Shown in pieces: positions 1 to 51,976 of a DNA stretch of 51,976 nt. The notes below the pieces were generated by a model, which had not been told where the DNA came from, ran no database searches, and saw only the letters and a list, made by a program, of their open reading frames with translations. The stretch spans positions 225,384-277,359 of the forward strand of contig JABFRT010000004.1 of assembly GCA_013141015.1 (NCBI GenBank), read 5' to 3'. This DNA comes from Hyphomicrobium sp. (lineage in GTDB: Bacteria; Pseudomonadota; Alphaproteobacteria; Rhizobiales; Hyphomicrobiaceae). Both the position numbers and the translations under genes were made by a program. The number at the start of each line of letters is the position of its first letter. Positions within the stretch are counted from its first letter, which is position 1.

Positions 1-1167
1 CACATACGGATGTACGCTCGGCACCGTTGACGCAGAAAACGCGCCGGGCGCTTTGCCGGGCTTCACTTCCGCATCGATCCAATCCTTATCGAAGAACTCC
101 TTGGCAATTGCTGCCATCTCGGGCGCAAAGCCGCTGTAGGCGTCGAGCACGATTTTCTCAGCTTCCGGCCACTTGATGACACGTTCCGGCTTCTCCGGCA
201 GCGGCGCGTTGCGGTCCCACGAGTTCAGCTTCTTCTTGCCGAGCCACTTGGCTTTCATCTTGTAGTAGCGGTGCGAGGTGCGCGGATATGCGGCGCGGAC
301 GCTGGCAACCAGCGCGTCGACGACGGGCGCTTCAACGCGGTTCGCCAAATGCCGGCTGTCGGCGACGTCCGTGAAATGCCGCCAGCGATCGGAAATTTCT
401 TTATCCTTGGCCAGCGTGTTAGTGATCAGCGTGAACAGCGGCAGCTTTTCTGAGAACGTCTTTGCTAAGGCTTCGGATGCTGCTTTGCGCTTTTTTTCGT
501 CCGGATCCGACAAGCGATTGAGCGTCTGCTCAAGACCGAGCGGCTCCTTCTCACCCTTCACCTGAATTTTCAGGCTCGACATGGTCTCGTTGAACAATCG
601 CGTCCAGCTGGCGCGGCCGGTCTGCGATTTTTCGGTCAGAAGCGTTTCGAGCTTCTCGTCGAGCTGATGCGGCTTTTCTTTCCTCAAATCCTCAAACCAT
701 GGTGCATATTTTTTCAGGTCCTTATGCGCCAGCGCCGCCGTCAAAACCGCGTCGTCGATCTGGTTCAATTCGAGTTCGAAAAAGATCAAGTCGGTAGACG
801 TCTTGGTCAGCGATTCTGAAACGTCGCCGTAAAATTTGGCACGAACCGGATCGGCCTGCTTTTGCGCATAGTAGAGACCGGCATACGACGCGAGCTTGCC
901 CATCAGGTCGGACAGCTTTTCATAATCCTTGACTGCAACGGAGAGCTTCGCACCATCTTTGGCGAGATCTGCAAGATGTCCTTGATAGACGGACTTCATG
1001 CGGGCAGCTTCTTTGGCGGCATCGGCCTTGTCGCGTGCAATCTCGGGCGCATCTGGCCCGTGATACAGATCGCCCAAATTCCAAGCCGGCATTTGGCCGA
1101 GGTCATCAGCCTTCACCTCGGCACTCGCGCCGCTGGCTACCGCAAAATTCAAAACATTTGAGCGCAT
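1..1167 (-). CDS. pepF: Oligoendopeptidase F (M3 family), 3' end outside window
   Basis: Reading the minus strand from the ATG at 1167 gives 389 open codons that run off the left edge of the window. The translation starts MRSNVLNFAVASGASAEV and contains WNLGDLYHGPDAPEI near residue 30 and a long helical region with QTGRASWTRLFNE, all typical of the pepF/M3 oligoendopeptidase clade. These are cytosolic zinc metallopeptidases that cut short peptides. The HEXXH zinc site of this family lies further towards the C-terminus and is not present in the 389 residues seen, so catalytic competence cannot be judged here. There is no signal peptide, consistent with a cytosolic enzyme. The gene is separated from mutL by about 100 bases. 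Family call is firm; subfamily is by overall resemblance. Confidence 0.85.
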   Translation of the reverse strand, partial: MRSNVLNFAVASGASAEVKADDLGQMPAWNLGDLYHGPDAPEIARDKADAAKEAARMKSVYQGHLADLAKDGAKLSVAVKDYEKLSDLMGKLASYAGLYYAQKQADPVRAKFYGDVSESLTKTSTDLIFFELELNQIDDAVLTAALAHKDLKKYAPWFEDLRKEKPHQLDEKLETLLTEKSQTGRASWTRLFNETMSSLKIQVKGEKEPLGLEQTLNRLSDPDEKKRKAASEALAKTFSEKLPLFTLITNTLAKDKEISDRWRHFTDVADSRHLANRVEAPVVDALVASVRAAYPRTSHRYYKMKAKWLGKKKLNSWDRNAPLPEKPERVIKWPEAEKIVLDAYSGFAPEMAAIAKEFFDKDWIDAEVKPGKAPGAFSASTVPSVHPYV

Positions 1168-1268
1168 GAGTTCAGTCCTCTTGTCGATCGTGGAATGATG
1201 AGCGGTTGGGTTAGCACACAGAGCCCTGTCGTGAAAACGTGCGATTGGTTGTGCCTGATATTTGAGCC

Positions 1269-3077
1269 TTAGCGCCGCCCGAACAAGCGCTCAATGTCGG
1301 CGAGCTTCAGCGCCACATAGGTTGGCCGGCCGTGGTTGCATTGGCCTGAATAGGGCGTTGCTTCCATGTCGCGCAGCAGGGCATTCATTTCGTCCGCCGT
1401 CAGCCGCCGGCCCGAGCGCACAGACCCGTGGCACGCCATGCGCGAGGCGATGGCCTCCAACCGGTCTTTAAGAGCGCGCGTGCTGCCCAGTTCGCGAATT
1501 TCCGACGCCAGATCTTTGACCAACCCTTCGATATCGGTATCTCCGAGCAATGCGGGCGTTTCACGCACGGCAACCGCGCCCGGCCCGAAACTCTCAAGCA
1601 CCAAACCCAGTTCACTGAGCTCTGCTTCTTTCTCACACAACAGTGCAGCATCATCGGGATCGAGACTGATAATCGCCGGAATGAGCAACCCTTGCGTCGC
1701 CACGTTTCCGTTGATCAGCATCGCCTTCATACGTTCGTAGACGAGGCGTTCGTGGGCCGCGTGCTGATCGACAATGACAAGGCCATCGCGCGTCTGCGCC
1801 ACGATATAGTTTTCATGCACCTGCGCACGCACCGCGCCGAGCGGGCGATCCAGCAACGCCTCCGGCGCCGGAGCGTTAGCGGCGCGCGCATCAGCGCTTG
1901 GCCGGTTGAAATCGTCAAACGGCGCCTGCATTGCTTCGGCAAAACCGCGGGACCAGTGTTCCCCTGCCGTTTGCGTGGAGGGGTAGAAAGTTGGGTGGTG
2001 TGACGACGGCAATCCCCCCGCTTGAAACGTCTCGATCGTCAACGCGCCGCCCTGCGCTGAAGCGCGATGGCCTGCCTCGTTGAGCGCTTGCGCCAACGCA
2101 CCAACCAGCAATCCGCGCACACGGCCTGAATCGCGAAAACGCACTTCAGCCTTGGTCGGATGCACATTCACATCGACGTCGGTTGGCGCAACATCGACAA
2201 ACAAAGCGAGATACGGCGAACGCCCGCGCGGAATAAGATCGCCATACGCCGCCTTCACCGCGCCAATCAGCAGCTTGTCTTTGACGGGGCGCCCGTTGAC
2301 GAACAGATACTGCTGCGTTGAATCCGGCCGGTGCAGCGTCGGCAATCCGGCAAATCCATAGACCCGCATGGCACCCGTCGCGCCGCTGCCGCCACCTTTG
2401 ATTTCCAAAGCGTCGGCCATGAACTCTGCGCCCATGATTGCGCCGAGGCGTTCGAGCAAACCCGACGGCGTGCCTGAGCATTTCGGCAGATAGACCGGCT
2501 TGCGCTCACCGTTCGCAACCGTGAACCCGACGTCGGGATGGGCCATCGCCAACCGGCGCACGATGTCTGAGACGGCCATGTTTTCGGCGCGCTCGGTCTT
2601 CATGAATTTCAATCGTGCGGGCGTTGCCGAAAACAAATCGCGCACTTCGACAATCGTGCCGGTGTTGACTGCAGCCGGCTTGACCGTACCTTTGGCGCCC
2701 CGCTCAACAACAATTCCAAAGCCATTGCCGCCACTGCGCGCCTTCGACGTCACTTCAAGCCGCGCAATCGACCCGATGGACGGCAGCGCCTCGCCGCGAA
2801 AGCCGAGGCTCTTTATGTCGAACAAATCTTCTTCCGAAAGCTTAGACGTTGCGTGCCGTTCAACCGACAGCGCCAGATCATCCGCACTCATGCCGTGTCC
2901 GTCGTCAGTGACGCGAATGAGCGACAAGCCGCCGCCTGAGACGACAATCTCGATGTCACGCGCGCCAGCGTCGATGGCGTTTTCAACGAGTTCCTTGACG
3001 ACACTCGCCGGGCGCTCGATCACCTCGCCCGCCGCAATGCGGTTGACTGTTTCAGGTGATAACTGGCGGATTGCCAA
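1269..3077 (-). CDS. mutL: DNA mismatch repair protein MutL
   Basis: MutL couples mismatch recognition by MutS to strand incision. The 602-residue product has the GHKL ATPase N-terminus (IAAGEVIERPASVVKEL with the catalytic Glu near 29, DDGHGMS near 58-64, GFRGEAL near 92-98) and the C-terminal endonuclease domain. The DQHA(X)2E(X)4E motif is intact (Asp437, His439, Glu443, Glu448), as is the later ACHGSVR zinc-site segment and the C-terminal GRPT. This marks it as the nicking type of MutL found in bacteria lacking MutH. The start is a TTG preceded by GGAG seven bases upstream. It lies 16 bases after the pgi stop, so the two are probably co-transcribed. Confidence 0.97.
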   Translation of the reverse strand: MAIRQLSPETVNRIAAGEVIERPASVVKELVENAIDAGARDIEIVVSGGGLSLIRVTDDGHGMSADDLALSVERHATSKLSEEDLFDIKSLGFRGEALPSIGSIARLEVTSKARSGGNGFGIVVERGAKGTVKPAAVNTGTIVEVRDLFSATPARLKFMKTERAENMAVSDIVRRLAMAHPDVGFTVANGERKPVYLPKCSGTPSGLLERLGAIMGAEFMADALEIKGGGSGATGAMRVYGFAGLPTLHRPDSTQQYLFVNGRPVKDKLLIGAVKAAYGDLIPRGRSPYLALFVDVAPTDVDVNVHPTKAEVRFRDSGRVRGLLVGALAQALNEAGHRASAQGGALTIETFQAGGLPSSHHPTFYPSTQTAGEHWSRGFAEAMQAPFDDFNRPSADARAANAPAPEALLDRPLGAVRAQVHENYIVAQTRDGLVIVDQHAAHERLVYERMKAMLINGNVATQGLLIPAIISLDPDDAALLCEKEAELSELGLVLESFGPGAVAVRETPALLGDTDIEGLVKDLASEIRELGSTRALKDRLEAIASRMACHGSVRSGRRLTADEMNALLRDMEATPYSGQCNHGRPTYVALKLADIERLFGRR

Positions 3078-3093
3078 CAGCCGCTCCGGAGGG

Positions 3094-4458
3094 TTACGCG
3101 CCCTTCGCCAGGCGCTCTTTGGTCAGGATTTTCGCAAGCTCAACGGCTGGCTGATCGAACGGATCGACACCCAGCAGGCGGCCTGCGAGAATCGTTTCAA
3201 TCATAAAGTGCATCAGCAGCGCACCGAGTGTCTTTTCGTCGAGTTTTACAAGATCAATTGTGCGCACAGGGCGGCCAGCCCGGGCCAGCGCTTCCGGCAC
3301 GGCATGGGCTTGTGCCGAGACCACATCGCCAACCGTATGCCCGGCCATGAATTCAGCGCCAGCAAGTTTGGCGAAAGCCGCATCAATCCGTTGCCCGGCT
3401 CCCGCACTTGCAACGCGCAGCACCGTCATCATCGTTGACCGCGGGCCGTCCATAAACAACTGCAACTGGCTGTGCTGATCGAGCGGCCCGAGACACGCAA
3501 TCGGGCTGGTGCCCTCGCCGCCCTTGCCCAGGCTCTCAGCCCACAATTGCACAAACCAAGCCGAAAACCGGCTGAGGCGATCAGCATACGGCATCATCAC
3601 CATTGTCGTGATGCCGCGTTCTTTGTTGAGTGCAATTGCCGTTGCGGCGCCGACGGCTGGCGCAAAGTCTGCTGCCGATTTCGAGCGGAGAAGCGCATCG
3701 ATCACGCTTTGCGCGCCAGAGCGGATCGCCGCCGCATCAAGGCCGCGCGCCATCGCTGGCATCAAGCCGACGTTAGTCAAACACGAGAAGCGCCCACCGA
3801 TGCCGGTATGATGTTCAAGCAGCGGAATGCCAAGCGATGAGAACAGCGCGCGCAATCCGTTTTTCTTGTCGTGGCGCACGGGCTCCGTGATGCCGAGGAA
3901 CATTTTCGGGATTTGCGCTTCAAGACCCGCGGCCTTTACAGCCGTGAGCGCGACAATCGCTTGCGCCAGCGTCTCTGCGGTGCCGCCTGATTTCGACGTC
4001 ACCACAAATCGCGTTGACTCGAGATCGAGGCTGGCCAGCCCGCCCGCCAGGGTGCTGGCATCAAGATTGTCATAGAAGCGCGTGCGCGGGCGGGTGCGCT
4101 GTTTGGCATCGGCGCCACCTGGAATGTTCCATCCCGCCAACTGCGCCAGTGTCTGGCCACCAAGACCTGACCCACCTGTGCCGAAAAATAAAATGGTGCG
4201 CGCGCCCACAGACAGCGCCTTCAACGCCTCAGCGGCTTCCGCGATGTCGGCCGCCTCTTCAGCTATCCGCAACAGCGGCAAGCGCTTCTCGGCATAGTCG
4301 CGCTTCAGCGCTTCAACATGCGGATCAACCCGCTTCAACCACGCGTCCAGACTGGCGCGCGGCAGGCCATGCGCACCGATCGCGCCATCCAGACAGCCGT
4401 CGATATTTTGAGTGAAGGCCGCAGTCATATGCGGCTGGCCCGCGCGATGCTCGGTCAT
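3094..4458 (-). CDS. pgi: Glucose-6-phosphate isomerase
   Basis: Interconverts glucose-6-phosphate and fructose-6-phosphate in the cytosol. The 454-residue protein has the SIS-fold phosphosugar-binding segments: FFGTGGSGLGGQTLAQLAG near residue 90-110 and FVVTSKSGGTAETLAQ near 150-165, then HTGIGGRFSCLTNVGLMP near 215. It is shorter than the about 550-residue enterobacterial enzyme, matching the shorter form common in alphaproteobacteria. The ATG at 4458 has GAGGG just upstream; a second Met at residue 11 is a possible alternative start. It sits between the M16 peptidase pair and mutL, all on the minus strand. Confidence 0.93.
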   Translation of the reverse strand: MTEHRAGQPHMTAAFTQNIDGCLDGAIGAHGLPRASLDAWLKRVDPHVEALKRDYAEKRLPLLRIAEEAADIAEAAEALKALSVGARTILFFGTGGSGLGGQTLAQLAGWNIPGGADAKQRTRPRTRFYDNLDASTLAGGLASLDLESTRFVVTSKSGGTAETLAQAIVALTAVKAAGLEAQIPKMFLGITEPVRHDKKNGLRALFSSLGIPLLEHHTGIGGRFSCLTNVGLMPAMARGLDAAAIRSGAQSVIDALLRSKSAADFAPAVGAATAIALNKERGITTMVMMPYADRLSRFSAWFVQLWAESLGKGGEGTSPIACLGPLDQHSQLQLFMDGPRSTMMTVLRVASAGAGQRIDAAFAKLAGAEFMAGHTVGDVVSAQAHAVPEALARAGRPVRTIDLVKLDEKTLGALLMHFMIETILAGRLLGVDPFDQPAVELAKILTKERLAKGA

Positions 4459-4560
4459 CTGACCCCCTCGGAAAACAGCGCCTTCCGCCTAACGGGTTTA
4501 CGGCTTCCCGCCAAGCGCAATCCGGTCAGGCAGGCACCAAGGTATGACTGATATCCAGGT

Positions 4561-6021
4561 TTAGCCAGGATTGGCGGACTTTGCAGGCGTGGTAGCTGCC
4601 GGTGCAACCGCCGCAGGCGCACCCGAGGGCGCTGCCGCAGGGGAAGCCACTTTATCAAGACCTGTTGGCTTTCCGACCACCGTTACGATCAACTGGTCCT
4701 CTTTCAGCAGTCGCTTGGCGACGCGCTGCACGTCGGCAAGGGTGATCGCTTCAATCAGCTTGTTGCGTTTATCGACATAGTCGGTGCCGAAACCCTCCTG
4801 CTTCAAGCCAAGCAGCTGAGAGGCAATCTTTGAGTTGGTATCGAAGCGCAGCGCGTATGAGCCCGTCAGGTAGTCTTTGGCGGATTGCAGATCGTCAGCC
4901 GATGGACCCTGGCCGGCCATTTTTTTCAACTCAGTACGGATGATCGACAGGCTTTCTGCCATCGATTCATTCTTTGTCGCAACGCCACCGGCGAGAATGG
5001 AAGCGTGCTGATACGGCTGAATGTAGGTATAGACCGAATAGGCGAGGCCGCGCTTCTCGCGCACTTCTTCCATCAGCTTAGCGGAAAAACCGCCGCCGCC
5101 GAGAATGTGATTGATGACAAACGCCGGCATAAAATCCGGGTCCTTGCGCGGCATCGCGCCAAGCCCGAACACGGCCACAGATTGTGGCACGTTCATCTCG
5201 ATAATCTTTTGCTGTCCACCGAGCGGTTCGGTTTTCGGCACCGGCGTCAAGCCGTCTTTGTCAGGCAGACCGCCGAATACATCATCAAGCAACGTACCAA
5301 GCGTTGCCGCATCGATATCGCCGACGGCGACAATTTTCAGATTGCTTTTGGCGAAGTTGCGCTTGTGGTAAGTAGCGAGATCCGCACTCGTGATCTTCGA
5401 GACTGTTTCCTTGGTGCCATTGGATGGGCGCGCATACGGGTGGCCGGCAAAGGCCTGCGCATACCATTCCCGGCCGGCAACCTTGTCTGGATCCTTGTCG
5501 GCATACGACAAGTTGGCCAGCAACTGCTGGCGGATACGATCAACAGCGTCTGCATCAAAGCGCGGCTTTTGCACGACGAGCTTCAGCAGATCGACAGCTT
5601 TGTCCCGGTTGACGGACAGCGTTTCAAATGAGCCGTACAGCGAGTCTTTGCTGTCATCAAAACTCATGCGCATCGAAATATCTTCCATCCGCTCCTGGAA
5701 TTCAGCGGATTTCAGATCGCCCGCACCTTCGTCCATCATCGCCGTGATGAAGTTGGCAACGCCGTCTTTGCCGGCCGGATCCTGGCTGTTGCCGCCGTCG
5801 AACGCAAAGCGCAGCGCCATCAACGGCACGCCGTGCTCTTCGACAAGCCAGGCTTCGATGCCACCAGGGCTTTTGACAGTTTGAATATTCATTGCATGTG
5901 CCGGGCGTGTGAGGGTGACGACAAAAAACAGCGCAAGCATAGCAAGCGCGATTGCGATATTTGCGCGGGCGTAAACGCGCATGCCCGCGCAGAGTGCGGT
6001 TGTAACGGATGTCATAGCCAT
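4561..6021 (-). CDS. M16 peptidase family protein lacking the zinc-binding motif
   Basis: Second member of an M16 (insulinase/processing-peptidase) pair, 486 residues. An N-terminal hydrophobic stretch ending in PAHA (residues about 20-43) looks like a signal peptide, so the protein is probably periplasmic. Where the catalytic partner has HFLEH, this one reads GVANFITAMMDEG, so the zinc site is absent. It does keep the REKRGLAYSVYTYI motif (the substrate-binding R/Y pair of M16 C-domains). This arrangement of one active and one inactive subunit is typical of bacterial M16 heterodimers. Its ATG follows the TAA of the upstream M16 gene without a gap (TAAATG), implying translational coupling. 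The C-terminus is a Pro/Ala-rich tail. Confidence 0.93.
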   Translation of the reverse strand: MAMTSVTTALCAGMRVYARANIAIALAMLALFFVVTLTRPAHAMNIQTVKSPGGIEAWLVEEHGVPLMALRFAFDGGNSQDPAGKDGVANFITAMMDEGAGDLKSAEFQERMEDISMRMSFDDSKDSLYGSFETLSVNRDKAVDLLKLVVQKPRFDADAVDRIRQQLLANLSYADKDPDKVAGREWYAQAFAGHPYARPSNGTKETVSKITSADLATYHKRNFAKSNLKIVAVGDIDAATLGTLLDDVFGGLPDKDGLTPVPKTEPLGGQQKIIEMNVPQSVAVFGLGAMPRKDPDFMPAFVINHILGGGGFSAKLMEEVREKRGLAYSVYTYIQPYQHASILAGGVATKNESMAESLSIIRTELKKMAGQGPSADDLQSAKDYLTGSYALRFDTNSKIASQLLGLKQEGFGTDYVDKRNKLIEAITLADVQRVAKRLLKEDQLIVTVVGKPTGLDKVASPAAAPSGAPAAVAPAATTPAKSANPG

Positions 6022-7440
6022 TTACCTCACCACGCTTGCAGGTCCGCCCGATGCGGGCGGCGCGGCACGCTGCTGCGCGACACCGCTCTTATCGGGCACC
6101 AAATACCCGGTGACAGAGTGGCGAATGTCGAGATATTGCGCGGCGGCCTTCTTAACATCGTCGAGCGAGACTTTGGAGATTGCGGCCGGCCATCCCTCGA
6201 TGTCGGCAACCGTGCGCCCAACCGCGAGGTTCCAGCCATAGCGGCGCGCCAGCGTCGCTTGATTGTCACTGTCGTAGACGTAGTCGGCGATATAGGAACT
6301 CTTGGCCCGCTCAAGCTCAGCGGCCGTCACACCATTTTTGGCAATGTCGGCAAACACGCTGTCGGTCAGCGCCTCGACCTTCTCCAGCGGCACGCCGTCT
6401 GCTGCCACCGCATAAATTGAAATCGTTCCGCTATCCAACCCGCTGCCCGAATAATCACCGGCCGCGCTTGACGCCAATCCTGCTTCGACAACAACCTTTT
6501 TATAGAGGCGGCTGGTGGTGCCCGAGGCTGCGATTTTCATCATCAGGTCAAGAGCCTCAGCTTCGCCGGGCTTTGCGGTCGTATAGCTTGGCGCCACGTA
6601 GTAGCGGTGGAATGAAGGGTTGCCCGCACGCGCGTCTTTCAATTCCAAGCGGCGCGCGACGATCTGCGGCGGGTCTTGCGGACGCACGCGCTTGGCGCCG
6701 ACCGCCGGATTGGCCGGCAACTTGCCATAGGTTTCGCCGGCGAGCTTTTTGACTTCGTCCGCCGTCACATCGCCGGAAACGACCAGGATCGCGTTGTTTG
6801 GCGCATAGTAACGCTTGTAGTAGTTGAGCGCGTCCTCGCGGCTCAACTTGGCGATCTCGTGATACCAACCGATCACCGGCACACCATAGGGGTGGTTCAG
6901 GTAAAGCGCGGCGTTCATCTGCTCGTCGAACTGCGCGGACGGATTGTTTTCTATGCGCGAGCGGCGCTCTTCCAAAATCACATCGCGCTCGGTCAGCACT
7001 TCCTTCTCATCGAGCCGCAGATTGACCATGCGGTCGGCTTCCATTTCCATCATCTTGGGCAGGCGGTCTTTGGAGACGCGCTGGAAATACGCGGTCGCGT
7101 CATGGCCGGTGAAAGCGTTGTCCTGTCCGCCGAGACGGCCGACGATCTTAGAGAATTCGCCGACCGGAATTTTCTCGGTCGACTTGAACATCAGATGCTC
7201 AAGGAAATGGGCGATGCCAGACGTGCCGCGCACTTCGTCCGCCGCGCCAACGCGATACCAGATCATATGCGTGACAACCGGCGAGCGATGATCGGGGATT
7301 ACGATCACCTGCATGCCGTTCGACAGTGAAAACTCACTGGCGCGGGTAGCGTTCGCGGCGGCATGGGCGTGCGGATTGGATGCGAGCATTGGCAAAGCCA
7401 TCAATAAGGTTGCAGCAACGAGGCGGATCGGATGAAGCAT
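6022..7440 (-). CDS. M16 zinc peptidase, catalytic subunit
   Basis: Secreted M16 family metallopeptidase of 472 residues from the ATG at 7440, which has AAGGA six bases upstream; a GTG 27 bases earlier is also open but has a poorer ribosome site. Residues 1-27 form a signal peptide (LVAATLLMALPMLASNPHAHA region). The inverted zinc motif HFLEH is present in GIAHFLEHLMFKST near residue 75, with the downstream Glu in the family position (LRLDEKEVLTERDVILEE). It forms a coupled pair with the next gene, which lacks the motif. Downstream of lspA and a small lipoprotein, this is a common alphaproteobacterial neighbourhood. The natural substrate is unknown. Confidence 0.95.
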   Translation of the reverse strand: MLHPIRLVAATLLMALPMLASNPHAHAAANATRASEFSLSNGMQVIVIPDHRSPVVTHMIWYRVGAADEVRGTSGIAHFLEHLMFKSTEKIPVGEFSKIVGRLGGQDNAFTGHDATAYFQRVSKDRLPKMMEMEADRMVNLRLDEKEVLTERDVILEERRSRIENNPSAQFDEQMNAALYLNHPYGVPVIGWYHEIAKLSREDALNYYKRYYAPNNAILVVSGDVTADEVKKLAGETYGKLPANPAVGAKRVRPQDPPQIVARRLELKDARAGNPSFHRYYVAPSYTTAKPGEAEALDLMMKIAASGTTSRLYKKVVVEAGLASSAAGDYSGSGLDSGTISIYAVAADGVPLEKVEALTDSVFADIAKNGVTAAELERAKSSYIADYVYDSDNQATLARRYGWNLAVGRTVADIEGWPAAISKVSLDDVKKAAAQYLDIRHSVTGYLVPDKSGVAQQRAAPPASGGPASVVR

Positions 7441-7771
7441 CGGCGGTCCTTCAGTCACTTGTGACACAAAATAACCCGGTGGCAGGCGATTGCGAGCACG
7501 GTACGGCGAGAGTGGCGCATCCCCGGCTGCTGGGCCTTCAATCCACGGGCTTTCTTGAGGAGCCCACGTGATGCTCAGAACCGGCGAGAGTTGCGAAGCC
7601 GTACTTCCTCTTCGGGTGATCAGGAATCACGGCTCAGACCCGCAAAGTCAAATGACAAGCTGGTCATGTCACAGCCGGGCACGGCCAAGATTGCGAAAAA
7701 TATGCAAAACATTTCAGCGGTTTGAAAGCCAGCCACCGGACGCGGCGCGCCCTTAGCCGCTAAACGGCGGT
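7441..7771. other. Intergenic region, no gene seen
   Basis: About 330 bases between the small lipoprotein gene and the M16 pair. I see no convincing coding frame, tRNA or conserved RNA. Just after the lipoprotein stop, the minus strand holds a small GC-rich hairpin (GCCG-TTTAG-CGGC, about 7755-7770), which is too weak and lacks a U-run to be called a terminator. The region should contain the promoter of the M16-pgi-mutL series. Confidence 0.4.
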
Positions 7772-8227
7772 TTACTGGCCGTCGCTGCCGCCATTGACCT
7801 TCTTGATCACGTTCATCACAGAACCGCGGCACGGTCCCATTGGACCCTCGGCAAGGTCGGCGTTGTTATCGCCGTGCGCCTTGGCCTGTTCGTAATGGAT
7901 CTTGCAGTAGGCTTCCTGCTTGGCCTCAAGATCGGCCTGAGACACCTGACGCTTGGCGTCGTGGTCTTGAATCTCAGGGATGGCCGTCGCCTGCGCCGCG
8001 CCGGCAGATCCAGGCTCCGGCAGCCTATCGAGGCCCGGTGGTACGACCAGCGGCGAACGCTCGGCCATCTTGGCTTCTTTTTTGACCGAGCCCGTGTTGT
8101 TCATTCCAACAGCGTCGAAAATCTTGCCGTTGAGCTGGATATCGTCCAGCCCGCAGCCCGACAGCACCAAAGCCGCCCCCAGGGCTGCCGCGTGCACGGT
8201 CATTTTTGCAAGTGTTTTCAACGGCAT
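7772..8227 (-). CDS. Small lipoprotein, possibly BamF/DUF3035-like
   Basis: A 151-residue lipoprotein precursor: a hydrophobic N-terminus ends in the lipobox LSGC with Cys at about residue 25, so the mature protein should be anchored in a membrane on the periplasmic side. The segment ERSPLVVPPGLDRLPEPG resembles the PLVVPP signature of the alphaproteobacterial DUF3035/BamF lipoproteins, which accompany the outer-membrane assembly complex, and the position next to lspA and M16 genes matches that family's usual location. The C-terminal half is charged with two Cys residues (AYCKIHYEQ and GPCRGSV). The lipoprotein nature is seen in the sequence; the BamF link is inference. Confidence 0.75.
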   Translation of the reverse strand: MPLKTLAKMTVHAAALGAALVLSGCGLDDIQLNGKIFDAVGMNNTGSVKKEAKMAERSPLVVPPGLDRLPEPGSAGAAQATAIPEIQDHDAKRQVSQADLEAKQEAYCKIHYEQAKAHGDNNADLAEGPMGPCRGSVMNVIKKVNGGSDGQ

Positions 8228-8294
8228 AGGTTTCCCCCGGGCAGCCCGGACGCAAATTCTTGAGCAAATTCAATAAGGCGCGTTTGCGGCGCGA

Positions 8295-8882
8295 TTACGA
8301 CTCACCTTTGAACGAGTCATACAAGAGGCCGGCCACGCCAGCAACGATGGCCACGTCAGCAATGTTAAAAACGTACCAGTAAAACCCGAACGCATGCATG
8401 GAGAAGAAGTCGGCGACACCGCCGATCAGTACCCGGTCTATGGCATTTCCAAGTGCGCCGCCGATGATCAGCGCCAGGCTCCAGGTCATCAAGCGGCCTG
8501 TGCCGGCCCGGTTCAGCCACACCCACAGCGCGATGCTGGCAGCAACCGCGAACGCGGTCAGCGCGTATTGCCCAACTTGGCTCGACTGGTTGAACATCGA
8601 ATAGCTGACGCCAATATTCTTGACGAACACAAGATCGAGAAACGGCGTGATCGTGACCCGGCCTTTGCTCTCGATATCGTAGACGTGCAGCATCCAATAC
8701 TTGTGCGCCTGATCGATGAGCAGCGTCACAAGCGCCACGCTCAGGCCGAGCGGCGCGAACCGCGACCACAGCCAGCCGCCGGATGCCGGCTGCGCGACGG
8801 CGCGATCACCATTCGCAACGTGCTCGCTTGAGGCGACGTTGCTAGGCGCGGTTGCATCGACTCTGGTCTTGTCGTTCGTCAT
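8295..8882 (-). CDS. lspA: Lipoprotein signal peptidase (signal peptidase II)
   Basis: Cleaves the signal peptide of diacylglyceryl-modified prolipoproteins in the inner membrane. The protein has an N-terminal cytoplasmic stretch of about 40 residues, which is longer than usual, and four hydrophobic segments. The family motifs are visible: VFVKNIGVSYSMF, then GGALGNAIDRVLIGGVADFF with the first catalytic Asp and FNIADVAIVAGV with the second. The ATG at 8882 has GGAG five bases upstream; a GTG two codons earlier is less likely. Its likely substrate, the small lipoprotein, is encoded immediately downstream. Confidence 0.96.
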   Translation of the reverse strand: MTNDKTRVDATAPSNVASSEHVANGDRAVAQPASGGWLWSRFAPLGLSVALVTLLIDQAHKYWMLHVYDIESKGRVTITPFLDLVFVKNIGVSYSMFNQSSQVGQYALTAFAVAASIALWVWLNRAGTGRLMTWSLALIIGGALGNAIDRVLIGGVADFFSMHAFGFYWYVFNIADVAIVAGVAGLLYDSFKGES

Positions 8883-8910
8883 TCGCACTCCGGTTCAACT
8901 CGGTCGATCT

Positions 8911-8952
8911 GTCCCCCTCCCCTCAGGGGAGGGGTCAGGGGTGGGGTGAAGG
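8911..8952. repeat. REP-like palindromic repeat, family A
   Basis: A 10-bp perfect inverted repeat (CCCCTCCCCT / AGGGGAGGGG, one-base loop, 8914-8934) followed by a tail TCAGGGGTGGGGTGAAGG. The same palindrome-plus-tail layout recurs at 10910-10946 inside ileS and at 41985-42025, so this is a dispersed repeat family. Less regular GC-rich palindromes continue to about 9100. The gap between lspA and ileS (8883-9277) holds no gene, only such repeats. Confidence 0.75.
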
Positions 8953-9143
8953 TCTAGGCAGAAAGCCCGTCACAAATCTCGATTTCACTGCTGCACTATT
9001 CCACCGCCCAGCGTGCACCGGTTCGCAGCTTCTCCCCACCCTATCATATTTGCCGCCTTCGCGGCGGGCCCTCCCCGCTGGTGAGGGGAAGGGAGGCAGC
9101 GGCGCATCTCAGTGAATTGCAGTGCGGTCCGCCCCGCTAAACT

Positions 9144-9267
9144 GTCATCCCGGGGCTTGTCCCCGGGATCCATTTCGCCGCGCACGCCATAGCGGCGATA
9201 TAGCATTCCCTTTCAACGCCGGAACATACTGCACGATGGATCCCGGGCATAAAGCCCGGGATGACAT
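9144..9267. repeat. Inverted pair of REP-like repeats, family B (left of ileS)
   Basis: Two palindromic units in opposite orientation. The left unit (9144-9173) reads GTCATCCCGGGGCTTGTCCC then CGGGATCCAT; the right unit (9236-9267) is its inverse, with a central CCCGGGCATAAAGCCCGGG. Each unit can form its own hairpin, and the outer ATGTCATCCCGGG-type ends pair with each other. The same arrangement recurs at 12749-12870 on the other side of ileS. It is a BIME-like bacterial interspersed element. Confidence 0.8.
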
Positions 9268-9277
9268 TGGTGGACAA

Positions 9278-12200
9278 TCACGAGACGGCCTTTGCGTCGA
9301 TTTCGCGGACGGCGGCTGCGTCGCGCGCTGAAAGATCGGGATAAGCCATATCCGAGCCGACATCCTTGGTGATGCGCCACGAGCGCGCGCACTTTTTACC
9401 TTCGGCCAAGTTCACGACTACGCCAACGCCCGGCACGTTCGGCAACGCGAAGGCACCCTCTGGCACAACCTTGTCGCTGACAGAAATCGCTCGACGTGAT
9501 GCACACTTCCGCCATATCGACGCCGTCGAGACCAACCATCAAATCAGGATCGGTGACGTAGACCACAGGTGCCGCTTCGAGCGACGATCCGATTTTCTTA
9601 CTTGCGCGTTCGACTTCCAAAGCGCCGGTCACGACAGAGCGGACCTCCTTCACGCGATCCCACTTGGCGGAAAGATTTTCGTCGCGCCACGCCTTCGGAA
9701 TTTTCGCGAACGGCACCAGATGCACGCTTTCATCGCCGTTCGGCTTGTAGAGCATCCAGGCTTCTTCGGCAGTGAACGACAGGATCGGCGCAAGCCATGT
9801 GATCAGCGCTTCGCACAGATGATCGACAACGGTAAGTGCCGCGCGCCGCTTTACGCTTGAGGGCGCTTCGCAATAGAGCGCGTCCTTGCGCACATCGAAA
9901 TAGAATGCCGACAACTCAGTATTCATGAAGTGCGTCAGCATGCCGACGACCTTGCGATAGTCGTAATGCTTGTACGCCGCCTGAATATCGTGATCGAGCT
10001 CGCTCAAGCGATGCAGCATCAAGCGCTCAAGCTCGGGCATGTCTTGATACGCCACGCCGCGTCCGGCCGGCATCCCGGAAGGGGAGTCGGACGCGGCAAT
10101 GTCAAAGTGCGCCAGCGCGCCGAGCATCCAGCGCAGCGTGTTGCGCAGTTTGCGATAGGTTTCGCTGAACGTTTTCAGAATTTCCGGCCCAATGCGCAGA
10201 TCGTCCGAATAGTCGGAGGCTGCCACCCACAGGCGCAGAATATCGGCGCCTGATTTGCTCATCACGTCCTGGGGCGCAACCACGTTGCCCAAGGACTTGG
10301 ACATCTTCTGTCCCTTCTCGTCGAGCACGAAGCCGTGGGTCAACACCACGTCATAGGGCGCATGTCCGCGCGTGCCGCAAGACTCGAGCAAGGACGAATG
10401 GAACCAGCCACGATGCTGATCCGAACCTTCGAGGTACATGACCTTATCCTGCCCGCCATAGACTTTGCGGGTGAGGCCCTTGAGACCCGGGAACGCGACT
10501 TCATCATCAAGCGTGAATGCGTGCGTGCAACCGCTGTCGAACCACACGTCGAGCACGTCCTTGACCTGCTCCCACTTCGCCATCTCGGCCTTCGGAATGA
10601 TGCCATCGAGAAAGCGTTCTTTCGCGCCTTCCTCGAACCAGACGTCCGCGCCTTTTTCCGCGAATGCGGCTTCGATGCGCTGCATGAGTTCGGCGGACTT
10701 GGCTTTATGCGCGCCGTTGCCCGGCAGCACTTCATCGGTTTCGACGTTGCGGAAGACGGCAATCGGCACGCCCCAGGCGCGCTGGCGCGACACCACCCAA
10801 TCGGGCCGGCCCGCAATCATGCCGGTGATGCGGTTCTCGCCCGCTGCTGGGACCCACGTGGTCTTTTTGATTTGGTCGAGGGCTTTTTGGCGGAGTGACG
10901 CGCTGTTATCCCCTCTCCCCTTGGGGAGAGGGTTAGGGTGAGGGGGCGAACTTTGTGACAGTGGAGCGGATTTGACCGCCCCCTCACCGGCGCGTGCCGC
11001 GCCCGCCTCTCCCCGAGGGGAGAGGCTAAGATCGAGCTTCCCATCCATGCCGATGAACCACTGCGGCGTGTTGCGGAAAATGACCGGCTTTTTCGAGCGC
11101 CAGGAATGCGGGTACTGATGCTTCAAGCGGCCGCGCGCGATGATGTTGCCTGCCTCTTGCAAGGCTTTGATGACGGCATCATTCGCGTCGCCCTTGTCGC
11201 CGTTTTCTTTGAGTACGCGCTTGCCTTCAAAGCCGGGTGCGGCTTTGGTCAGCACGCCATCGGCATCGACGGTGAAGGGTACAGTCGTATCAATGCCGCG
11301 CTCGCGCAGCGCTTTCTGGTTGGCGGTCCAGATGTTGTAGTCGTCGGCACCGTGGCCAGGCGCCGTGTGCACAAAGCCAGTGCCCGTGTCGTCGGTAACG
11401 TGATCACCGTCGAGGAGGGGGATGTCGAAACCGTAGCCCAAAGCATGGAGTGGATGCTGACACGTGATCGCCGCCAAATCCTGCGGCTCGACTGCGGCGA
11501 GCCGCTCATAGCTCTCGACTTTCGACGTTTTGAAAACGTCAGCCGCAAGCTTATCGGCAAGGATGAATTTATCACCCACATTTGCCCAATTCCCATCGGG
11601 TGACGCAGTCACCCGATAGAGGCCATAGGCGATCTTGTTGTTGAAACTTATCGCGCGGTTGCCGGGAATCGTCCAAGGCGTCGTGGTCCAAATGACAACG
11701 GAGGCATCGTCGAGTTTAAGTTTGTGCTTGTTGCTGTCTTGAATTGCAGCGACGGACTTTCTCACCCCTTCATCGTTACCAAACTTATTGGAAGCAATTG
11801 CGCCATCCAATTGATTAAAACTGAAGCCAGCTTTGGCAACAGGAAACTTCACCCAGATCATATCGGACTGATAGTCCTGATATTCGACCTCGGCTTCGGC
11901 GAGCGCGGTCTTCTCAACCACACTCCACATCACCGGCTTCGAGCCGCGATAGAGCTGGCCGGTGGCCGCGAACTTCATGATCTCGCGCGCGATGATGCTC
12001 TCCGCGCGGAATGCCATCGTCGAATACGGGTTGTCCCAATCGCCGACCACACCGAGGCGCTTGAACTCCTCGCGCTGAACGCTCAGCCAATGCTTGGCGA
12101 ACTCGCGGCATTCACCGCGGAAGGCGTTCATGGCTTTCGGGTCGGAGAAGTTCGGCTTCTCCTTACCCTTGGCGCGATACTGTTCCTCGATCTTCCATTC

Positions 12201-12686
12201 GATCGGCAGACCGTGGCAATCCCAACCCGGCACGTAATTGGAATCGTGCCCCAGCATCTGCTGCGACTTGACCACGAGGTCTTTCAGAATTTTGTTGAGC
12301 GCGTGGCCGATGTGGATGTTGCCGTTCGCGTACGGCGGTCCGTCATGCAGCGTGAACTTAACGCGGCCCTTCGATTGGGCGCGGATCTTTTTGTAAAGCC
12401 CGATCTCGTCCCAGCGCTTCAACAGCTTCGGCTCAAGCTCCGGCAATCCGGCGCGCATCGGAAACGGCGTCTCGGGCAAATAGAGCGTCTTCGACCAATC
12501 GCGGCCGCCCTCCGTTGCCCTGCCTTTGTCCGATGCATCGCCCTTGGGCGATGCGGCAGGCGCGGCGGCACCTTTGTCCACCGGCGCCTTGTCTGCCGCC
12601 AGCTTGTCCGCCGGCGCCTTGCCAGCATGGCCCTTGTCAGGTTTGCCGCTCGCAGCTTTCGGGGGCGTGCTCTTGTCCTTCGACAT
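9278..12686 (-). CDS. ileS: Isoleucyl-tRNA synthetase, with internal repeat insertion and 3' frameshift
   Basis: Charges tRNA-Ile. The N-terminus has a Lys/Ala-rich extension of about 60 residues, then [18 protein letters not shown] (the HIGH signature) and, near the middle, KMSKSLGN (KMSKS), with the editing domain ([14 protein letters not shown]) between them. The start is the ATG at 12686 (MSKDKS). Two oddities. First, about 39 extra codons between MDGKLD and LRQKALDQ come from a palindromic repeat. Second, after AEVCITS the open frame (which would end at 9396) turns into unrelated sequence, while the expected C-terminus ([20 protein letters not shown] to the stop at 9278) continues in another frame; removing one base at about 9491 restores it. 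The frame break may be a sequencing error or a real mutation. Confidence 0.93.
10910..11026. repeat. Palindromic repeat pair inserted in frame inside ileS
   Basis: A 117-bp segment (39 codons) made of two inverted units: a family A palindrome (CCTCTCCCC TT GGGGAGAGG, about 10912-10932), then GGTGAGGGGGCG, a spacer, its inverse CGCCCCCTCACC, and a second palindrome (GCCTCTCCCC / GGGGAGAGGC, 11005-11026). It is translated within IleRS as a low-complexity segment containing [10 protein letters not shown]. Flanking protein sequence on both sides matches ordinary IleRS, so this is an insertion that kept the frame. Exact boundaries are uncertain by a few codons. Confidence 0.8.
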
Positions 12687-12748
12687 GTCGTATCGGTCTT
12701 TCGGTTGTCGCTGTGTTGTGGCCGCTTCTAGCAAGGGGCCCTGAACGT

Positions 12749-12870
12749 GTCATCCCGGGGCTTGTCCCCGGGATCCATAGCGCGGCAAATACTGACGGCA
12801 AACGTGGACTTCATTGTCTCCGGCGGAACAACTTCACGATGGGTCCCGGGGACAAGCCCGGGGATGACAT
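12749..12870. repeat. Inverted pair of REP-like repeats, family B (right of ileS)
   Basis: Left unit 12749-12778 is identical over 30 bases to the unit at 9144-9173 (GTCATCCCGGGGCTTGTCCC then CGGGATCCAT). The right unit (12839-12870) is its inverse, with TCCCGGGGACAAGCCCGGGG. The spacer between units differs from that of the left-hand copy. It fills nearly all of the space between ileS and ribF. Confidence 0.82.
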
Positions 12871-12878
12871 TTAAAGCG

Positions 12879-13805
12879 TTACCCCGCCGCCAACACGGCC
12901 CGGGCTTGCGCCACGTCAGCGGTCATTTGTGTGACCAGTTCATCGGCAGACGAAAACTTGCGGTCGCCACGAATGAAATCGACAAACTCGACGTCCATGT
13001 CGTGGCCGTAAAGGTCGCCGTCAAAGTCGAACAGAAACACTTCCAGCACCGGCATGCCGTCATCGAATGTGGGGCGTGTGCCGAGGTACGCCGCCGCGTC
13101 ATGCACCTTGCCGTCCACGTGGACCCGCACCGCGTAAATGCCGTGGCCCAGCGCGGTGCCTTTTGGCATCGGCACGTTGGCCGTTGGGTAGCCCATGCCG
13201 GTGCCGCGCTTGGCGCCGCCGACGACTTTGCCGGTCACACGCCAAGTGTCGCCCAGCATACGAGCCGCGCCTTTCACATCGCCTTGCGCCAAATGCAACC
13301 TGACGCCGGACGACGAAAATACTTCGCCCTGCTCTGCGACTGGCGGCAAAATCGTCACGCCGAAGCCGAGGTGCTCGCCCGCCTGCGCCATCAACTCAGG
13401 ATTACCGCCGCGCTTGTTGCCGAAGTAAAAATCATAGCCAATCAGCACATGCGACACGCCGAGACCCGCCACCAGCACGCGCTCGATGAATTCGTCTGCC
13501 TTCAAGCCCGCCAAGTGCTGATCGAAGTGTTCGACGAACGCGACCTTGAGGCCGATTTTTTCGAAAAGCGCCAGTTTGCGTTTTAGCGGCGTCAAGCGGA
13601 AATGCGGCTCATGCGGTTGAAAATACTCGCGCGGATGCGGCTCAAACACCATTACGCCCGAGGGCCGGCCGATCTCGCGGCCTTTCGCGACTGCCGCTTT
13701 CAACAGGACGCGATGGCCCTGATGAACGCCGTCGAAATTGCCGATTGCGACCACCGCAGAGCGCGCGGTGATTGGAACATGAGAATGACCGTGAACGACT
13801 TGCAT
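12879..13805 (-). CDS. ribF: Bifunctional riboflavin kinase / FAD synthetase
   Basis: Makes FMN and FAD from riboflavin. The 308-residue product has the N-terminal nucleotidyltransferase domain (VVAIGNFDGVHQGHRVLL near residue 20-37, VMVFEPHPREYF near 55, GYDFYFGNKRGG near 130) and the C-terminal riboflavin kinase domain (GKVVGGAKRGTGMGYPTANV near residue 190-210 and VFLFDFDGDLYGHDMDVEFV near 265). Length is as expected for the family. It lies between two repeat elements, so it is probably transcribed on its own or with maoC. Confidence 0.96.
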   Translation of the reverse strand: MQVVHGHSHVPITARSAVVAIGNFDGVHQGHRVLLKAAVAKGREIGRPSGVMVFEPHPREYFQPHEPHFRLTPLKRKLALFEKIGLKVAFVEHFDQHLAGLKADEFIERVLVAGLGVSHVLIGYDFYFGNKRGGNPELMAQAGEHLGFGVTILPPVAEQGEVFSSSGVRLHLAQGDVKGAARMLGDTWRVTGKVVGGAKRGTGMGYPTANVPMPKGTALGHGIYAVRVHVDGKVHDAAAYLGTRPTFDDGMPVLEVFLFDFDGDLYGHDMDVEFVDFIRGDRKFSSADELVTQMTADVAQARAVLAAG

Positions 13806-13831
13806 GACAGTACGGTGTGCTCCTCATTCCT

Positions 13832-13966
13832 ACCCGTCATTCCAGACGCAGGGCATATCCGGGCTTTCCGATATTGACCCGGCGAGCACTACAAGCTCCC
13901 ATGTTTACCGTGCACCGCCCCTAAAGTGCTACACAAGCGTCCGGGATCCAATCCGGGATGACGGGT
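13832..13966. repeat. Degenerate REP-like inverted repeat pair, family B
   Basis: Outer inverted ends ACCCGTCAT (13832-13840) and ATGACGGGT (13958-13966) enclose sequences related to family B, including TCCGGGATCCAATCCGGGATG near 13940-13960. It fills the space between ribF and the MaoC gene. It is more diverged than the two copies flanking ileS. Confidence 0.6.
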
Positions 13967-13973
13967 GACAATT

Positions 13974-14411
13974 CTACTTCGGACGGCCTGGCACCATCAA
14001 AATCGCTTCGCCGGTCAACACAGGCTTTCCGGCAACGGTGCAGGTGCAGTCAAACCGGGCCCGGCGCTTATCCGGGATCAGTTCAACCAGACGCACGATG
14101 CTTTCAACCCGGTCGTCAATCTTGACCGGGCCTTTGAAATTCAGCGTCTGCGAAATGTAGATCGCGCCTGGTCCCGGCAGCTTCATGCCAAACAGCGCCG
14201 AAATATACCCAGCGGACAGGATTCCGTGGGCGATGCGCTCTTTGAAGATTGTTTTGGCGGCATACCCGGGATCAAGGTGGACCGGGTTGTAGTCGCCCGA
14301 AAGAGCGGCATAGGCAACAATGTCCGCCTCCGTCACCACGCGGGACATCGACGCTTCCTGGCCGACCTCCAAGTCCTCGAAATATTTGGTCCGGCCGTCC
14401 GTCGCGAGCAT
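13974..14411 (-). CDS. MaoC family (R)-enoyl-CoA hydratase/dehydratase
   Basis: A single hot-dog-fold domain of 145 residues from the ATG at 14411 (MLATDGRTKYFEDLEVG). The hydratase-2 motif is present as SGDYNPVHLDPGYA followed by FKERIAHGILSAG near residues 40-70, with the catalytic Asp and His in the usual places. Such enzymes hydrate trans-2-enoyl-CoA to (R)-3-hydroxyacyl-CoA or dehydrate related acyl-CoAs. The open frame extends 32 codons further upstream but that part lacks family character. The product may work in fatty acid or polyhydroxyalkanoate metabolism; the true substrate cannot be read from sequence. Confidence 0.9.
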   Translation of the reverse strand: MLATDGRTKYFEDLEVGQEASMSRVVTEADIVAYAALSGDYNPVHLDPGYAAKTIFKERIAHGILSAGYISALFGMKLPGPGAIYISQTLNFKGPVKIDDRVESIVRLVELIPDKRRARFDCTCTVAGKPVLTGEAILMVPGRPK

Positions 14412-14690
14412 AACTGTCGTTCCTGATCTCTGCGTCTGGCGGGGCCGCTCCCCGCCTGTGACTGCTTTTGACACTAGCGGCCCCCCGGCGGACCCGCAAC
14501 CAAGCACCAGCCCCCGCAGCTGCGGCCTTGTTTCCGCGGTTTAAGGCTATTTCTGAGGTTGCTTCCAGGCAGGAACAAGGGCTATAAGGCGGCGATCCCA
14601 GAATTCACTTGACGACCCCCCTTGACGGCACCCGCCGCCAAGGTCCGGAGAAGAACCGCCCGGACACGACCTGCCGGAGAAGGATTAGCC

Positions 14691-15443
14691 ATGAGCGACC
14701 GCCGCCCCCTGATGCCCAAAGCAACCGCCGTATGGTTGGTGGAGAACACCGGCCTCGCCTTCGATCAAATCGCCGAGTTCTGCGGCCTGCATCCGCTTGA
14801 GGTTAAGGGCATTGCTGACGGCGACGTGGCCCAGGGCATCAAGGGCATGGACCCGGTGACCAACGGCCAGCTGACTCGCGAAGAGATTGCCCGCGGCGAG
14901 AAAAACCACGGCTACAAGCTGAAACTGGAAGTCAGCAAAGTCGAAATGCCAGCCGCGCCGCAAACCCGAAAGGGTCCGCGCTACACGCCTGTGTCCCGCC
15001 GCCACGACCGCCCGAACGCCGTGCTATGGCTGATCCGCAATCATCCGGAGTTGAAAGACAGCCAGCTGATGCGCCTCGTTGGCACCACCAAGCCGACAAT
15101 TGCCCAGATCCGCGACCGCACCCACTGGAACTCGGCACAATTGACGCCGCAGGACCCTGTGACGCTCGGCCTGTGCTCACAGATCGACCTCGACGCCGAA
15201 GTCAAAAAGGCCGCCCGCCGCGCTGAACGCAAAGATGGCGTTAAAGGCGACGACAAGGCCGGCACGTTGCTCTCAACCGCCGAGACAACCGCACCGGCAT
15301 CGGGCAACACCGCCGAAATCCTGGCACCGAAGGAAGCCGCCGCGGCTCCGGAAGAGACGCCCGAGCAGGAACAAGCCCGGGTGCTCGCCAAGCTCAAAGG
15401 CATGGCCTCCGCCAAGGACGACGACGACGCCAGCGGCGAATAA
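14691..15443 (+). CDS. trcR: DUF1013 protein, TrcR-type cell cycle transcriptional regulator
   Basis: A 250-residue protein conserved across alphaproteobacteria (DUF1013, named TrcR for its cell cycle role). The N-terminus reads MSDRRPLMPKATAVWLVENT, followed by two helical repeats each resembling a helix-turn-helix: TGLAFDQIAEFCGLHPLEVKG (residues 19-39) and HPELKDSQLMRLVGTTKPTI (residues about 120-140). The C-terminus is acidic and low complexity (Glu/Ala-rich, ending DDDDASGE). The ATG at 14691 is preceded by GGAGAAGG. It is transcribed away from the MaoC gene. Direct targets cannot be inferred from sequence. Confidence 0.85.
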   Translation: MSDRRPLMPKATAVWLVENTGLAFDQIAEFCGLHPLEVKGIADGDVAQGIKGMDPVTNGQLTREEIARGEKNHGYKLKLEVSKVEMPAAPQTRKGPRYTPVSRRHDRPNAVLWLIRNHPELKDSQLMRLVGTTKPTIAQIRDRTHWNSAQLTPQDPVTLGLCSQIDLDAEVKKAARRAERKDGVKGDDKAGTLLSTAETTAPASGNTAEILAPKEAAAAPEETPEQEQARVLAKLKGMASAKDDDDASGE

Positions 15444-15591
15444 GCGGCCAGATTTTTTGGGCCCCGCCCGTTCACACTGGCGGGGCACGCAGATCGCACG
15501 AATAGAGCGGCACCAACTATTGGGCCGTTGCTGCTTTTGGCTGCATTCGCTACCGTTGCGGCCGGATTGACGCTTTGCCACGGATACCCTG

Positions 15592-17220
15592 ATGATCTCA
15601 AACCCTTACGAACAGAACCTTGGTAAGAACCCGGCCAATTATCAGGCACTCACGCCACTGTCGTTCCTGGAGCGCACTGCGTCCGTCTCGCCGCATCATA
15701 CAGCCGTCATTCACGGCAACAGCCGCCTAAGCTACGGCCAGCTTTATGCCCGCTCCCGCCGCCTCGGTTCGGCGCTGGCCATGCGCTACATCGGGCCCGG
15801 CGACACCGTCTCGGTGATGCTTGCCAATACTCCGCCGATGCTGGAAGCCCACTTCGGCGTGCCCATGACGGGCGCCGTGCTGCACACCATCAACACCCGG
15901 CTCGACGCGGCCATCATCGCCTTCCAGCTCGATCACGCCAACACCAAGGTTTTGATTGCGGATCGCGAGTTCTCTGCCGTGATCAAGGAAGCGCTCTCGC
16001 GATGCGCGGTGAAGCCGCTGATCATCGATTACAACGATCCCGAATTCCCGCAGACCGGCGACGCGTTGTCCTATGACGACTATGAGGCATTTATCGCCAA
16101 GGGCGACGCCAACTTCAAATGGCGCTGGCCGGCGAATGAGTGGGACTCGATCTCGCTCAACTATACGTCCGGCACAACCGGCAATCCGAAGGGCGTCGTC
16201 TACCACCACCGTGGCGCGGCGCTGATGTGCTACTCCAATACCATCGCCACCGGCATGCAGAAACACCCGGTCTATCTGTGGACATTGCCAATGTTCCACT
16301 GCAACGGCTGGTGCTTCCCGTGGTCGGTCACGCTGGCGGCCGGCACGCATGTCTGCCTTCGCTGGGTGCGCGCCAAGGCTATGTACGACGCGATTGCCGA
16401 TCACAAAGTCACCCACCTGTCGGGTGCGCCGATTGTCATGTCGACGCTGCTCAATGCCAGCGCAGATGAAAAGCGCGACATTCCACAGATCGTTGCGTTC
16501 AATCATGCCGCCGCTCCCCCGCCCGCGGCCGTGCTGTCGGCCATGACGGATGCCGGGTTTAAACTCACGCATCTCTACGGGCTGACCGAAACCTACGGGC
16601 CCGCCACCATCAACGAGTGGGACCCGGCCTGGGATGACCTGCCGAAAGACCAGCGCGACGCTAAGAAAATCCGCCAGGGCGTGCGTTACGTGTCGCTTGA
16701 AGGCCTGACCGTCATGGACCCTGAGACCATGATCCGCGTGCCCGCCGACGGCGAGACGATGGGCGAGGTTATGTTCCGCGGCAACAACGTGATGAAGGGG
16801 TACTTGAAAAACCCCAAGGCGACCGACGAAGCCTTCCAAGGCGGATGGTTCCACTCCGGCGACCTCGGCGTGTTGCACCCCGACGGTTACATTCAGCTGA
16901 AAGACCGCTCCAAGGACATCATCATTTCAGGCGGCGAAAACATCTCGTCGATTGAAGTCGAGGATGTCCTCTATAAGCATCCCGCGGTCGCGTTTTGTGC
17001 GGTTGTCGCCAAGCCGGATGAGAAGTGGGGCGAAACGCCGTGCGCGTTCGTCGAATTGCGCCCCGGCGCAACCGCCACGGCCGACGAATTGCTGGAATGG
17101 TGCCGCCAAGGTATGGCCCGCTACAAGGTCCCGCGCCACGTCGTGTTCGCCGAGGTGCCCAAAACCTCAACCGGCAAAATCCAGAAATTCAAACTGCGCG
17201 ATATGGCGAAGGAAGCGTGA
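15592..17220 (+). CDS. AMP-dependent acyl-CoA synthetase
   Basis: A 542-residue adenylate-forming ligase that activates a carboxylic acid to its CoA thioester. Motifs: YTSGTTGNPKGVVYHHRG (P-loop-like, residues 191-208), YGLTETYGP (about 328), GWFHSGDLGVLHPDGYI (about 422) and KDIIISGGENISSIEVED (about 440), with the catalytic Lys in STGKIQKFKLR near the C-terminus. The length and N-terminus resemble the medium-chain and methylmercaptopropionate-type ligases of alphaproteobacteria, but the acid used is not determinable. No signal peptide. It is followed by a convergent small gene. Confidence 0.93.
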   Translation: MISNPYEQNLGKNPANYQALTPLSFLERTASVSPHHTAVIHGNSRLSYGQLYARSRRLGSALAMRYIGPGDTVSVMLANTPPMLEAHFGVPMTGAVLHTINTRLDAAIIAFQLDHANTKVLIADREFSAVIKEALSRCAVKPLIIDYNDPEFPQTGDALSYDDYEAFIAKGDANFKWRWPANEWDSISLNYTSGTTGNPKGVVYHHRGAALMCYSNTIATGMQKHPVYLWTLPMFHCNGWCFPWSVTLAAGTHVCLRWVRAKAMYDAIADHKVTHLSGAPIVMSTLLNASADEKRDIPQIVAFNHAAAPPPAAVLSAMTDAGFKLTHLYGLTETYGPATINEWDPAWDDLPKDQRDAKKIRQGVRYVSLEGLTVMDPETMIRVPADGETMGEVMFRGNNVMKGYLKNPKATDEAFQGGWFHSGDLGVLHPDGYIQLKDRSKDIIISGGENISSIEVEDVLYKHPAVAFCAVVAKPDEKWGETPCAFVELRPGATATADELLEWCRQGMARYKVPRHVVFAEVPKTSTGKIQKFKLRDMAKEA

Positions 17221-17268
17221 GGGCACGTCATCGCCCACCTCGCAAAATGTCATTCTGAGGCCAGACCA

Positions 17269-17520
17269 TCAACCCTTGAAAAACGGCTCGACCTTGCCTT
17301 TGAGTTTGACGGTCATGGCGTTGCCGAAGCGGTCTTTGGCGGTGCCGGCGGAAACGCGGATCCAGCCTTCCGAGACGCAATATTCCTCGACGTTGGTTTT
17401 CTCGACGCCATTGAACAGAATGCCGACGTCGCGCGCCAGCACAGCCTCGTTGTAGTGCGGGCTTTTCGGATTGACGCAAAGGCGGTCGGGCAGTGTGGTG
17501 GCGGGCGCGATATCGTTCAC
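17269..17520 (-). CDS. DUF3297 family protein
   Basis: An 83-residue cytosolic protein with the DUF3297 pattern: PDRLCVNPKSPHYNEAVLARDVGILFNG and a C-terminus rich in basic residues (KLKGKVEPFFKG). Function is unknown. I chose the GTG at 17520 because AAGGAG lies seven bases upstream of it; the frame is open for ten more codons but without a ribosome site. It converges with the acyl-CoA synthetase gene, 48 bases away. Confidence 0.85.
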   Translation of the reverse strand: MNDIAPATTLPDRLCVNPKSPHYNEAVLARDVGILFNGVEKTNVEEYCVSEGWIRVSAGTAKDRFGNAMTVKLKGKVEPFFKG

Positions 17521-17700
17521 GTGCGGGCTCCTTATCTGTTGCCCGCACATCTAGGCGGTTCGGCGGGCGCCATCAAGTGACGCCCGGTCCTGTCCGGATT
17601 GAGCGGCCCACACGCTATTTTTTTGGACGGCGGCGCCGTCTCGATGTCCAGAGCGCCCGAAAATTGCGGAACCCGGGAATTATCGGCGCCCCCAAGACAT

Positions 17701-17736
17701 AAAAGCCCCGCCGGGCGGCATTGGGAACCGCGGGGC
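17701..17736 (-). terminator. Rho-independent terminator after DUF465 gene
   Basis: On the minus strand, a stem GCCCCGC / GCGGGGC (7 bp, GC-only, 18-base loop) is followed by TTTT. It lies 45 bases past the stop of the DUF465 gene at 17781. Confidence 0.65.
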
Positions 17737-17780
17737 AGGGCTGGGATCGGAATACACGTTTTGGAAATCAGTTCTGCTGG

Positions 17781-17957
17781 CTAATGCCGCGTCGCTTTGC
17801 TTAAGCGCTCCAACTCGTCCTTCAGTTTCAGCTTTTCCGCCTTCAAGCGCCGGATCTGGGCATCGTCTACGCCCGGACTTGCGACTGCTTTTTCAATCTG
17901 TTCGTCCAAGTTGCGGTGCTTCAATTCAAGTTCTGCAAGATGAGACGCCATTGCCAT
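17781..17957 (-). CDS. DUF465 (YdcH-like) small coiled-coil protein
   Basis: A 58-residue, highly charged helical protein (HLAELELKHRNLDEQIEKAV then RRLKAEKLKLKDELERL), matching DUF465/YdcH, a family of short coiled-coil proteins with no established function. GGAGGT lies four bases before the ATG at 17957 and ten before the next ATG (17951), so either could be used; the longer open frame to 18008 is unlikely. It is divergent from a second DUF465 gene at 18214. Confidence 0.85.
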   Translation of the reverse strand: MAMASHLAELELKHRNLDEQIEKAVASPGVDDAQIRRLKAEKLKLKDELERLSKATRH

Positions 17958-18213
17958 CAGTACCTCCATGAAAGATTTCTGACAGTGAGATGGTGCCATA
18001 CGCCGCACCCCTTGTCCAATGACTCACGATAGATTTGATCACCTCGTGCTAAGCATCGGGTTAGCGGCCGTCCCAGCCCGTGACGGTGGAATTATACTCC
18101 GCTTTTCAGATAATTAGCGTCAAGACTCCCATTTGTTCTTTTGCCTGTTGCCAAGGCGGCGACAATAGAAGACAAACGCTGCGAGCGGCCAAATAGTGGG
18201 GCAGGCATCTCTT

Positions 18214-18420
18214 ATGCAGCGTCGCGACGAACGCGAACTACGCGACCAACTGGTCAATTTACGAGCGGAACACCGCCAGCTCGATTGCGAGATTGTGGCT
18301 CTTGAAAACAATCCGTCCGCCGACCAGCTGCTGATCAAGCGGTTGAAGAAGAAGAAACTCACCCTCAAGGACCAGATCACGTCCATTGAGGACCGGCTTC
18401 TGCCCGACATCATCGCCTAA
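18214..18420 (+). CDS. Second DUF465 (YdcH-like) small coiled-coil protein
   Basis: A 68-residue charged helical protein with the same layout as its divergent neighbour: a heptad-like N-terminus (ELRDQLVNLRAEHRQLDCEI) and the family core IKRLKKKKLTLKDQI. I chose the ATG at 18214; a GTG at 18196 is also in frame. The two DUF465 genes share a 256-base divergent promoter region. The function is unknown. Confidence 0.8.
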   Translation: MQRRDERELRDQLVNLRAEHRQLDCEIVALENNPSADQLLIKRLKKKKLTLKDQITSIEDRLLPDIIA

Positions 18421-18664
18421 CAACTGTCGCGGAATTGGGAGCACCCGGCTATTCCGGGCGAGCGGCTTGGCCGCGTCTGGCGCCCCCGCGCGAGTTGCAC
18501 CTCACACCGATGCGCGCAATGGGCGTTGCGAAAATGCCGCGCTTGCCGGCAGAATAGATCGTGCACGGCTCAATCACGTTTTTGGCGCATCTATTAACCT
18601 CGGATTAGCACCTCAATCCTAAGTTGGATGATGCTGTCTTCATATCAACCAACCTGGCCGGTCC

Positions 18665-19546
18665 ATGCTCAACGGCGCTTTCGGAAATAAAAGCAACTCG
18701 CTGATGAACGAGTACGCCTCGCTCCTCGGCGATGCCGTGCTGCGCCACCGCGCCCGCGTCGCCGAACACTCGGCACGGATCGAAGCCGAGCTTGCGAGCA
18801 AGGTGAAGTCTGAGTTCATCGCCAACATGAGCCATGAGCTTAGAACACCGCTCAACACCGTGATTGGCTTTTCCAAACTTCTGACCGAACACGAGCGCCG
18901 CCGCTTGCCCGATGCCGACATCATTGAATACGCGACGCTGATCAATGATGCGGCGGGACATCTGCTCTCAGTCATCAACGACATTCTCGACATTTCAAAA
19001 ATCCAAAGCGGCAAATACACACTCGATAGCCGCGAAGTGAACGTCGAAGAGATCATTCAGGCGTGCATCAATTCGTTCCGCCTGATGGCCAGTGAAGCCG
19101 GCGTGTCGGTGACGCCGCAGATCGCCTACGATTTGCCGGTTGCCCGCGGCGACGCCGTCAAGCTGCGGCAGATTTTCACCAATATCGTCTCGAACGCCAT
19201 CAAGTTCACACCCCGCGGCGGATCAGTCACCATTGAAGCGCTGCGGACCAACACTGGCGGCGTGACCGTGCTCATTCGCGATACCGGCGTCGGCATGACG
19301 GCCGAAGAAGTCAAAGTCGCGCTCACACCATTTGGTCAAGTCGATGCTGGCCGCGCCCGCTGGCGCGAAGGCACCGGCCTCGGCCTGCCGATCGCCAAAG
19401 CGCTGGTCGAATTGCACGGCGGTCAAATCGAAATCCGTTCAAAGAAGGGCGAGGGCACTGAAGTCGCGGTGATCTTGCCGTCACGAAACAGCGTCTCCGC
19501 AATTCCGATAAATGAAGCTTCTTCCTTCCAATCCATTGTCGCCTAG
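18665..19546 (+). CDS. Soluble sensor histidine kinase
   Basis: A 293-residue kinase with no membrane segment and only a short N-terminal region before the HisKA domain. The phospho-acceptor H-box is EFIANMSHELRTPLNTVIGF (residues about 56-75), then N-box VSNAIKFTPRGG, G1 box IRDTGVGM and G2 box GTGLGLPIAKAL. The H-box type resembles the PleC/DivJ class of alphaproteobacterial kinases. The C-terminal end lies 10 bases before the HerA-like gene, suggesting co-transcription. No response regulator adjoins it, so its partner is unknown. Confidence 0.93.
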   Translation: MLNGAFGNKSNSLMNEYASLLGDAVLRHRARVAEHSARIEAELASKVKSEFIANMSHELRTPLNTVIGFSKLLTEHERRRLPDADIIEYATLINDAAGHLLSVINDILDISKIQSGKYTLDSREVNVEEIIQACINSFRLMASEAGVSVTPQIAYDLPVARGDAVKLRQIFTNIVSNAIKFTPRGGSVTIEALRTNTGGVTVLIRDTGVGMTAEEVKVALTPFGQVDAGRARWREGTGLGLPIAKALVELHGGQIEIRSKKGEGTEVAVILPSRNSVSAIPINEASSFQSIVA

Positions 19547-19556
19547 GAACCCTGCT

Positions 19557-21572
19557 ATGAATTCGTTGACACGTGCGCACGCCACCGAAGGCCGCACCGA
19601 TGGCTCGATCGGGCGTATCGTTTCAGTCACGGGCTCGAAAGCCATTGTGCTTCTGGATGGCCAGACCGAAGGCCGGGTGCGCTCAATCAATGACCGGCCT
19701 GAAATGGGCACACTGCTGGCCATCGATACCGCTAACACAATCGTGTTGGCCATCGTCTCGGCATTGAGCGTTCCGGTGCCGGCCCAGCGCGAAGGTGATT
19801 CGGAAATCTGGATCGCTGAACTCGGCCTCGTCGGCGAGTTGTGGAAGAGCCAAGAAGGCCAAGGCGCCAAGTTCAACCGGGGCGTGACAATCTATCCGGC
19901 TCTTGGTGACCGTGTCCGCGTGTCATCGAAAGCCGAACTCGAAATTGCCTTCTGTGGTGACGGCGGCGCTGCCGTCCGCGTCGGTTGCATCCGCCAGGAC
20001 AGCTCAATTCCGGCAATGGTCCGCGTCGATGACCTGCTCGGCAAGCACTTCGCAATCCTTGGCACAACCGGCACCGGCAAATCTTGCACCACCGCATTGA
20101 TCCTGCGCTCGATCCTTGAGAAGAACCCGGCAGCTCATATCGTTCTGCTTGATCCCCATAACGAGTATGCAACCGCTTTCGGCGACATGGCCGAAGTGAT
20201 CTCTCCGCGCAATATGCAGCTGCCATTCTGGCTTTTGAACTTCGAAGAGATCGTCGAAGTTCTGGTCGGCGACCAGGAACGCAAGGCGGAAATCGAAGTT
20301 CTGCAGGAACTGATTCCGATCGCCAAGAGCCGCTATAACTCAGGCCGCACCGGTGAGAGCAATAAGTTGCGCCGCGGTGTGCTCGATAGCGCCCGCTATA
20401 CAGTTGATACGCCTGTCCCCTACCGCATCTCGGACTTGACCAGTCTGATCGATGAGCGCATGGGCAAGCTTGAGAACAAGCGCGACCTGGCGCCTTACCG
20501 TCAGCTGAAGAACCACATTGAAAACATCTCGCAAGACGGCCGCTATGGCTTCATGTTCGGCTCGCTGACTGTTTATGACGGCATGACCCAGGTGCTTGGC
20601 CGCATCTTCCGCGTTCCGGTCAACGACAAGCCGATCACCATCCTCGAATTGACCGGCCTGCCGACCGAAATCGTCAACGTCGTTGTCTCGGTGTTGTGCC
20701 GTATGACCTTCGACTTCGCGCTATGGAGCGAGGGCCAGGTGCCGGTCACGCTGGTCTGCGAAGAAGCCCACCGCTACGTGCCAGCCAACGCCACGCTCGG
20801 CTTCGAGCCGTGCAAGCGGGCCATCGCCAAGATCGCCAAGGAAGGCCGCAAATACGGCGCGTCTCTGTGCATCGTCACGCAGCGCCCGGCTGAAATCGAT
20901 CCCACCATTCTGTCTCAGTGCAATACTGTGTTCGCGCTGCGCATGGCCAACGACAAAGACCAAGCGATCGTCCAATCGGCGGTTGCCGATACAGGTTCGG
21001 GCTTGCTCGAATTCCTCCCCTCACTCGGCCAGCGCGAAGCCATCGCCTTTGGTGACGGCATGTCGCTTCCGGTCCGTATCAAGTTCGACGAGTTGCCCAA
21101 GCACTGCTTACCGCGCTCATCAACGGCCCGCTTCTCGGAGAAATGGCAAAAGTCGATGGGAGACGAAGGCTTCCTTGAGCAGGTTGTTGATCGCTGGCGC
21201 ATGTCCGGCATCGGCAGCGGCGGCGACATGAGCTCGCAGATGGCTCTGATGGCCGACGCAATGGGAATAGGCTCCAATGATGCCGACGAATACGCCGCGC
21301 CGGTATCCGAAGTTCCACCGCCACGCTATGCACCGCAGCAATCCGCCAGCCAAAACTACCCATCTCAAGCTGGCGCCGTGCGCCCGTCCGCGCCTTTGAT
21401 GCGTAAGGATGCGTCAGCAACACCGGCAAGCGGGTTCAGTTCGCGATTAAGTGCGGCCCCGCAACCGTCCTCGCGCATGACCCAACCGGCGCCGGAACCG
21501 GTTGCCGCCCCTCCAGCAGGAGCATCACTGCGCTCATTGCGGGAACGCCTGATGCGCCCGGCGGGTCAATAA
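19557..21572 (+). CDS. HerA-like ATPase (DUF87)
   Basis: A 671-residue P-loop ATPase of the HerA/FtsK superfamily. An N-terminal beta-barrel (HAS-barrel-like, GSIGRIVSVTGSKAIVLLDG) precedes Walker A GTTGTGKSCTTALIL (residues about 169-183), Walker B LVCEEAHRYV and a downstream KEGRKYGASLCIVTQRPAEI segment. The last about 110 residues are Pro/Ala/Ser-rich and look disordered. HerA proteins act as hexameric DNA translocases, often with the NurA nuclease, but no nurA is nearby. The start is the ATG at 19557; the frame is open 15 codons upstream, overlapping the kinase. Cellular role unknown. Confidence 0.9.
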   Translation: MNSLTRAHATEGRTDGSIGRIVSVTGSKAIVLLDGQTEGRVRSINDRPEMGTLLAIDTANTIVLAIVSALSVPVPAQREGDSEIWIAELGLVGELWKSQEGQGAKFNRGVTIYPALGDRVRVSSKAELEIAFCGDGGAAVRVGCIRQDSSIPAMVRVDDLLGKHFAILGTTGTGKSCTTALILRSILEKNPAAHIVLLDPHNEYATAFGDMAEVISPRNMQLPFWLLNFEEIVEVLVGDQERKAEIEVLQELIPIAKSRYNSGRTGESNKLRRGVLDSARYTVDTPVPYRISDLTSLIDERMGKLENKRDLAPYRQLKNHIENISQDGRYGFMFGSLTVYDGMTQVLGRIFRVPVNDKPITILELTGLPTEIVNVVVSVLCRMTFDFALWSEGQVPVTLVCEEAHRYVPANATLGFEPCKRAIAKIAKEGRKYGASLCIVTQRPAEIDPTILSQCNTVFALRMANDKDQAIVQSAVADTGSGLLEFLPSLGQREAIAFGDGMSLPVRIKFDELPKHCLPRSSTARFSEKWQKSMGDEGFLEQVVDRWRMSGIGSGGDMSSQMALMADAMGIGSNDADEYAAPVSEVPPPRYAPQQSASQNYPSQAGAVRPSAPLMRKDASATPASGFSSRLSAAPQPSSRMTQPAPEPVAAPPAGASLRSLRERLMRPAGQ

Positions 21573-21736
21573 GCCCACCCCGCATAAGGCGCGCACGCTT
21601 GCGGCCGTCATAAATTCAGTCGACAACCGTGGCATGAGACGCGGCAAAGCGGTTGCCGCGCAGCAATCCGTGTTAGTATGTGGGCTGAATCACAAGCCAT
21701 CGCAGCACCCATTTTCAGTCGAGGGACCGGCGACCA

Positions 21737-23182
21737 ATGAACGCGATTTTTCCAGTCATCCTATCGGGTGGTTCCGGCACGCGCCTCTGGCCCTTGTCGC
21801 GGGCAATGTATCCCAAACAGTTCATTCGCTTCTTCGCCGGTCAAGACACGAGCTTCCTCGGCGCGGCCATGACGCGGCTCACCGCGGAGGCCGGGTTTTC
21901 AGCGCCGATCCTGTTGTGTAACAACGACCATCGCTTTCTCGTGCGCGAGGAAATCGAACGCGCCGGCATCAAGCCGCGTGCCATCATTCTCGAACCGGTC
22001 GGCCGCAATACCGCGCCGGCAATCGCCGTCGCAGCACTAGCAGCGTTGCGCGAAAACCCTGCTGCCATTCTCGCGGTCATGCCGTCGGACCATGTGGTCA
22101 AAGACGACGTCAAGTTCATGGAAGGCGTCAAGCGCGCAGCCAAAGTGGCCGCCACCGGCAAGCTCGTGCTGTTTGGCATCAAGCCGACCGAAGCCCACAC
22201 GGGCTACGGTTACATTAAGCAGGGCGCACCGATTGAAGGCTTCAACGGCGGGGCCTTCAAAGTCGAACGCTTCTCCGAGAAGCCTGACCTGCCAACTGCA
22301 GAACGCTACCTTGCAGACGGCGGCTACTACTGGAACAGCGGCATCTTCGTGCTCAACGCCCGCACTTATCTTGAGGAAGTCGCGCGCTTGGAGCCAGCAA
22401 TCCTTGAAGCTGCCCGCTCGGCGCTTGCCAAAGCCACCGACGATCTCGGCTTCCTGCGTCTCGACAAAGCGGCCTTCGCCGCCTCGCCGAATATCTCCAT
22501 CGACTACGCCGTGATGGAAAAGACAATCACCGCCGCCATGCTGCCGCTTGATGTCGGCTGGAACGATGTTGGCTCGTGGTCGTCGCTGTGGGATATCGCG
22601 CCGCGTGACGACAAGGGCAATTACATCCACGGCGAAGCGGTACTCGAAGACACCAACGGTTGCTACGTGCACTCGGAAAAGTCGATTATCTCAACGATCG
22701 GCGTGCGCGATCTTGTGATCGTCGATACACCCGACGCGCTGCTGGTTGCCGACAAGAGCCGCACGCAGGACGTTTCGAAAATCGTCGCGCGCCTCAAGCA
22801 GTCGAACCGCAAAGAGCAGGAACAGCACCTGCGCAACTACCGTCCGTGGGGCTATTTCGAAACGCTCAACGTCGGACCGCGGTTCCAAGTTAAGCTGCTG
22901 CACGTCAAGCCGGGCGGTAAGCTTTCGATGCAAATGCACCATCACCGTTCCGAGCATTGGATTGTCGTGCAGGGTACGGCCAAGATTGTGATCGGCGATA
23001 TCGAGAAACTCGTGCGCGAGAACGAGAGCGTCTATATTTTCGCGACCCAGTGGCACCGCTTGGAAAACCCGGGCAAGGTTCCGGTCGAAATCATCGAAGT
23101 GCAGATCGGCTCATACCTCGGAGAAGACGACATCCTGCGCACCGACGACATTTATCACCGCGCACCGGAAGAGACCAAGTAA
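21737..23182 (+). CDS. manC: Mannose-1-phosphate guanylyltransferase / mannose-6-phosphate isomerase
   Basis: Makes GDP-mannose for exopolysaccharide and glycan synthesis. The 481-residue bifunctional protein starts with the nucleotidyltransferase signature SGGSGTRLWPLSRAMYPKQF (residues about 10-29), has FVEKPD-type ERFSEKPDLPTAE near 180, and ends in a cupin-type isomerase domain (RPWGYFETL, KPGGKLSMQMHHHRSEHWIV, HRLENPG). The domain order and length fit the type II enzyme called ManC, CpsB or AlgA. It ends 24 bases before a strong bidirectional terminator shared with rfbC. Confidence 0.95.
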   Translation: MNAIFPVILSGGSGTRLWPLSRAMYPKQFIRFFAGQDTSFLGAAMTRLTAEAGFSAPILLCNNDHRFLVREEIERAGIKPRAIILEPVGRNTAPAIAVAALAALRENPAAILAVMPSDHVVKDDVKFMEGVKRAAKVAATGKLVLFGIKPTEAHTGYGYIKQGAPIEGFNGGAFKVERFSEKPDLPTAERYLADGGYYWNSGIFVLNARTYLEEVARLEPAILEAARSALAKATDDLGFLRLDKAAFAASPNISIDYAVMEKTITAAMLPLDVGWNDVGSWSSLWDIAPRDDKGNYIHGEAVLEDTNGCYVHSEKSIISTIGVRDLVIVDTPDALLVADKSRTQDVSKIVARLKQSNRKEQEQHLRNYRPWGYFETLNVGPRFQVKLLHVKPGGKLSMQMHHHRSEHWIVVQGTAKIVIGDIEKLVRENESVYIFATQWHRLENPGKVPVEIIEVQIGSYLGEDDILRTDDIYHRAPEETK

Positions 23183-23206
23183 CAGCGGGACTGCCGCAAA
23201 TACGAT

Positions 23207-23234
23207 AAAAGCCCCGTGCGATGCCGGGGCTTTT
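23207..23234. terminator. Bidirectional terminator between manC and rfbC
   Basis: A perfect 10-bp stem AAAAGCCCCG / CGGGGCTTTT with an eight-base loop. The T-runs at both ends allow it to work for manC on the plus strand and rfbC on the minus strand. Confidence 0.88.
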
Positions 23235-23265
23235 ATTGTTGCCGCGTGCGTCCAAAGCCAACGCC

Positions 23266-23820
23266 TCAATCAAAGACCTGCGGTGCGGCGGCCAAAGCCG
23301 GCTGCAACTTGTCCTTATCAGACAGTTGCGCTTCAGCGCGCGTGACCGGCCACGCGATGCCAAGCGCTGCATCGTCGAACTGAATGCCGCGATCATGGTG
23401 GGGCGAATAATAGTTGGTCACCTTGTAGATCATCTCGGTATCAGGCTCCAGCGTGCAATAGCCGTGCGCGAAACCCTTCGGCACCCACAGCTGCGCCCAG
23501 TTGGCGGCCGACAGAACCGCCGACACATGGCGGCCAAACGTCGGTGACGAGCGGCGGATATCGACAGCCACATCAAGCACCGCGCCGCGCGTGATCCGCA
23601 CCAGCTTATCTTGGGCTGCCGGCTCCAGCTGAAAATGCAGGCCGCGCACGGTTCCCTTGGCAGCCGAAAACGCGTGGTTATCCTGGACGAAATGCACGTT
23701 GATGCCGGCGTCCAGCAGGGCTTTCTCTTTCCAGACTTCTGAAAAGAAACCGCGATCATCGCCGAATTTCTGCGGCGTGATCAACTTGACGTCGGGAATG
23801 GCAAGGCTCTCGATTTTCAC
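23266..23820 (-). CDS. rfbC: dTDP-4-dehydrorhamnose 3,5-epimerase
   Basis: Cupin-fold epimerase of the dTDP-L-rhamnose pathway, 184 residues. Features: DDRGFFSEVWKEKAL near residue 20, FVQDNHAFSAAKGTVRGLHFQ near 42-62 (catalytic His in the RGLHFQ motif), and FAHGYCTLEPDTEMIYKVTNYY near 120-140. The start codon is GTG and overlaps the pssA stop by four bases (GTGA), with AGGAG ten bases upstream. No other rhamnose genes are in the window, so it may serve manC-linked polysaccharide synthesis encoded elsewhere. Confidence 0.94.
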   Translation of the reverse strand: MKIESLAIPDVKLITPQKFGDDRGFFSEVWKEKALLDAGINVHFVQDNHAFSAAKGTVRGLHFQLEPAAQDKLVRITRGAVLDVAVDIRRSSPTFGRHVSAVLSAANWAQLWVPKGFAHGYCTLEPDTEMIYKVTNYYSPHHDRGIQFDDAALGIAWPVTRAEAQLSDKDKLQPALAAAPQVFD

Positions 23821-24800
23821 CGCGGCGGATCTCCTGGCCGGATTGGGAAAACTTTGCCGGAAGGCGGTGCCGGCTGCGGCGGCGCCGGGCCTGCAGCGAC
23901 GGGCGCGTCCTGTGTGGGCGCAGCAGCAGCAGGCGCTGGCGGAACGCCCGCTGCCGTCGCTGGCGCTGGTGACGGCACGCCAGCATCAACGGCCCGCGCC
24001 GTCTCCTCGACCTTTTTCTGAAACCGCTTCCAGCTCACCGGAATCATCGCCAGATAAGCAATTGAGATGGCCGCCAGCGTTTCATAGGGGTACGTCGCCA
24101 GCATAGCGACGCCGCCAAGCGCCACGAAAAACATCGGCAGCACCCATTCGCGTCCGATGCGCTCGCCAAGCAGCTTTCCTGAATACGTCGGGATTGTCGA
24201 AACCATCATGAAGGCAATGAACAACGTGTAGACGAGCACGAACTTCAGGGCCAACGGTGACTTCAAACTCTCAAGCCCCAAGTGATGCAAATAGACCGGC
24301 AGCATCACGACAATGGCGGCCGCAGGCGTCGGCATGCCGGTGAAATAATTCGACTGCCACTTCGGCTTATCGTCATCAATCGCCGCATTGAAGCGGGCAA
24401 GGCGCAAGGCTGACGCCAGCGCGAACATCATCACGCATATCCAGCCGGCACTTTTTAAATCGCCAAGCCCCCAGTTGAACACCAGGAAGGCTGGCGCCAC
24501 GCCGAAGTTGACGAAGTCAGCCAAGCTGTCGAGTTCAGCTCCAAACCGCGACGACGCTTTGAGCAGCCGGGCGATGCGCCCGTCGATTCCGTCCAGACAG
24601 GCAGCAAATACAATCGCCGCCAGCGCCAGATCGTAGCGCCCTTCAATGCCCATGCGGATCGAGGTCAAGCCTGCGCACAGACCGAGCAGCGTGAAAAAAT
24701 TCGGCACCAGCATGCGCACCGGAACCCGGCTATGCCGGAACAGCGGACGCCTGCGGCGGCGGATGGTTTCTTCTTCCAGTGTTGGCACTTCGGGGTCCAT
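23817..24800 (-). CDS. pssA: CDP-diacylglycerol-serine O-phosphatidyltransferase
   Basis: Makes phosphatidylserine in the inner membrane. The 327-residue protein has several hydrophobic segments and the CDP-alcohol phosphotransferase motif DGIDGRIARLLKASSRFGAE followed by LDSLAD (D-G-x2-A-R-x8-G-x3-D-x3-D). The first 25 residues are charged (RRRRR) and the last 70 are Pro/Ala-rich, longer than usual. I chose the ATG at 24800 because GGAGG lies just upstream; a TTG directly after the psd stop at 24836 is also in frame. It forms an operon with psd upstream and overlaps rfbC downstream. Confidence 0.93.
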   Translation of the reverse strand: MDPEVPTLEEETIRRRRRPLFRHSRVPVRMLVPNFFTLLGLCAGLTSIRMGIEGRYDLALAAIVFAACLDGIDGRIARLLKASSRFGAELDSLADFVNFGVAPAFLVFNWGLGDLKSAGWICVMMFALASALRLARFNAAIDDDKPKWQSNYFTGMPTPAAAIVVMLPVYLHHLGLESLKSPLALKFVLVYTLFIAFMMVSTIPTYSGKLLGERIGREWVLPMFFVALGGVAMLATYPYETLAAISIAYLAMIPVSWKRFQKKVEETARAVDAGVPSPAPATAAGVPPAPAAAAPTQDAPVAAGPAPPQPAPPSGKVFPIRPGDPPR

Positions 24801-24836
24801 GACGCCCTCCATTGTTCCAAGACCAATGCGACGCAA

Positions 24837-25550
24837 TCAATCGCGGCGCGCTTCGCGTTCCGGCTCATCCGACTTCAAATCGGCAACCACCGTCTCGCCG
24901 CCGACCATGCGCTGGCCGACGCTGACCAGTGCCGTCTTGCCGGGCGGCAGATAGATATCGGTGCGCGAACCAAACCGGATCAAGCCGAACCTTTGGCCAA
25001 CACCGACCGCATCGCCTTCGCCCGCGAACGTCACAATGCGCCGCGCCACGAGACCTGCGATCTGCACGCAGCCGATGTCGGTGCCGTTTGCGGTTTGCAC
25101 AACAATCGCCCGGCGCTCATTTTCTTCGCTCGCCTTGTCCAACGCGGCGTTGAAAAACGCGCCCGGGATATAGACCGAGCGGATGATTTTACCGGCGACC
25201 GGAGAGCGGTTGATGTGGACGTCAAACACCGACAGGAAGGTCGAGATGCGCACCCGCTGCTCCGGGCCAAAGCCCAACTCCGCTGGCGGCTTGACGAGAT
25301 CGATGCCCGACACGCGGCCGTCGGCCGCCGAAATTACCAGCCCATCGCGCAGCGGCGTGACGCGCGGCGGATCGCGGAAGAAGTAGACGATCCATGCCGT
25401 GACGCCGGCCAACAGCCAGCCGAGTGGCTGCCACAGCACAAAGAACAGCAGCGTCGCAATCGCACCAATCGCCACGAACTTGTGGCCGTCTTGATGGACC
25501 GGCGCCAACTGCTCGAAAATCGTCTCTAGTATCGAGTGACGTTCAGACAC
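24837..25550 (-). CDS. psd: Phosphatidylserine decarboxylase
   Basis: Converts phosphatidylserine to phosphatidylethanolamine. At 237 residues it is the short type. Two hydrophobic segments near residues 25-55 anchor it in the membrane. The self-cleavage site is visible as RFGSRTDIYLPPG around residue 194, where Gly-Ser cleavage gives the pyruvoyl group. Other family blocks are FFRDPPRVTP and FLSVFDVHINRSPVAGKI. It precedes pssA, the enzyme that makes its substrate, with no gap. Confidence 0.95.
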   Translation of the reverse strand: MSERHSILETIFEQLAPVHQDGHKFVAIGAIATLLFFVLWQPLGWLLAGVTAWIVYFFRDPPRVTPLRDGLVISAADGRVSGIDLVKPPAELGFGPEQRVRISTFLSVFDVHINRSPVAGKIIRSVYIPGAFFNAALDKASEENERRAIVVQTANGTDIGCVQIAGLVARRIVTFAGEGDAVGVGQRFGLIRFGSRTDIYLPPGKTALVSVGQRMVGGETVVADLKSDEPEREARRD

Positions 25551-25602
25551 ACAAACCTCCGATTATCCCTTGCCCCCGTCAGGGGTTCTCAACACGGACC
25601 CG

Positions 25603-27084
25603 CTATTGCAGCGGCACCGCGACAAATCTCAAATCACCTTTGCCATCTTCAACGCGCAGCAGCACCGCCTTGCGGCCACTGGCGCGGACCTTATCGACGC
25701 TCTTAGCCAGATCTTCCGGCTTGCTGAGCACATCCTGGCCGGCCTCGACCAGCACGTCGCCTTCCTTAATGCCCTTGGTGGCGGCAGCACTTGTGCCATC
25801 GACCTCTTCAACGATGAGACCGTTGACCTTGGCGTCGATGCCATACTTCTTGCGCAATGCTTCCGAAAGCGGCGACAACTTCATACCGATTACGCTTGCA
25901 GATGCCGGAGCCGCTGGGGGCGCTTCTTTCTTTTCCGGTTCTTTCTTGTTCACGGCCGATGGCGCGTCGTCTTCTTCAAGCTGGCCGATAGCAACCTGCA
26001 CCGTTTTGCGCGTGCCCTTGCGCAGCACCTCGACATCGACGGATTTTCCGATCGGCGTTTGCGCCACGATCTTCGGCAAGCCGCGCATCGTCGTCACGTC
26101 CTTGCCGTCAAATTTCATAATCACGTCGCCGGCTTCCAACCCGCCCTTGGCCGCGGGGCTGTCGGGCGTTACCGCTGAAATCAGAGCTCCGGTGTTTTCG
26201 GGCACGCCAAGCGTCTCGGCGATATCTTCGGTGACCGTTTGAATTTTGACGCCGAGCCACCCGCGCTTGGTTTCACCGAACTGCTTCAGTTGCTCAATGA
26301 TTGCCGCAACCGTGTCGGACGGCACTGCAAAGCCAATACCGATTGAGCCGCCCGTCGGCGAAATGATCGCCGTGTTTACACCAATGACTTCGCCCTTCAT
26401 GTTGAACAGCGGGCCACCCGAGTTGCCTTTGTTGATTGCCGCATCGGTCTGCAAATAATCGTCATAGGGGCCGGAATTAATGTCGCGGCTTTTCGCCGAG
26501 ATGATGCCCATGCTGACCGAGCCGCCAAGCCCGAACGGGTTGCCGATGGCCATCACCCAATCGCCAACTTCTATCTCATTGGACGACCCGAACTTGACGT
26601 CAGGCAGCGGCTTCTTGGGCGTCACTTTGAGCAACGCCAAGTCAGCCTTGGTATCGCGCCCCAGCACCTTATCGACTTTCAGCTTTGTGCCGTCGTGGAA
26701 GTTGATGATGATTTCTTCCGCGCCGTCGATCACGTGGTTGTTGGTGACGACCAAGCCTTCCTTGCCGTCGATCACGAACCCCGAGCCGAGCGACGAGACC
26801 TTGCGGTCAGAGCGCGGCACGCCACCGCGCTTATTGAAAAAGTCTTCAAAGAAATCTTCAAACGGCGAGCCCTTCGGCACCTTCGGCAGCGGTACGCCCT
26901 GCGGGCCTTTGACGGTCTGAGATGTGGCGATATTGACGACTGCGTCGCTCAAGCGCTTTGCCAGCGGCGCGACCGATGTGGGGCCGCTTTCACCGAACGC
27001 GAGCGCGACCGTGCTCAGCACCGGCGCAAAGAGAAAGCCCGCCACAACTGCGCGAAGCACTAAAGACTGGATCGTCAAGCGCAT
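25603..27084 (-). CDS. degP: Periplasmic serine protease Do (DegP/HtrA family)
   Basis: Periplasmic quality-control protease of 493 residues. Signal peptide at residues about 1-29, then a trypsin-like domain with the triad His117 (VVTNNHVID), Asp148 (DTKADLALL) and Ser222 (NKGNSGGPLF), followed by two PDZ domains (first around residue 265-350 with RGWLGVKIQ; second near 410-490 with VEEVDGTSAAATKGIKEGD). An insert rich in Glu and Pro separates the PDZ domains. It lies downstream of hflK-hflC, the modulators of the FtsH protease, making this a membrane-protein quality-control cluster. Confidence 0.95.
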   Translation of the reverse strand: MRLTIQSLVLRAVVAGFLFAPVLSTVALAFGESGPTSVAPLAKRLSDAVVNIATSQTVKGPQGVPLPKVPKGSPFEDFFEDFFNKRGGVPRSDRKVSSLGSGFVIDGKEGLVVTNNHVIDGAEEIIINFHDGTKLKVDKVLGRDTKADLALLKVTPKKPLPDVKFGSSNEIEVGDWVMAIGNPFGLGGSVSMGIISAKSRDINSGPYDDYLQTDAAINKGNSGGPLFNMKGEVIGVNTAIISPTGGSIGIGFAVPSDTVAAIIEQLKQFGETKRGWLGVKIQTVTEDIAETLGVPENTGALISAVTPDSPAAKGGLEAGDVIMKFDGKDVTTMRGLPKIVAQTPIGKSVDVEVLRKGTRKTVQVAIGQLEEDDAPSAVNKKEPEKKEAPPAAPASASVIGMKLSPLSEALRKKYGIDAKVNGLIVEEVDGTSAAATKGIKEGDVLVEAGQDVLSKPEDLAKSVDKVRASGRKAVLLRVEDGKGDLRFVAVPLQ

Positions 27085-27251
27085 GCGACCGAACTCCTTG
27101 AACCAGCGCCGCCAAAATCACGGGGCCGCAGATCCGCCGCGGCCTTAACCAATTAACGCTAACGGCCGGGCAATCCAGCCGTCAACGAGCGCCATCGTAG
27201 CACGGCCGGTGAGGGCGGGGATAAGTTCGCGAAAATCTCGAAAAAATAGGT

Positions 27252-27437
27252 CTAGCCGCGGGTCACGCCGACCAAAACGCAGCCCAACGCCACGATCCCC
27301 CAGGCGACGGCCTGCAGGTGGCGGGTTGGCAAAGTCGCCATTTCCGCCACCATTTTCTTGGCAGCACTTGGGGCCAGCGCCCAGAGCAAGCCCTCAAGCA
27401 CCAGCGCAATCCCAAGCCCGGCGACGAGGTCGCTCAT
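27252..27437 (-). CDS. DUF2065 small membrane protein
   Basis: A 61-residue protein with two hydrophobic helices (ALVLEGLLWALAPSAAKKM and AWGIVALGCVLVGV), matching DUF2065, a family usually next to hflC. The start overlaps the hflC stop by four bases (ATGA), so the two are translationally coupled. Function unknown; inner-membrane location follows from the helices. Confidence 0.9.
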   Translation of the reverse strand: MSDLVAGLGIALVLEGLLWALAPSAAKKMVAEMATLPTRHLQAVAWGIVALGCVLVGVTRG

Positions 27438-28330
27438 CGCTGCGGCGCCGCTGCGGCTTTCGGTTTGCCGCCCATCGGGTCCTGGAAGTAGCGGAAGAAC
27501 TCGCTGTCGGGCGACAGCAGCATCCGCGTATCGCCAGCCTTCATCGATGCCTCATAGGCCTGCATCGACCGGTAGAACGCGAAGAACTCCGGGTCGCGCC
27601 CGAACGCTTCGGCGAAGATGGCGTTGCGTCCGCCCTCGCCTTCGCCGCGGATGGTATCCGATTGGCGCGTCGCCTCTGCCTTGATGATGGTGACCTGGCG
27701 GTCAGCGTCGGCGCGGATCTTATTGTTCTCGGCTTCGCCTTGCGCACGAAGTTCGGTCGCTTCACGCACGCGGTCGGCCTTCATGCGGTCGAACACCTTG
27801 ACTAGGTTTTCCTGCGGCAGGTCGGCACGCTTGATGCGCACGTCGACGACTTCGAGGCCGTAGTCCTTGCCTTCCTTGTTGACCTGCTTGGCGATCTCTT
27901 TCATCAGCTCTTCGCGCTTGTCCTTGACGATGTCCTTTAACGTCGACGAACCAAGCACGCGGCGGATTTCAGACTCGATCAGCGGACCAACAACCACACG
28001 GACGCGGTCTTCGTTGCGGATGTTCTGGTAGAACTTCAGCGGATCGGTAATGCGGTAACGCGCATACGCGTCAACGATCACCAACTGCCGGTCGGATGCG
28101 GTCACTTCCTGTTCGGTCGTGTCAAGATCAAGAATACGCTTGTCGAAATAATCGACCGTATCGATGAACGGCACTTTCCATTTCAAACCCGGCGTGGTGA
28201 CCGGCTGCTGCGGTTTGCCGAAGCGCAGCACCAAGGCCTGCTCGTTTTGATGAACGATAAAGGCCGACGAATATAACGCCAGGGCTCCAAAGCCGATCAG
28301 CGTGAGAATGAAGGCGATAAAGGCGCGCAT
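27434..28330 (-). CDS. hflC: HflC, FtsH protease modulator
   Basis: SPFH/band-7 membrane protein of 298 residues, one N-terminal transmembrane helix (FIAFILTLIGFGALALYSSA), then the band-7 domain (EQALVLRFGKPQ near residue 31) and a long helical coiled-coil region (EATELRAQGEAENNKIRADA). With HflK it forms the large periplasmic cage around FtsH. Its ATG overlaps the hflK stop by one base (TAATG). Confidence 0.96.
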   Translation of the reverse strand: MRAFIAFILTLIGFGALALYSSAFIVHQNEQALVLRFGKPQQPVTTPGLKWKVPFIDTVDYFDKRILDLDTTEQEVTASDRQLVIVDAYARYRITDPLKFYQNIRNEDRVRVVVGPLIESEIRRVLGSSTLKDIVKDKREELMKEIAKQVNKEGKDYGLEVVDVRIKRADLPQENLVKVFDRMKADRVREATELRAQGEAENNKIRADADRQVTIIKAEATRQSDTIRGEGEGGRNAIFAEAFGRDPEFFAFYRSMQAYEASMKAGDTRMLLSPDSEFFRYFQDPMGGKPKAAAAPQR

Positions 28331-29514
28331 TATGGCTGCCCTCCTTCTGCCGGTTTGGTTCGCTGCAATTGATCGAGCGGAAGGAATGGCACGACACCCT
28401 GGCCGTTACCGTTTTTCTGATCGAGTATGATTTTATCGGCGCCCGAGAGCACGCGTTCCTGCATTTCGAGGAACAGGCGCTGGCGCGTCACGTCCGGCGC
28501 CTTTTTGTATTCCTCATAAACTTTGAGGAAGCGCGCGGCTTGACCCTTGGCTTCGGCGACGGTCTGGTCGCGGAAGCCTTCGGCACCCGCTAAGATCCGG
28601 TCGGCTTCACCCTTGGCGCGGGGCACGATCTGGTCGGCATACGTCTGCGCTTCGGTGATGAAGCGGACCTTGTCCTGTCCGGCCGCGGCAACGTCGCGGA
28701 ACGACGGCAGAACCGGACCGGGTGCCGCCACTTCCTTCAGCTGCACTTGGTCGATTTTGATGCCAGCGCCATACGAGTTGAGAATATTCTGCATCAGCTT
28801 CTGCACGTCTTCCTGGGTCTTCTGACGGCCCGCCGTCAGCAGGGGTTGCAGATCCGATTGGCCGACGACTTCACGCATGGCACTTTCGGCGACTTCCTTC
28901 ACCGTCGTTTCCGGCTGAGCGATATTGAACAGATACTGTTCGACACCCGTCTGCTTGGTCACCGCGTCGGTTTCCGGGCTGATGCGCCAAAACACCGTGA
29001 AGCGGACATCGACCACGCTGCCATCGCCGGTCAGCATCAAGCCACTGTCGGGGCCGCCCGTGCTGCCGCTACGCGCGCCAACTTCAATGGTCCGCTGCTG
29101 CGTGACTTTTGGCTTCAAGACTTCTTCAATCGGGTACGGCCAGCGCGGATGCAGCCCCGCCCCTTCCCAGCGGTCGAACTTACCGAAGCGCAGCACGATG
29201 CCCTGCTCGTCTGGGTTGACGCGATAATAGAAACCGTAGAACGCGACCGCCGACAGCATCAGCAGACCGAGCAAAAATATAAATGGCTTGGGCACGCCGC
29301 CTTCAAAGCCGCCGCCGGGCGCGCCCGGGCCGCCGCCGCCGCGCATGGCGCGTTTGACCCGATCCTGGCCACGGCGCAGAATTTCATCGAGATCGGGCGG
29401 CTCTTTTCCGCCGCCGCCGCCCGGCTTGCCGCCCCAGGGACCTTGTCCCCACGGGCCGCCGCCGTTGCCGCCGCCGCCTTTACCGCCGCCACCGCCTTGA
29501 TTACTCCAGGGCAT
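28330..29514 (-). CDS. hflK: HflK, FtsH protease modulator
   Basis: SPFH/band-7 protein of 394 residues. The first 75 residues are very Gly-rich and low complexity, then one transmembrane helix (FIFLLGLLMLSAVAFYGFYY) and the band-7 domain (DEQGIVLRFGKFDRWEGAGLH) with a long helical tail. The Gly-rich cytosolic head is a normal HflK feature but is longer here than in enterobacteria. It is the first gene of the hflK-hflC-DUF2065 unit. Confidence 0.96.
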   Translation of the reverse strand: MPWSNQGGGGGKGGGGNGGGPWGQGPWGGKPGGGGGKEPPDLDEILRRGQDRVKRAMRGGGGPGAPGGGFEGGVPKPFIFLLGLLMLSAVAFYGFYYRVNPDEQGIVLRFGKFDRWEGAGLHPRWPYPIEEVLKPKVTQQRTIEVGARSGSTGGPDSGLMLTGDGSVVDVRFTVFWRISPETDAVTKQTGVEQYLFNIAQPETTVKEVAESAMREVVGQSDLQPLLTAGRQKTQEDVQKLMQNILNSYGAGIKIDQVQLKEVAAPGPVLPSFRDVAAAGQDKVRFITEAQTYADQIVPRAKGEADRILAGAEGFRDQTVAEAKGQAARFLKVYEEYKKAPDVTRQRLFLEMQERVLSGADKIILDQKNGNGQGVVPFLPLDQLQRTKPAEGGQP

Positions 29515-29773
29515 ATTGGGTGAGCCTCTTTGGTTCGATCATTTGAAATACATGCGGGGACCGGCCACTCAACATGGCTCGCATCCCGGTCATACCGGCA
29601 AACTCTTTGGGTTGTATCCACAGGGGGCGGATAGCACGTCGCCGATGCTTATAGGGCAGGGGTCAATCTCGCGCAAATTCTGTCTCAGGCGTTCCAAGTC
29701 ATTGGCCAACACATTGGCCCGAGGGGCGAAACCTTCAAGGGGCAGAGCACTTAATAGAGCCGGAACGGCTGTC

Positions 29774-30301
29774 TTAAGTGGGCTGGCTCGCCTTTACGGG
29801 GGCGCGCTCATAGACGATCAGCGTGGACGCAAAATCATCGCGCTCGCCCTTGGGCAGCGCTTCGCGCGAGACTTCGCGCCATTCGGCCGGATCAGGCTTG
29901 GGGAAGGTCCTGTCGCCTGCGGGCTTGGCGTGAACTTGCGTGAAATAGATGCGGTCCGCGCGCGCCAGCACCGCGTCATAGATCGCCGCCCCGCCAATGA
30001 CCATGATCTCGTCAGCGCCCCGCGTTGTGGCCAGCACGCGGGCCAGCGTCAATGCGTCGGCAATGGTCGAACAGGCCGAAACACCGGCGACCTCGAAAAA
30101 CGGGTCACTGGTCACGACGATGTTGTCGCGCCCATCGAGTGGCTTGCCGATGCTTTCGAACGTGCGCCGCCCCATGATCAGCGGCTTGCCCATCGTCAAG
30201 CGGCGGAATGTTTTGAGGTCAGATGACATCCGCCACGGCAACCCGCCATCGCGGCCGATCACGCCGTTTTCCGCAACTGCAACGATAAGTGAGAGGATCA
30301 T
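29774..30301 (-). CDS. folA: Dihydrofolate reductase
   Basis: Reduces dihydrofolate to tetrahydrofolate with NADPH. The 175-residue product begins MILSLIVAVAENGVIGRDGG, followed by LPWRMSSDLKTFRRLT (catalytic acidic residue at Asp28) and PLIMGRRTFESIGKPLDGR (NADPH-binding). VMVIGGAAIYD near residue 100 is also typical. The start is the ATG at 30301; the open frame runs 12 codons further into a palindromic repeat and should not be used. It sits downstream of thyA, whose product generates the dihydrofolate it consumes. Confidence 0.96.
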   Translation of the reverse strand: MILSLIVAVAENGVIGRDGGLPWRMSSDLKTFRRLTMGKPLIMGRRTFESIGKPLDGRDNIVVTSDPFFEVAGVSACSTIADALTLARVLATTRGADEIMVIGGAAIYDAVLARADRIYFTQVHAKPAGDRTFPKPDPAEWREVSREALPKGERDDFASTLIVYERAPVKASQPT

Positions 30302-30307
30302 TCTATT

Positions 30308-30341
30308 CCCGTCTGCCCCGCGAAGGCGGGGATCCATCCAA
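30308..30341. repeat. Single REP-like palindrome upstream of folA
   Basis: A hairpin CCCCGC-GAAG-GCGGGG (30316-30331) followed by GATCCATCC, related to the intergenic repeats seen beside ileS. It lies just before the folA start codon, where its hairpin could affect transcript ends or translation. Confidence 0.6.
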
Positions 30342-30372
30342 GCGACGCTTGTAACGGATCAGCGCGCCAAGC

Positions 30373-30786
30373 TCAAATGGGCTTTGGCTTGCAGCCGGGA
30401 ATGGCAACCATCGCGATCTGGTTGCTGTCGTTGTATTTGTTCATCGCACCGCTGGCTGCATCAACGGCCAAGCCGACCACGCCGCCGACCAGAATATTGC
30501 CGGCAGCCATTGCTTCAGTGTGCGAGGGAATAATGCCAACGCCGTCTTGGAAGCATTCCTTTTTGCACGACACCGCGATGTTGTGCTGGCTCTTGTCGAG
30601 GACCAGTGACGCGGGGGTTTGAACGGTCTTGGTGCCGCCAATGCCTTCGGACGTCAGCGTGCACGTCGACCCCGGCGCGCCAGGCGTATCGAGAGCGACT
30701 GCTTGCGTGGTTCCCTTGGCAATCGAGGCGCAACCCGCGAGCATGAGGCTAGAGGCAATCAAAACCGATAACAATCCTACGCGCAT
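30373..30786 (-). CDS. Lipoprotein of unknown function
   Basis: A 137-residue lipoprotein precursor from the ATG at 30786: basic N-terminus, hydrophobic core and lipobox LAGC at about residues 15-18. The mature part has a pattern of Thr/Val strands, a Cys pair (CKKEC) and a hydrophobic Gly/Ala-rich segment (AGNILVGGVVGLAVDAASGA) resembling a glycine-zipper helix. Such small lipoproteins are common in Hyphomicrobiales, and I do not recognise a named family. It lies between thyA and folA. Confidence 0.8.
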   Translation of the reverse strand: MRVGLLSVLIASSLMLAGCASIAKGTTQAVALDTPGAPGSTCTLTSEGIGGTKTVQTPASLVLDKSQHNIAVSCKKECFQDGVGIIPSHTEAMAAGNILVGGVVGLAVDAASGAMNKYNDSNQIAMVAIPGCKPKPI

Positions 30787-30989
30787 ATCCCGCCCCACCT
30801 GGAACCCCACTCTTGGGGGTGATCAGTAGGGAGATGACCCGATGATTGTAAAGGGCCCTAAAAGCACAACTCACATCTGTTCTGCGGGTCATGGTGACAA
30901 CCATCGGCCACAAATCAGGTTGCAGGCACTCCTGGGGCCGGTACTGCGGGCCGGATGGCACGGGACAGATTGCCCCGCGTCTGCACCTA

Positions 30990-31031
30990 CCCCCTCTACA
31001 CAGCCCCCCTCACAGCCCCCTCTACACAGCC
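30990..31031. repeat. Short direct repeat overlapping the thyA stop codon
   Basis: The 16-base sequence CCCCCTCTACACAGCC occurs at 30990-31005 and again at 31016-31031, 26 bases apart. The second copy includes the thyA stop. A local duplication of the gene end is the simplest explanation. Confidence 0.7.
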
Positions 31032-31816
31032 ACCGGCGCTTTGATGTGCGGGTGCGGGTCGTAGCCTTCCAGCGTAAAATCTTCGAACTTGAAATCGAAT
31101 ATCGAGGTAACGGATGGATTGATCGTCATCACCGGCAACGCGCGGGGGCTGCGCGACAATTGCAAATCCGCTTGCTCCAAGTGGTTTGAATACAAATGCG
31201 CATCGCCAAACGTGTGCACGAAATCGCCGGGCTTTGAGCCTGTCACCTGCGCCATCATCATGGTCAGCAACGCATAACTCGCGATGTTGAACGGCACGCC
31301 CAGAAAAATATCAGCCGAGCGTTGATACAGCTGGCACGACAACTTGCCGTTCGCCACATAGAACTGACATAGGCAGTGACACGGCGCCAGCGCCATCTTC
31401 GGAATATCCACCGGATTCCACGCTGAAACAATGATGCGGCGCGAGTCCGGATCGCGCTTCAAGGTTGCGAGCACGTCTGAAATCTGGTCAATCGTGCGCC
31501 CGTCCGGCGCCGCCCAACTGCGCCATTGCTTGCCATACACCGGGCCGAGATCGCCAGCAGCGTCGGCCCACTCATCCCAGATGCCGACGCCGTGGTCTTT
31601 CAGATATTTGATATTGGTGTCGCCGTTGAGAAACCAAATCAACTCATGGATGATCGATTTCAAGTGCAGCTTTTTAGTCGTCACCAACGGAAAGCCTTGC
31701 GACAAATCAAACCGCATCTGATGGCCGAACACGCTGAGCGTTCCGGTGCCGGTACGGTCGGTCTTTTTTGTGCCTTCCAGGCGCACCCGGCGCAACAGAT
31801 CGAGATATTGGTCCAT
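31022..31816 (-). CDS. thyA: Thymidylate synthase
   Basis: Methylates dUMP to dTMP, producing dihydrofolate. The 264-residue protein matches the canonical enzyme in length. The nucleophile is Cys146 within [12 protein letters not shown], with the phosphate-binding [10 protein letters not shown] just before it, and the C-terminal folate-closing residues KAPVAV. The folate cofactor is recycled by the product of folA, two genes downstream on the same strand. Confidence 0.97.
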
Positions 31817-31867
31817 TCCGCTTCTTAATCCGATTCCGCGCGCCGCACGCGCCTCAATGTTTCGCCA

Positions 31868-32719
31868 CTACAGCCCGGCGGCGGGCACACTACCGTCAGG
31901 TTGCAGAAACCAGAGCATGAGCAGCACTATCGCCCCATTATACACACCGTGACACAGCATCGGCACCAACAGGCTGCCGGTCTTTTCGCGCACATAAGCC
32001 AAATAGAGCCCAATCAGGAAAATCGCCAGCAGCCCATAAACCGAATATTGGCCGTGGACGGCCGCCCAAACGAACGCCGTCACCAGCGCCGCGCCTGTCA
32101 GCCCCAAAGGCGACACCCGCAGCATGCCATAGCCGAGCCCGCGAAACAGCGTTTCCTCAGCCAGCGGCGCGCCGATGATGGCCGGCAACGCCACCACCCA
32201 CCAGGTGTCTGTGCGCATCATGGAGCCAAATACCTGCACATCGGCGATCAATGCATTGGGGTCGAGGAGATACACACCCAGACAATAGAGGCTGGCTAAG
32301 ACCAGCAACCCAGCGATGCTCCGCGCAGCAACCGCAACACCGCCCGCCGGAATCGCCAGGCTCAGCTGACCGGCGCGGACGGCCTTTCCCCAGAACAATC
32401 GTGCAGTGGCATGCGTCAAGACCAGCGCCGCAGCCTGCATAGCCAGCAGAAACACGCCAAGCCGGGCGGTAATCACATTCTCCAAGGCCCGAGGAGCATG
32501 GGCGCCAGCCGCGCCTGAACCGCTGACAGCGTCGAAAATCGACGCCACGCCGGCCGCCACCCCCGTTGCGGCGCCAAGAATTGCAACCGTAGCGCCAAGC
32601 ACGCCGATGGCCGCAAGCCAAGACGATTTTGCCCCATCCCGCGCTGAGCCGGAGTCCACTTTGCCGCCTTCACTGCTGTCCACGGCTGCCCTTTCCAAAA
32701 CTGTCAACGCGCGGCGCAA
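31868..32719 (-). CDS. CPBP family intramembrane glutamic protease
   Basis: A 283-residue membrane protein with about seven hydrophobic segments. The Rce1/CPBP motifs are intact: EETLFR (Glu188, Glu189, Arg193), FVWAAVHG with His222, and CHGVYN with His257 and Asn261. Family members cleave within membranes, often in prenyl-protein processing or peptide maturation and self-immunity, but the substrate here is unknown. The longest frame begins with TTG; a GTG at 32683 with an AAGGG-like site is an alternative start. It lies 50 bases after the thyA start, on the same strand. Confidence 0.88.
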   Translation of the reverse strand: MRRALTVLERAAVDSSEGGKVDSGSARDGAKSSWLAAIGVLGATVAILGAATGVAAGVASIFDAVSGSGAAGAHAPRALENVITARLGVFLLAMQAAALVLTHATARLFWGKAVRAGQLSLAIPAGGVAVAARSIAGLLVLASLYCLGVYLLDPNALIADVQVFGSMMRTDTWWVVALPAIIGAPLAEETLFRGLGYGMLRVSPLGLTGAALVTAFVWAAVHGQYSVYGLLAIFLIGLYLAYVREKTGSLLVPMLCHGVYNGAIVLLMLWFLQPDGSVPAAGL

Positions 32720-32901
32720 TTGGTATTGCCATTACACCATTCCGGCGCCAACCCCTGCCCCGTTCCAGGGCTCCCGTCCGCCTGGACACGGTCAGCCCTG
32801 CCGCCCGCATGCCGGTGCGCGGACAATGCAACACACCCCTTCCTGCCACGGCCGCACGCTAAACGCTTTTTTTTGAGCACAATGCCCCCTATATTGGGTG
32901 T

Positions 32902-33235
32902 GCCGGATTCGTCCGGCTATGGCGATAAACGCGGTCGTAATAAGCGGTTCGGACCCGGGGGCGGTACCCGGCGCCTCCACCACTTTCTTTTGCGCGCTTG
33001 GCGGCCGGCTCCCCGAAGGGGAGTCGCCAAGCGCAACAGGAATGGGGGCGAACTAGGATCGACGAACGTGTAAAGGACTTAGCTTTTGCCCGGCATGATA
33101 CCACCGTCATCGGGTCATACAGAGTAGTTGCAAATGACAACTATGCTGAGGTTGCTCTCGCTGCTTAATGCGGTGCGAGTTGCCTGAACCTAAGTCCTTG
33201 CCCCTAGCCGGGTAAGGCGCGGTCCGGAGGGCACC
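32902..33235 (+). ncRNA. ssrA: tmRNA, circularly permuted two-piece form
   Basis: Rescues stalled ribosomes and tags nascent proteins. The gene is permuted as in alphaproteobacteria: the acceptor piece comes first and ends CGCCTCC-ACCA (32972-32982); the coding piece begins at 33044 with GGGGGCG, which pairs with it over seven bases to form the acceptor stem. The tag frame is at about 33132-33170 (GCAAATGACAACTATGCTGA then GGTTGCTCTCGCTGCTTAA), giving ANDNYAEVALAA. The excised spacer has a 10-bp hairpin (32994-33034), and the 5' end has GCCGGA-TTCG-TCCGGC. A TATATT box lies at 32890-32895. The 3' end is approximate. Confidence 0.93.
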
Positions 33236-33323
33236 GGTCAACAGAAGCCCTCCACTTCTCTTGGGCGCTGGCCTGCGCTAGAAGGTGAAGCAGCGTGATC
33301 TCAGGCGCGGCCAGAGGACCAGA

Positions 33324-34010
33324 ATGACGACGGTGCCGGAAATTGATTACGAAGCGCTGCAGCAAGACGCCATGCGTGGCGTGGTTCGCGCGGTGCTCAG
33401 CCAGATCGTCAAGACCGGTCTTCCCGGCGAACATCACTTCTATATATCATTCCTCACCCAGGCGCCGGGCGTGATCCTGTCGAAGCGCCTGAAGGAAAAA
33501 TATCCGCACGAAATGACAATCGTGCTGCAGCACCGCTTCTGGGATCTGATTATTTCGGAAGACCGCTTTGAAGTGAAGCTGACGTTCGACGGCATCCCTG
33601 AGCGTCTGGTTATTCCGTATCGCTCGATCAAGGTGTTCATTGATCCAAGCGTGCGATTTGGTCTGCAATTCGAAGATGCGAGTTCGGATCGCGAGACGCC
33701 GGCGCCGCGCCGGTCGATGACCATGGATGCAGCGTTCGACCAAGTTGGTGAAGCCCGCGCCGACAGTCCGCGCGCAACACTTGCCAAGAAGCCGCGCCCC
33801 GCGCGCAAGCCGAAAACTGACAAGGAAGCGGCGGCGGCACCTGCGGCATCCAACGCCACACCACCAGCAATCCCAGCTGCGCCGATGCCGGAGCCGGAGC
33901 CGGCTTCAGCGGCCGCTGGCCCGGAACTCGCAATCGCGGCTGACACCGCGCCCGCGCAACCCGAAGGTGGCGCCAAAATCCTGAGCCTCGATCAGTTCCG
34001 GAAGAAGTAA
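33324..34010 (+). CDS. sspB: SspB, ClpXP adaptor for ssrA-tagged proteins
   Basis: A 228-residue alphaproteobacterial SspB. The globular substrate-binding domain covers the first 125 residues (IDYEALQQDAMRGVVRAVLS, HFYISFLTQAPGV, MTIVLQHRFWDLIISEDRFE), followed by a long disordered Ala/Pro/Glu-rich linker and a short basic C-terminal tail (ILSLDQFRKK), the expected ClpX-binding end. The start is the ATG at 33324. It lies about 90 bases downstream of the tmRNA gene, whose tag it recognises, so tagging and delivery are encoded side by side. Confidence 0.93.
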   Translation: MTTVPEIDYEALQQDAMRGVVRAVLSQIVKTGLPGEHHFYISFLTQAPGVILSKRLKEKYPHEMTIVLQHRFWDLIISEDRFEVKLTFDGIPERLVIPYRSIKVFIDPSVRFGLQFEDASSDRETPAPRRSMTMDAAFDQVGEARADSPRATLAKKPRPARKPKTDKEAAAAPAASNATPPAIPAAPMPEPEPASAAAGPELAIAADTAPAQPEGGAKILSLDQFRKK

Positions 34011-34039
34011 GCCCGCTTAACCACGCAGCCGCCACCCCA

Positions 34040-34291
34040 TCAGCCCGTTGAGCGTTCAACTACGGCTTCGGGAATCTTGCGCTCTTCTGCGCCATCCAAG
34101 CGCTTGAACATCAATTCCAGCTTGCCGTCGGTCAGTTCCGAGCATTCGACCGCTGAGACATAAGGGTCGCTCGCTTCAATTTGTGCTTCGATGCGGCACT
34201 TGTCGACGCTGACCATCGGCTTGACGCTGACCGAGTTGTCGCCATTCGGCATAGCCAGCGTCACGATCATCACAATAACGGATGCATCCAT
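34040..34291 (-). CDS. Hypothetical small protein
   Basis: An 83-residue open frame, MDASVIVMIVTLAMPNGDNS, with a hydrophobic first 15 residues and a single pair of Cys (VDKCRIEAQ, VECSELTD) that could form a disulfide. This is compatible with a short secreted or membrane-anchored protein. The neighbouring sspB is convergent and ends 30 bases away. I do not recognise a family. Base composition and a start with a reasonable purine-rich upstream region (AGGAGCCCACTC) support it as real. Confidence 0.6.
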   Translation of the reverse strand: MDASVIVMIVTLAMPNGDNSVSVKPMVSVDKCRIEAQIEASDPYVSAVECSELTDGKLELMFKRLDGAEERKIPEAVVERSTG

Positions 34292-34548
34292 GAGTGGGCT
34301 CCTGTTTGAGACAGAAGAAAAGCTCGACGCGAAGAATGCCGCGCGGGCCTACTCGTGAAACAAGACGCACACTTGAAACTTGAAAACGCTGTGCCGCCGC
34401 TAACTGTGGTGCGCGCGACTCAAAAAAGCCAACTCGTGCCAGACTAACCGGATCTGCAGATTCGTCACACTCCTTAACAACGAAACAAAAACGGCATTAT
34501 TCTGTTGGCGTTAGGCTCGCGCGGCGCACATCGGCCGGAACATGCACC

Positions 34549-34590
34549 GCGCCTTGCGGCCGGCGCGCCTCTTGGCGTGCCGCAAGGCGC
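34549..34590. other. Long near-perfect hairpin in an otherwise gene-free 480-base gap
   Basis: GCGCCTTGCGGC (34549-34560) pairs perfectly with GCCGCAAGGCGC (34579-34590), and the loop itself pairs further (GGCGCGCC with GGCGTGCC around TCTT). The gap between the hypothetical gene at 34040-34291 and the response regulator (34292-34773) holds no other convincing gene. The hairpin is followed by AAAAA on the plus strand, so it is not a plus-strand terminator. Confidence 0.6.
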
Positions 34591-34773
34591 AAAAAGAGCA
34601 TGTCCCAAAAAACTACGCACAAAAAAGTACCACGGCGAAACCTTCCATTTACCCTTGTAGGGCATTCTCAGCGTCGTTGAGTAAGCGTCAGGTGCCTGAG
34701 TGTCCGATCCTGGATCACGGCAGGGGTAGTTGCCCCAGACCCGATGCGTATCAGTTCAGTTGAGTTTGTGTTC

Positions 34774-36282
34774 ATGTCCAAGCGTGTTTTGATCGTCGAT
34801 GACGATCCGGCCCAGCGCCGTATTCTCGAAGAGACCATTAAACGTCTTGGCTTCGAGACCAAGACCTGCGGGTCTGGCGAGCAGGCTCTCCAGTTTCTTG
34901 AAAGCGACGAAAAGTCGTCTATTTCGCTGGTGCTCCTCGATATCGTTATGCCCGGCGTCGACGGCATGGCCGTTCTTGAGCGCATCGGCAATAAGCCGGG
35001 CACGCCACCCATCATCGTGCAGACCGCGCACGGCTCGATTGAAACCGCTATCAACGCCATGCGCGCTGGTGCTGTCGATTTCGTCGTCAAACCGGCGTCT
35101 CCTGAGCGGCTCGACGTTTCCATCAAAAGCGCGCTCAAAATCGAAGCGCTGGCTGGCGAAATCAACCGCATCAAAAAGAAGGCAGAAGGCACGCTGACGT
35201 TCAGCGATCTGGTGCTGCGCGGCGACGCGATGCAGCGGGTCATCCTGCTCGGCAAACGCGCTGCGGCCTCCAACATCCCTGTGCTGATCGAAGGCGAAAG
35301 CGGTGTCGGCAAGGAATTGATTGCCCGCGCCATCCAGGGCGAAAGCGAACGCTCAGGCCGTCCGTTTATCACCGTCAACTGCGGTGCGATCCCGGAAAAC
35401 CTGGTGGAATCGATCCTGTTTGGCCACGAAAAGGGTTCGTTCACCGGCGCCTCCGACAAGCGCATCGGTAAATTCCAGGAAGCTGACGGCGGCACGCTGT
35501 TCCTCGACGAAGTCGGCGAACTGCCGCTTGAAGCGCAGGTCAAATTGCTGCGCGCGTTGCAGGAAGGCGAGATTGATCCGGTCGGCTCGAAGAAGCCGGT
35601 CAAGGTCAACTTCCGCCTGATCTCGGCAACAAACCGCGACATGATCCAGCAGGTCAAAGATGGCAAGTTCCGCGAAGATCTGTACTACCGCCTGAACGTG
35701 TTCCCGATCTTTGTGCCGCCGCTGCGCGAGCGCATCGACGACGTGCCGGAACTTGCCCGCCACTTCGCCCAGCGCTTTGCGGCCGAAGAAGGCAAGCGCA
35801 TCGCCGGCTTCACTGATAACGCAATGCGCTTGCTGCAAACCTACACCTGGCCCGGCAACGTCCGCCAGCTTGAAAACGCCGTGTTCCGCGCGGTCGTGCT
35901 TGCTGATGGTGCCGAGTTGACGGTTGCTGAATTCCCGCAGATCGCTGCCCACGTTGACGGTTTTGATACGGAAATTCCAGCGGCACCCACGCTGTTGCAG
36001 AAGGCGCCAGCCTATACCGGCCCGGCGTTGCTCGGCGCTGAGAACACCGTGCCACACACAATCGAGATGCGCTCGTCGGCCAACGGTTCGTCGCTTGGTA
36101 TTCCGGCGATGGCTGAAGACGGCGAGATCCGCTCGCTCGAAGCGATGGAAGCCGACATGATCCGCTTGGCGCTCGGGCGCTATCGCGGCCATATGACGGA
36201 AGTCGCCAAGCGTTTGAATATCGGCCGCTCGACGCTGTACCGCAAAATGCAGGAATACGGGCTCGAACCGAGACCCAACTAA
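34774..36282 (+). CDS. Sigma-54-dependent response regulator (NtrC type)
   Basis: A 502-residue activator: receiver domain (VLIVDDDPAQRR, phospho-acceptor Asp56 in LVLLDIVMPG), AAA+ domain with Walker A GESGVGKELIARAI (about residue 171-184), the sigma-54 contact loop (HEKGSFTGASDKR, GSFTGA in place of GAFTGA), Walker B GGTLFLDEVGEL and FREDLYYRLNVFPI, then a Fis-type helix-turn-helix ending (MTEVAKRLNIGRSTLYRKMQ). A linker of about 80 residues separates the AAA+ and HTH domains. The ATG at 34774 is used. No kinase adjoins it, so the signal is unknown. Confidence 0.94.
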   Translation: MSKRVLIVDDDPAQRRILEETIKRLGFETKTCGSGEQALQFLESDEKSSISLVLLDIVMPGVDGMAVLERIGNKPGTPPIIVQTAHGSIETAINAMRAGAVDFVVKPASPERLDVSIKSALKIEALAGEINRIKKKAEGTLTFSDLVLRGDAMQRVILLGKRAAASNIPVLIEGESGVGKELIARAIQGESERSGRPFITVNCGAIPENLVESILFGHEKGSFTGASDKRIGKFQEADGGTLFLDEVGELPLEAQVKLLRALQEGEIDPVGSKKPVKVNFRLISATNRDMIQQVKDGKFREDLYYRLNVFPIFVPPLRERIDDVPELARHFAQRFAAEEGKRIAGFTDNAMRLLQTYTWPGNVRQLENAVFRAVVLADGAELTVAEFPQIAAHVDGFDTEIPAAPTLLQKAPAYTGPALLGAENTVPHTIEMRSSANGSSLGIPAMAEDGEIRSLEAMEADMIRLALGRYRGHMTEVAKRLNIGRSTLYRKMQEYGLEPRPN

Positions 36283-36532
36283 CGAATTGGAATTTGAGCG
36301 CGGCCTTGCGTACCGGCGTTGTTGCCGGATGGGCTGCGCTTCAAACGCCTGCAGGTCCGGTGGGACGGCAGCAGGCGATGACCGGAGAGACCGTGCCACC
36401 ACCAGTTACGACGCCTTGGTGAACTCCTGATACGATTCCTGCGGCGTTGGGAGCGGGACTAAAATTCACGCTCCAGCAAGGGCTCCGGCTGCAATCCGGG
36501 GCCTTTGTTGCGTTTGAGAGATCTGCCGGTCA

Positions 36533-37588
36533 TCAGCGGCGGCCACGCTTTTCGCAACTGAACGCGTTAACCGAGGTTTCAATACGCCGGGTATTACCCG
36601 GGCACAGGCAGACGTATCCCGCGTCACTCGTCGAGACTTCGCGCACCATGCCGCCATCACACTGCGGACGGACCGGCGCAGAAACAGGCTTCGCAAGAGA
36701 GACCGGCGTGACGGCAGGCTTTAGCACCGGTAGAGCAGCGGTTGTCAGCGGCGCGGCGCCGGCGTTCGGTTTCACCTTGGTTTCAGTGTTGCGGTCGCTA
36801 TTCAGTTTAGCCGTCAGCGGCAAAGGCTCAGGCGATGACACCGGCAGTGACACGGGTGAAACGGCAGGTTCCGGCGTAACAGCGCCAGCCTTCTGAGGTG
36901 CAGCTGCGGCCGCAACTTTCGCGCCTTCGAGCGGTTGGCAAACAACCGTCGCGTTCAACGGTGCTTCGATTTCCGCGACGTCGTGTTCGCCATAGAAATC
37001 GCGATTGTTGATCATCTCGTCCGACGGCGCGACGTGATCATAGTTGGTCCACTTAAAGGTCGACTTGCCGGTCGTCACACGCCACACAACCGGCAAAGAC
37101 ATTGCGAGCATGCGTGCGCCAGTAGGTTCGCCCGTTGCAAGTCCGTTGCACGCAGCAACGGCATTTTGCGCAACCGGGCCTTGGGCTGAAACGGTCAGTG
37201 CGTGAGACCGCGCATCGTCGATAGCGGCAACGGGCGGCGCACCTGCCAGCGTATCGACTGCCGGGGCACCGGGATTGATCCCTTCTGTCTTGAAATGCAG
37301 TTCGGATTTGAGAACCTTGAAGCCTGAAGCCTCAGGCTTGAATTGCACAGTCAGGTGCAGTGGCAGCACCACTGCGGCCGGCACGATCCGGTCATACCGC
37401 CCCGCCGGCCCTTGAACGACAATTTGCGCCGCGCTCTGCTCTGGCGTTGTATCGGCCTGCGATATCGCCAGCTGCACGCGATCCTGACCCAGTGTCTGAG
37501 CCTGTGCAGACGCCGCCAGGGCACACCCGGCGCCAGCGGCCAGAAGAGCAATGGCCAAAAATCTACTCGTAAGGGTGGCGGTGCGCAT
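36533..37588 (-). CDS. Secreted protein of unknown function, Cys-rich C-terminus
   Basis: A 351-residue protein from the ATG at 37588. Signal peptide: MRTATLTSRFLAIALLAAGA with cleavage after AQA. The body is beta-rich with no recognised domain; the middle is Pro/Ala/Val-rich, and the last about 50 residues contain four Cys (PQCDGGMVREV, YVCLCPGN, FSCEKRGRR), like a small disulfide-bonded module. No catalytic motif is seen. It is probably a periplasmic or envelope protein. The open frame runs 25 codons further upstream without a ribosome site, so the shorter form is preferred. Confidence 0.8.
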   Translation of the reverse strand: MRTATLTSRFLAIALLAAGAGCALAASAQAQTLGQDRVQLAISQADTTPEQSAAQIVVQGPAGRYDRIVPAAVVLPLHLTVQFKPEASGFKVLKSELHFKTEGINPGAPAVDTLAGAPPVAAIDDARSHALTVSAQGPVAQNAVAACNGLATGEPTGARMLAMSLPVVWRVTTGKSTFKWTNYDHVAPSDEMINNRDFYGEHDVAEIEAPLNATVVCQPLEGAKVAAAAAPQKAGAVTPEPAVSPVSLPVSSPEPLPLTAKLNSDRNTETKVKPNAGAAPLTTAALPVLKPAVTPVSLAKPVSAPVRPQCDGGMVREVSTSDAGYVCLCPGNTRRIETSVNAFSCEKRGRR

Positions 37589-38056
37589 GGCTTTTATCTC
37601 CAAGTCCACACAAGTTCCCAGAAGTTCCCAGAAGTTCCAACGCTCCAACTTCCCAGGCGGCAATGTTCAACACCCGCCCATTGCAGGGTCTGTCGCCGCA
37701 GCGCCCGCAAGGGTTCAATGCCTTGGCAAAAGACTTATGCGGGGGAACCAATGCGTGGGCTTAAAGTTGTACCAACGGCACGCCGAAAAAATGCCGTCCA
37801 AGCCCCCCGCAAAACCCCTCGCATGACAAGTTGATTAACTATCATCGGGTTAGATGGCCCGGCTTGGCATTGCGCGTGCCGGGAAGCATGTCCAATTCTG
37901 GGCTGCACTTGCAGCGCGGCGCGGCAAACCGTTGGACCTTCCCAGCATTTTGACGTCGCTATCCAGCAACAGTTTTGCCATATCGCCGTGCGATCCAACT
38001 GGTCAGGCGGCGGGGCACACGTTAAGACGTACTGAGCCATATTTGGCGCCGGGCCA
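37589..38056. other. Intergenic region with short tandem repeat
   Basis: A gene-free divergent gap of about 470 bases between the secreted protein (minus) and the L,D-transpeptidase locus (plus). It contains three tandem copies of a 10-base unit (AAGTTCCCAG) at 37611-37640, in the leader of the minus-strand gene. Frames covering the remainder have no family character and are probably not coding. Confidence 0.5.
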
Positions 38057-38539
38057 ATGAAGAGGGTACACGTGATGCGTCGTAAGAGCCGGCTGGTGTT
38101 AGGCCTTGTGCTCGCGAGTTTGTGGTTTCAACCGGCGTTCGCAGTAGAGCCCGATGATTTACCGTGGGACGAGATCGACCGCATTCTGAAGGAAGCGCCC
38201 GGTGCGCCAGCCGGTGATCAAGGCGCGCCCGCAGGCGATGCTGAGAGCGATAGCACAGCCTCGCCAAATGCTGCCGCCGATCCGAAGCCCGGCTCTAACA
38301 CCTCGCAAGCGGCTCCCGGCGTGTTCGACGATCCTGAGCCAACGGTCGCGCCAACAATCGCGCCTATTGCGGCACCCTCTGCAGCACCGGCCGCCACGGC
38401 AGCGACGGCAGCGCCTGCCACCCCTGTAACGCCGCCCGCCGCTGCACCCGGAACAACCACAACAGCCGCTCCTGCCGCCGTTGCGCCGTCCAATTCTTCG
38501 GTCAATGCGCCCAACGCCGCCAACCGCCGCGCGGCTTGA
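38057..38539 (+). CDS. N-terminal part of an L,D-transpeptidase, in a different frame
   Basis: A 160-codon frame starting MKRVHVMRRKSRLVLGLVLA, a clear signal peptide ending at FAVEP, then an Ala/Pro/Thr-rich stretch that ends at a TGA (38537-38539). The next frame (38481-40466) continues as the body of a YcbB-type L,D-transpeptidase but has no signal peptide of its own. The two overlap in different frames (+1), and reading past the stop by one base gives a continuous Ala/Pro-rich linker. The most likely reading is one gene split by a single-base change, but a genuine separate secreted peptide cannot be excluded. Confidence 0.65.
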   Translation: MKRVHVMRRKSRLVLGLVLASLWFQPAFAVEPDDLPWDEIDRILKEAPGAPAGDQGAPAGDAESDSTASPNAAADPKPGSNTSQAAPGVFDDPEPTVAPTIAPIAAPSAAPAATAATAAPATPVTPPAAAPGTTTTAAPAAVAPSNSSVNAPNAANRRAA

Positions 38540-40466
38540 GCCGGCACAATCCGCCCCCACTCAGACCGCACCTCAGACACAGCCGGTCGCGCAGCCAGCC
38601 CCCGCTCCCGCCGTCCAACCTGCCCCCGTGCAGGCGGCTACACCTGCCACACCCGCAGTAACGCAATCGGCACCCGCCGTTGCAAGCGCGCCTGCGTCGT
38701 CCGCAGAGCAACTGTTCCTGCCGGTCAAGGCCTACTTCGAAACCAAGGCCGTGGTGACGCTTAAAGACTTTGAAGAGGTGGATCGCGCCGCGCTGCTGCA
38801 GCACTATGAAGCGCGCATGGGGCAGGCCCTTTGGGTCACGCGTGACGGCTTTAATCCGGCCGCGCAAAATCTGATCGCTGAATTGGCCAAGGCCGACGAC
38901 TGGGGCCTTGCCCACGACGACTACAAAGTTCCCGGCCTCGCTAAAATCGGCAACGGAGCGTTCCTTGACGAAGACTTGGTCGATACGGAGGTCAAGCTGT
39001 CGCTGATCGCCATGCAGTATGCCCGCCACGCCCGCGGCTTCCGCATTTACAATCCGACCGAGCAGCTCTCGTCCTATATCGACCGCAAGCCCCAGGTGAT
39101 TGAGCCCGCCAAGGTCATCGAGGCACTGGTTGCCGCGCCCGACAAGGGCGCTTACCTGCGCAGCCTGCACCCCAAGCACCCGCAGTTCGAACTTCTGCGC
39201 CAAAAGCTGATCGAGACCCGCGCCAACGCCGGCAAGGAAGAATTCGAGAAAATTCCAGACGGGCCGAAAATCACACCCGGCAAAAGCCATTGGCAGGTGG
39301 CCCTTGTCCGCCGCCGCCTGAAGGTTCCCGATCCTGGTCTCAAACCCGACGGCACGGCCGCCGACGAGAATTTCTATGACGCGGCGCTTGCCACAGCCGT
39401 TCGCCAGTTCAAAGAGAAAAACGAACTCGATCCGGTCAATACGACCATCACGCCGGACCTGCGCAAGGCCTTGAACGCCGGCAACGAAGTCGGTGAACTC
39501 GCGCTGATTGCCAACATGGAACAGTGGCGCTGGATGCCAGAAGACCTGGGCAGCACCCATGTCTACGTCAACATTCCCGAATTCATGGTTCGCGTCGTCA
39601 AAGACAACGCCATCATCCACGCCGAGCGGATCGTCACCGGCAAATATGAAACACAAACGCCGATCTTCTCAGACAGCATGCGCACGGTTGTGTTCCAGCC
39701 GTCATGGAACGTGCCGGAAAGCATCAAGGTCAATGAACTGCTGCCCAAGCTGCGCGCCGGCGGCAACCCGATTGAAGGCCAGGGCCTCGCCATCAAGCGC
39801 AACGGCCGCGACATCGGCGTGTGGGATATCGATTGGGACACAGCCGACATCCGCCAGTATCACATCTATCAACCGCCGGGTGACGCCAACGTGCTCGGCA
39901 TCGTCAAGTTCTTATTTCCCAACAAGCACTCGGTCTATTTGCACGACACGCCGTCGAAGCGGCTGTTCAACGAGAAAGTCCGCACCTTCAGCCACGGCTG
40001 CATGCGCGTGCGCAACCCTGTGCAGCTGGCCGAAGTCATTATGGCCGAGGACAAAGGCTGGGATAAGCGCAAAATCAACGAGCTGATCACCACCGGCCCC
40101 GAAGACAACGACATCGCGCTTGATAAGCCGATGCCGGTGCACGTCACCTATTTCACGGCCTGGGTCGATGAGGCTGGCAAGCTCAAGTCGTTCCCAGATG
40201 TCTACGGCCATCAGAAGCGTATCATCCTCGGGCTTGAAGGCCGCTGGGGTGAGATCGTCAAGAACCGCGATCATCTATTGCCGCCCGACATGGATGACGT
40301 GCCGGTGGCCCGCAACCGCGACGACTGGGGCGACAACGGCGGCGGCCAATACCGCCGCAGCCGCCAGCCGCGCCTGACCTATCGCGAACCGCCGCCCCCG
40401 CCGCCCTACAAGAAGCCGCAAAAGACGGTCGGCGACATCATCCAAGAAGTCTTTGGCGGGTTCTAG
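38481..40466 (+). CDS. YcbB-like L,D-transpeptidase, body
   Basis: Forms 3-3 cross-links in peptidoglycan. The frame contains a scaffold domain (FLPVKAYFETKAVVTLKDF, LWVTRDGFNPAAQNLIAELA), a peptidoglycan-binding-like domain, and the YkuD catalytic domain with VPESIKVNELLPKL and the catalytic HGCMRV motif preceded by VYLHDTPSKRLFNEK. Layout matches the YcbB (LdtD) class rather than small LdtA-C types. The first about 70 residues are Ala/Pro/Gln-rich linker; the signal peptide is found in another frame upstream (38057-38539). The C-terminal end is Pro-rich and basic. Confidence 0.9.
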   Translation: MRRPILRSMRPTPPTAARLEPAQSAPTQTAPQTQPVAQPAPAPAVQPAPVQAATPATPAVTQSAPAVASAPASSAEQLFLPVKAYFETKAVVTLKDFEEVDRAALLQHYEARMGQALWVTRDGFNPAAQNLIAELAKADDWGLAHDDYKVPGLAKIGNGAFLDEDLVDTEVKLSLIAMQYARHARGFRIYNPTEQLSSYIDRKPQVIEPAKVIEALVAAPDKGAYLRSLHPKHPQFELLRQKLIETRANAGKEEFEKIPDGPKITPGKSHWQVALVRRRLKVPDPGLKPDGTAADENFYDAALATAVRQFKEKNELDPVNTTITPDLRKALNAGNEVGELALIANMEQWRWMPEDLGSTHVYVNIPEFMVRVVKDNAIIHAERIVTGKYETQTPIFSDSMRTVVFQPSWNVPESIKVNELLPKLRAGGNPIEGQGLAIKRNGRDIGVWDIDWDTADIRQYHIYQPPGDANVLGIVKFLFPNKHSVYLHDTPSKRLFNEKVRTFSHGCMRVRNPVQLAEVIMAEDKGWDKRKINELITTGPEDNDIALDKPMPVHVTYFTAWVDEAGKLKSFPDVYGHQKRIILGLEGRWGEIVKNRDHLLPPDMDDVPVARNRDDWGDNGGGQYRRSRQPRLTYREPPPPPPYKKPQKTVGDIIQEVFGGF

Positions 40467-40502
40467 GGTCTGTCGATGTTTGCATTAAAGCCTGACAGAC
40501 CC
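40466..40502. other. Inverted repeat at the end of the L,D-transpeptidase gene
   Basis: GGGTCTGTC (40466-40474) pairs with GACAGACCC (40494-40502), nine perfect base pairs with a 19-base loop. It begins within the stop codon. No T-run follows, so it is not a standard Rho-independent terminator. Confidence 0.5.
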
Positions 40503-40530
40503 AAGGGTGGGCCGAGGTGAACAATGCCTC

Positions 40531-41877
40531 ATGAATAGGCGAACGGTACTTACTCTCTTGGCAACTTTGTCCACCCTGCGGAACGTGCCCCACGCGCGCG
40601 CGGCGCGGCGGTCCGTTGTTGTCATCGGTGCCGGCCTTGCGGGATTGACGGCGGCGAAAAAGCTTGCGCAAGCCGGAGCTGAGGTCACAGTCATCGAAGC
40701 GCGTGACCGGATCGGAGGGCGCATCTGGACGTCAAACGTCTGGCCCGGCCTGCCGATGGATCTCGGCGCCAGTTGGATTCATGGCACCAAAGGCAACCCA
40801 CTGACCGCACTCGCGGACGCGAGCGGGGCCAAACGGTTGGCAACCAGCTACGATGCATCCCTAGCGCTCGACGCGAAGGGCGCCCAAATCGACGTGGCCG
40901 CGCCGGCTCGCGCGACTGCAAAAATAATCAAGGCCGCGCAGAGGATGGCCGAAGGGCGCGCTTCTGACCTGTCCTTGCAGTCGGCCATCGAAGCGTCAAT
41001 CGAGTGGACGTCCGCCGATGCTGCCGGGCGGCGCCTGATACGTCATTTTGTCAACGGCACCATTGAGGCAGAGTATGGTGGCGCTTGGTCCGAGACTTCA
41101 GCTAGGTCTTTCGATGTGACCAAAGAGTTCGGCGGCGAAGATGTTCTCTTCCCGAACGGTTATCATCAGATCATCGACCACCTGGCAAAAGGCGTGACGA
41201 TCCATACGGCAACGCCTGTCGCCTCCTTAGCTCCGGCTGGCAAAGGCGTTACAGTGACGCTTCAGCATGGCGAGATTCTGCAAGCCGATCATGTGATCGT
41301 CACCGTACCACTCGGCGTGCTGAAAAAGGGTGGTATCACCTTTGCGGCACCGCTGCGCAAAGAGCGGCAAAAAGCAATCGAGACGATTGGAATGGGCGTG
41401 TTGAACAAGTGTTGGTTGCGCTTCGACCGGATCGCTTGGCCCGCTGACGTGGACTGGATCGAATGGCTTGGGCCAACACCCGGGTACTGGTCGCAATGGG
41501 CAAGCTTGACCCGGACTGCCGGCGCACCGGTACTACTGGCCTTCCATGCAGGTGACGCGGCCCGCGATATGGAAATGCTGAGCGATGCCGGCATGACGCT
41601 CGAAGCGCACCGGGCGCTGGCAGCCATGTTCGGCGCAAATTTTCCAAAGCCCTCTGGTGCACAGATCACCCGCTGGTCGCAGGACCCCTTCGCCCACGGA
41701 GCGTATTCCTTCAACGCCGTAGGAACCACGCCCGCAACCCGCAGTGACCTTGCAGGGACAGACTGGGACCGCCGCCTCATTTTCGCTGGCGAGGCCTGCG
41801 AGCCGTTGTACTTTGGCACGGCTCATGGGGCCGTTCTGTCGGGCCAGACTGCCGCCCGCACCGCCCTTGAGCTTTAG
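40531..41877 (+). CDS. FAD-dependent amine oxidase, probable Tat substrate
   Basis: A 448-residue flavin monoamine oxidase. The N-terminus MNRRTVLTLLATLSTL carries a twin-Arg motif and a hydrophobic stretch ending AHARA, consistent with Tat export of a folded flavoprotein. The dinucleotide-binding fold follows (RSVVVIGAGLAGLTAAKKLA, then VIEARDRIGGRIWTS), then GASWIHGTKGNPLTAL and the C-terminal FAGEACEPLYFGTAHGAVLSG, all typical of the polyamine/monoamine oxidase family. Start at 40531 is chosen because it begins with the twin-Arg motif; the frame opens eight codons earlier. Substrate unknown. Confidence 0.9.
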   Translation: MNRRTVLTLLATLSTLRNVPHARAARRSVVVIGAGLAGLTAAKKLAQAGAEVTVIEARDRIGGRIWTSNVWPGLPMDLGASWIHGTKGNPLTALADASGAKRLATSYDASLALDAKGAQIDVAAPARATAKIIKAAQRMAEGRASDLSLQSAIEASIEWTSADAAGRRLIRHFVNGTIEAEYGGAWSETSARSFDVTKEFGGEDVLFPNGYHQIIDHLAKGVTIHTATPVASLAPAGKGVTVTLQHGEILQADHVIVTVPLGVLKKGGITFAAPLRKERQKAIETIGMGVLNKCWLRFDRIAWPADVDWIEWLGPTPGYWSQWASLTRTAGAPVLLAFHAGDAARDMEMLSDAGMTLEAHRALAAMFGANFPKPSGAQITRWSQDPFAHGAYSFNAVGTTPATRSDLAGTDWDRRLIFAGEACEPLYFGTAHGAVLSGQTAARTALEL

Positions 41878-41984
41878 ACCCGGTGACACGCAACACAGCA
41901 GCGTCCGGTCCCGCGCCGGTTTTACCTATCTGAGCAAGCCTGCGTTGCGGAGGCAGATGCGCCACTACGGCCATCCTGCCCAAC

Positions 41985-42025
41985 CCTTCACCCACACCTA
42001 ACCTCCCCATCCATGGGAGGGGGAC
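41985..42025. repeat. REP-like palindromic repeat, family A
   Basis: CCTTCACCCACACCTAACC followed by an imperfect palindrome CTCCCCATCCATGGGAGGGG. It matches in reverse the repeat at 8911-8952, including the tail and the GGGGGAC end. The 240 bases between the amine oxidase gene and the reverse transcriptase gene hold nothing else recognisable. Confidence 0.7.
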
Positions 42026-42121
42026 CGATCGAGCCAGCCTAATGACGAACTTAGATTTTCGGAACGTAGGCACTGCTCAACAACCGATTGACGGCAGCGG
42101 CCAGCGAGTAGCGCTCCAGCC

Positions 42122-43450
42122 CTAAGCAATTTCCGTCAGCATCGCGCGCAATCTGTCGCCGCGCGCCGGATTAAGCGACGCCACCCAGCCGATGCGCCCG
42201 GCAAGATGAGCTCGGAAATCCGCATGACCGTCGCGGTTTTCAGCGGCGAGGCCAGTCTTCCGGCAATTGTGTAAAGTCGCCTTCAGTTGGTCGTAAGCAT
42301 CGCGCGGGGCGTTCGTGCGGGCATTCACGACTATGCCGGTGATTTGCTGACGCCTGCTCGATGTCATCACGCGCGTTTTGCGCTCGTTGAGCGCATAGCC
42401 TTCATCTTCCACGATACCCGCAACAGCGGCCATCAACGAATTGGTCTTTTTCGCAAAGGCTGCATCGCCGGAAAACGTCAGGTCGTCGGCGTAGCGCGAA
42501 TATCTGCCGCCGAGCGACAGTGCGAGACCCGTAAGCCGGATATCGAGCCGCCGGGCGACGAGGTTCGCCAATGCGGGTGACGTTGGCGCACCTTGCGGCA
42601 AATGCGGTTCGCAATAAGCCTGCAAAGCCGCGCGCGTATGCTTTCGGGGGCTCGAGATGCGGTCGAATACCGTCTCGGGCGTGCTCGTGCTGCATAGCCT
42701 GGTCAACACGCGCGCTGCCGCGTGCGGATAACCGAGACCGCGGAACAGCGCGTGCACCCGGCCAAGCGGCGACGTCAGAAAGAAATCGGCAATATCGAAG
42801 CAAATGACAATAGCAGCTTCGGCGTGTTGCTCGGCCCCGCTCTTGCAAGAGCGGCCTTTAACGAACCCGTGGGCGGCTTCATGCACCGGCACTGAATCAA
42901 GAATGCCGTGCAAAATCCGTTTCTGCATGGTCTTCAATCGCGGCTTCGGCGCTTCGATCAAGCGTGGCGGGCCGTGCGGCTTGGCACGAAACGCATAGAC
43001 GTAATGTTGCAGATCTGGAATTGCGGTGCGCCCGTGTTGACGGCGCTCGTCGGTGAACCAGTCGAGGTGTTCCAACGGCAGGCCGAGCCAACGCGCAACA
43101 TCGCCCGAGGTCGGCAGGGCCGGAACATCACAGTCGCTGAGGTCCGCTGTTGGCGCGAATTTCGGCGGGCGCAGTGCCATGTGAAGCGGCGCTTTACTGA
43201 GCAACGCGGATGCCGCAGCTTTCTCAAATGACGGCGCTGAAAAAATTGTCCTGACGAGTTCCGCAGCCGGCGGCGGATACGATGCCGGATTGGCCTTCAA
43301 AACTTCGGCAATGAGAGCGCGCTGCGACTTGGCGGTGGCTTTGCCGAGCGCCGTCTGCAACCGGAGCAACATCGCCCGCTCAGCCCACAGCCCCGACAGC
43401 AAAACGTTGGCAATGTTGCGGGCCACCAATCTGTGCCGTGACTTGAACAT
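42122..43450 (-). CDS. Retron-type reverse transcriptase with N-terminal extension
   Basis: A 442-residue reverse transcriptase. Visible blocks: RLIEAPKPRLKTMQKRIL (162-180, RT1), HGFVKGRS (194-201), FDIADFF (218-224, first catalytic Asp), LPQGAPTSPALANLVARRLD (284-303), the YADD catalytic box (320-323), NERKTRVM (355-362) and ITGIVVN (370-376), the retron VTG-like motif. These, with the WLGLPLEHLDWF segment near 121-132, place it with retron RTs rather than group II introns or DGRs: there is no maturase or endonuclease domain. Residues 1-110 are an extra helical region of unknown function. It is preceded on the same strand by a structured RNA that fits a retron msr-msd. Confidence 0.93.
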   Translation of the reverse strand: MFKSRHRLVARNIANVLLSGLWAERAMLLRLQTALGKATAKSQRALIAEVLKANPASYPPPAAELVRTIFSAPSFEKAAASALLSKAPLHMALRPPKFAPTADLSDCDVPALPTSGDVARWLGLPLEHLDWFTDERRQHGRTAIPDLQHYVYAFRAKPHGPPRLIEAPKPRLKTMQKRILHGILDSVPVHEAAHGFVKGRSCKSGAEQHAEAAIVICFDIADFFLTSPLGRVHALFRGLGYPHAAARVLTRLCSTSTPETVFDRISSPRKHTRAALQAYCEPHLPQGAPTSPALANLVARRLDIRLTGLALSLGGRYSRYADDLTFSGDAAFAKKTNSLMAAVAGIVEDEGYALNERKTRVMTSSRRQQITGIVVNARTNAPRDAYDQLKATLHNCRKTGLAAENRDGHADFRAHLAGRIGWVASLNPARGDRLRAMLTEIA

Positions 43451-43474
43451 CGACTGAATGGATACCTTCGACGA

Positions 43475-43642
43475 CTTTTTTGGAGCGAGCGCGCCAACCT
43501 ACCGTGTCTTGCGTGGGCAGCCGGTAGGTTCTGCCTACCCGAGGCCCACGCTGCGTCGTGCGTGTGGTGATATTGTCCCCTGGGGTAACCCCAGAGAGTC
43601 CCGGTTTCCCAGGAGTTCTTAGCGCGCCCGCCCGCCGAAAAG
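43475..43642 (-). ncRNA. Predicted retron msr-msd RNA
   Basis: Lies 24 bases upstream of the RT start, the classic retron position. Read on the minus strand: a1 (43642-43622) contains GGGCGGGCGCGC, which pairs over 12 positions (two G-U) with GCGCGCTCGCTC of a2 (43494-43483); CUUUU and AAAAG extend it by five pairs. After a1 comes UAAG, a candidate branch guanosine at 43618. The msr hairpins are UCCUGG-GAAA-CCGGGA (43614-43599) and a nine-pair stem around CUGGGG-UUA-CCCCAG (43597-43577). The msd hairpin (43551-43511) has stem GCGTGGGC/GCCCACGC and inner stem GGTAGG/CCTACC. Structure found by eye; the RNA ends are approximate. Confidence 0.8.
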
Positions 43643-43844
43643 CTAACGCGACTTTGTTACGAAGTCACCCCTGCACCAGGAAAATCCGCAGCATGGTCAG
43701 GCAAGTTGCATACTGAACTTCCGGTCAGAGGATATTCAAACCATCCCGCCATCCCCCACCCTTTTCGCCGCCCGTGAGCATCCCTGCCCCTTTATCGCCC
43801 ACTCGGCGCTGTCTTATGAGCCCAATCGCCGGTTACGACGTCTT

Positions 43845-43865
43845 AAGGGTTAGGGGTTAACCCTT
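43845..43865. promoter_or_regulatory. Inverted repeat in the divergent retron/DUF882 intergenic region
   Basis: AAGGGTTA (43845-43852) and TAACCCTT (43858-43865) form a perfect 8-bp inverted repeat with a five-base centre. It sits about 100 bases before the DUF882 start and about 200 bases upstream of the retron RNA, so it could be an operator or a promoter-proximal hairpin. No function is known. Confidence 0.45.
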
Positions 43866-43963
43866 TTTGGACCGTTACCGGACGATCACGGGTTTCGATC
43901 ACGGCACCGGGGTTACGTCGAACGAGCGTCGTCGCGACGCATTTTGCAGGGACGGGGGTTTTT

Positions 43964-45577
43964 GTGGCGTTTGGCCGCTCGAGGATCGTTGTTGGCATGT
44001 TGGCCGTCGCGGCAGCGGCGGGACTGTCGGCGGATCGCATCGTCGCCGCCGGGCCGAACGGCGAACGCACCATCTCGTTCTATCACATCCATACCCAGGA
44101 ACGGATCACCGTCACCTACAAGCGGGCCGGCAACTTCATCCCCGAGGCGCTCAAACAGATCAACTGGATCATGCGCGACTGGCGCAAGAACCAAGCGACG
44201 CCGATTGATCCGCAGACCATCGACCTCGCTTGGGAAATGCATCAGGAACTCGGATCGCGCGAACCGATCCACATCATTTGCGGCTACCGCTCGCACGGCA
44301 CCAATGAACAACTGCGCCGCACCGTCGGTGGACAAGCCAGCCAAAGCCAGCACATCACCGGCAAGGCCATCGACATCACCTTCCCCGACGTACCTCTGAA
44401 GCGGATGCGCTATTCCGCCTTGATCCGCGAACGCGGCGGCGTCGGCTACTACCCGACATCCGGCATTCCATTCGTGCATGTCGACACCGCCCGGGTGCGC
44501 TCGTGGCCGCGTCTGCCGCGCTATGAATTGGCGCTGGTGTTTCCAGAAGGCCATTCCAAACATATGCCGGCCGATGGCGGACCGATCACACCGGCTGACG
44601 TGCGCGTCGCCCAATCGAAATATCGCGACCTCGCTGTGCAGATCGCCGAATTCCACGACACCCGCAAAGGCCTGAAGACGCCGACGCTGCTTGCATCTGC
44701 GGCACCGGCGGCAATCGCCACTGCACCATCGAAGCCGGACGCACCGCAAGCGCCGCGCTACGCCGTGGCGTCTCTTGGCGGCGGCCCTGCACCGGCGAAA
44801 ACGGATACGGCGCGCAAAATCGATTTGAAGTCTGAGCCGCTCGACGAGACGGCAACGGCCCGTCGCGGCGCGCCAGATGTGCGCACACCAGGTTCAAACC
44901 AGGTCGTCGCCAGCCTGACGCCCATCGCCAAACCGCAAGCGCCAAAGCTTGTGACAGAACCGAAGCTGGTCGAACGTCCGTCGCGCTTCACGCCGGCCCC
45001 GTCGAAGTCGGATCGCGGCAAGCTTGACCAATTGTTCCAGCAAGCCGCCAACATGCCGGAACCCAAGCTGGTGGCTGGGCCAAAGCCAGCTGAGCGGCCG
45101 CAGAAGCAGATGGCGGCAGTTGCTGCCGAAAGCGCTGGTGAAACGGCCAAACTTTCAGGGCCCCAGGTCGCCAGCCTGACGCCGGATAAAAATTCCACCA
45201 GCATCACCGACATGAGCCCCGATAGCCTGGGCACCGGTTGGGTTCAGGCGCCGGAATTCGATGAAGACCACCCCGACGAGTTGGCCTATCGCCCGTTCCC
45301 GCTGGCGCCGCTGTTGACCGAGACCGCGTCGGCGCATGACCCGAGCTTGGCTGGCACGCTGCAACATCCAGACGTCGCCGCAACGCTCGACGTGCTCGAC
45401 GATGTCGGCGCGATTGCTCCAATGCGCTTCCGCCCCGGCCAGCAGGTCGCCCAAGTCATCTGGGCTCAGCAATTCCAGGGCAAGGCCGTGTATCTCGACG
45501 CGCTCAAAGAGATCGATCAGGGCCGCCTGCTGCCCGGCGGTATTGAGAACCGCCAAGTCAAAACCAGCGCGCGCTAA
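43964..45577 (+). CDS. DUF882 / M15-like peptidase with long C-terminal tail
   Basis: A 537-residue exported protein. Residues 1-29 form a signal peptide (the start is a GTG). The DUF882 domain (residues about 30-200) contains HIICGYRSHGTNEQLRR, SQHITGKAIDITFPD (His and Asp of an M15-type zinc site) and GIPFVHVDTARVR (a further His), so it resembles D,D-/L,D-carboxypeptidases acting on peptidoglycan. The C-terminal 330 residues are Ala/Pro/Lys-rich and largely disordered. The family is widespread in Hyphomicrobiales and probably acts on the cell wall. It is divergent from the retron. Confidence 0.88.
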   Translation: MAFGRSRIVVGMLAVAAAAGLSADRIVAAGPNGERTISFYHIHTQERITVTYKRAGNFIPEALKQINWIMRDWRKNQATPIDPQTIDLAWEMHQELGSREPIHIICGYRSHGTNEQLRRTVGGQASQSQHITGKAIDITFPDVPLKRMRYSALIRERGGVGYYPTSGIPFVHVDTARVRSWPRLPRYELALVFPEGHSKHMPADGGPITPADVRVAQSKYRDLAVQIAEFHDTRKGLKTPTLLASAAPAAIATAPSKPDAPQAPRYAVASLGGGPAPAKTDTARKIDLKSEPLDETATARRGAPDVRTPGSNQVVASLTPIAKPQAPKLVTEPKLVERPSRFTPAPSKSDRGKLDQLFQQAANMPEPKLVAGPKPAERPQKQMAAVAAESAGETAKLSGPQVASLTPDKNSTSITDMSPDSLGTGWVQAPEFDEDHPDELAYRPFPLAPLLTETASAHDPSLAGTLQHPDVAATLDVLDDVGAIAPMRFRPGQQVAQVIWAQQFQGKAVYLDALKEIDQGRLLPGGIENRQVKTSAR

Positions 45578-45583
45578 TCCGGC

Positions 45584-46519
45584 TCAATTCCCATTCGCAA
45601 GCGTCGCCGCCGCGCGCTTCAGGCTGATCACGCCAGCCTTTGCAACAAGCGACGCCAGCGCCTTGAAATCCTCGCCGCGCGGGCTCGATTTGCGCCACGC
45701 AAGACCAAGCGACCGCGACGGCTCTGGATCGGCAAAGCGCACCAGCTTGATGGTGCGATTGCGGCTTTCAACAGCCAGACACACTTCCGGCAAAAGCGTC
45801 ATGCCCATGCCCGCGGATACCATTTCAACAATCGTCGACAAGCTCGTCGCACCGAAAGTATTGACGGCGTTGACCTGCTGCAGCGAGCAATAGGTCAACG
45901 CTTGATCGCGCAGACAGTGGCCTTCTTCCAGTAGCAACAGCCGGTCGCCTTGGATCAGATCTTTGGTCGCCCGCACGCGGCCTGTGAGCTTTGTTGAACT
46001 CGGCAGCGCCAGCAGAAACTTGTCGTCGAAAATCGGCAGCATCTCAATATCCGGATGCTTCAACGGCAACGCAAGCAGCAGCACATCAAGCTTGCCCTCC
46101 ACCAACTCTTCGGTCAGCGGTTGCGTCTGCGTTTCGCGGACATGCAGTTCCAGATCAGGATATTTTTCGCGCAGCAGCGGCAGCAAGGGCGGCAATACGT
46201 AGGGTGCAACCGATGGAATGACACCAAGCCGCAGCGAGCCCGATAGCACTCCGGCTGTCTGCTTGGCATAGTCGATCAGATCGCGGGCATCGTTGAGCAT
46301 CTTTTGCGCCCGAAGCGCGATCGCTTCACCCTTGGGCGTCAACTTGATGCCAGATCGTGTCCGCTCGACCAGAGCAATACCAAGGGAGGCCTCTAACTCT
46401 TGAATTTGCATCGACAGCGCGGGTTGGGTGACGGCGCAAGAATCCGCCGCACGGCCGAAATGCAGCTCACGCGCGAGCGCATCAAAGTAGCGGAGCTGTT
46501 TGAGCGTGACATGTGCCAT
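45584..46519 (-). CDS. oxyR: OxyR, peroxide-sensing LysR regulator
   Basis: LysR family protein of 311 residues: N-terminal winged helix-turn-helix (LKQLRYFDALARELHFGRAA then SCAVTQPALSMQIQELEASL), then the regulatory domain with the redox pair Cys202 and Cys211 in EEGHCLRDQALTYC, the same nine-residue spacing as in E. coli OxyR (199/208). It is transcribed divergently from katA, the textbook arrangement in which oxidised OxyR activates catalase. The stop lies just six bases past the DUF882 stop, in opposite orientation. Confidence 0.95.
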   Translation of the reverse strand: MAHVTLKQLRYFDALARELHFGRAADSCAVTQPALSMQIQELEASLGIALVERTRSGIKLTPKGEAIALRAQKMLNDARDLIDYAKQTAGVLSGSLRLGVIPSVAPYVLPPLLPLLREKYPDLELHVRETQTQPLTEELVEGKLDVLLLALPLKHPDIEMLPIFDDKFLLALPSSTKLTGRVRATKDLIQGDRLLLLEEGHCLRDQALTYCSLQQVNAVNTFGATSLSTIVEMVSAGMGMTLLPEVCLAVESRNRTIKLVRFADPEPSRSLGLAWRKSSPRGEDFKALASLVAKAGVISLKRAAATLANGN

Positions 46520-46565
46520 AAGTAATTCTTATCACAGCGCCACAAAAGTACAATTAGAACTAATT
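46518..46565. promoter_or_regulatory. Divergent oxyR-katA control region with inverted repeats
   Basis: The 91-base gap contains ATAAG-TAATT-CTTAT (46518-46532, overlapping the oxyR start codon) and AATTAG-AA-CTAATT (46552-46565). These AT-rich dyads in a divergent LysR-target gap are candidate OxyR-binding half-sites. OxyR binding is inference. Confidence 0.6.
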
Positions 46566-46610
46566 TAAACTACCCCCTACCGTATCGACGTTGAACGAAA
46601 GGAAGTCTCC

Positions 46611-48113
46611 ATGACGAAGACGATAAAGCCGGTGCAGGGTAAATCCGCACCAATTCTGACGACCACAGCCGGCGCACCCATCGCCGACAATCAGAACTCC
46701 ATCACTGCCGGCGCACGCGGCCCGCTGTTGATGCAAGACTATCAGCTTCTGGAGAAACTCGCACATCAGAATCGCGAGCGTATCCCGGAGCGCACGGTCC
46801 ACGCCAAGGGCTGGGGCGCGCACGGCACGTTGACCGTCACTCACGACATCTCAAAATACACTAAAGCCAAAATCTTCGCGAAGGTTGGCCAGAAGACCGA
46901 AATGCTGGCGCGCTTCTCGACCGTTGCCGGTGAAGCCGGTGCCGCCGACGCCGAGCGCGACGTGCGCGGCTTCTCGCTCAAATTCTACACGGACGAAGGC
47001 AACTGGGACCTGGTTGGCAACAACACGCCGGTGTTCTTCATCCGCGACGCCTACAAGTTCCCCGACTTCATTCACACGCAGAAGCGTCATCCGCGCACCA
47101 ACATGCGCTCACCAACGGCGATGTGGGATTTCTGGTCTCTGTCGCCGGAGAGCTTGCATCAGGTCACAATCCTGATGTCGGATCGCGGCTTGCCGACCGA
47201 TGTCCGCCACATCAACGGCTACGGCTCGCACACCTACTCGTTCCTCAACGCCGCCAACGAACGCTTCTGGGTCAAGTTCCACTTTAAGACCGTGCAGGGC
47301 CACAAGCACTGGACCAATAAGGAAGCCGAAGGCGTCGTCGGCAAATCGCGCGAGACCACACAGGACGACCTATTCCACGCCATCGAAAAGGGCGACTTCC
47401 CGAAGTGGAAGATGCAGATCCAGATCATGCCGGAAGCGGATGCCGGTAAGCACTGGTACAATCCCTTCGATCTGACCAAGGTTTGGCCGCACGGCGACTA
47501 CCCGCTGATCGACGTCGGCGTGTTCGAACTGAACCGCAACGCCGATAACTACTTTGCGGAAATCGAGCAGGCGGCGTTCTCGCCGTCGAACATCATTCCG
47601 GGCATCGGCTTCTCGCCCGACAAAATGCTGCAGGCCCGCATCTTCTCGTATGCGGATGCACACCGTTATCGCTTGGGCACCAACTACGAAGCGTTGCCTG
47701 TGAATGCTCCAAAGTGCCCGGTTCACAACTACCACAAGGACGGCCCGATGCGGTTCTTCTCGAACAACGCGCCGTCAGACGCGTACTACGAGCCGAACTC
47801 GTTTGGCGGCCCGGTTGAAAACAAAGCGTTGCTTGAGCCGCCGTTGAAAATCTCGGGCGACGCGGCGCGCTTCAATCACCGTGATGGCAACGACGATTAC
47901 AAGCAGCCGGGCGATCTGTTCCGTCTCCTCTCGAAGGACGGCCAGGAGCGGCTGTGCGATAACATTCGCGACGCCATGCAGGGCGTTCCCGTTGAGATCG
48001 TCAAGCGTCAGGTGCGCCACTTCTACAAGTGCGACCCGGCTTACGGCCTCGGCGTAGCCAAGCGCATGGGCCTGACCGAGAAAGACATCACAATCGCGAA
48101 TGCGGCGGAGTAG
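46611..48113 (+). CDS. katA: Monofunctional heme catalase (small subunit)
   Basis: Dismutates hydrogen peroxide. The 500-residue small-subunit type has the distal-side His64 in [13 protein letters not shown], the heme-side block [20 protein letters not shown], the Asn-containing [17 protein letters not shown], and the proximal Tyr in [14 protein letters not shown]. No signal peptide is visible, so it is cytosolic. The ATG at 46611 follows AAAGGAAG. It is next to divergent oxyR and ends before a strong terminator. Confidence 0.97.
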
Positions 48114-48142
48114 GAAGACCACCACGTCCTACACCACGTATG

Positions 48143-48181
48143 TTGCCCCGGGCGAGCGCCGACTTGCCCGGGGCATTCTTT
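48143..48181 (+). terminator. Terminator after katA
   Basis: A 10-bp perfect stem TGCCCCGGGC / GCCCGGGGCA with a 12-base loop, followed by TTCTTTT. It lies 30 bases past the katA stop. Confidence 0.85.
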
Positions 48182-48206
48182 TGCCGCGTCACACGAAACC
48201 CAACAA

Positions 48207-48238
48207 AAAACGCCAGCCTCGCGAGGGGCTGGCGTTTT
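48207..48238. terminator. Bidirectional terminator between katA and gapR
   Basis: A 12-bp stem AAAACGCCAGCC / GGCTGGCGTTTT with an eight-base loop. T-runs at both ends allow use from either side; it is 26 bases past the gapR stop. Confidence 0.87.
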
Positions 48239-48264
48239 GATTTTCAGTGCGTCGATTGCCGGGC

Positions 48265-48570
48265 TTACTCCGCCGCTTCAGCCGCCATCATCGCGTCGGC
48301 AAACGCTTCCTTGCTGGCGTTGTTATCGAGCATGCCGAGCGCATGCATATAAACTTCAAGCACGGTTTCTTCTTCCTGCCGCTCTTCCTGGCTCTTCTTG
48401 CGCAGCCGCACGATCTGGCGCAGCACCTTGACGTCAAAGCCGACGGCCTTGGCTTCCAGATACTTGTCGCGGATGTCGCTGGCGAGCTGCTTTTTTTCTT
48501 CTTCCAGCCGTTCGATCTGTTCGACCAACTGGCGCAACTGCTTCTGCGCGGAAGCCTGAAGCGTGCTCAT
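48265..48570 (-). CDS. gapR: GapR, nucleoid-associated protein (DUF2312)
   Basis: A 101-residue helical protein with the DUF2312 core: LRQLVEQIERLEEEKKQLAS, then DIRDKYLEAKAVGFDVKVLR and QIVRLRKKSQEERQEEE. GapR forms dimers and tetramers that encircle overtwisted DNA ahead of replication forks and RNA polymerase in Caulobacter, where it is needed for chromosome replication. The ATG at 48570 follows AAGGAG by seven bases. Length is about 10 residues longer than the Caulobacter protein, with an Ala/Glu-rich end. Confidence 0.93.
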   Translation of the reverse strand: MSTLQASAQKQLRQLVEQIERLEEEKKQLASDIRDKYLEAKAVGFDVKVLRQIVRLRKKSQEERQEEETVLEVYMHALGMLDNNASKEAFADAMMAAEAAE

Positions 48571-49018
48571 ACGATAACTCCTTAGATGGCCTGATGTTCT
48601 GGTTCGACGCTAACGGCGTCGCTGGGGCCCAACAAGCCGCGCCAGCGCGCAATCCCCAGGGATTGGCTGGGATAAGTTGAATGTACCGCTTGACGTGGCT
48701 CAGCCGCGGCAACCGCGCGACGCAATGCCGGCCGCTGTGTCTGACCCGGGTCACTGCACCCGAATGCCCAAAGCTTCATCACGCCTTGCGCTCGATCAAA
48801 CCCGGGACGCGGCAAGGCCGCGCTGCACAATCATAATTGCTGCCATGCAATAACTGCTCTTTTTGCATCCATATCAGAGCGTTACATGAAGGTATGTAGC
48901 GTTCGCACAGGCCGCAAACGGACTGCAAGACGCGCGTCTGTACCGTTCGCCCAACTTTCACCCAGCATTCCCGCGGGTTTTCAATATCGAAGCCCGCCCA
49001 TTACGAAGGACCATCCCC
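48571..49018. other. Gene-free divergent region
   Basis: About 450 bases between gapR (minus) and the acetyltransferase (plus). I see no tRNA, conserved RNA or convincing coding frame; it should contain both promoters. A run of small GC dyads lies near 48600-48720. Confidence 0.4.
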
Positions 49019-49531
49019 ATGACCATCCATTCAACAGTCGACCTCGTCACCCGCACCGGCTTCCGCTTTGCCGTGCGCCCGGCGGCTGAAACCGATGACG
49101 CAGCGCTCAAAGATTTCTTCGGCCACGTCACCAAGGACGATCTGCGCTTCCGCTTCCTCAGCGCAATCCAGAGGGTGTCCGACAAGCAGATCTCCGACAT
49201 GACCCACGTCGATCACCGTCAGACCGAGGACTTCCTGGTGTTCGCCAGCGATACCCAGCAGATGATCGCCAACGCCATGCTGGCCGCCGACAAGACCATG
49301 ACCACAGCCGAAGTGGCGCTGACCGTGCACAGCGACTTCAAGGGCAAGGGCATTGAATCGGCGCTGCTCGATTACGTCTCCAAGGCTGCCAAGGCGCGCG
49401 GCATCAAGAAGCTGCAGGCCATCGAGTCGCGCGAAAACCACTGCATGATCGAACTTGAACGCGACATGGGCTTCATCGCCAAGGGAATCGACAACGACCC
49501 GATGCTGGTGATGCTCGAAGCCACGCTTTAA
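49019..49531 (+). CDS. GNAT family N-acetyltransferase
   Basis: A 170-residue acetyltransferase of the GNAT fold. FRFAVRPAAETDDAALKDFF at the N-terminus and EVALTVHSDFKGKGIESALLD (residues about 99-119) with the acetyl-CoA loop FKGKGI mark the family; the Q/RxxGxG/A pattern is relaxed here (Asp-Phe-Lys-Gly-Lys-Gly-Ile). Such proteins may acetylate small molecules or be the acetyltransferase domain of larger enzymes. Substrate unknown. AAGGA lies upstream of the ATG at 49019. Confidence 0.85.
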   Translation: MTIHSTVDLVTRTGFRFAVRPAAETDDAALKDFFGHVTKDDLRFRFLSAIQRVSDKQISDMTHVDHRQTEDFLVFASDTQQMIANAMLAADKTMTTAEVALTVHSDFKGKGIESALLDYVSKAAKARGIKKLQAIESRENHCMIELERDMGFIAKGIDNDPMLVMLEATL

Positions 49532-49556
49532 GTTTCGCTCGTCTGAAAATTGAATG

Positions 49557-49591
49557 CGCGCGGCGATCACTCAATCGCCGCGCGTTTTTTT
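49557..49591 (+). terminator. Terminator after the acetyltransferase
   Basis: An 11-bp perfect stem CGCGCGGCGAT / ATCGCCGCGCG with a six-base loop, followed by TTTTTTT. It lies 26 bases past the acetyltransferase stop. The next 230 bases (49592-49823) are AT-richer and hold no recognisable gene. Confidence 0.9.
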
Positions 49592-49823
49592 ATTCGATGC
49601 GGCTTGGCTGGCCGCTGCGAAAAATCTTCGCCGATTTATTGCAGACTACGCGATCTGCCCCAAGCAACAAAAAAGGCCGCTGGGGCTATTCACCACCAAC
49701 CGCCTAGATTTCCGATCATACAAAGATCCTATCACACCAGCGTTGCGCTCACCAGAATTTTCTATGGTTAGCGGCGAATTTTGAATCAGAACGAACGTTC
49801 GTTTTGTTTGCCGCCGCGCGCCC

Positions 49824-50129
49824 CTAATCCTTCGGCCTATTCATCTCGAACGCCGCGAGCTTTTCAGCACTGGCTTCTTTTTGATGTTTGGCAACCCACT
49901 CCGCGTAGGGTTCGCCATAGACGATCTCGCGCGCCTCATCTTTCGTGAGCGTGAGGCCTTTGTCTGAAGCCGCATCAATCATCCAATTGGCCAGGCAGTT
50001 GCGGCAGAAGCCGGCCAGGTTCATCAGGTCGATGTTCTGCACGCCGGTGCGCCCGCGTAAATGATCGCGCAGCCGGCGGTAAGCTGCGGCTTCCAGTTCC
50101 AACGTGGTCTGAGGATCGAATGTTTTCAT
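49824..50129 (-). CDS. DUF1244 family protein
   Basis: A 101-residue protein with the DUF1244 pattern: TTLELEAAAYRRLRDHLRGR, LMNLAGFCRNCLANWMIDAA (a CRNC pair) and KDEAREIVYGEPYAEWVAKH. The family is common in proteobacteria, and function is unknown; the conserved Cys pair suggests metal binding or redox. I chose the ATG at 50129, which has GGAGG nearby; the frame opens nine codons earlier. Confidence 0.88.
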   Translation of the reverse strand: MKTFDPQTTLELEAAAYRRLRDHLRGRTGVQNIDLMNLAGFCRNCLANWMIDAASDKGLTLTKDEAREIVYGEPYAEWVAKHQKEASAEKLAAFEMNRPKD

Positions 50130-50309
50130 GTGCCGCCTCCTATGGGCAGGATGCACCCTGCCCGATTGAGTAGAGTTAGATAGGCATTGCGCGCGATGAT
50201 CGCAAACGCCGCGCTTTCTGGAGCGTGCCGAGCCTTGACGCGCGCCATACGATTGCGCAAACCAACAGCCTAATCATAAAGTCGTAGAATAACGGGTTGG
50301 GGAAGCGAC

Positions 50310-51609
50310 ATGCCGGACGGAACCGCAAACAGCAGCGCACGGGCAACACTGATGGCGCTGTATGAAGCCGCCTACACCACCGCCCATCCGTCCACCTGTT
50401 TGCCGCCATACCTGCCGCCTGTGCCAGCCAACGGCCGGATCATCATCATCGGCGGCGGCAAGGGGTCAGCTGCGATGGCGGTCGCGACTGAGCAGCATTA
50501 CATCGCTCAAGGCCACGGCGATAAAATCAGCGGCATGATCTCCAACGCGCCACGGCTTTGGCTTGCCGACGCAAATCATCAAGATCCTCGAAGCTTACCA
50601 TCCGGTGCCCGACGCCAACTCCATAGAAGGCGCCAAGCAAGCCATCGCGCTTGCCAAAAGCGCTGGCCCCAACGACTTGGTGCTATGCTTGCTGTCGGGC
50701 GGGGCGTCCGCGATCTGGTCGGCGCCCGTAGACGGCGTGACGTTTGAAGCCAAGCAGCAACTGACCAAACAGCTGCTGCGCTCCGGCGCGCCGATTTCCG
50801 AAATGAACTGCGTGCGCAAGCATCTCTCGCAAATCAAGGGCGGCAAGCTCGCCGCCGCCGTCCACCCAGCACGTCTGCTGACGGTCTCGATCTCCGACGT
50901 ACCGGGCGATCACCCGGATGAAATCGGTTCCGGCCCGACCGTTGCCGACCGCTCGACACTCGCTGACGCGCGTGCGGTGCTGGCCCGCTGGAACATCACG
51001 CCGTCGCCGGAAATTGCGGCAGCGCTCAACAACCCAGCCAATGAGACGCTGAAAGCCGGCGACGCGAAACTGTCGTCGTCCGATTATAAAATCGTCGCCG
51101 CGCCGAAAGCTTCAATTGAAGCCGCTGCAAAAATCGCGCGCTCACGAGGCTACCGCGTCGACATCTTGGGCGACAGCCTCGAAGGTGAAGCCCGCGAGGT
51201 GGCGGCCGAACATGCCGCCATGGCGCTGGACGCCAAAGGCCGCGGCGAACGGGTCGCCATCATGTCAGGCGGGAAGCTGACGGTCACCGTGCGCGGTAAC
51301 GGAGCGGGCGGTCCCAACCAGGAATATGCGCTCAGCCTCGCCATCGCGCTTGACGGCGCGCCCGGCATCTTTTGACTTGCAGGTGATACTGATGGCACCG
51401 ATGGCGGAGCTGGCAGTGCGGGCGATCCAGCGGGCGCGATGGTTTTCCCCGATACACTTGAACGTGCGGCCGCTCAAAATCTCAATGCCGCCAAGTTCCT
51501 GGAGAACAACGATTCGACCGGATACTTCCGTCCCATCGGCGATCTGATCTTGTGCGGCCCGACCCAGACCAACGTCAACGATTTCCGCGTCATCCTCGTG
51601 GATCCGTAA
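50310..51609 (+). pseudogene. Glycerate 2-kinase (MOFRL family), disrupted
   Basis: The gene reads as glycerate kinase in three parts. Codons from 50310 give ANGRIIIIGGGKGSAAMAVA, then the frame is lost near 50544; from there the correct frame gives RHGFGLPTQIIKILEAYHPV and LCLLSGGASAIWSAP and SISDVPGDHPDEIGSGPTVAD. At 51373 an in-frame TGA interrupts GIF and LAGDTDGTDGGAGSAG; the frame then continues to a normal end (NDFRVILVDP) at 51609. Removal of one base at about 50544 restores the first break. The TGA position normally holds a small residue, not Cys, so selenocysteine is unlikely. Either true decay or base-calling errors. Confidence 0.83.
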
Positions 51610-51756
51610 GGAACCCTAGAGTCAACGTTGACGCGGCGCAGGGGGATGTTGCCGGTTGGTGCCTGGAACGATTTCTTGAGGACTGAACGCGTGAAATTGA
51701 GACGCGCGTTTGGTGGCTGCCACCCGAGGGGCGGCGTCCACATTGGTTTTTGATAT

Positions 51757-51976
51757 GTGTTGGCGCTGGCCGCCGCACGTGCCGACCTGAAACTGTGCAA
51801 TTCAACGGCAAAGCCGCGTCGGCGTCGCCATCGGCTATCAGGACGCCACCGGCTGGGCGACCGAGGGCTGGTGGAATATCGCTGCACAAACCTGCGAGAC
51901 GCTTTACAAGGGCACTCTGTCGAGCCGCTTTTTCTACGTCCACGCCGTCGATTATGACCGGGGCGGCGAATGGGGC
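51757..51976 (+). pseudogene. DUF1036 membrane-associated protein, 5' part, frame broken
   Basis: Near the right edge, the frame from 51757 gives ALAAARADLKLCNST, the end of a signal peptide and the first conserved block of DUF1036. After about 51812 the family sequence continues in a different frame (RVGVAIGYQDATGWATEGWW, then CETLYKGTLSSRFFYVHAVD) to the window edge. A one-base change near 51812 explains this, and the signal peptide start also appears cut by an in-frame TGA at 51751. The protein family is exported and of unknown function. Confidence 0.75.

What the first reader, a model, noticed from the sequence alone, without database searches (positions are those of the whole stretch)
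42122..43642. A complete retron locus (reverse transcriptase plus predicted msr-msd) in an otherwise housekeeping region
Seen in the sequence: an RT with FDIADFF, YADD and ITGIVVN blocks and no maturase domain, preceded 24 bases upstream by a structured RNA with complementary ends, two hairpins and a long hairpin. Known: retrons consist of msr, msd and RT in this order and make RNA-DNA hybrid msDNA, and many act in anti-phage defence. Inferred: this is a functional retron. It sits between an amine oxidase and a cell-wall protein, with no integrase or other defence genes.
Basis: partly seen in the sequence, partly recalled or inferred. Interest (0 to 1): 0.85.

Follow-up and report, generated by a model that had tools for sequence, protein, structure and literature searches.

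The report
Solitary retron without recognisable effector
This looks like a genuine retron, a small bacterial element that copies part of its own RNA into DNA; it belongs to a little-studied group in which no toxin gene could be recognised beside it, unlike the known anti-virus retrons, so what it does is open.

Summary
Confirmed: window 42122-43628 (minus strand) is a retron by sequence, fold and RNA evidence. The 442-aa RT lies in an 18-row clade of a 51-row tree (99/98; in 100% of 200 bootstrap trees), next to type XIII rows and away from 5 group II RTs. It scores best against PADLOC's RT_other and RT_outgroup models; the first 18 PDB fold hits are retron RTs. An RNA model trained on 7 relatives, window left out, finds the msr-msd at 43482-43628 (E 1.7e-11), 11 of 12 held-out clade loci and 0 of 14 loci of other RTs. 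22 of 30 base pairs change on both sides; 0 of 500 shuffles reach this. What stands out is the lack of a partner gene: no candidate effector recurs beside the RT in the clade loci examined, while three type XIII relatives share partner genes by the same method. The cassette is promoter, ncRNA and RT with an unclassified helical N-terminal domain; with an amine oxidase it interrupts a gene pair that is contiguous in 20 congener loci. msDNA and any defence role are inferred, not shown.

The parts
42122..43450 (-). Reverse transcriptase, 442 aa; RT region about residues 115-442 with YADD; unclassified helical N-terminal domain about residues 1-92
43482..43628 (-). msr-msd non-coding RNA (whole match to model R1)
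   Evidence: held-out hit 66.1 bits, E 1.7e-11; covariation
43619..43628 (-). a1, 5' arm of the closing helix
   Evidence: (helix 1)
43618..43618 (-). Candidate branching guanosine directly after a1 (window CUAAG; CAAG in most clade members)
   Evidence: alignment; role inferred from the place of the priming G in known retrons (PMC6868368, passages)
43599..43614 (-). msr hairpin 1 (length varies in the clade)
43577..43598 (-). msr hairpin 2, strongly conserved GGGG-N-UACCCC core
   Evidence: (helix 2)
43511..43551 (-). msd long hairpin (predicted template of the msDNA)
   Evidence: (helices 3 and 4)
43502..43508 (-). GACACGG between msd hairpin and a2 (GACA or ACAC-like in many members), likely start region of cDNA synthesis
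   Evidence: role inferred
43482..43497 (-). a2, 3' arm of the closing helix
43640..43668 (-). Candidate sigma-70-type promoter (GTGACT, 17 nt, TAGCTT; 7 of 12 consensus letters, weak by itself), ending 11 nt before a1
   Evidence: best site ends 10-16 nt before the RNA in 14 of 17 loci; shuffled mean 2.9, maximum 7 of 17 in 500 shuffles
40507..41877 (+). Amine oxidase with no match at E up to 1e-60 in 21 other genomes of the genus, lying in the same apparent insertion; not thought part of the retron

Best explanation
A complete, probably active retron of the group that matches PADLOC's RT_other/RT_outgroup models. A promoter just upstream of a1 is thought to give a transcript of msr-msd plus RT mRNA. 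The RT would bind the msr hairpins, prime at the conserved G after a1 and copy the long hairpin into a branched msDNA of roughly 50-70 nt. The cassette carries no recognised separate effector. The most likely working form is a solitary RT-msDNA complex whose own N-terminal helical domain, or a host protein encoded elsewhere, does the downstream work; a defence role is plausible by analogy only. Shown here: RT clade, conserved and covarying RNA, no recurrent effector-like neighbour, apparent recent insertion. Inferred: transcription, msDNA, its length, mode of action.
For: RT: PADLOC RT_other 486.6 bits, RT_outgroup 463.6, next RT_XIII 323.7; 14 of 16 PDB sequence hits are retron RTs, 2 are DRT2 (two names read); clade 99/98 in the corrected tree (99/99 in the first); first 18 Foldseek hits are retron RTs, Ec86 TM-score 0.82-0.83 by target length. 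RNA: 11 of 12 held-out clade loci, 0 of 14 others; 91.2% of cells paired against 39-49% when slid, covariation score 0.600 against 0.169 in shuffles; one copy of RT and RNA in the own genome. Promoter-like site at a fixed distance in 14 of 17 loci; RNA ends 9-35 nt before the RT start in 15 loci. No partner.
Against: No msDNA or transcript data. The retron motif NAXXH lacks its Asn in 18 of 18 aligned clade RTs (window GAEQH), and the VTG triplet varies (window ITG; others LAG, VLG, IIG, IVG, LTG). PMC6868368 (passages) reports such substitutions in a few proven retrons. The RNA model missed 1 of 12 held-out loci (L034) and matched L037 only in part. Alignment A6 is fitted to the structure, so its pair counts lean towards it. 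In L039 an extra ORF separates RNA and RT, and in L040 the RT has an in-frame TGA. The absence of an effector rests on similarity searches within about 6 kb and a simple ORF caller; one of 101 neighbours matches a PADLOC defence model (mad2). The type XIII control is partial: L036 shares no neighbour.
Confidence: 0.85

Rival explanations
1. An ordinary tripartite anti-phage retron whose effector gene lies elsewhere in the genome or was lost; the retron is then a trans-acting or decayed defence system.
For: Retrons are described as typically RT, ncRNA and toxic effector (PMC12548924, start of abstract), and that paper (passages) reports two retrons without their usual or any obvious effector. 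Only about 6 kb each side was examined here.
Against: The lack holds for the clade, not only here: in 101 neighbour ORFs of 18 clade loci no Pfam family matched more than 3 and no PADLOC family more than 1, while type XIII relatives L021, L023 and L024 share an upstream gene and L021 and L023 a second one (SWIM domain in L021). RT and RNA look intact.
Confidence: 0.25
2. Single-gene retron in which the N-terminal domain of the RT is the effector or the sensor arm.
For: The region (about 80-90 aa, helical) precedes the RT region in 17 of the 18 aligned RTs, weakly alike in the most distant ones, and occurs twice in tandem in L020 (44.0 bits for the copy that was not in the profile, 132.7 for the one that was), so it behaves as a module. 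PADLOC lists single-gene retron RTs with fused domains.
Against: No Pfam match and no PDB fold match (best E 1.1); no catalytic motif seen; poorly conserved (15-57% identity to the window). Myxobacterial retron RTs also have N-terminal extensions of unknown function (PMC6868368, passages).
Confidence: 0.3
3. Not a retron: an orphan RT of another class (group II-like, DGR, Abi/DRT) with a chance or regulatory hairpin upstream.
For: The Asn of NAXXH is missing in 18 of 18; NCBIfam shows weak matches to group II (42 bits) and DRT2 (36.6 bits) models besides stronger retron ones (164-168 bits), all below cut-off.
Against: Tree, fold and RNA evidence point to retrons; no maturase domain.
Confidence: 0.04

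Closest known systems
PADLOC RT_outgroup (PDLC03740) and RT_other (PDLC02949) models
   Same: Best two models for the window RT and for clade members L025, L034 and L041, the other members scanned
   Different: PADLOC-DB shows only RT models here; which ncRNA or partner it expects could not be read with these tools
Type XIII retrons
   Same: Third best PADLOC model; nearest branch in the tree (24 rows together, 96/84); occur in the same bacterial family (L021, L023, L024)
   Different: Outside the 18-row clade; L021, L023 and L024 share neighbour genes, one with a SWIM domain; model R1 finds nothing in 6 of 6 type XIII-like loci
Retron Ec86 (Eco1)
   Same: Nearest solved structure by sequence and fold; same overall msr-msd plan (recalled for Ec86)
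   Different: Ec86 is solved in complex with an effector (title of 7v9x); its RT chain is about 320 aa, without room for the N-terminal domain
Myxobacterial retrons Mx162, Sa163, Mx65, Ne144
   Same: RTs with an extended N-terminus of unknown function; Mx65 also has a substitution at the Asn of NAXXH (PMC6868368, passages)
   Different: Not compared in sequence: no Myxococcota sequence was knowingly fetched; kinship untested

Membership tests
Retron | RT of the retron branch, YADD, no maturase domain | tested here: met
Retron | msr-msd RNA directly upstream: a1/a2 helix, short msr hairpins, long msd hairpin, G after a1 | tested here: met
Retron | Region X motif NAXXH | tested here: not met
   Asn absent in 18 of 18, His invariant. 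Not strictly defining: 2 of 16 proven retron RTs have substitutions at the Asn (PMC6868368, passages)
Retron | VTG triplet in motif 7 (region Y) | tested here: inconclusive
   window ITG; G invariant, V and T vary in the clade
Retron | Branched msDNA with 2'-5' link is made | not testable with these tools
   needs experiment
Tripartite retron defence system | Effector gene or fused effector domain | tested here: not met
   none recognised; the N-terminal domain is unclassified, and unlinked genes were not tested
Type XIII retron | Type XIII branch, SWIM-domain and second partner gene | tested here: not met
   partner genes seen only at L021, L023, L024
Group II intron RT | RT groups with group II RTs; maturase domain | tested here: not met
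   5 rows whose best NCBIfam model is group_II_RT_mat form a separate 100/100 branch; no maturase domain
DGR or Abi/DRT RT | RT groups with these classes | tested here: inconclusive
   lower fold ranks (DRT2 19, DGR 25); no such rows in the tree

The most novel reading that the evidence does not exclude
A broad clade of solitary retrons (Alphaproteobacteria, Burkholderia, actinobacterial plasmids) works without any dedicated effector gene: promoter, ncRNA and an RT with its own helical module form a self-contained cassette that sits singly among metabolic genes, and the msDNA-RT complex acts on a host target or through that module, perhaps outside phage defence.
Probability: 0.35. Interest if true: 0.72.

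Novelty: new member of a known kind. Interest (0 to 1): 0.48.

Why it matters
Current models of retrons hinge on an effector that the RT-msDNA complex restrains until phage infection (PMC12548924, start of abstract). A conserved group without a recognised one tests whether that model is general. The clade also occurs in the rhizobial order (L038, L039 besides the window's family), so it is a candidate source of the msDNAs reported for 10 of 63 rhizobial isolates (cited in PMC6868368, passage seen; the link is my inference).

Tried and rejected
Rfam: no retron family at gathering scores in the window, and only two sub-threshold hits at the locus at E up to 10. Viral contigs gave no relative. 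Phage records: 28 with a match; in the 15 rows shown coverage was at most 73% and identity 22-32%. Plasmids: 131 records, 2 covering 80% or more of the query; the Burkholderia, Tsukamurella and Dietzia loci of the clade came from here. Kinship of the N-terminal domain with the Clp_N domain of the L039 ORF: HMM 4.4 bits, hhalign probability 0.4%; rejected. The first RNA alignment A4 misaligned a1 because hairpin 1 varies in length; the model was built on 7 long-hairpin members (A5). Literature: 8 of 10 searches used; in the listed results I saw no paper on this RT group; PMC12548924 (passages) reports one retron, Bth1, with no obvious effector. Mestre 2020, the 2024 retron census and the 2021 FEMS review are not held, so what they say of this group is unknown to me. 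PMC6868368, PMC8867640, PMC8934634, PMC12548924, PMC9252829 and PMC12262390 were seen as passages only.

Errors found and rows dropped: the first tree held two wrong-strand rows, L056 and L062, and a duplicate (L049). I rebuilt it without L056 and L049 and with L062 on its proper strand; the clade is the same. L040 (in-frame TGA) and L022 (fragment) were in neither tree. In one search the RT itself was displaced by an antisense ORF in L032, L035 and L038. L034 and L037 were not in the promoter count; I guessed the RNA ends of L034 and the RNA start of L037, and their gap values are not used. L042 was left out of the 101 neighbours as a near copy of L041. L032, L033 and L035, and L041 and L042, are close relatives and not independent.

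Full report
WHAT IS THERE. The ORF 43450..42122 (minus strand, 442 aa) has one Pfam family at E up to 0.001, RVT_1 (2.5e-18). PADLOC ranks RT_other (486.6 bits) and RT_outgroup (463.6) first and RT_XIII third (323.7). NCBIfam retron models match at 164-168 bits, below their cut-offs. In the PDB, 14 of 16 sequence hits at E up to 0.001 are retron RTs and 2 are DRT2. The own genome holds one match. The nearest named relative is in a Hyphomicrobium MAG (70% identity).

RT KINSHIP. A first tree of 53 RTs held two wrong-strand rows and was rebuilt with 51 rows. The window is in a clade of 18 rows, 99/98, one side of a branch in 100% of 200 bootstrap trees: eight rows of the window's family, two more of its order, three more of its class, three Burkholderia and two actinobacterial plasmid records. 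Six type XIII-like rows join it next (24 rows, 96/84). Other labelled rows fall elsewhere: Ec67 family (L067, L069), St85 family (L068, and L075 beside a St85-family effector), III-A (L071, L074), XI (L070, L072) (labels). Five rows whose best NCBIfam model is the group II RT form a separate 100/100 branch. The root is by midpoint only.

THE RNA. Folding the upstream strand gives a closing helix, two short hairpins and a long hairpin. A second hairpin with a GGGG-N-UACCCC-like core recurs upstream of clade RTs. A covariance model from 7 members was tested on loci it had not seen. It found 11 of 12 held-out clade loci, the window with 66.1 bits (E 1.7e-11), each upstream of the RT; L037 matched only in part (model 47-140) and L034 was missed. 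In 14 loci of other RT groups it found nothing at E up to 10. On the 18 matched sequences 91.2% of cells are paired, 22 of 30 pairs show changes on both sides, and no shuffle of 500 reached any of the five measures; sliding partners by 1-3 columns drops pairing to 39-49%. The alignment was fitted to the structure, which favours it; RNAalifold's own fold of that alignment has 31 pairs, 23 with double changes. The own genome holds one copy. The best sigma-70-like site ends 10-16 nt before the RNA in 14 of 17 loci; in 500 shuffles the mean was 2.9 and the maximum 7. The RNA ends 9-35 nt before the RT start in 15 loci; L039 is an exception, with an ORF between. The G after a1 stands in CAAG[A/C] in most members; known retrons use TAGC, CAGA, CAGC, GAGC or ACGC (PMC6868368, passages).

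NO PARTNER. ORFs of 90 aa or more around the RT (about 6 kb each side where the contig allows) were compared between 23 loci. Besides the RT, no group spans more than 3 loci. One of these is the type XIII upstream gene of L021, L023 and L024; L021 and L023 share a second gene, and the first has a SWIM domain in L021. This is a positive control, though a partial one: L036, also type XIII-like, shares nothing. The other three-locus groups are one that includes the window's LysR-type regulator (L032, L035, window, at different places), one of ORFs antisense to the RT (L032, L035, L038), and one of L033, L041, L042. Of 101 neighbour ORFs from 18 clade loci (up to three each side, 130 aa or more) no Pfam family matched more than 3, and three PADLOC families matched one ORF each: two oxidoreductase- or desaturase-like and one mad2. 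Of ten neighbours scanned one by one the Pfam matches are varied, mostly metabolic; in PADLOC one of ten, a monooxygenase, gave two weak matches (2e-5 and 1e-4). ORFs of 30 aa or more within 1.5 kb were shared only by L033 with L035 and L041 with L042, apart from one weak match (L017 with window, E 9e-5). In L039 an ORF with a Clp_N domain (9.1e-11) lies between RNA and RT, and that RT frame lacks the N-terminal domain; a frame break there is possible.

N-TERMINAL DOMAIN. Residues 1-92 or so are predicted as helices. No Pfam match at E up to 0.1, no PDB fold match (best E 1.1). L020 carries it twice in tandem.

HOW IT CAME HERE. The MepK-like gene is found in 95 of 102 family genomes at E up to 1e-80. 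In the 20 same-genus loci fetched besides the own one (L085-L104) the L,D-transpeptidase gene lies directly before it and OxyR after it, with no match to the RT or the amine oxidase between them; in 10 of the 20 the gap between match ends is 207-312 nt. The genus has 21 other genomes in the set; the one without a fetched locus is G058. In the window about 3.3 kb with amine oxidase and retron lies between, and the conserved leader of the MepK-like gene resumes near 43775 (by eye). The amine oxidase has no match at E up to 1e-60 in the 21 other genomes. G+C of the RT (60.9%) is like the window's (60.0%).

MECHANISM. Inferred: transcript, RT binding, priming at the G after a1, copying of the long hairpin, msDNA of about 50-70 nt. 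What follows is open: I put 0.3 on action through the N-terminal domain, 0.25 on an unlinked or lost effector, and the rest mostly on host targets or other roles.

NOVELTY. The RT group is already modelled in PADLOC, so this is a new member of a known kind. In eight searches of the held library I saw no paper on the group, but the main classification papers are not held. The rebuilt tree did not change my odds.

Noticed in passing
window 40467-43775: About 3.3 kb with amine oxidase and retron interrupts an L,D-transpeptidase/MepK-like gene pair that is contiguous in 20 congener loci.
   Followed up: yes
L020:6419-8080: The RT of this relative carries the N-terminal domain twice in tandem.
   Followed up: partly
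L039:6956-7534: ORF with a Clp_N domain between the ncRNA and an RT frame that lacks the N-terminal domain; possible frame break.
   Followed up: partly
L040 (G988): RT related to this clade with one in-frame TGA (L029) but an ncRNA that matches the model, of which it is a training row.
   Followed up: no
L021, L023, L024: Type XIII-like retrons in the same bacterial family, with shared upstream genes and different upstream RNA folds.
   Followed up: partly
L036 upstream of 5578: Very long, stable predicted hairpin before a type XIII-like RT of 602 aa in Methylobacterium.
   Followed up: no
window 32863-33256: Alphaproteobacterial permuted tmRNA; ordinary.
   Followed up: no
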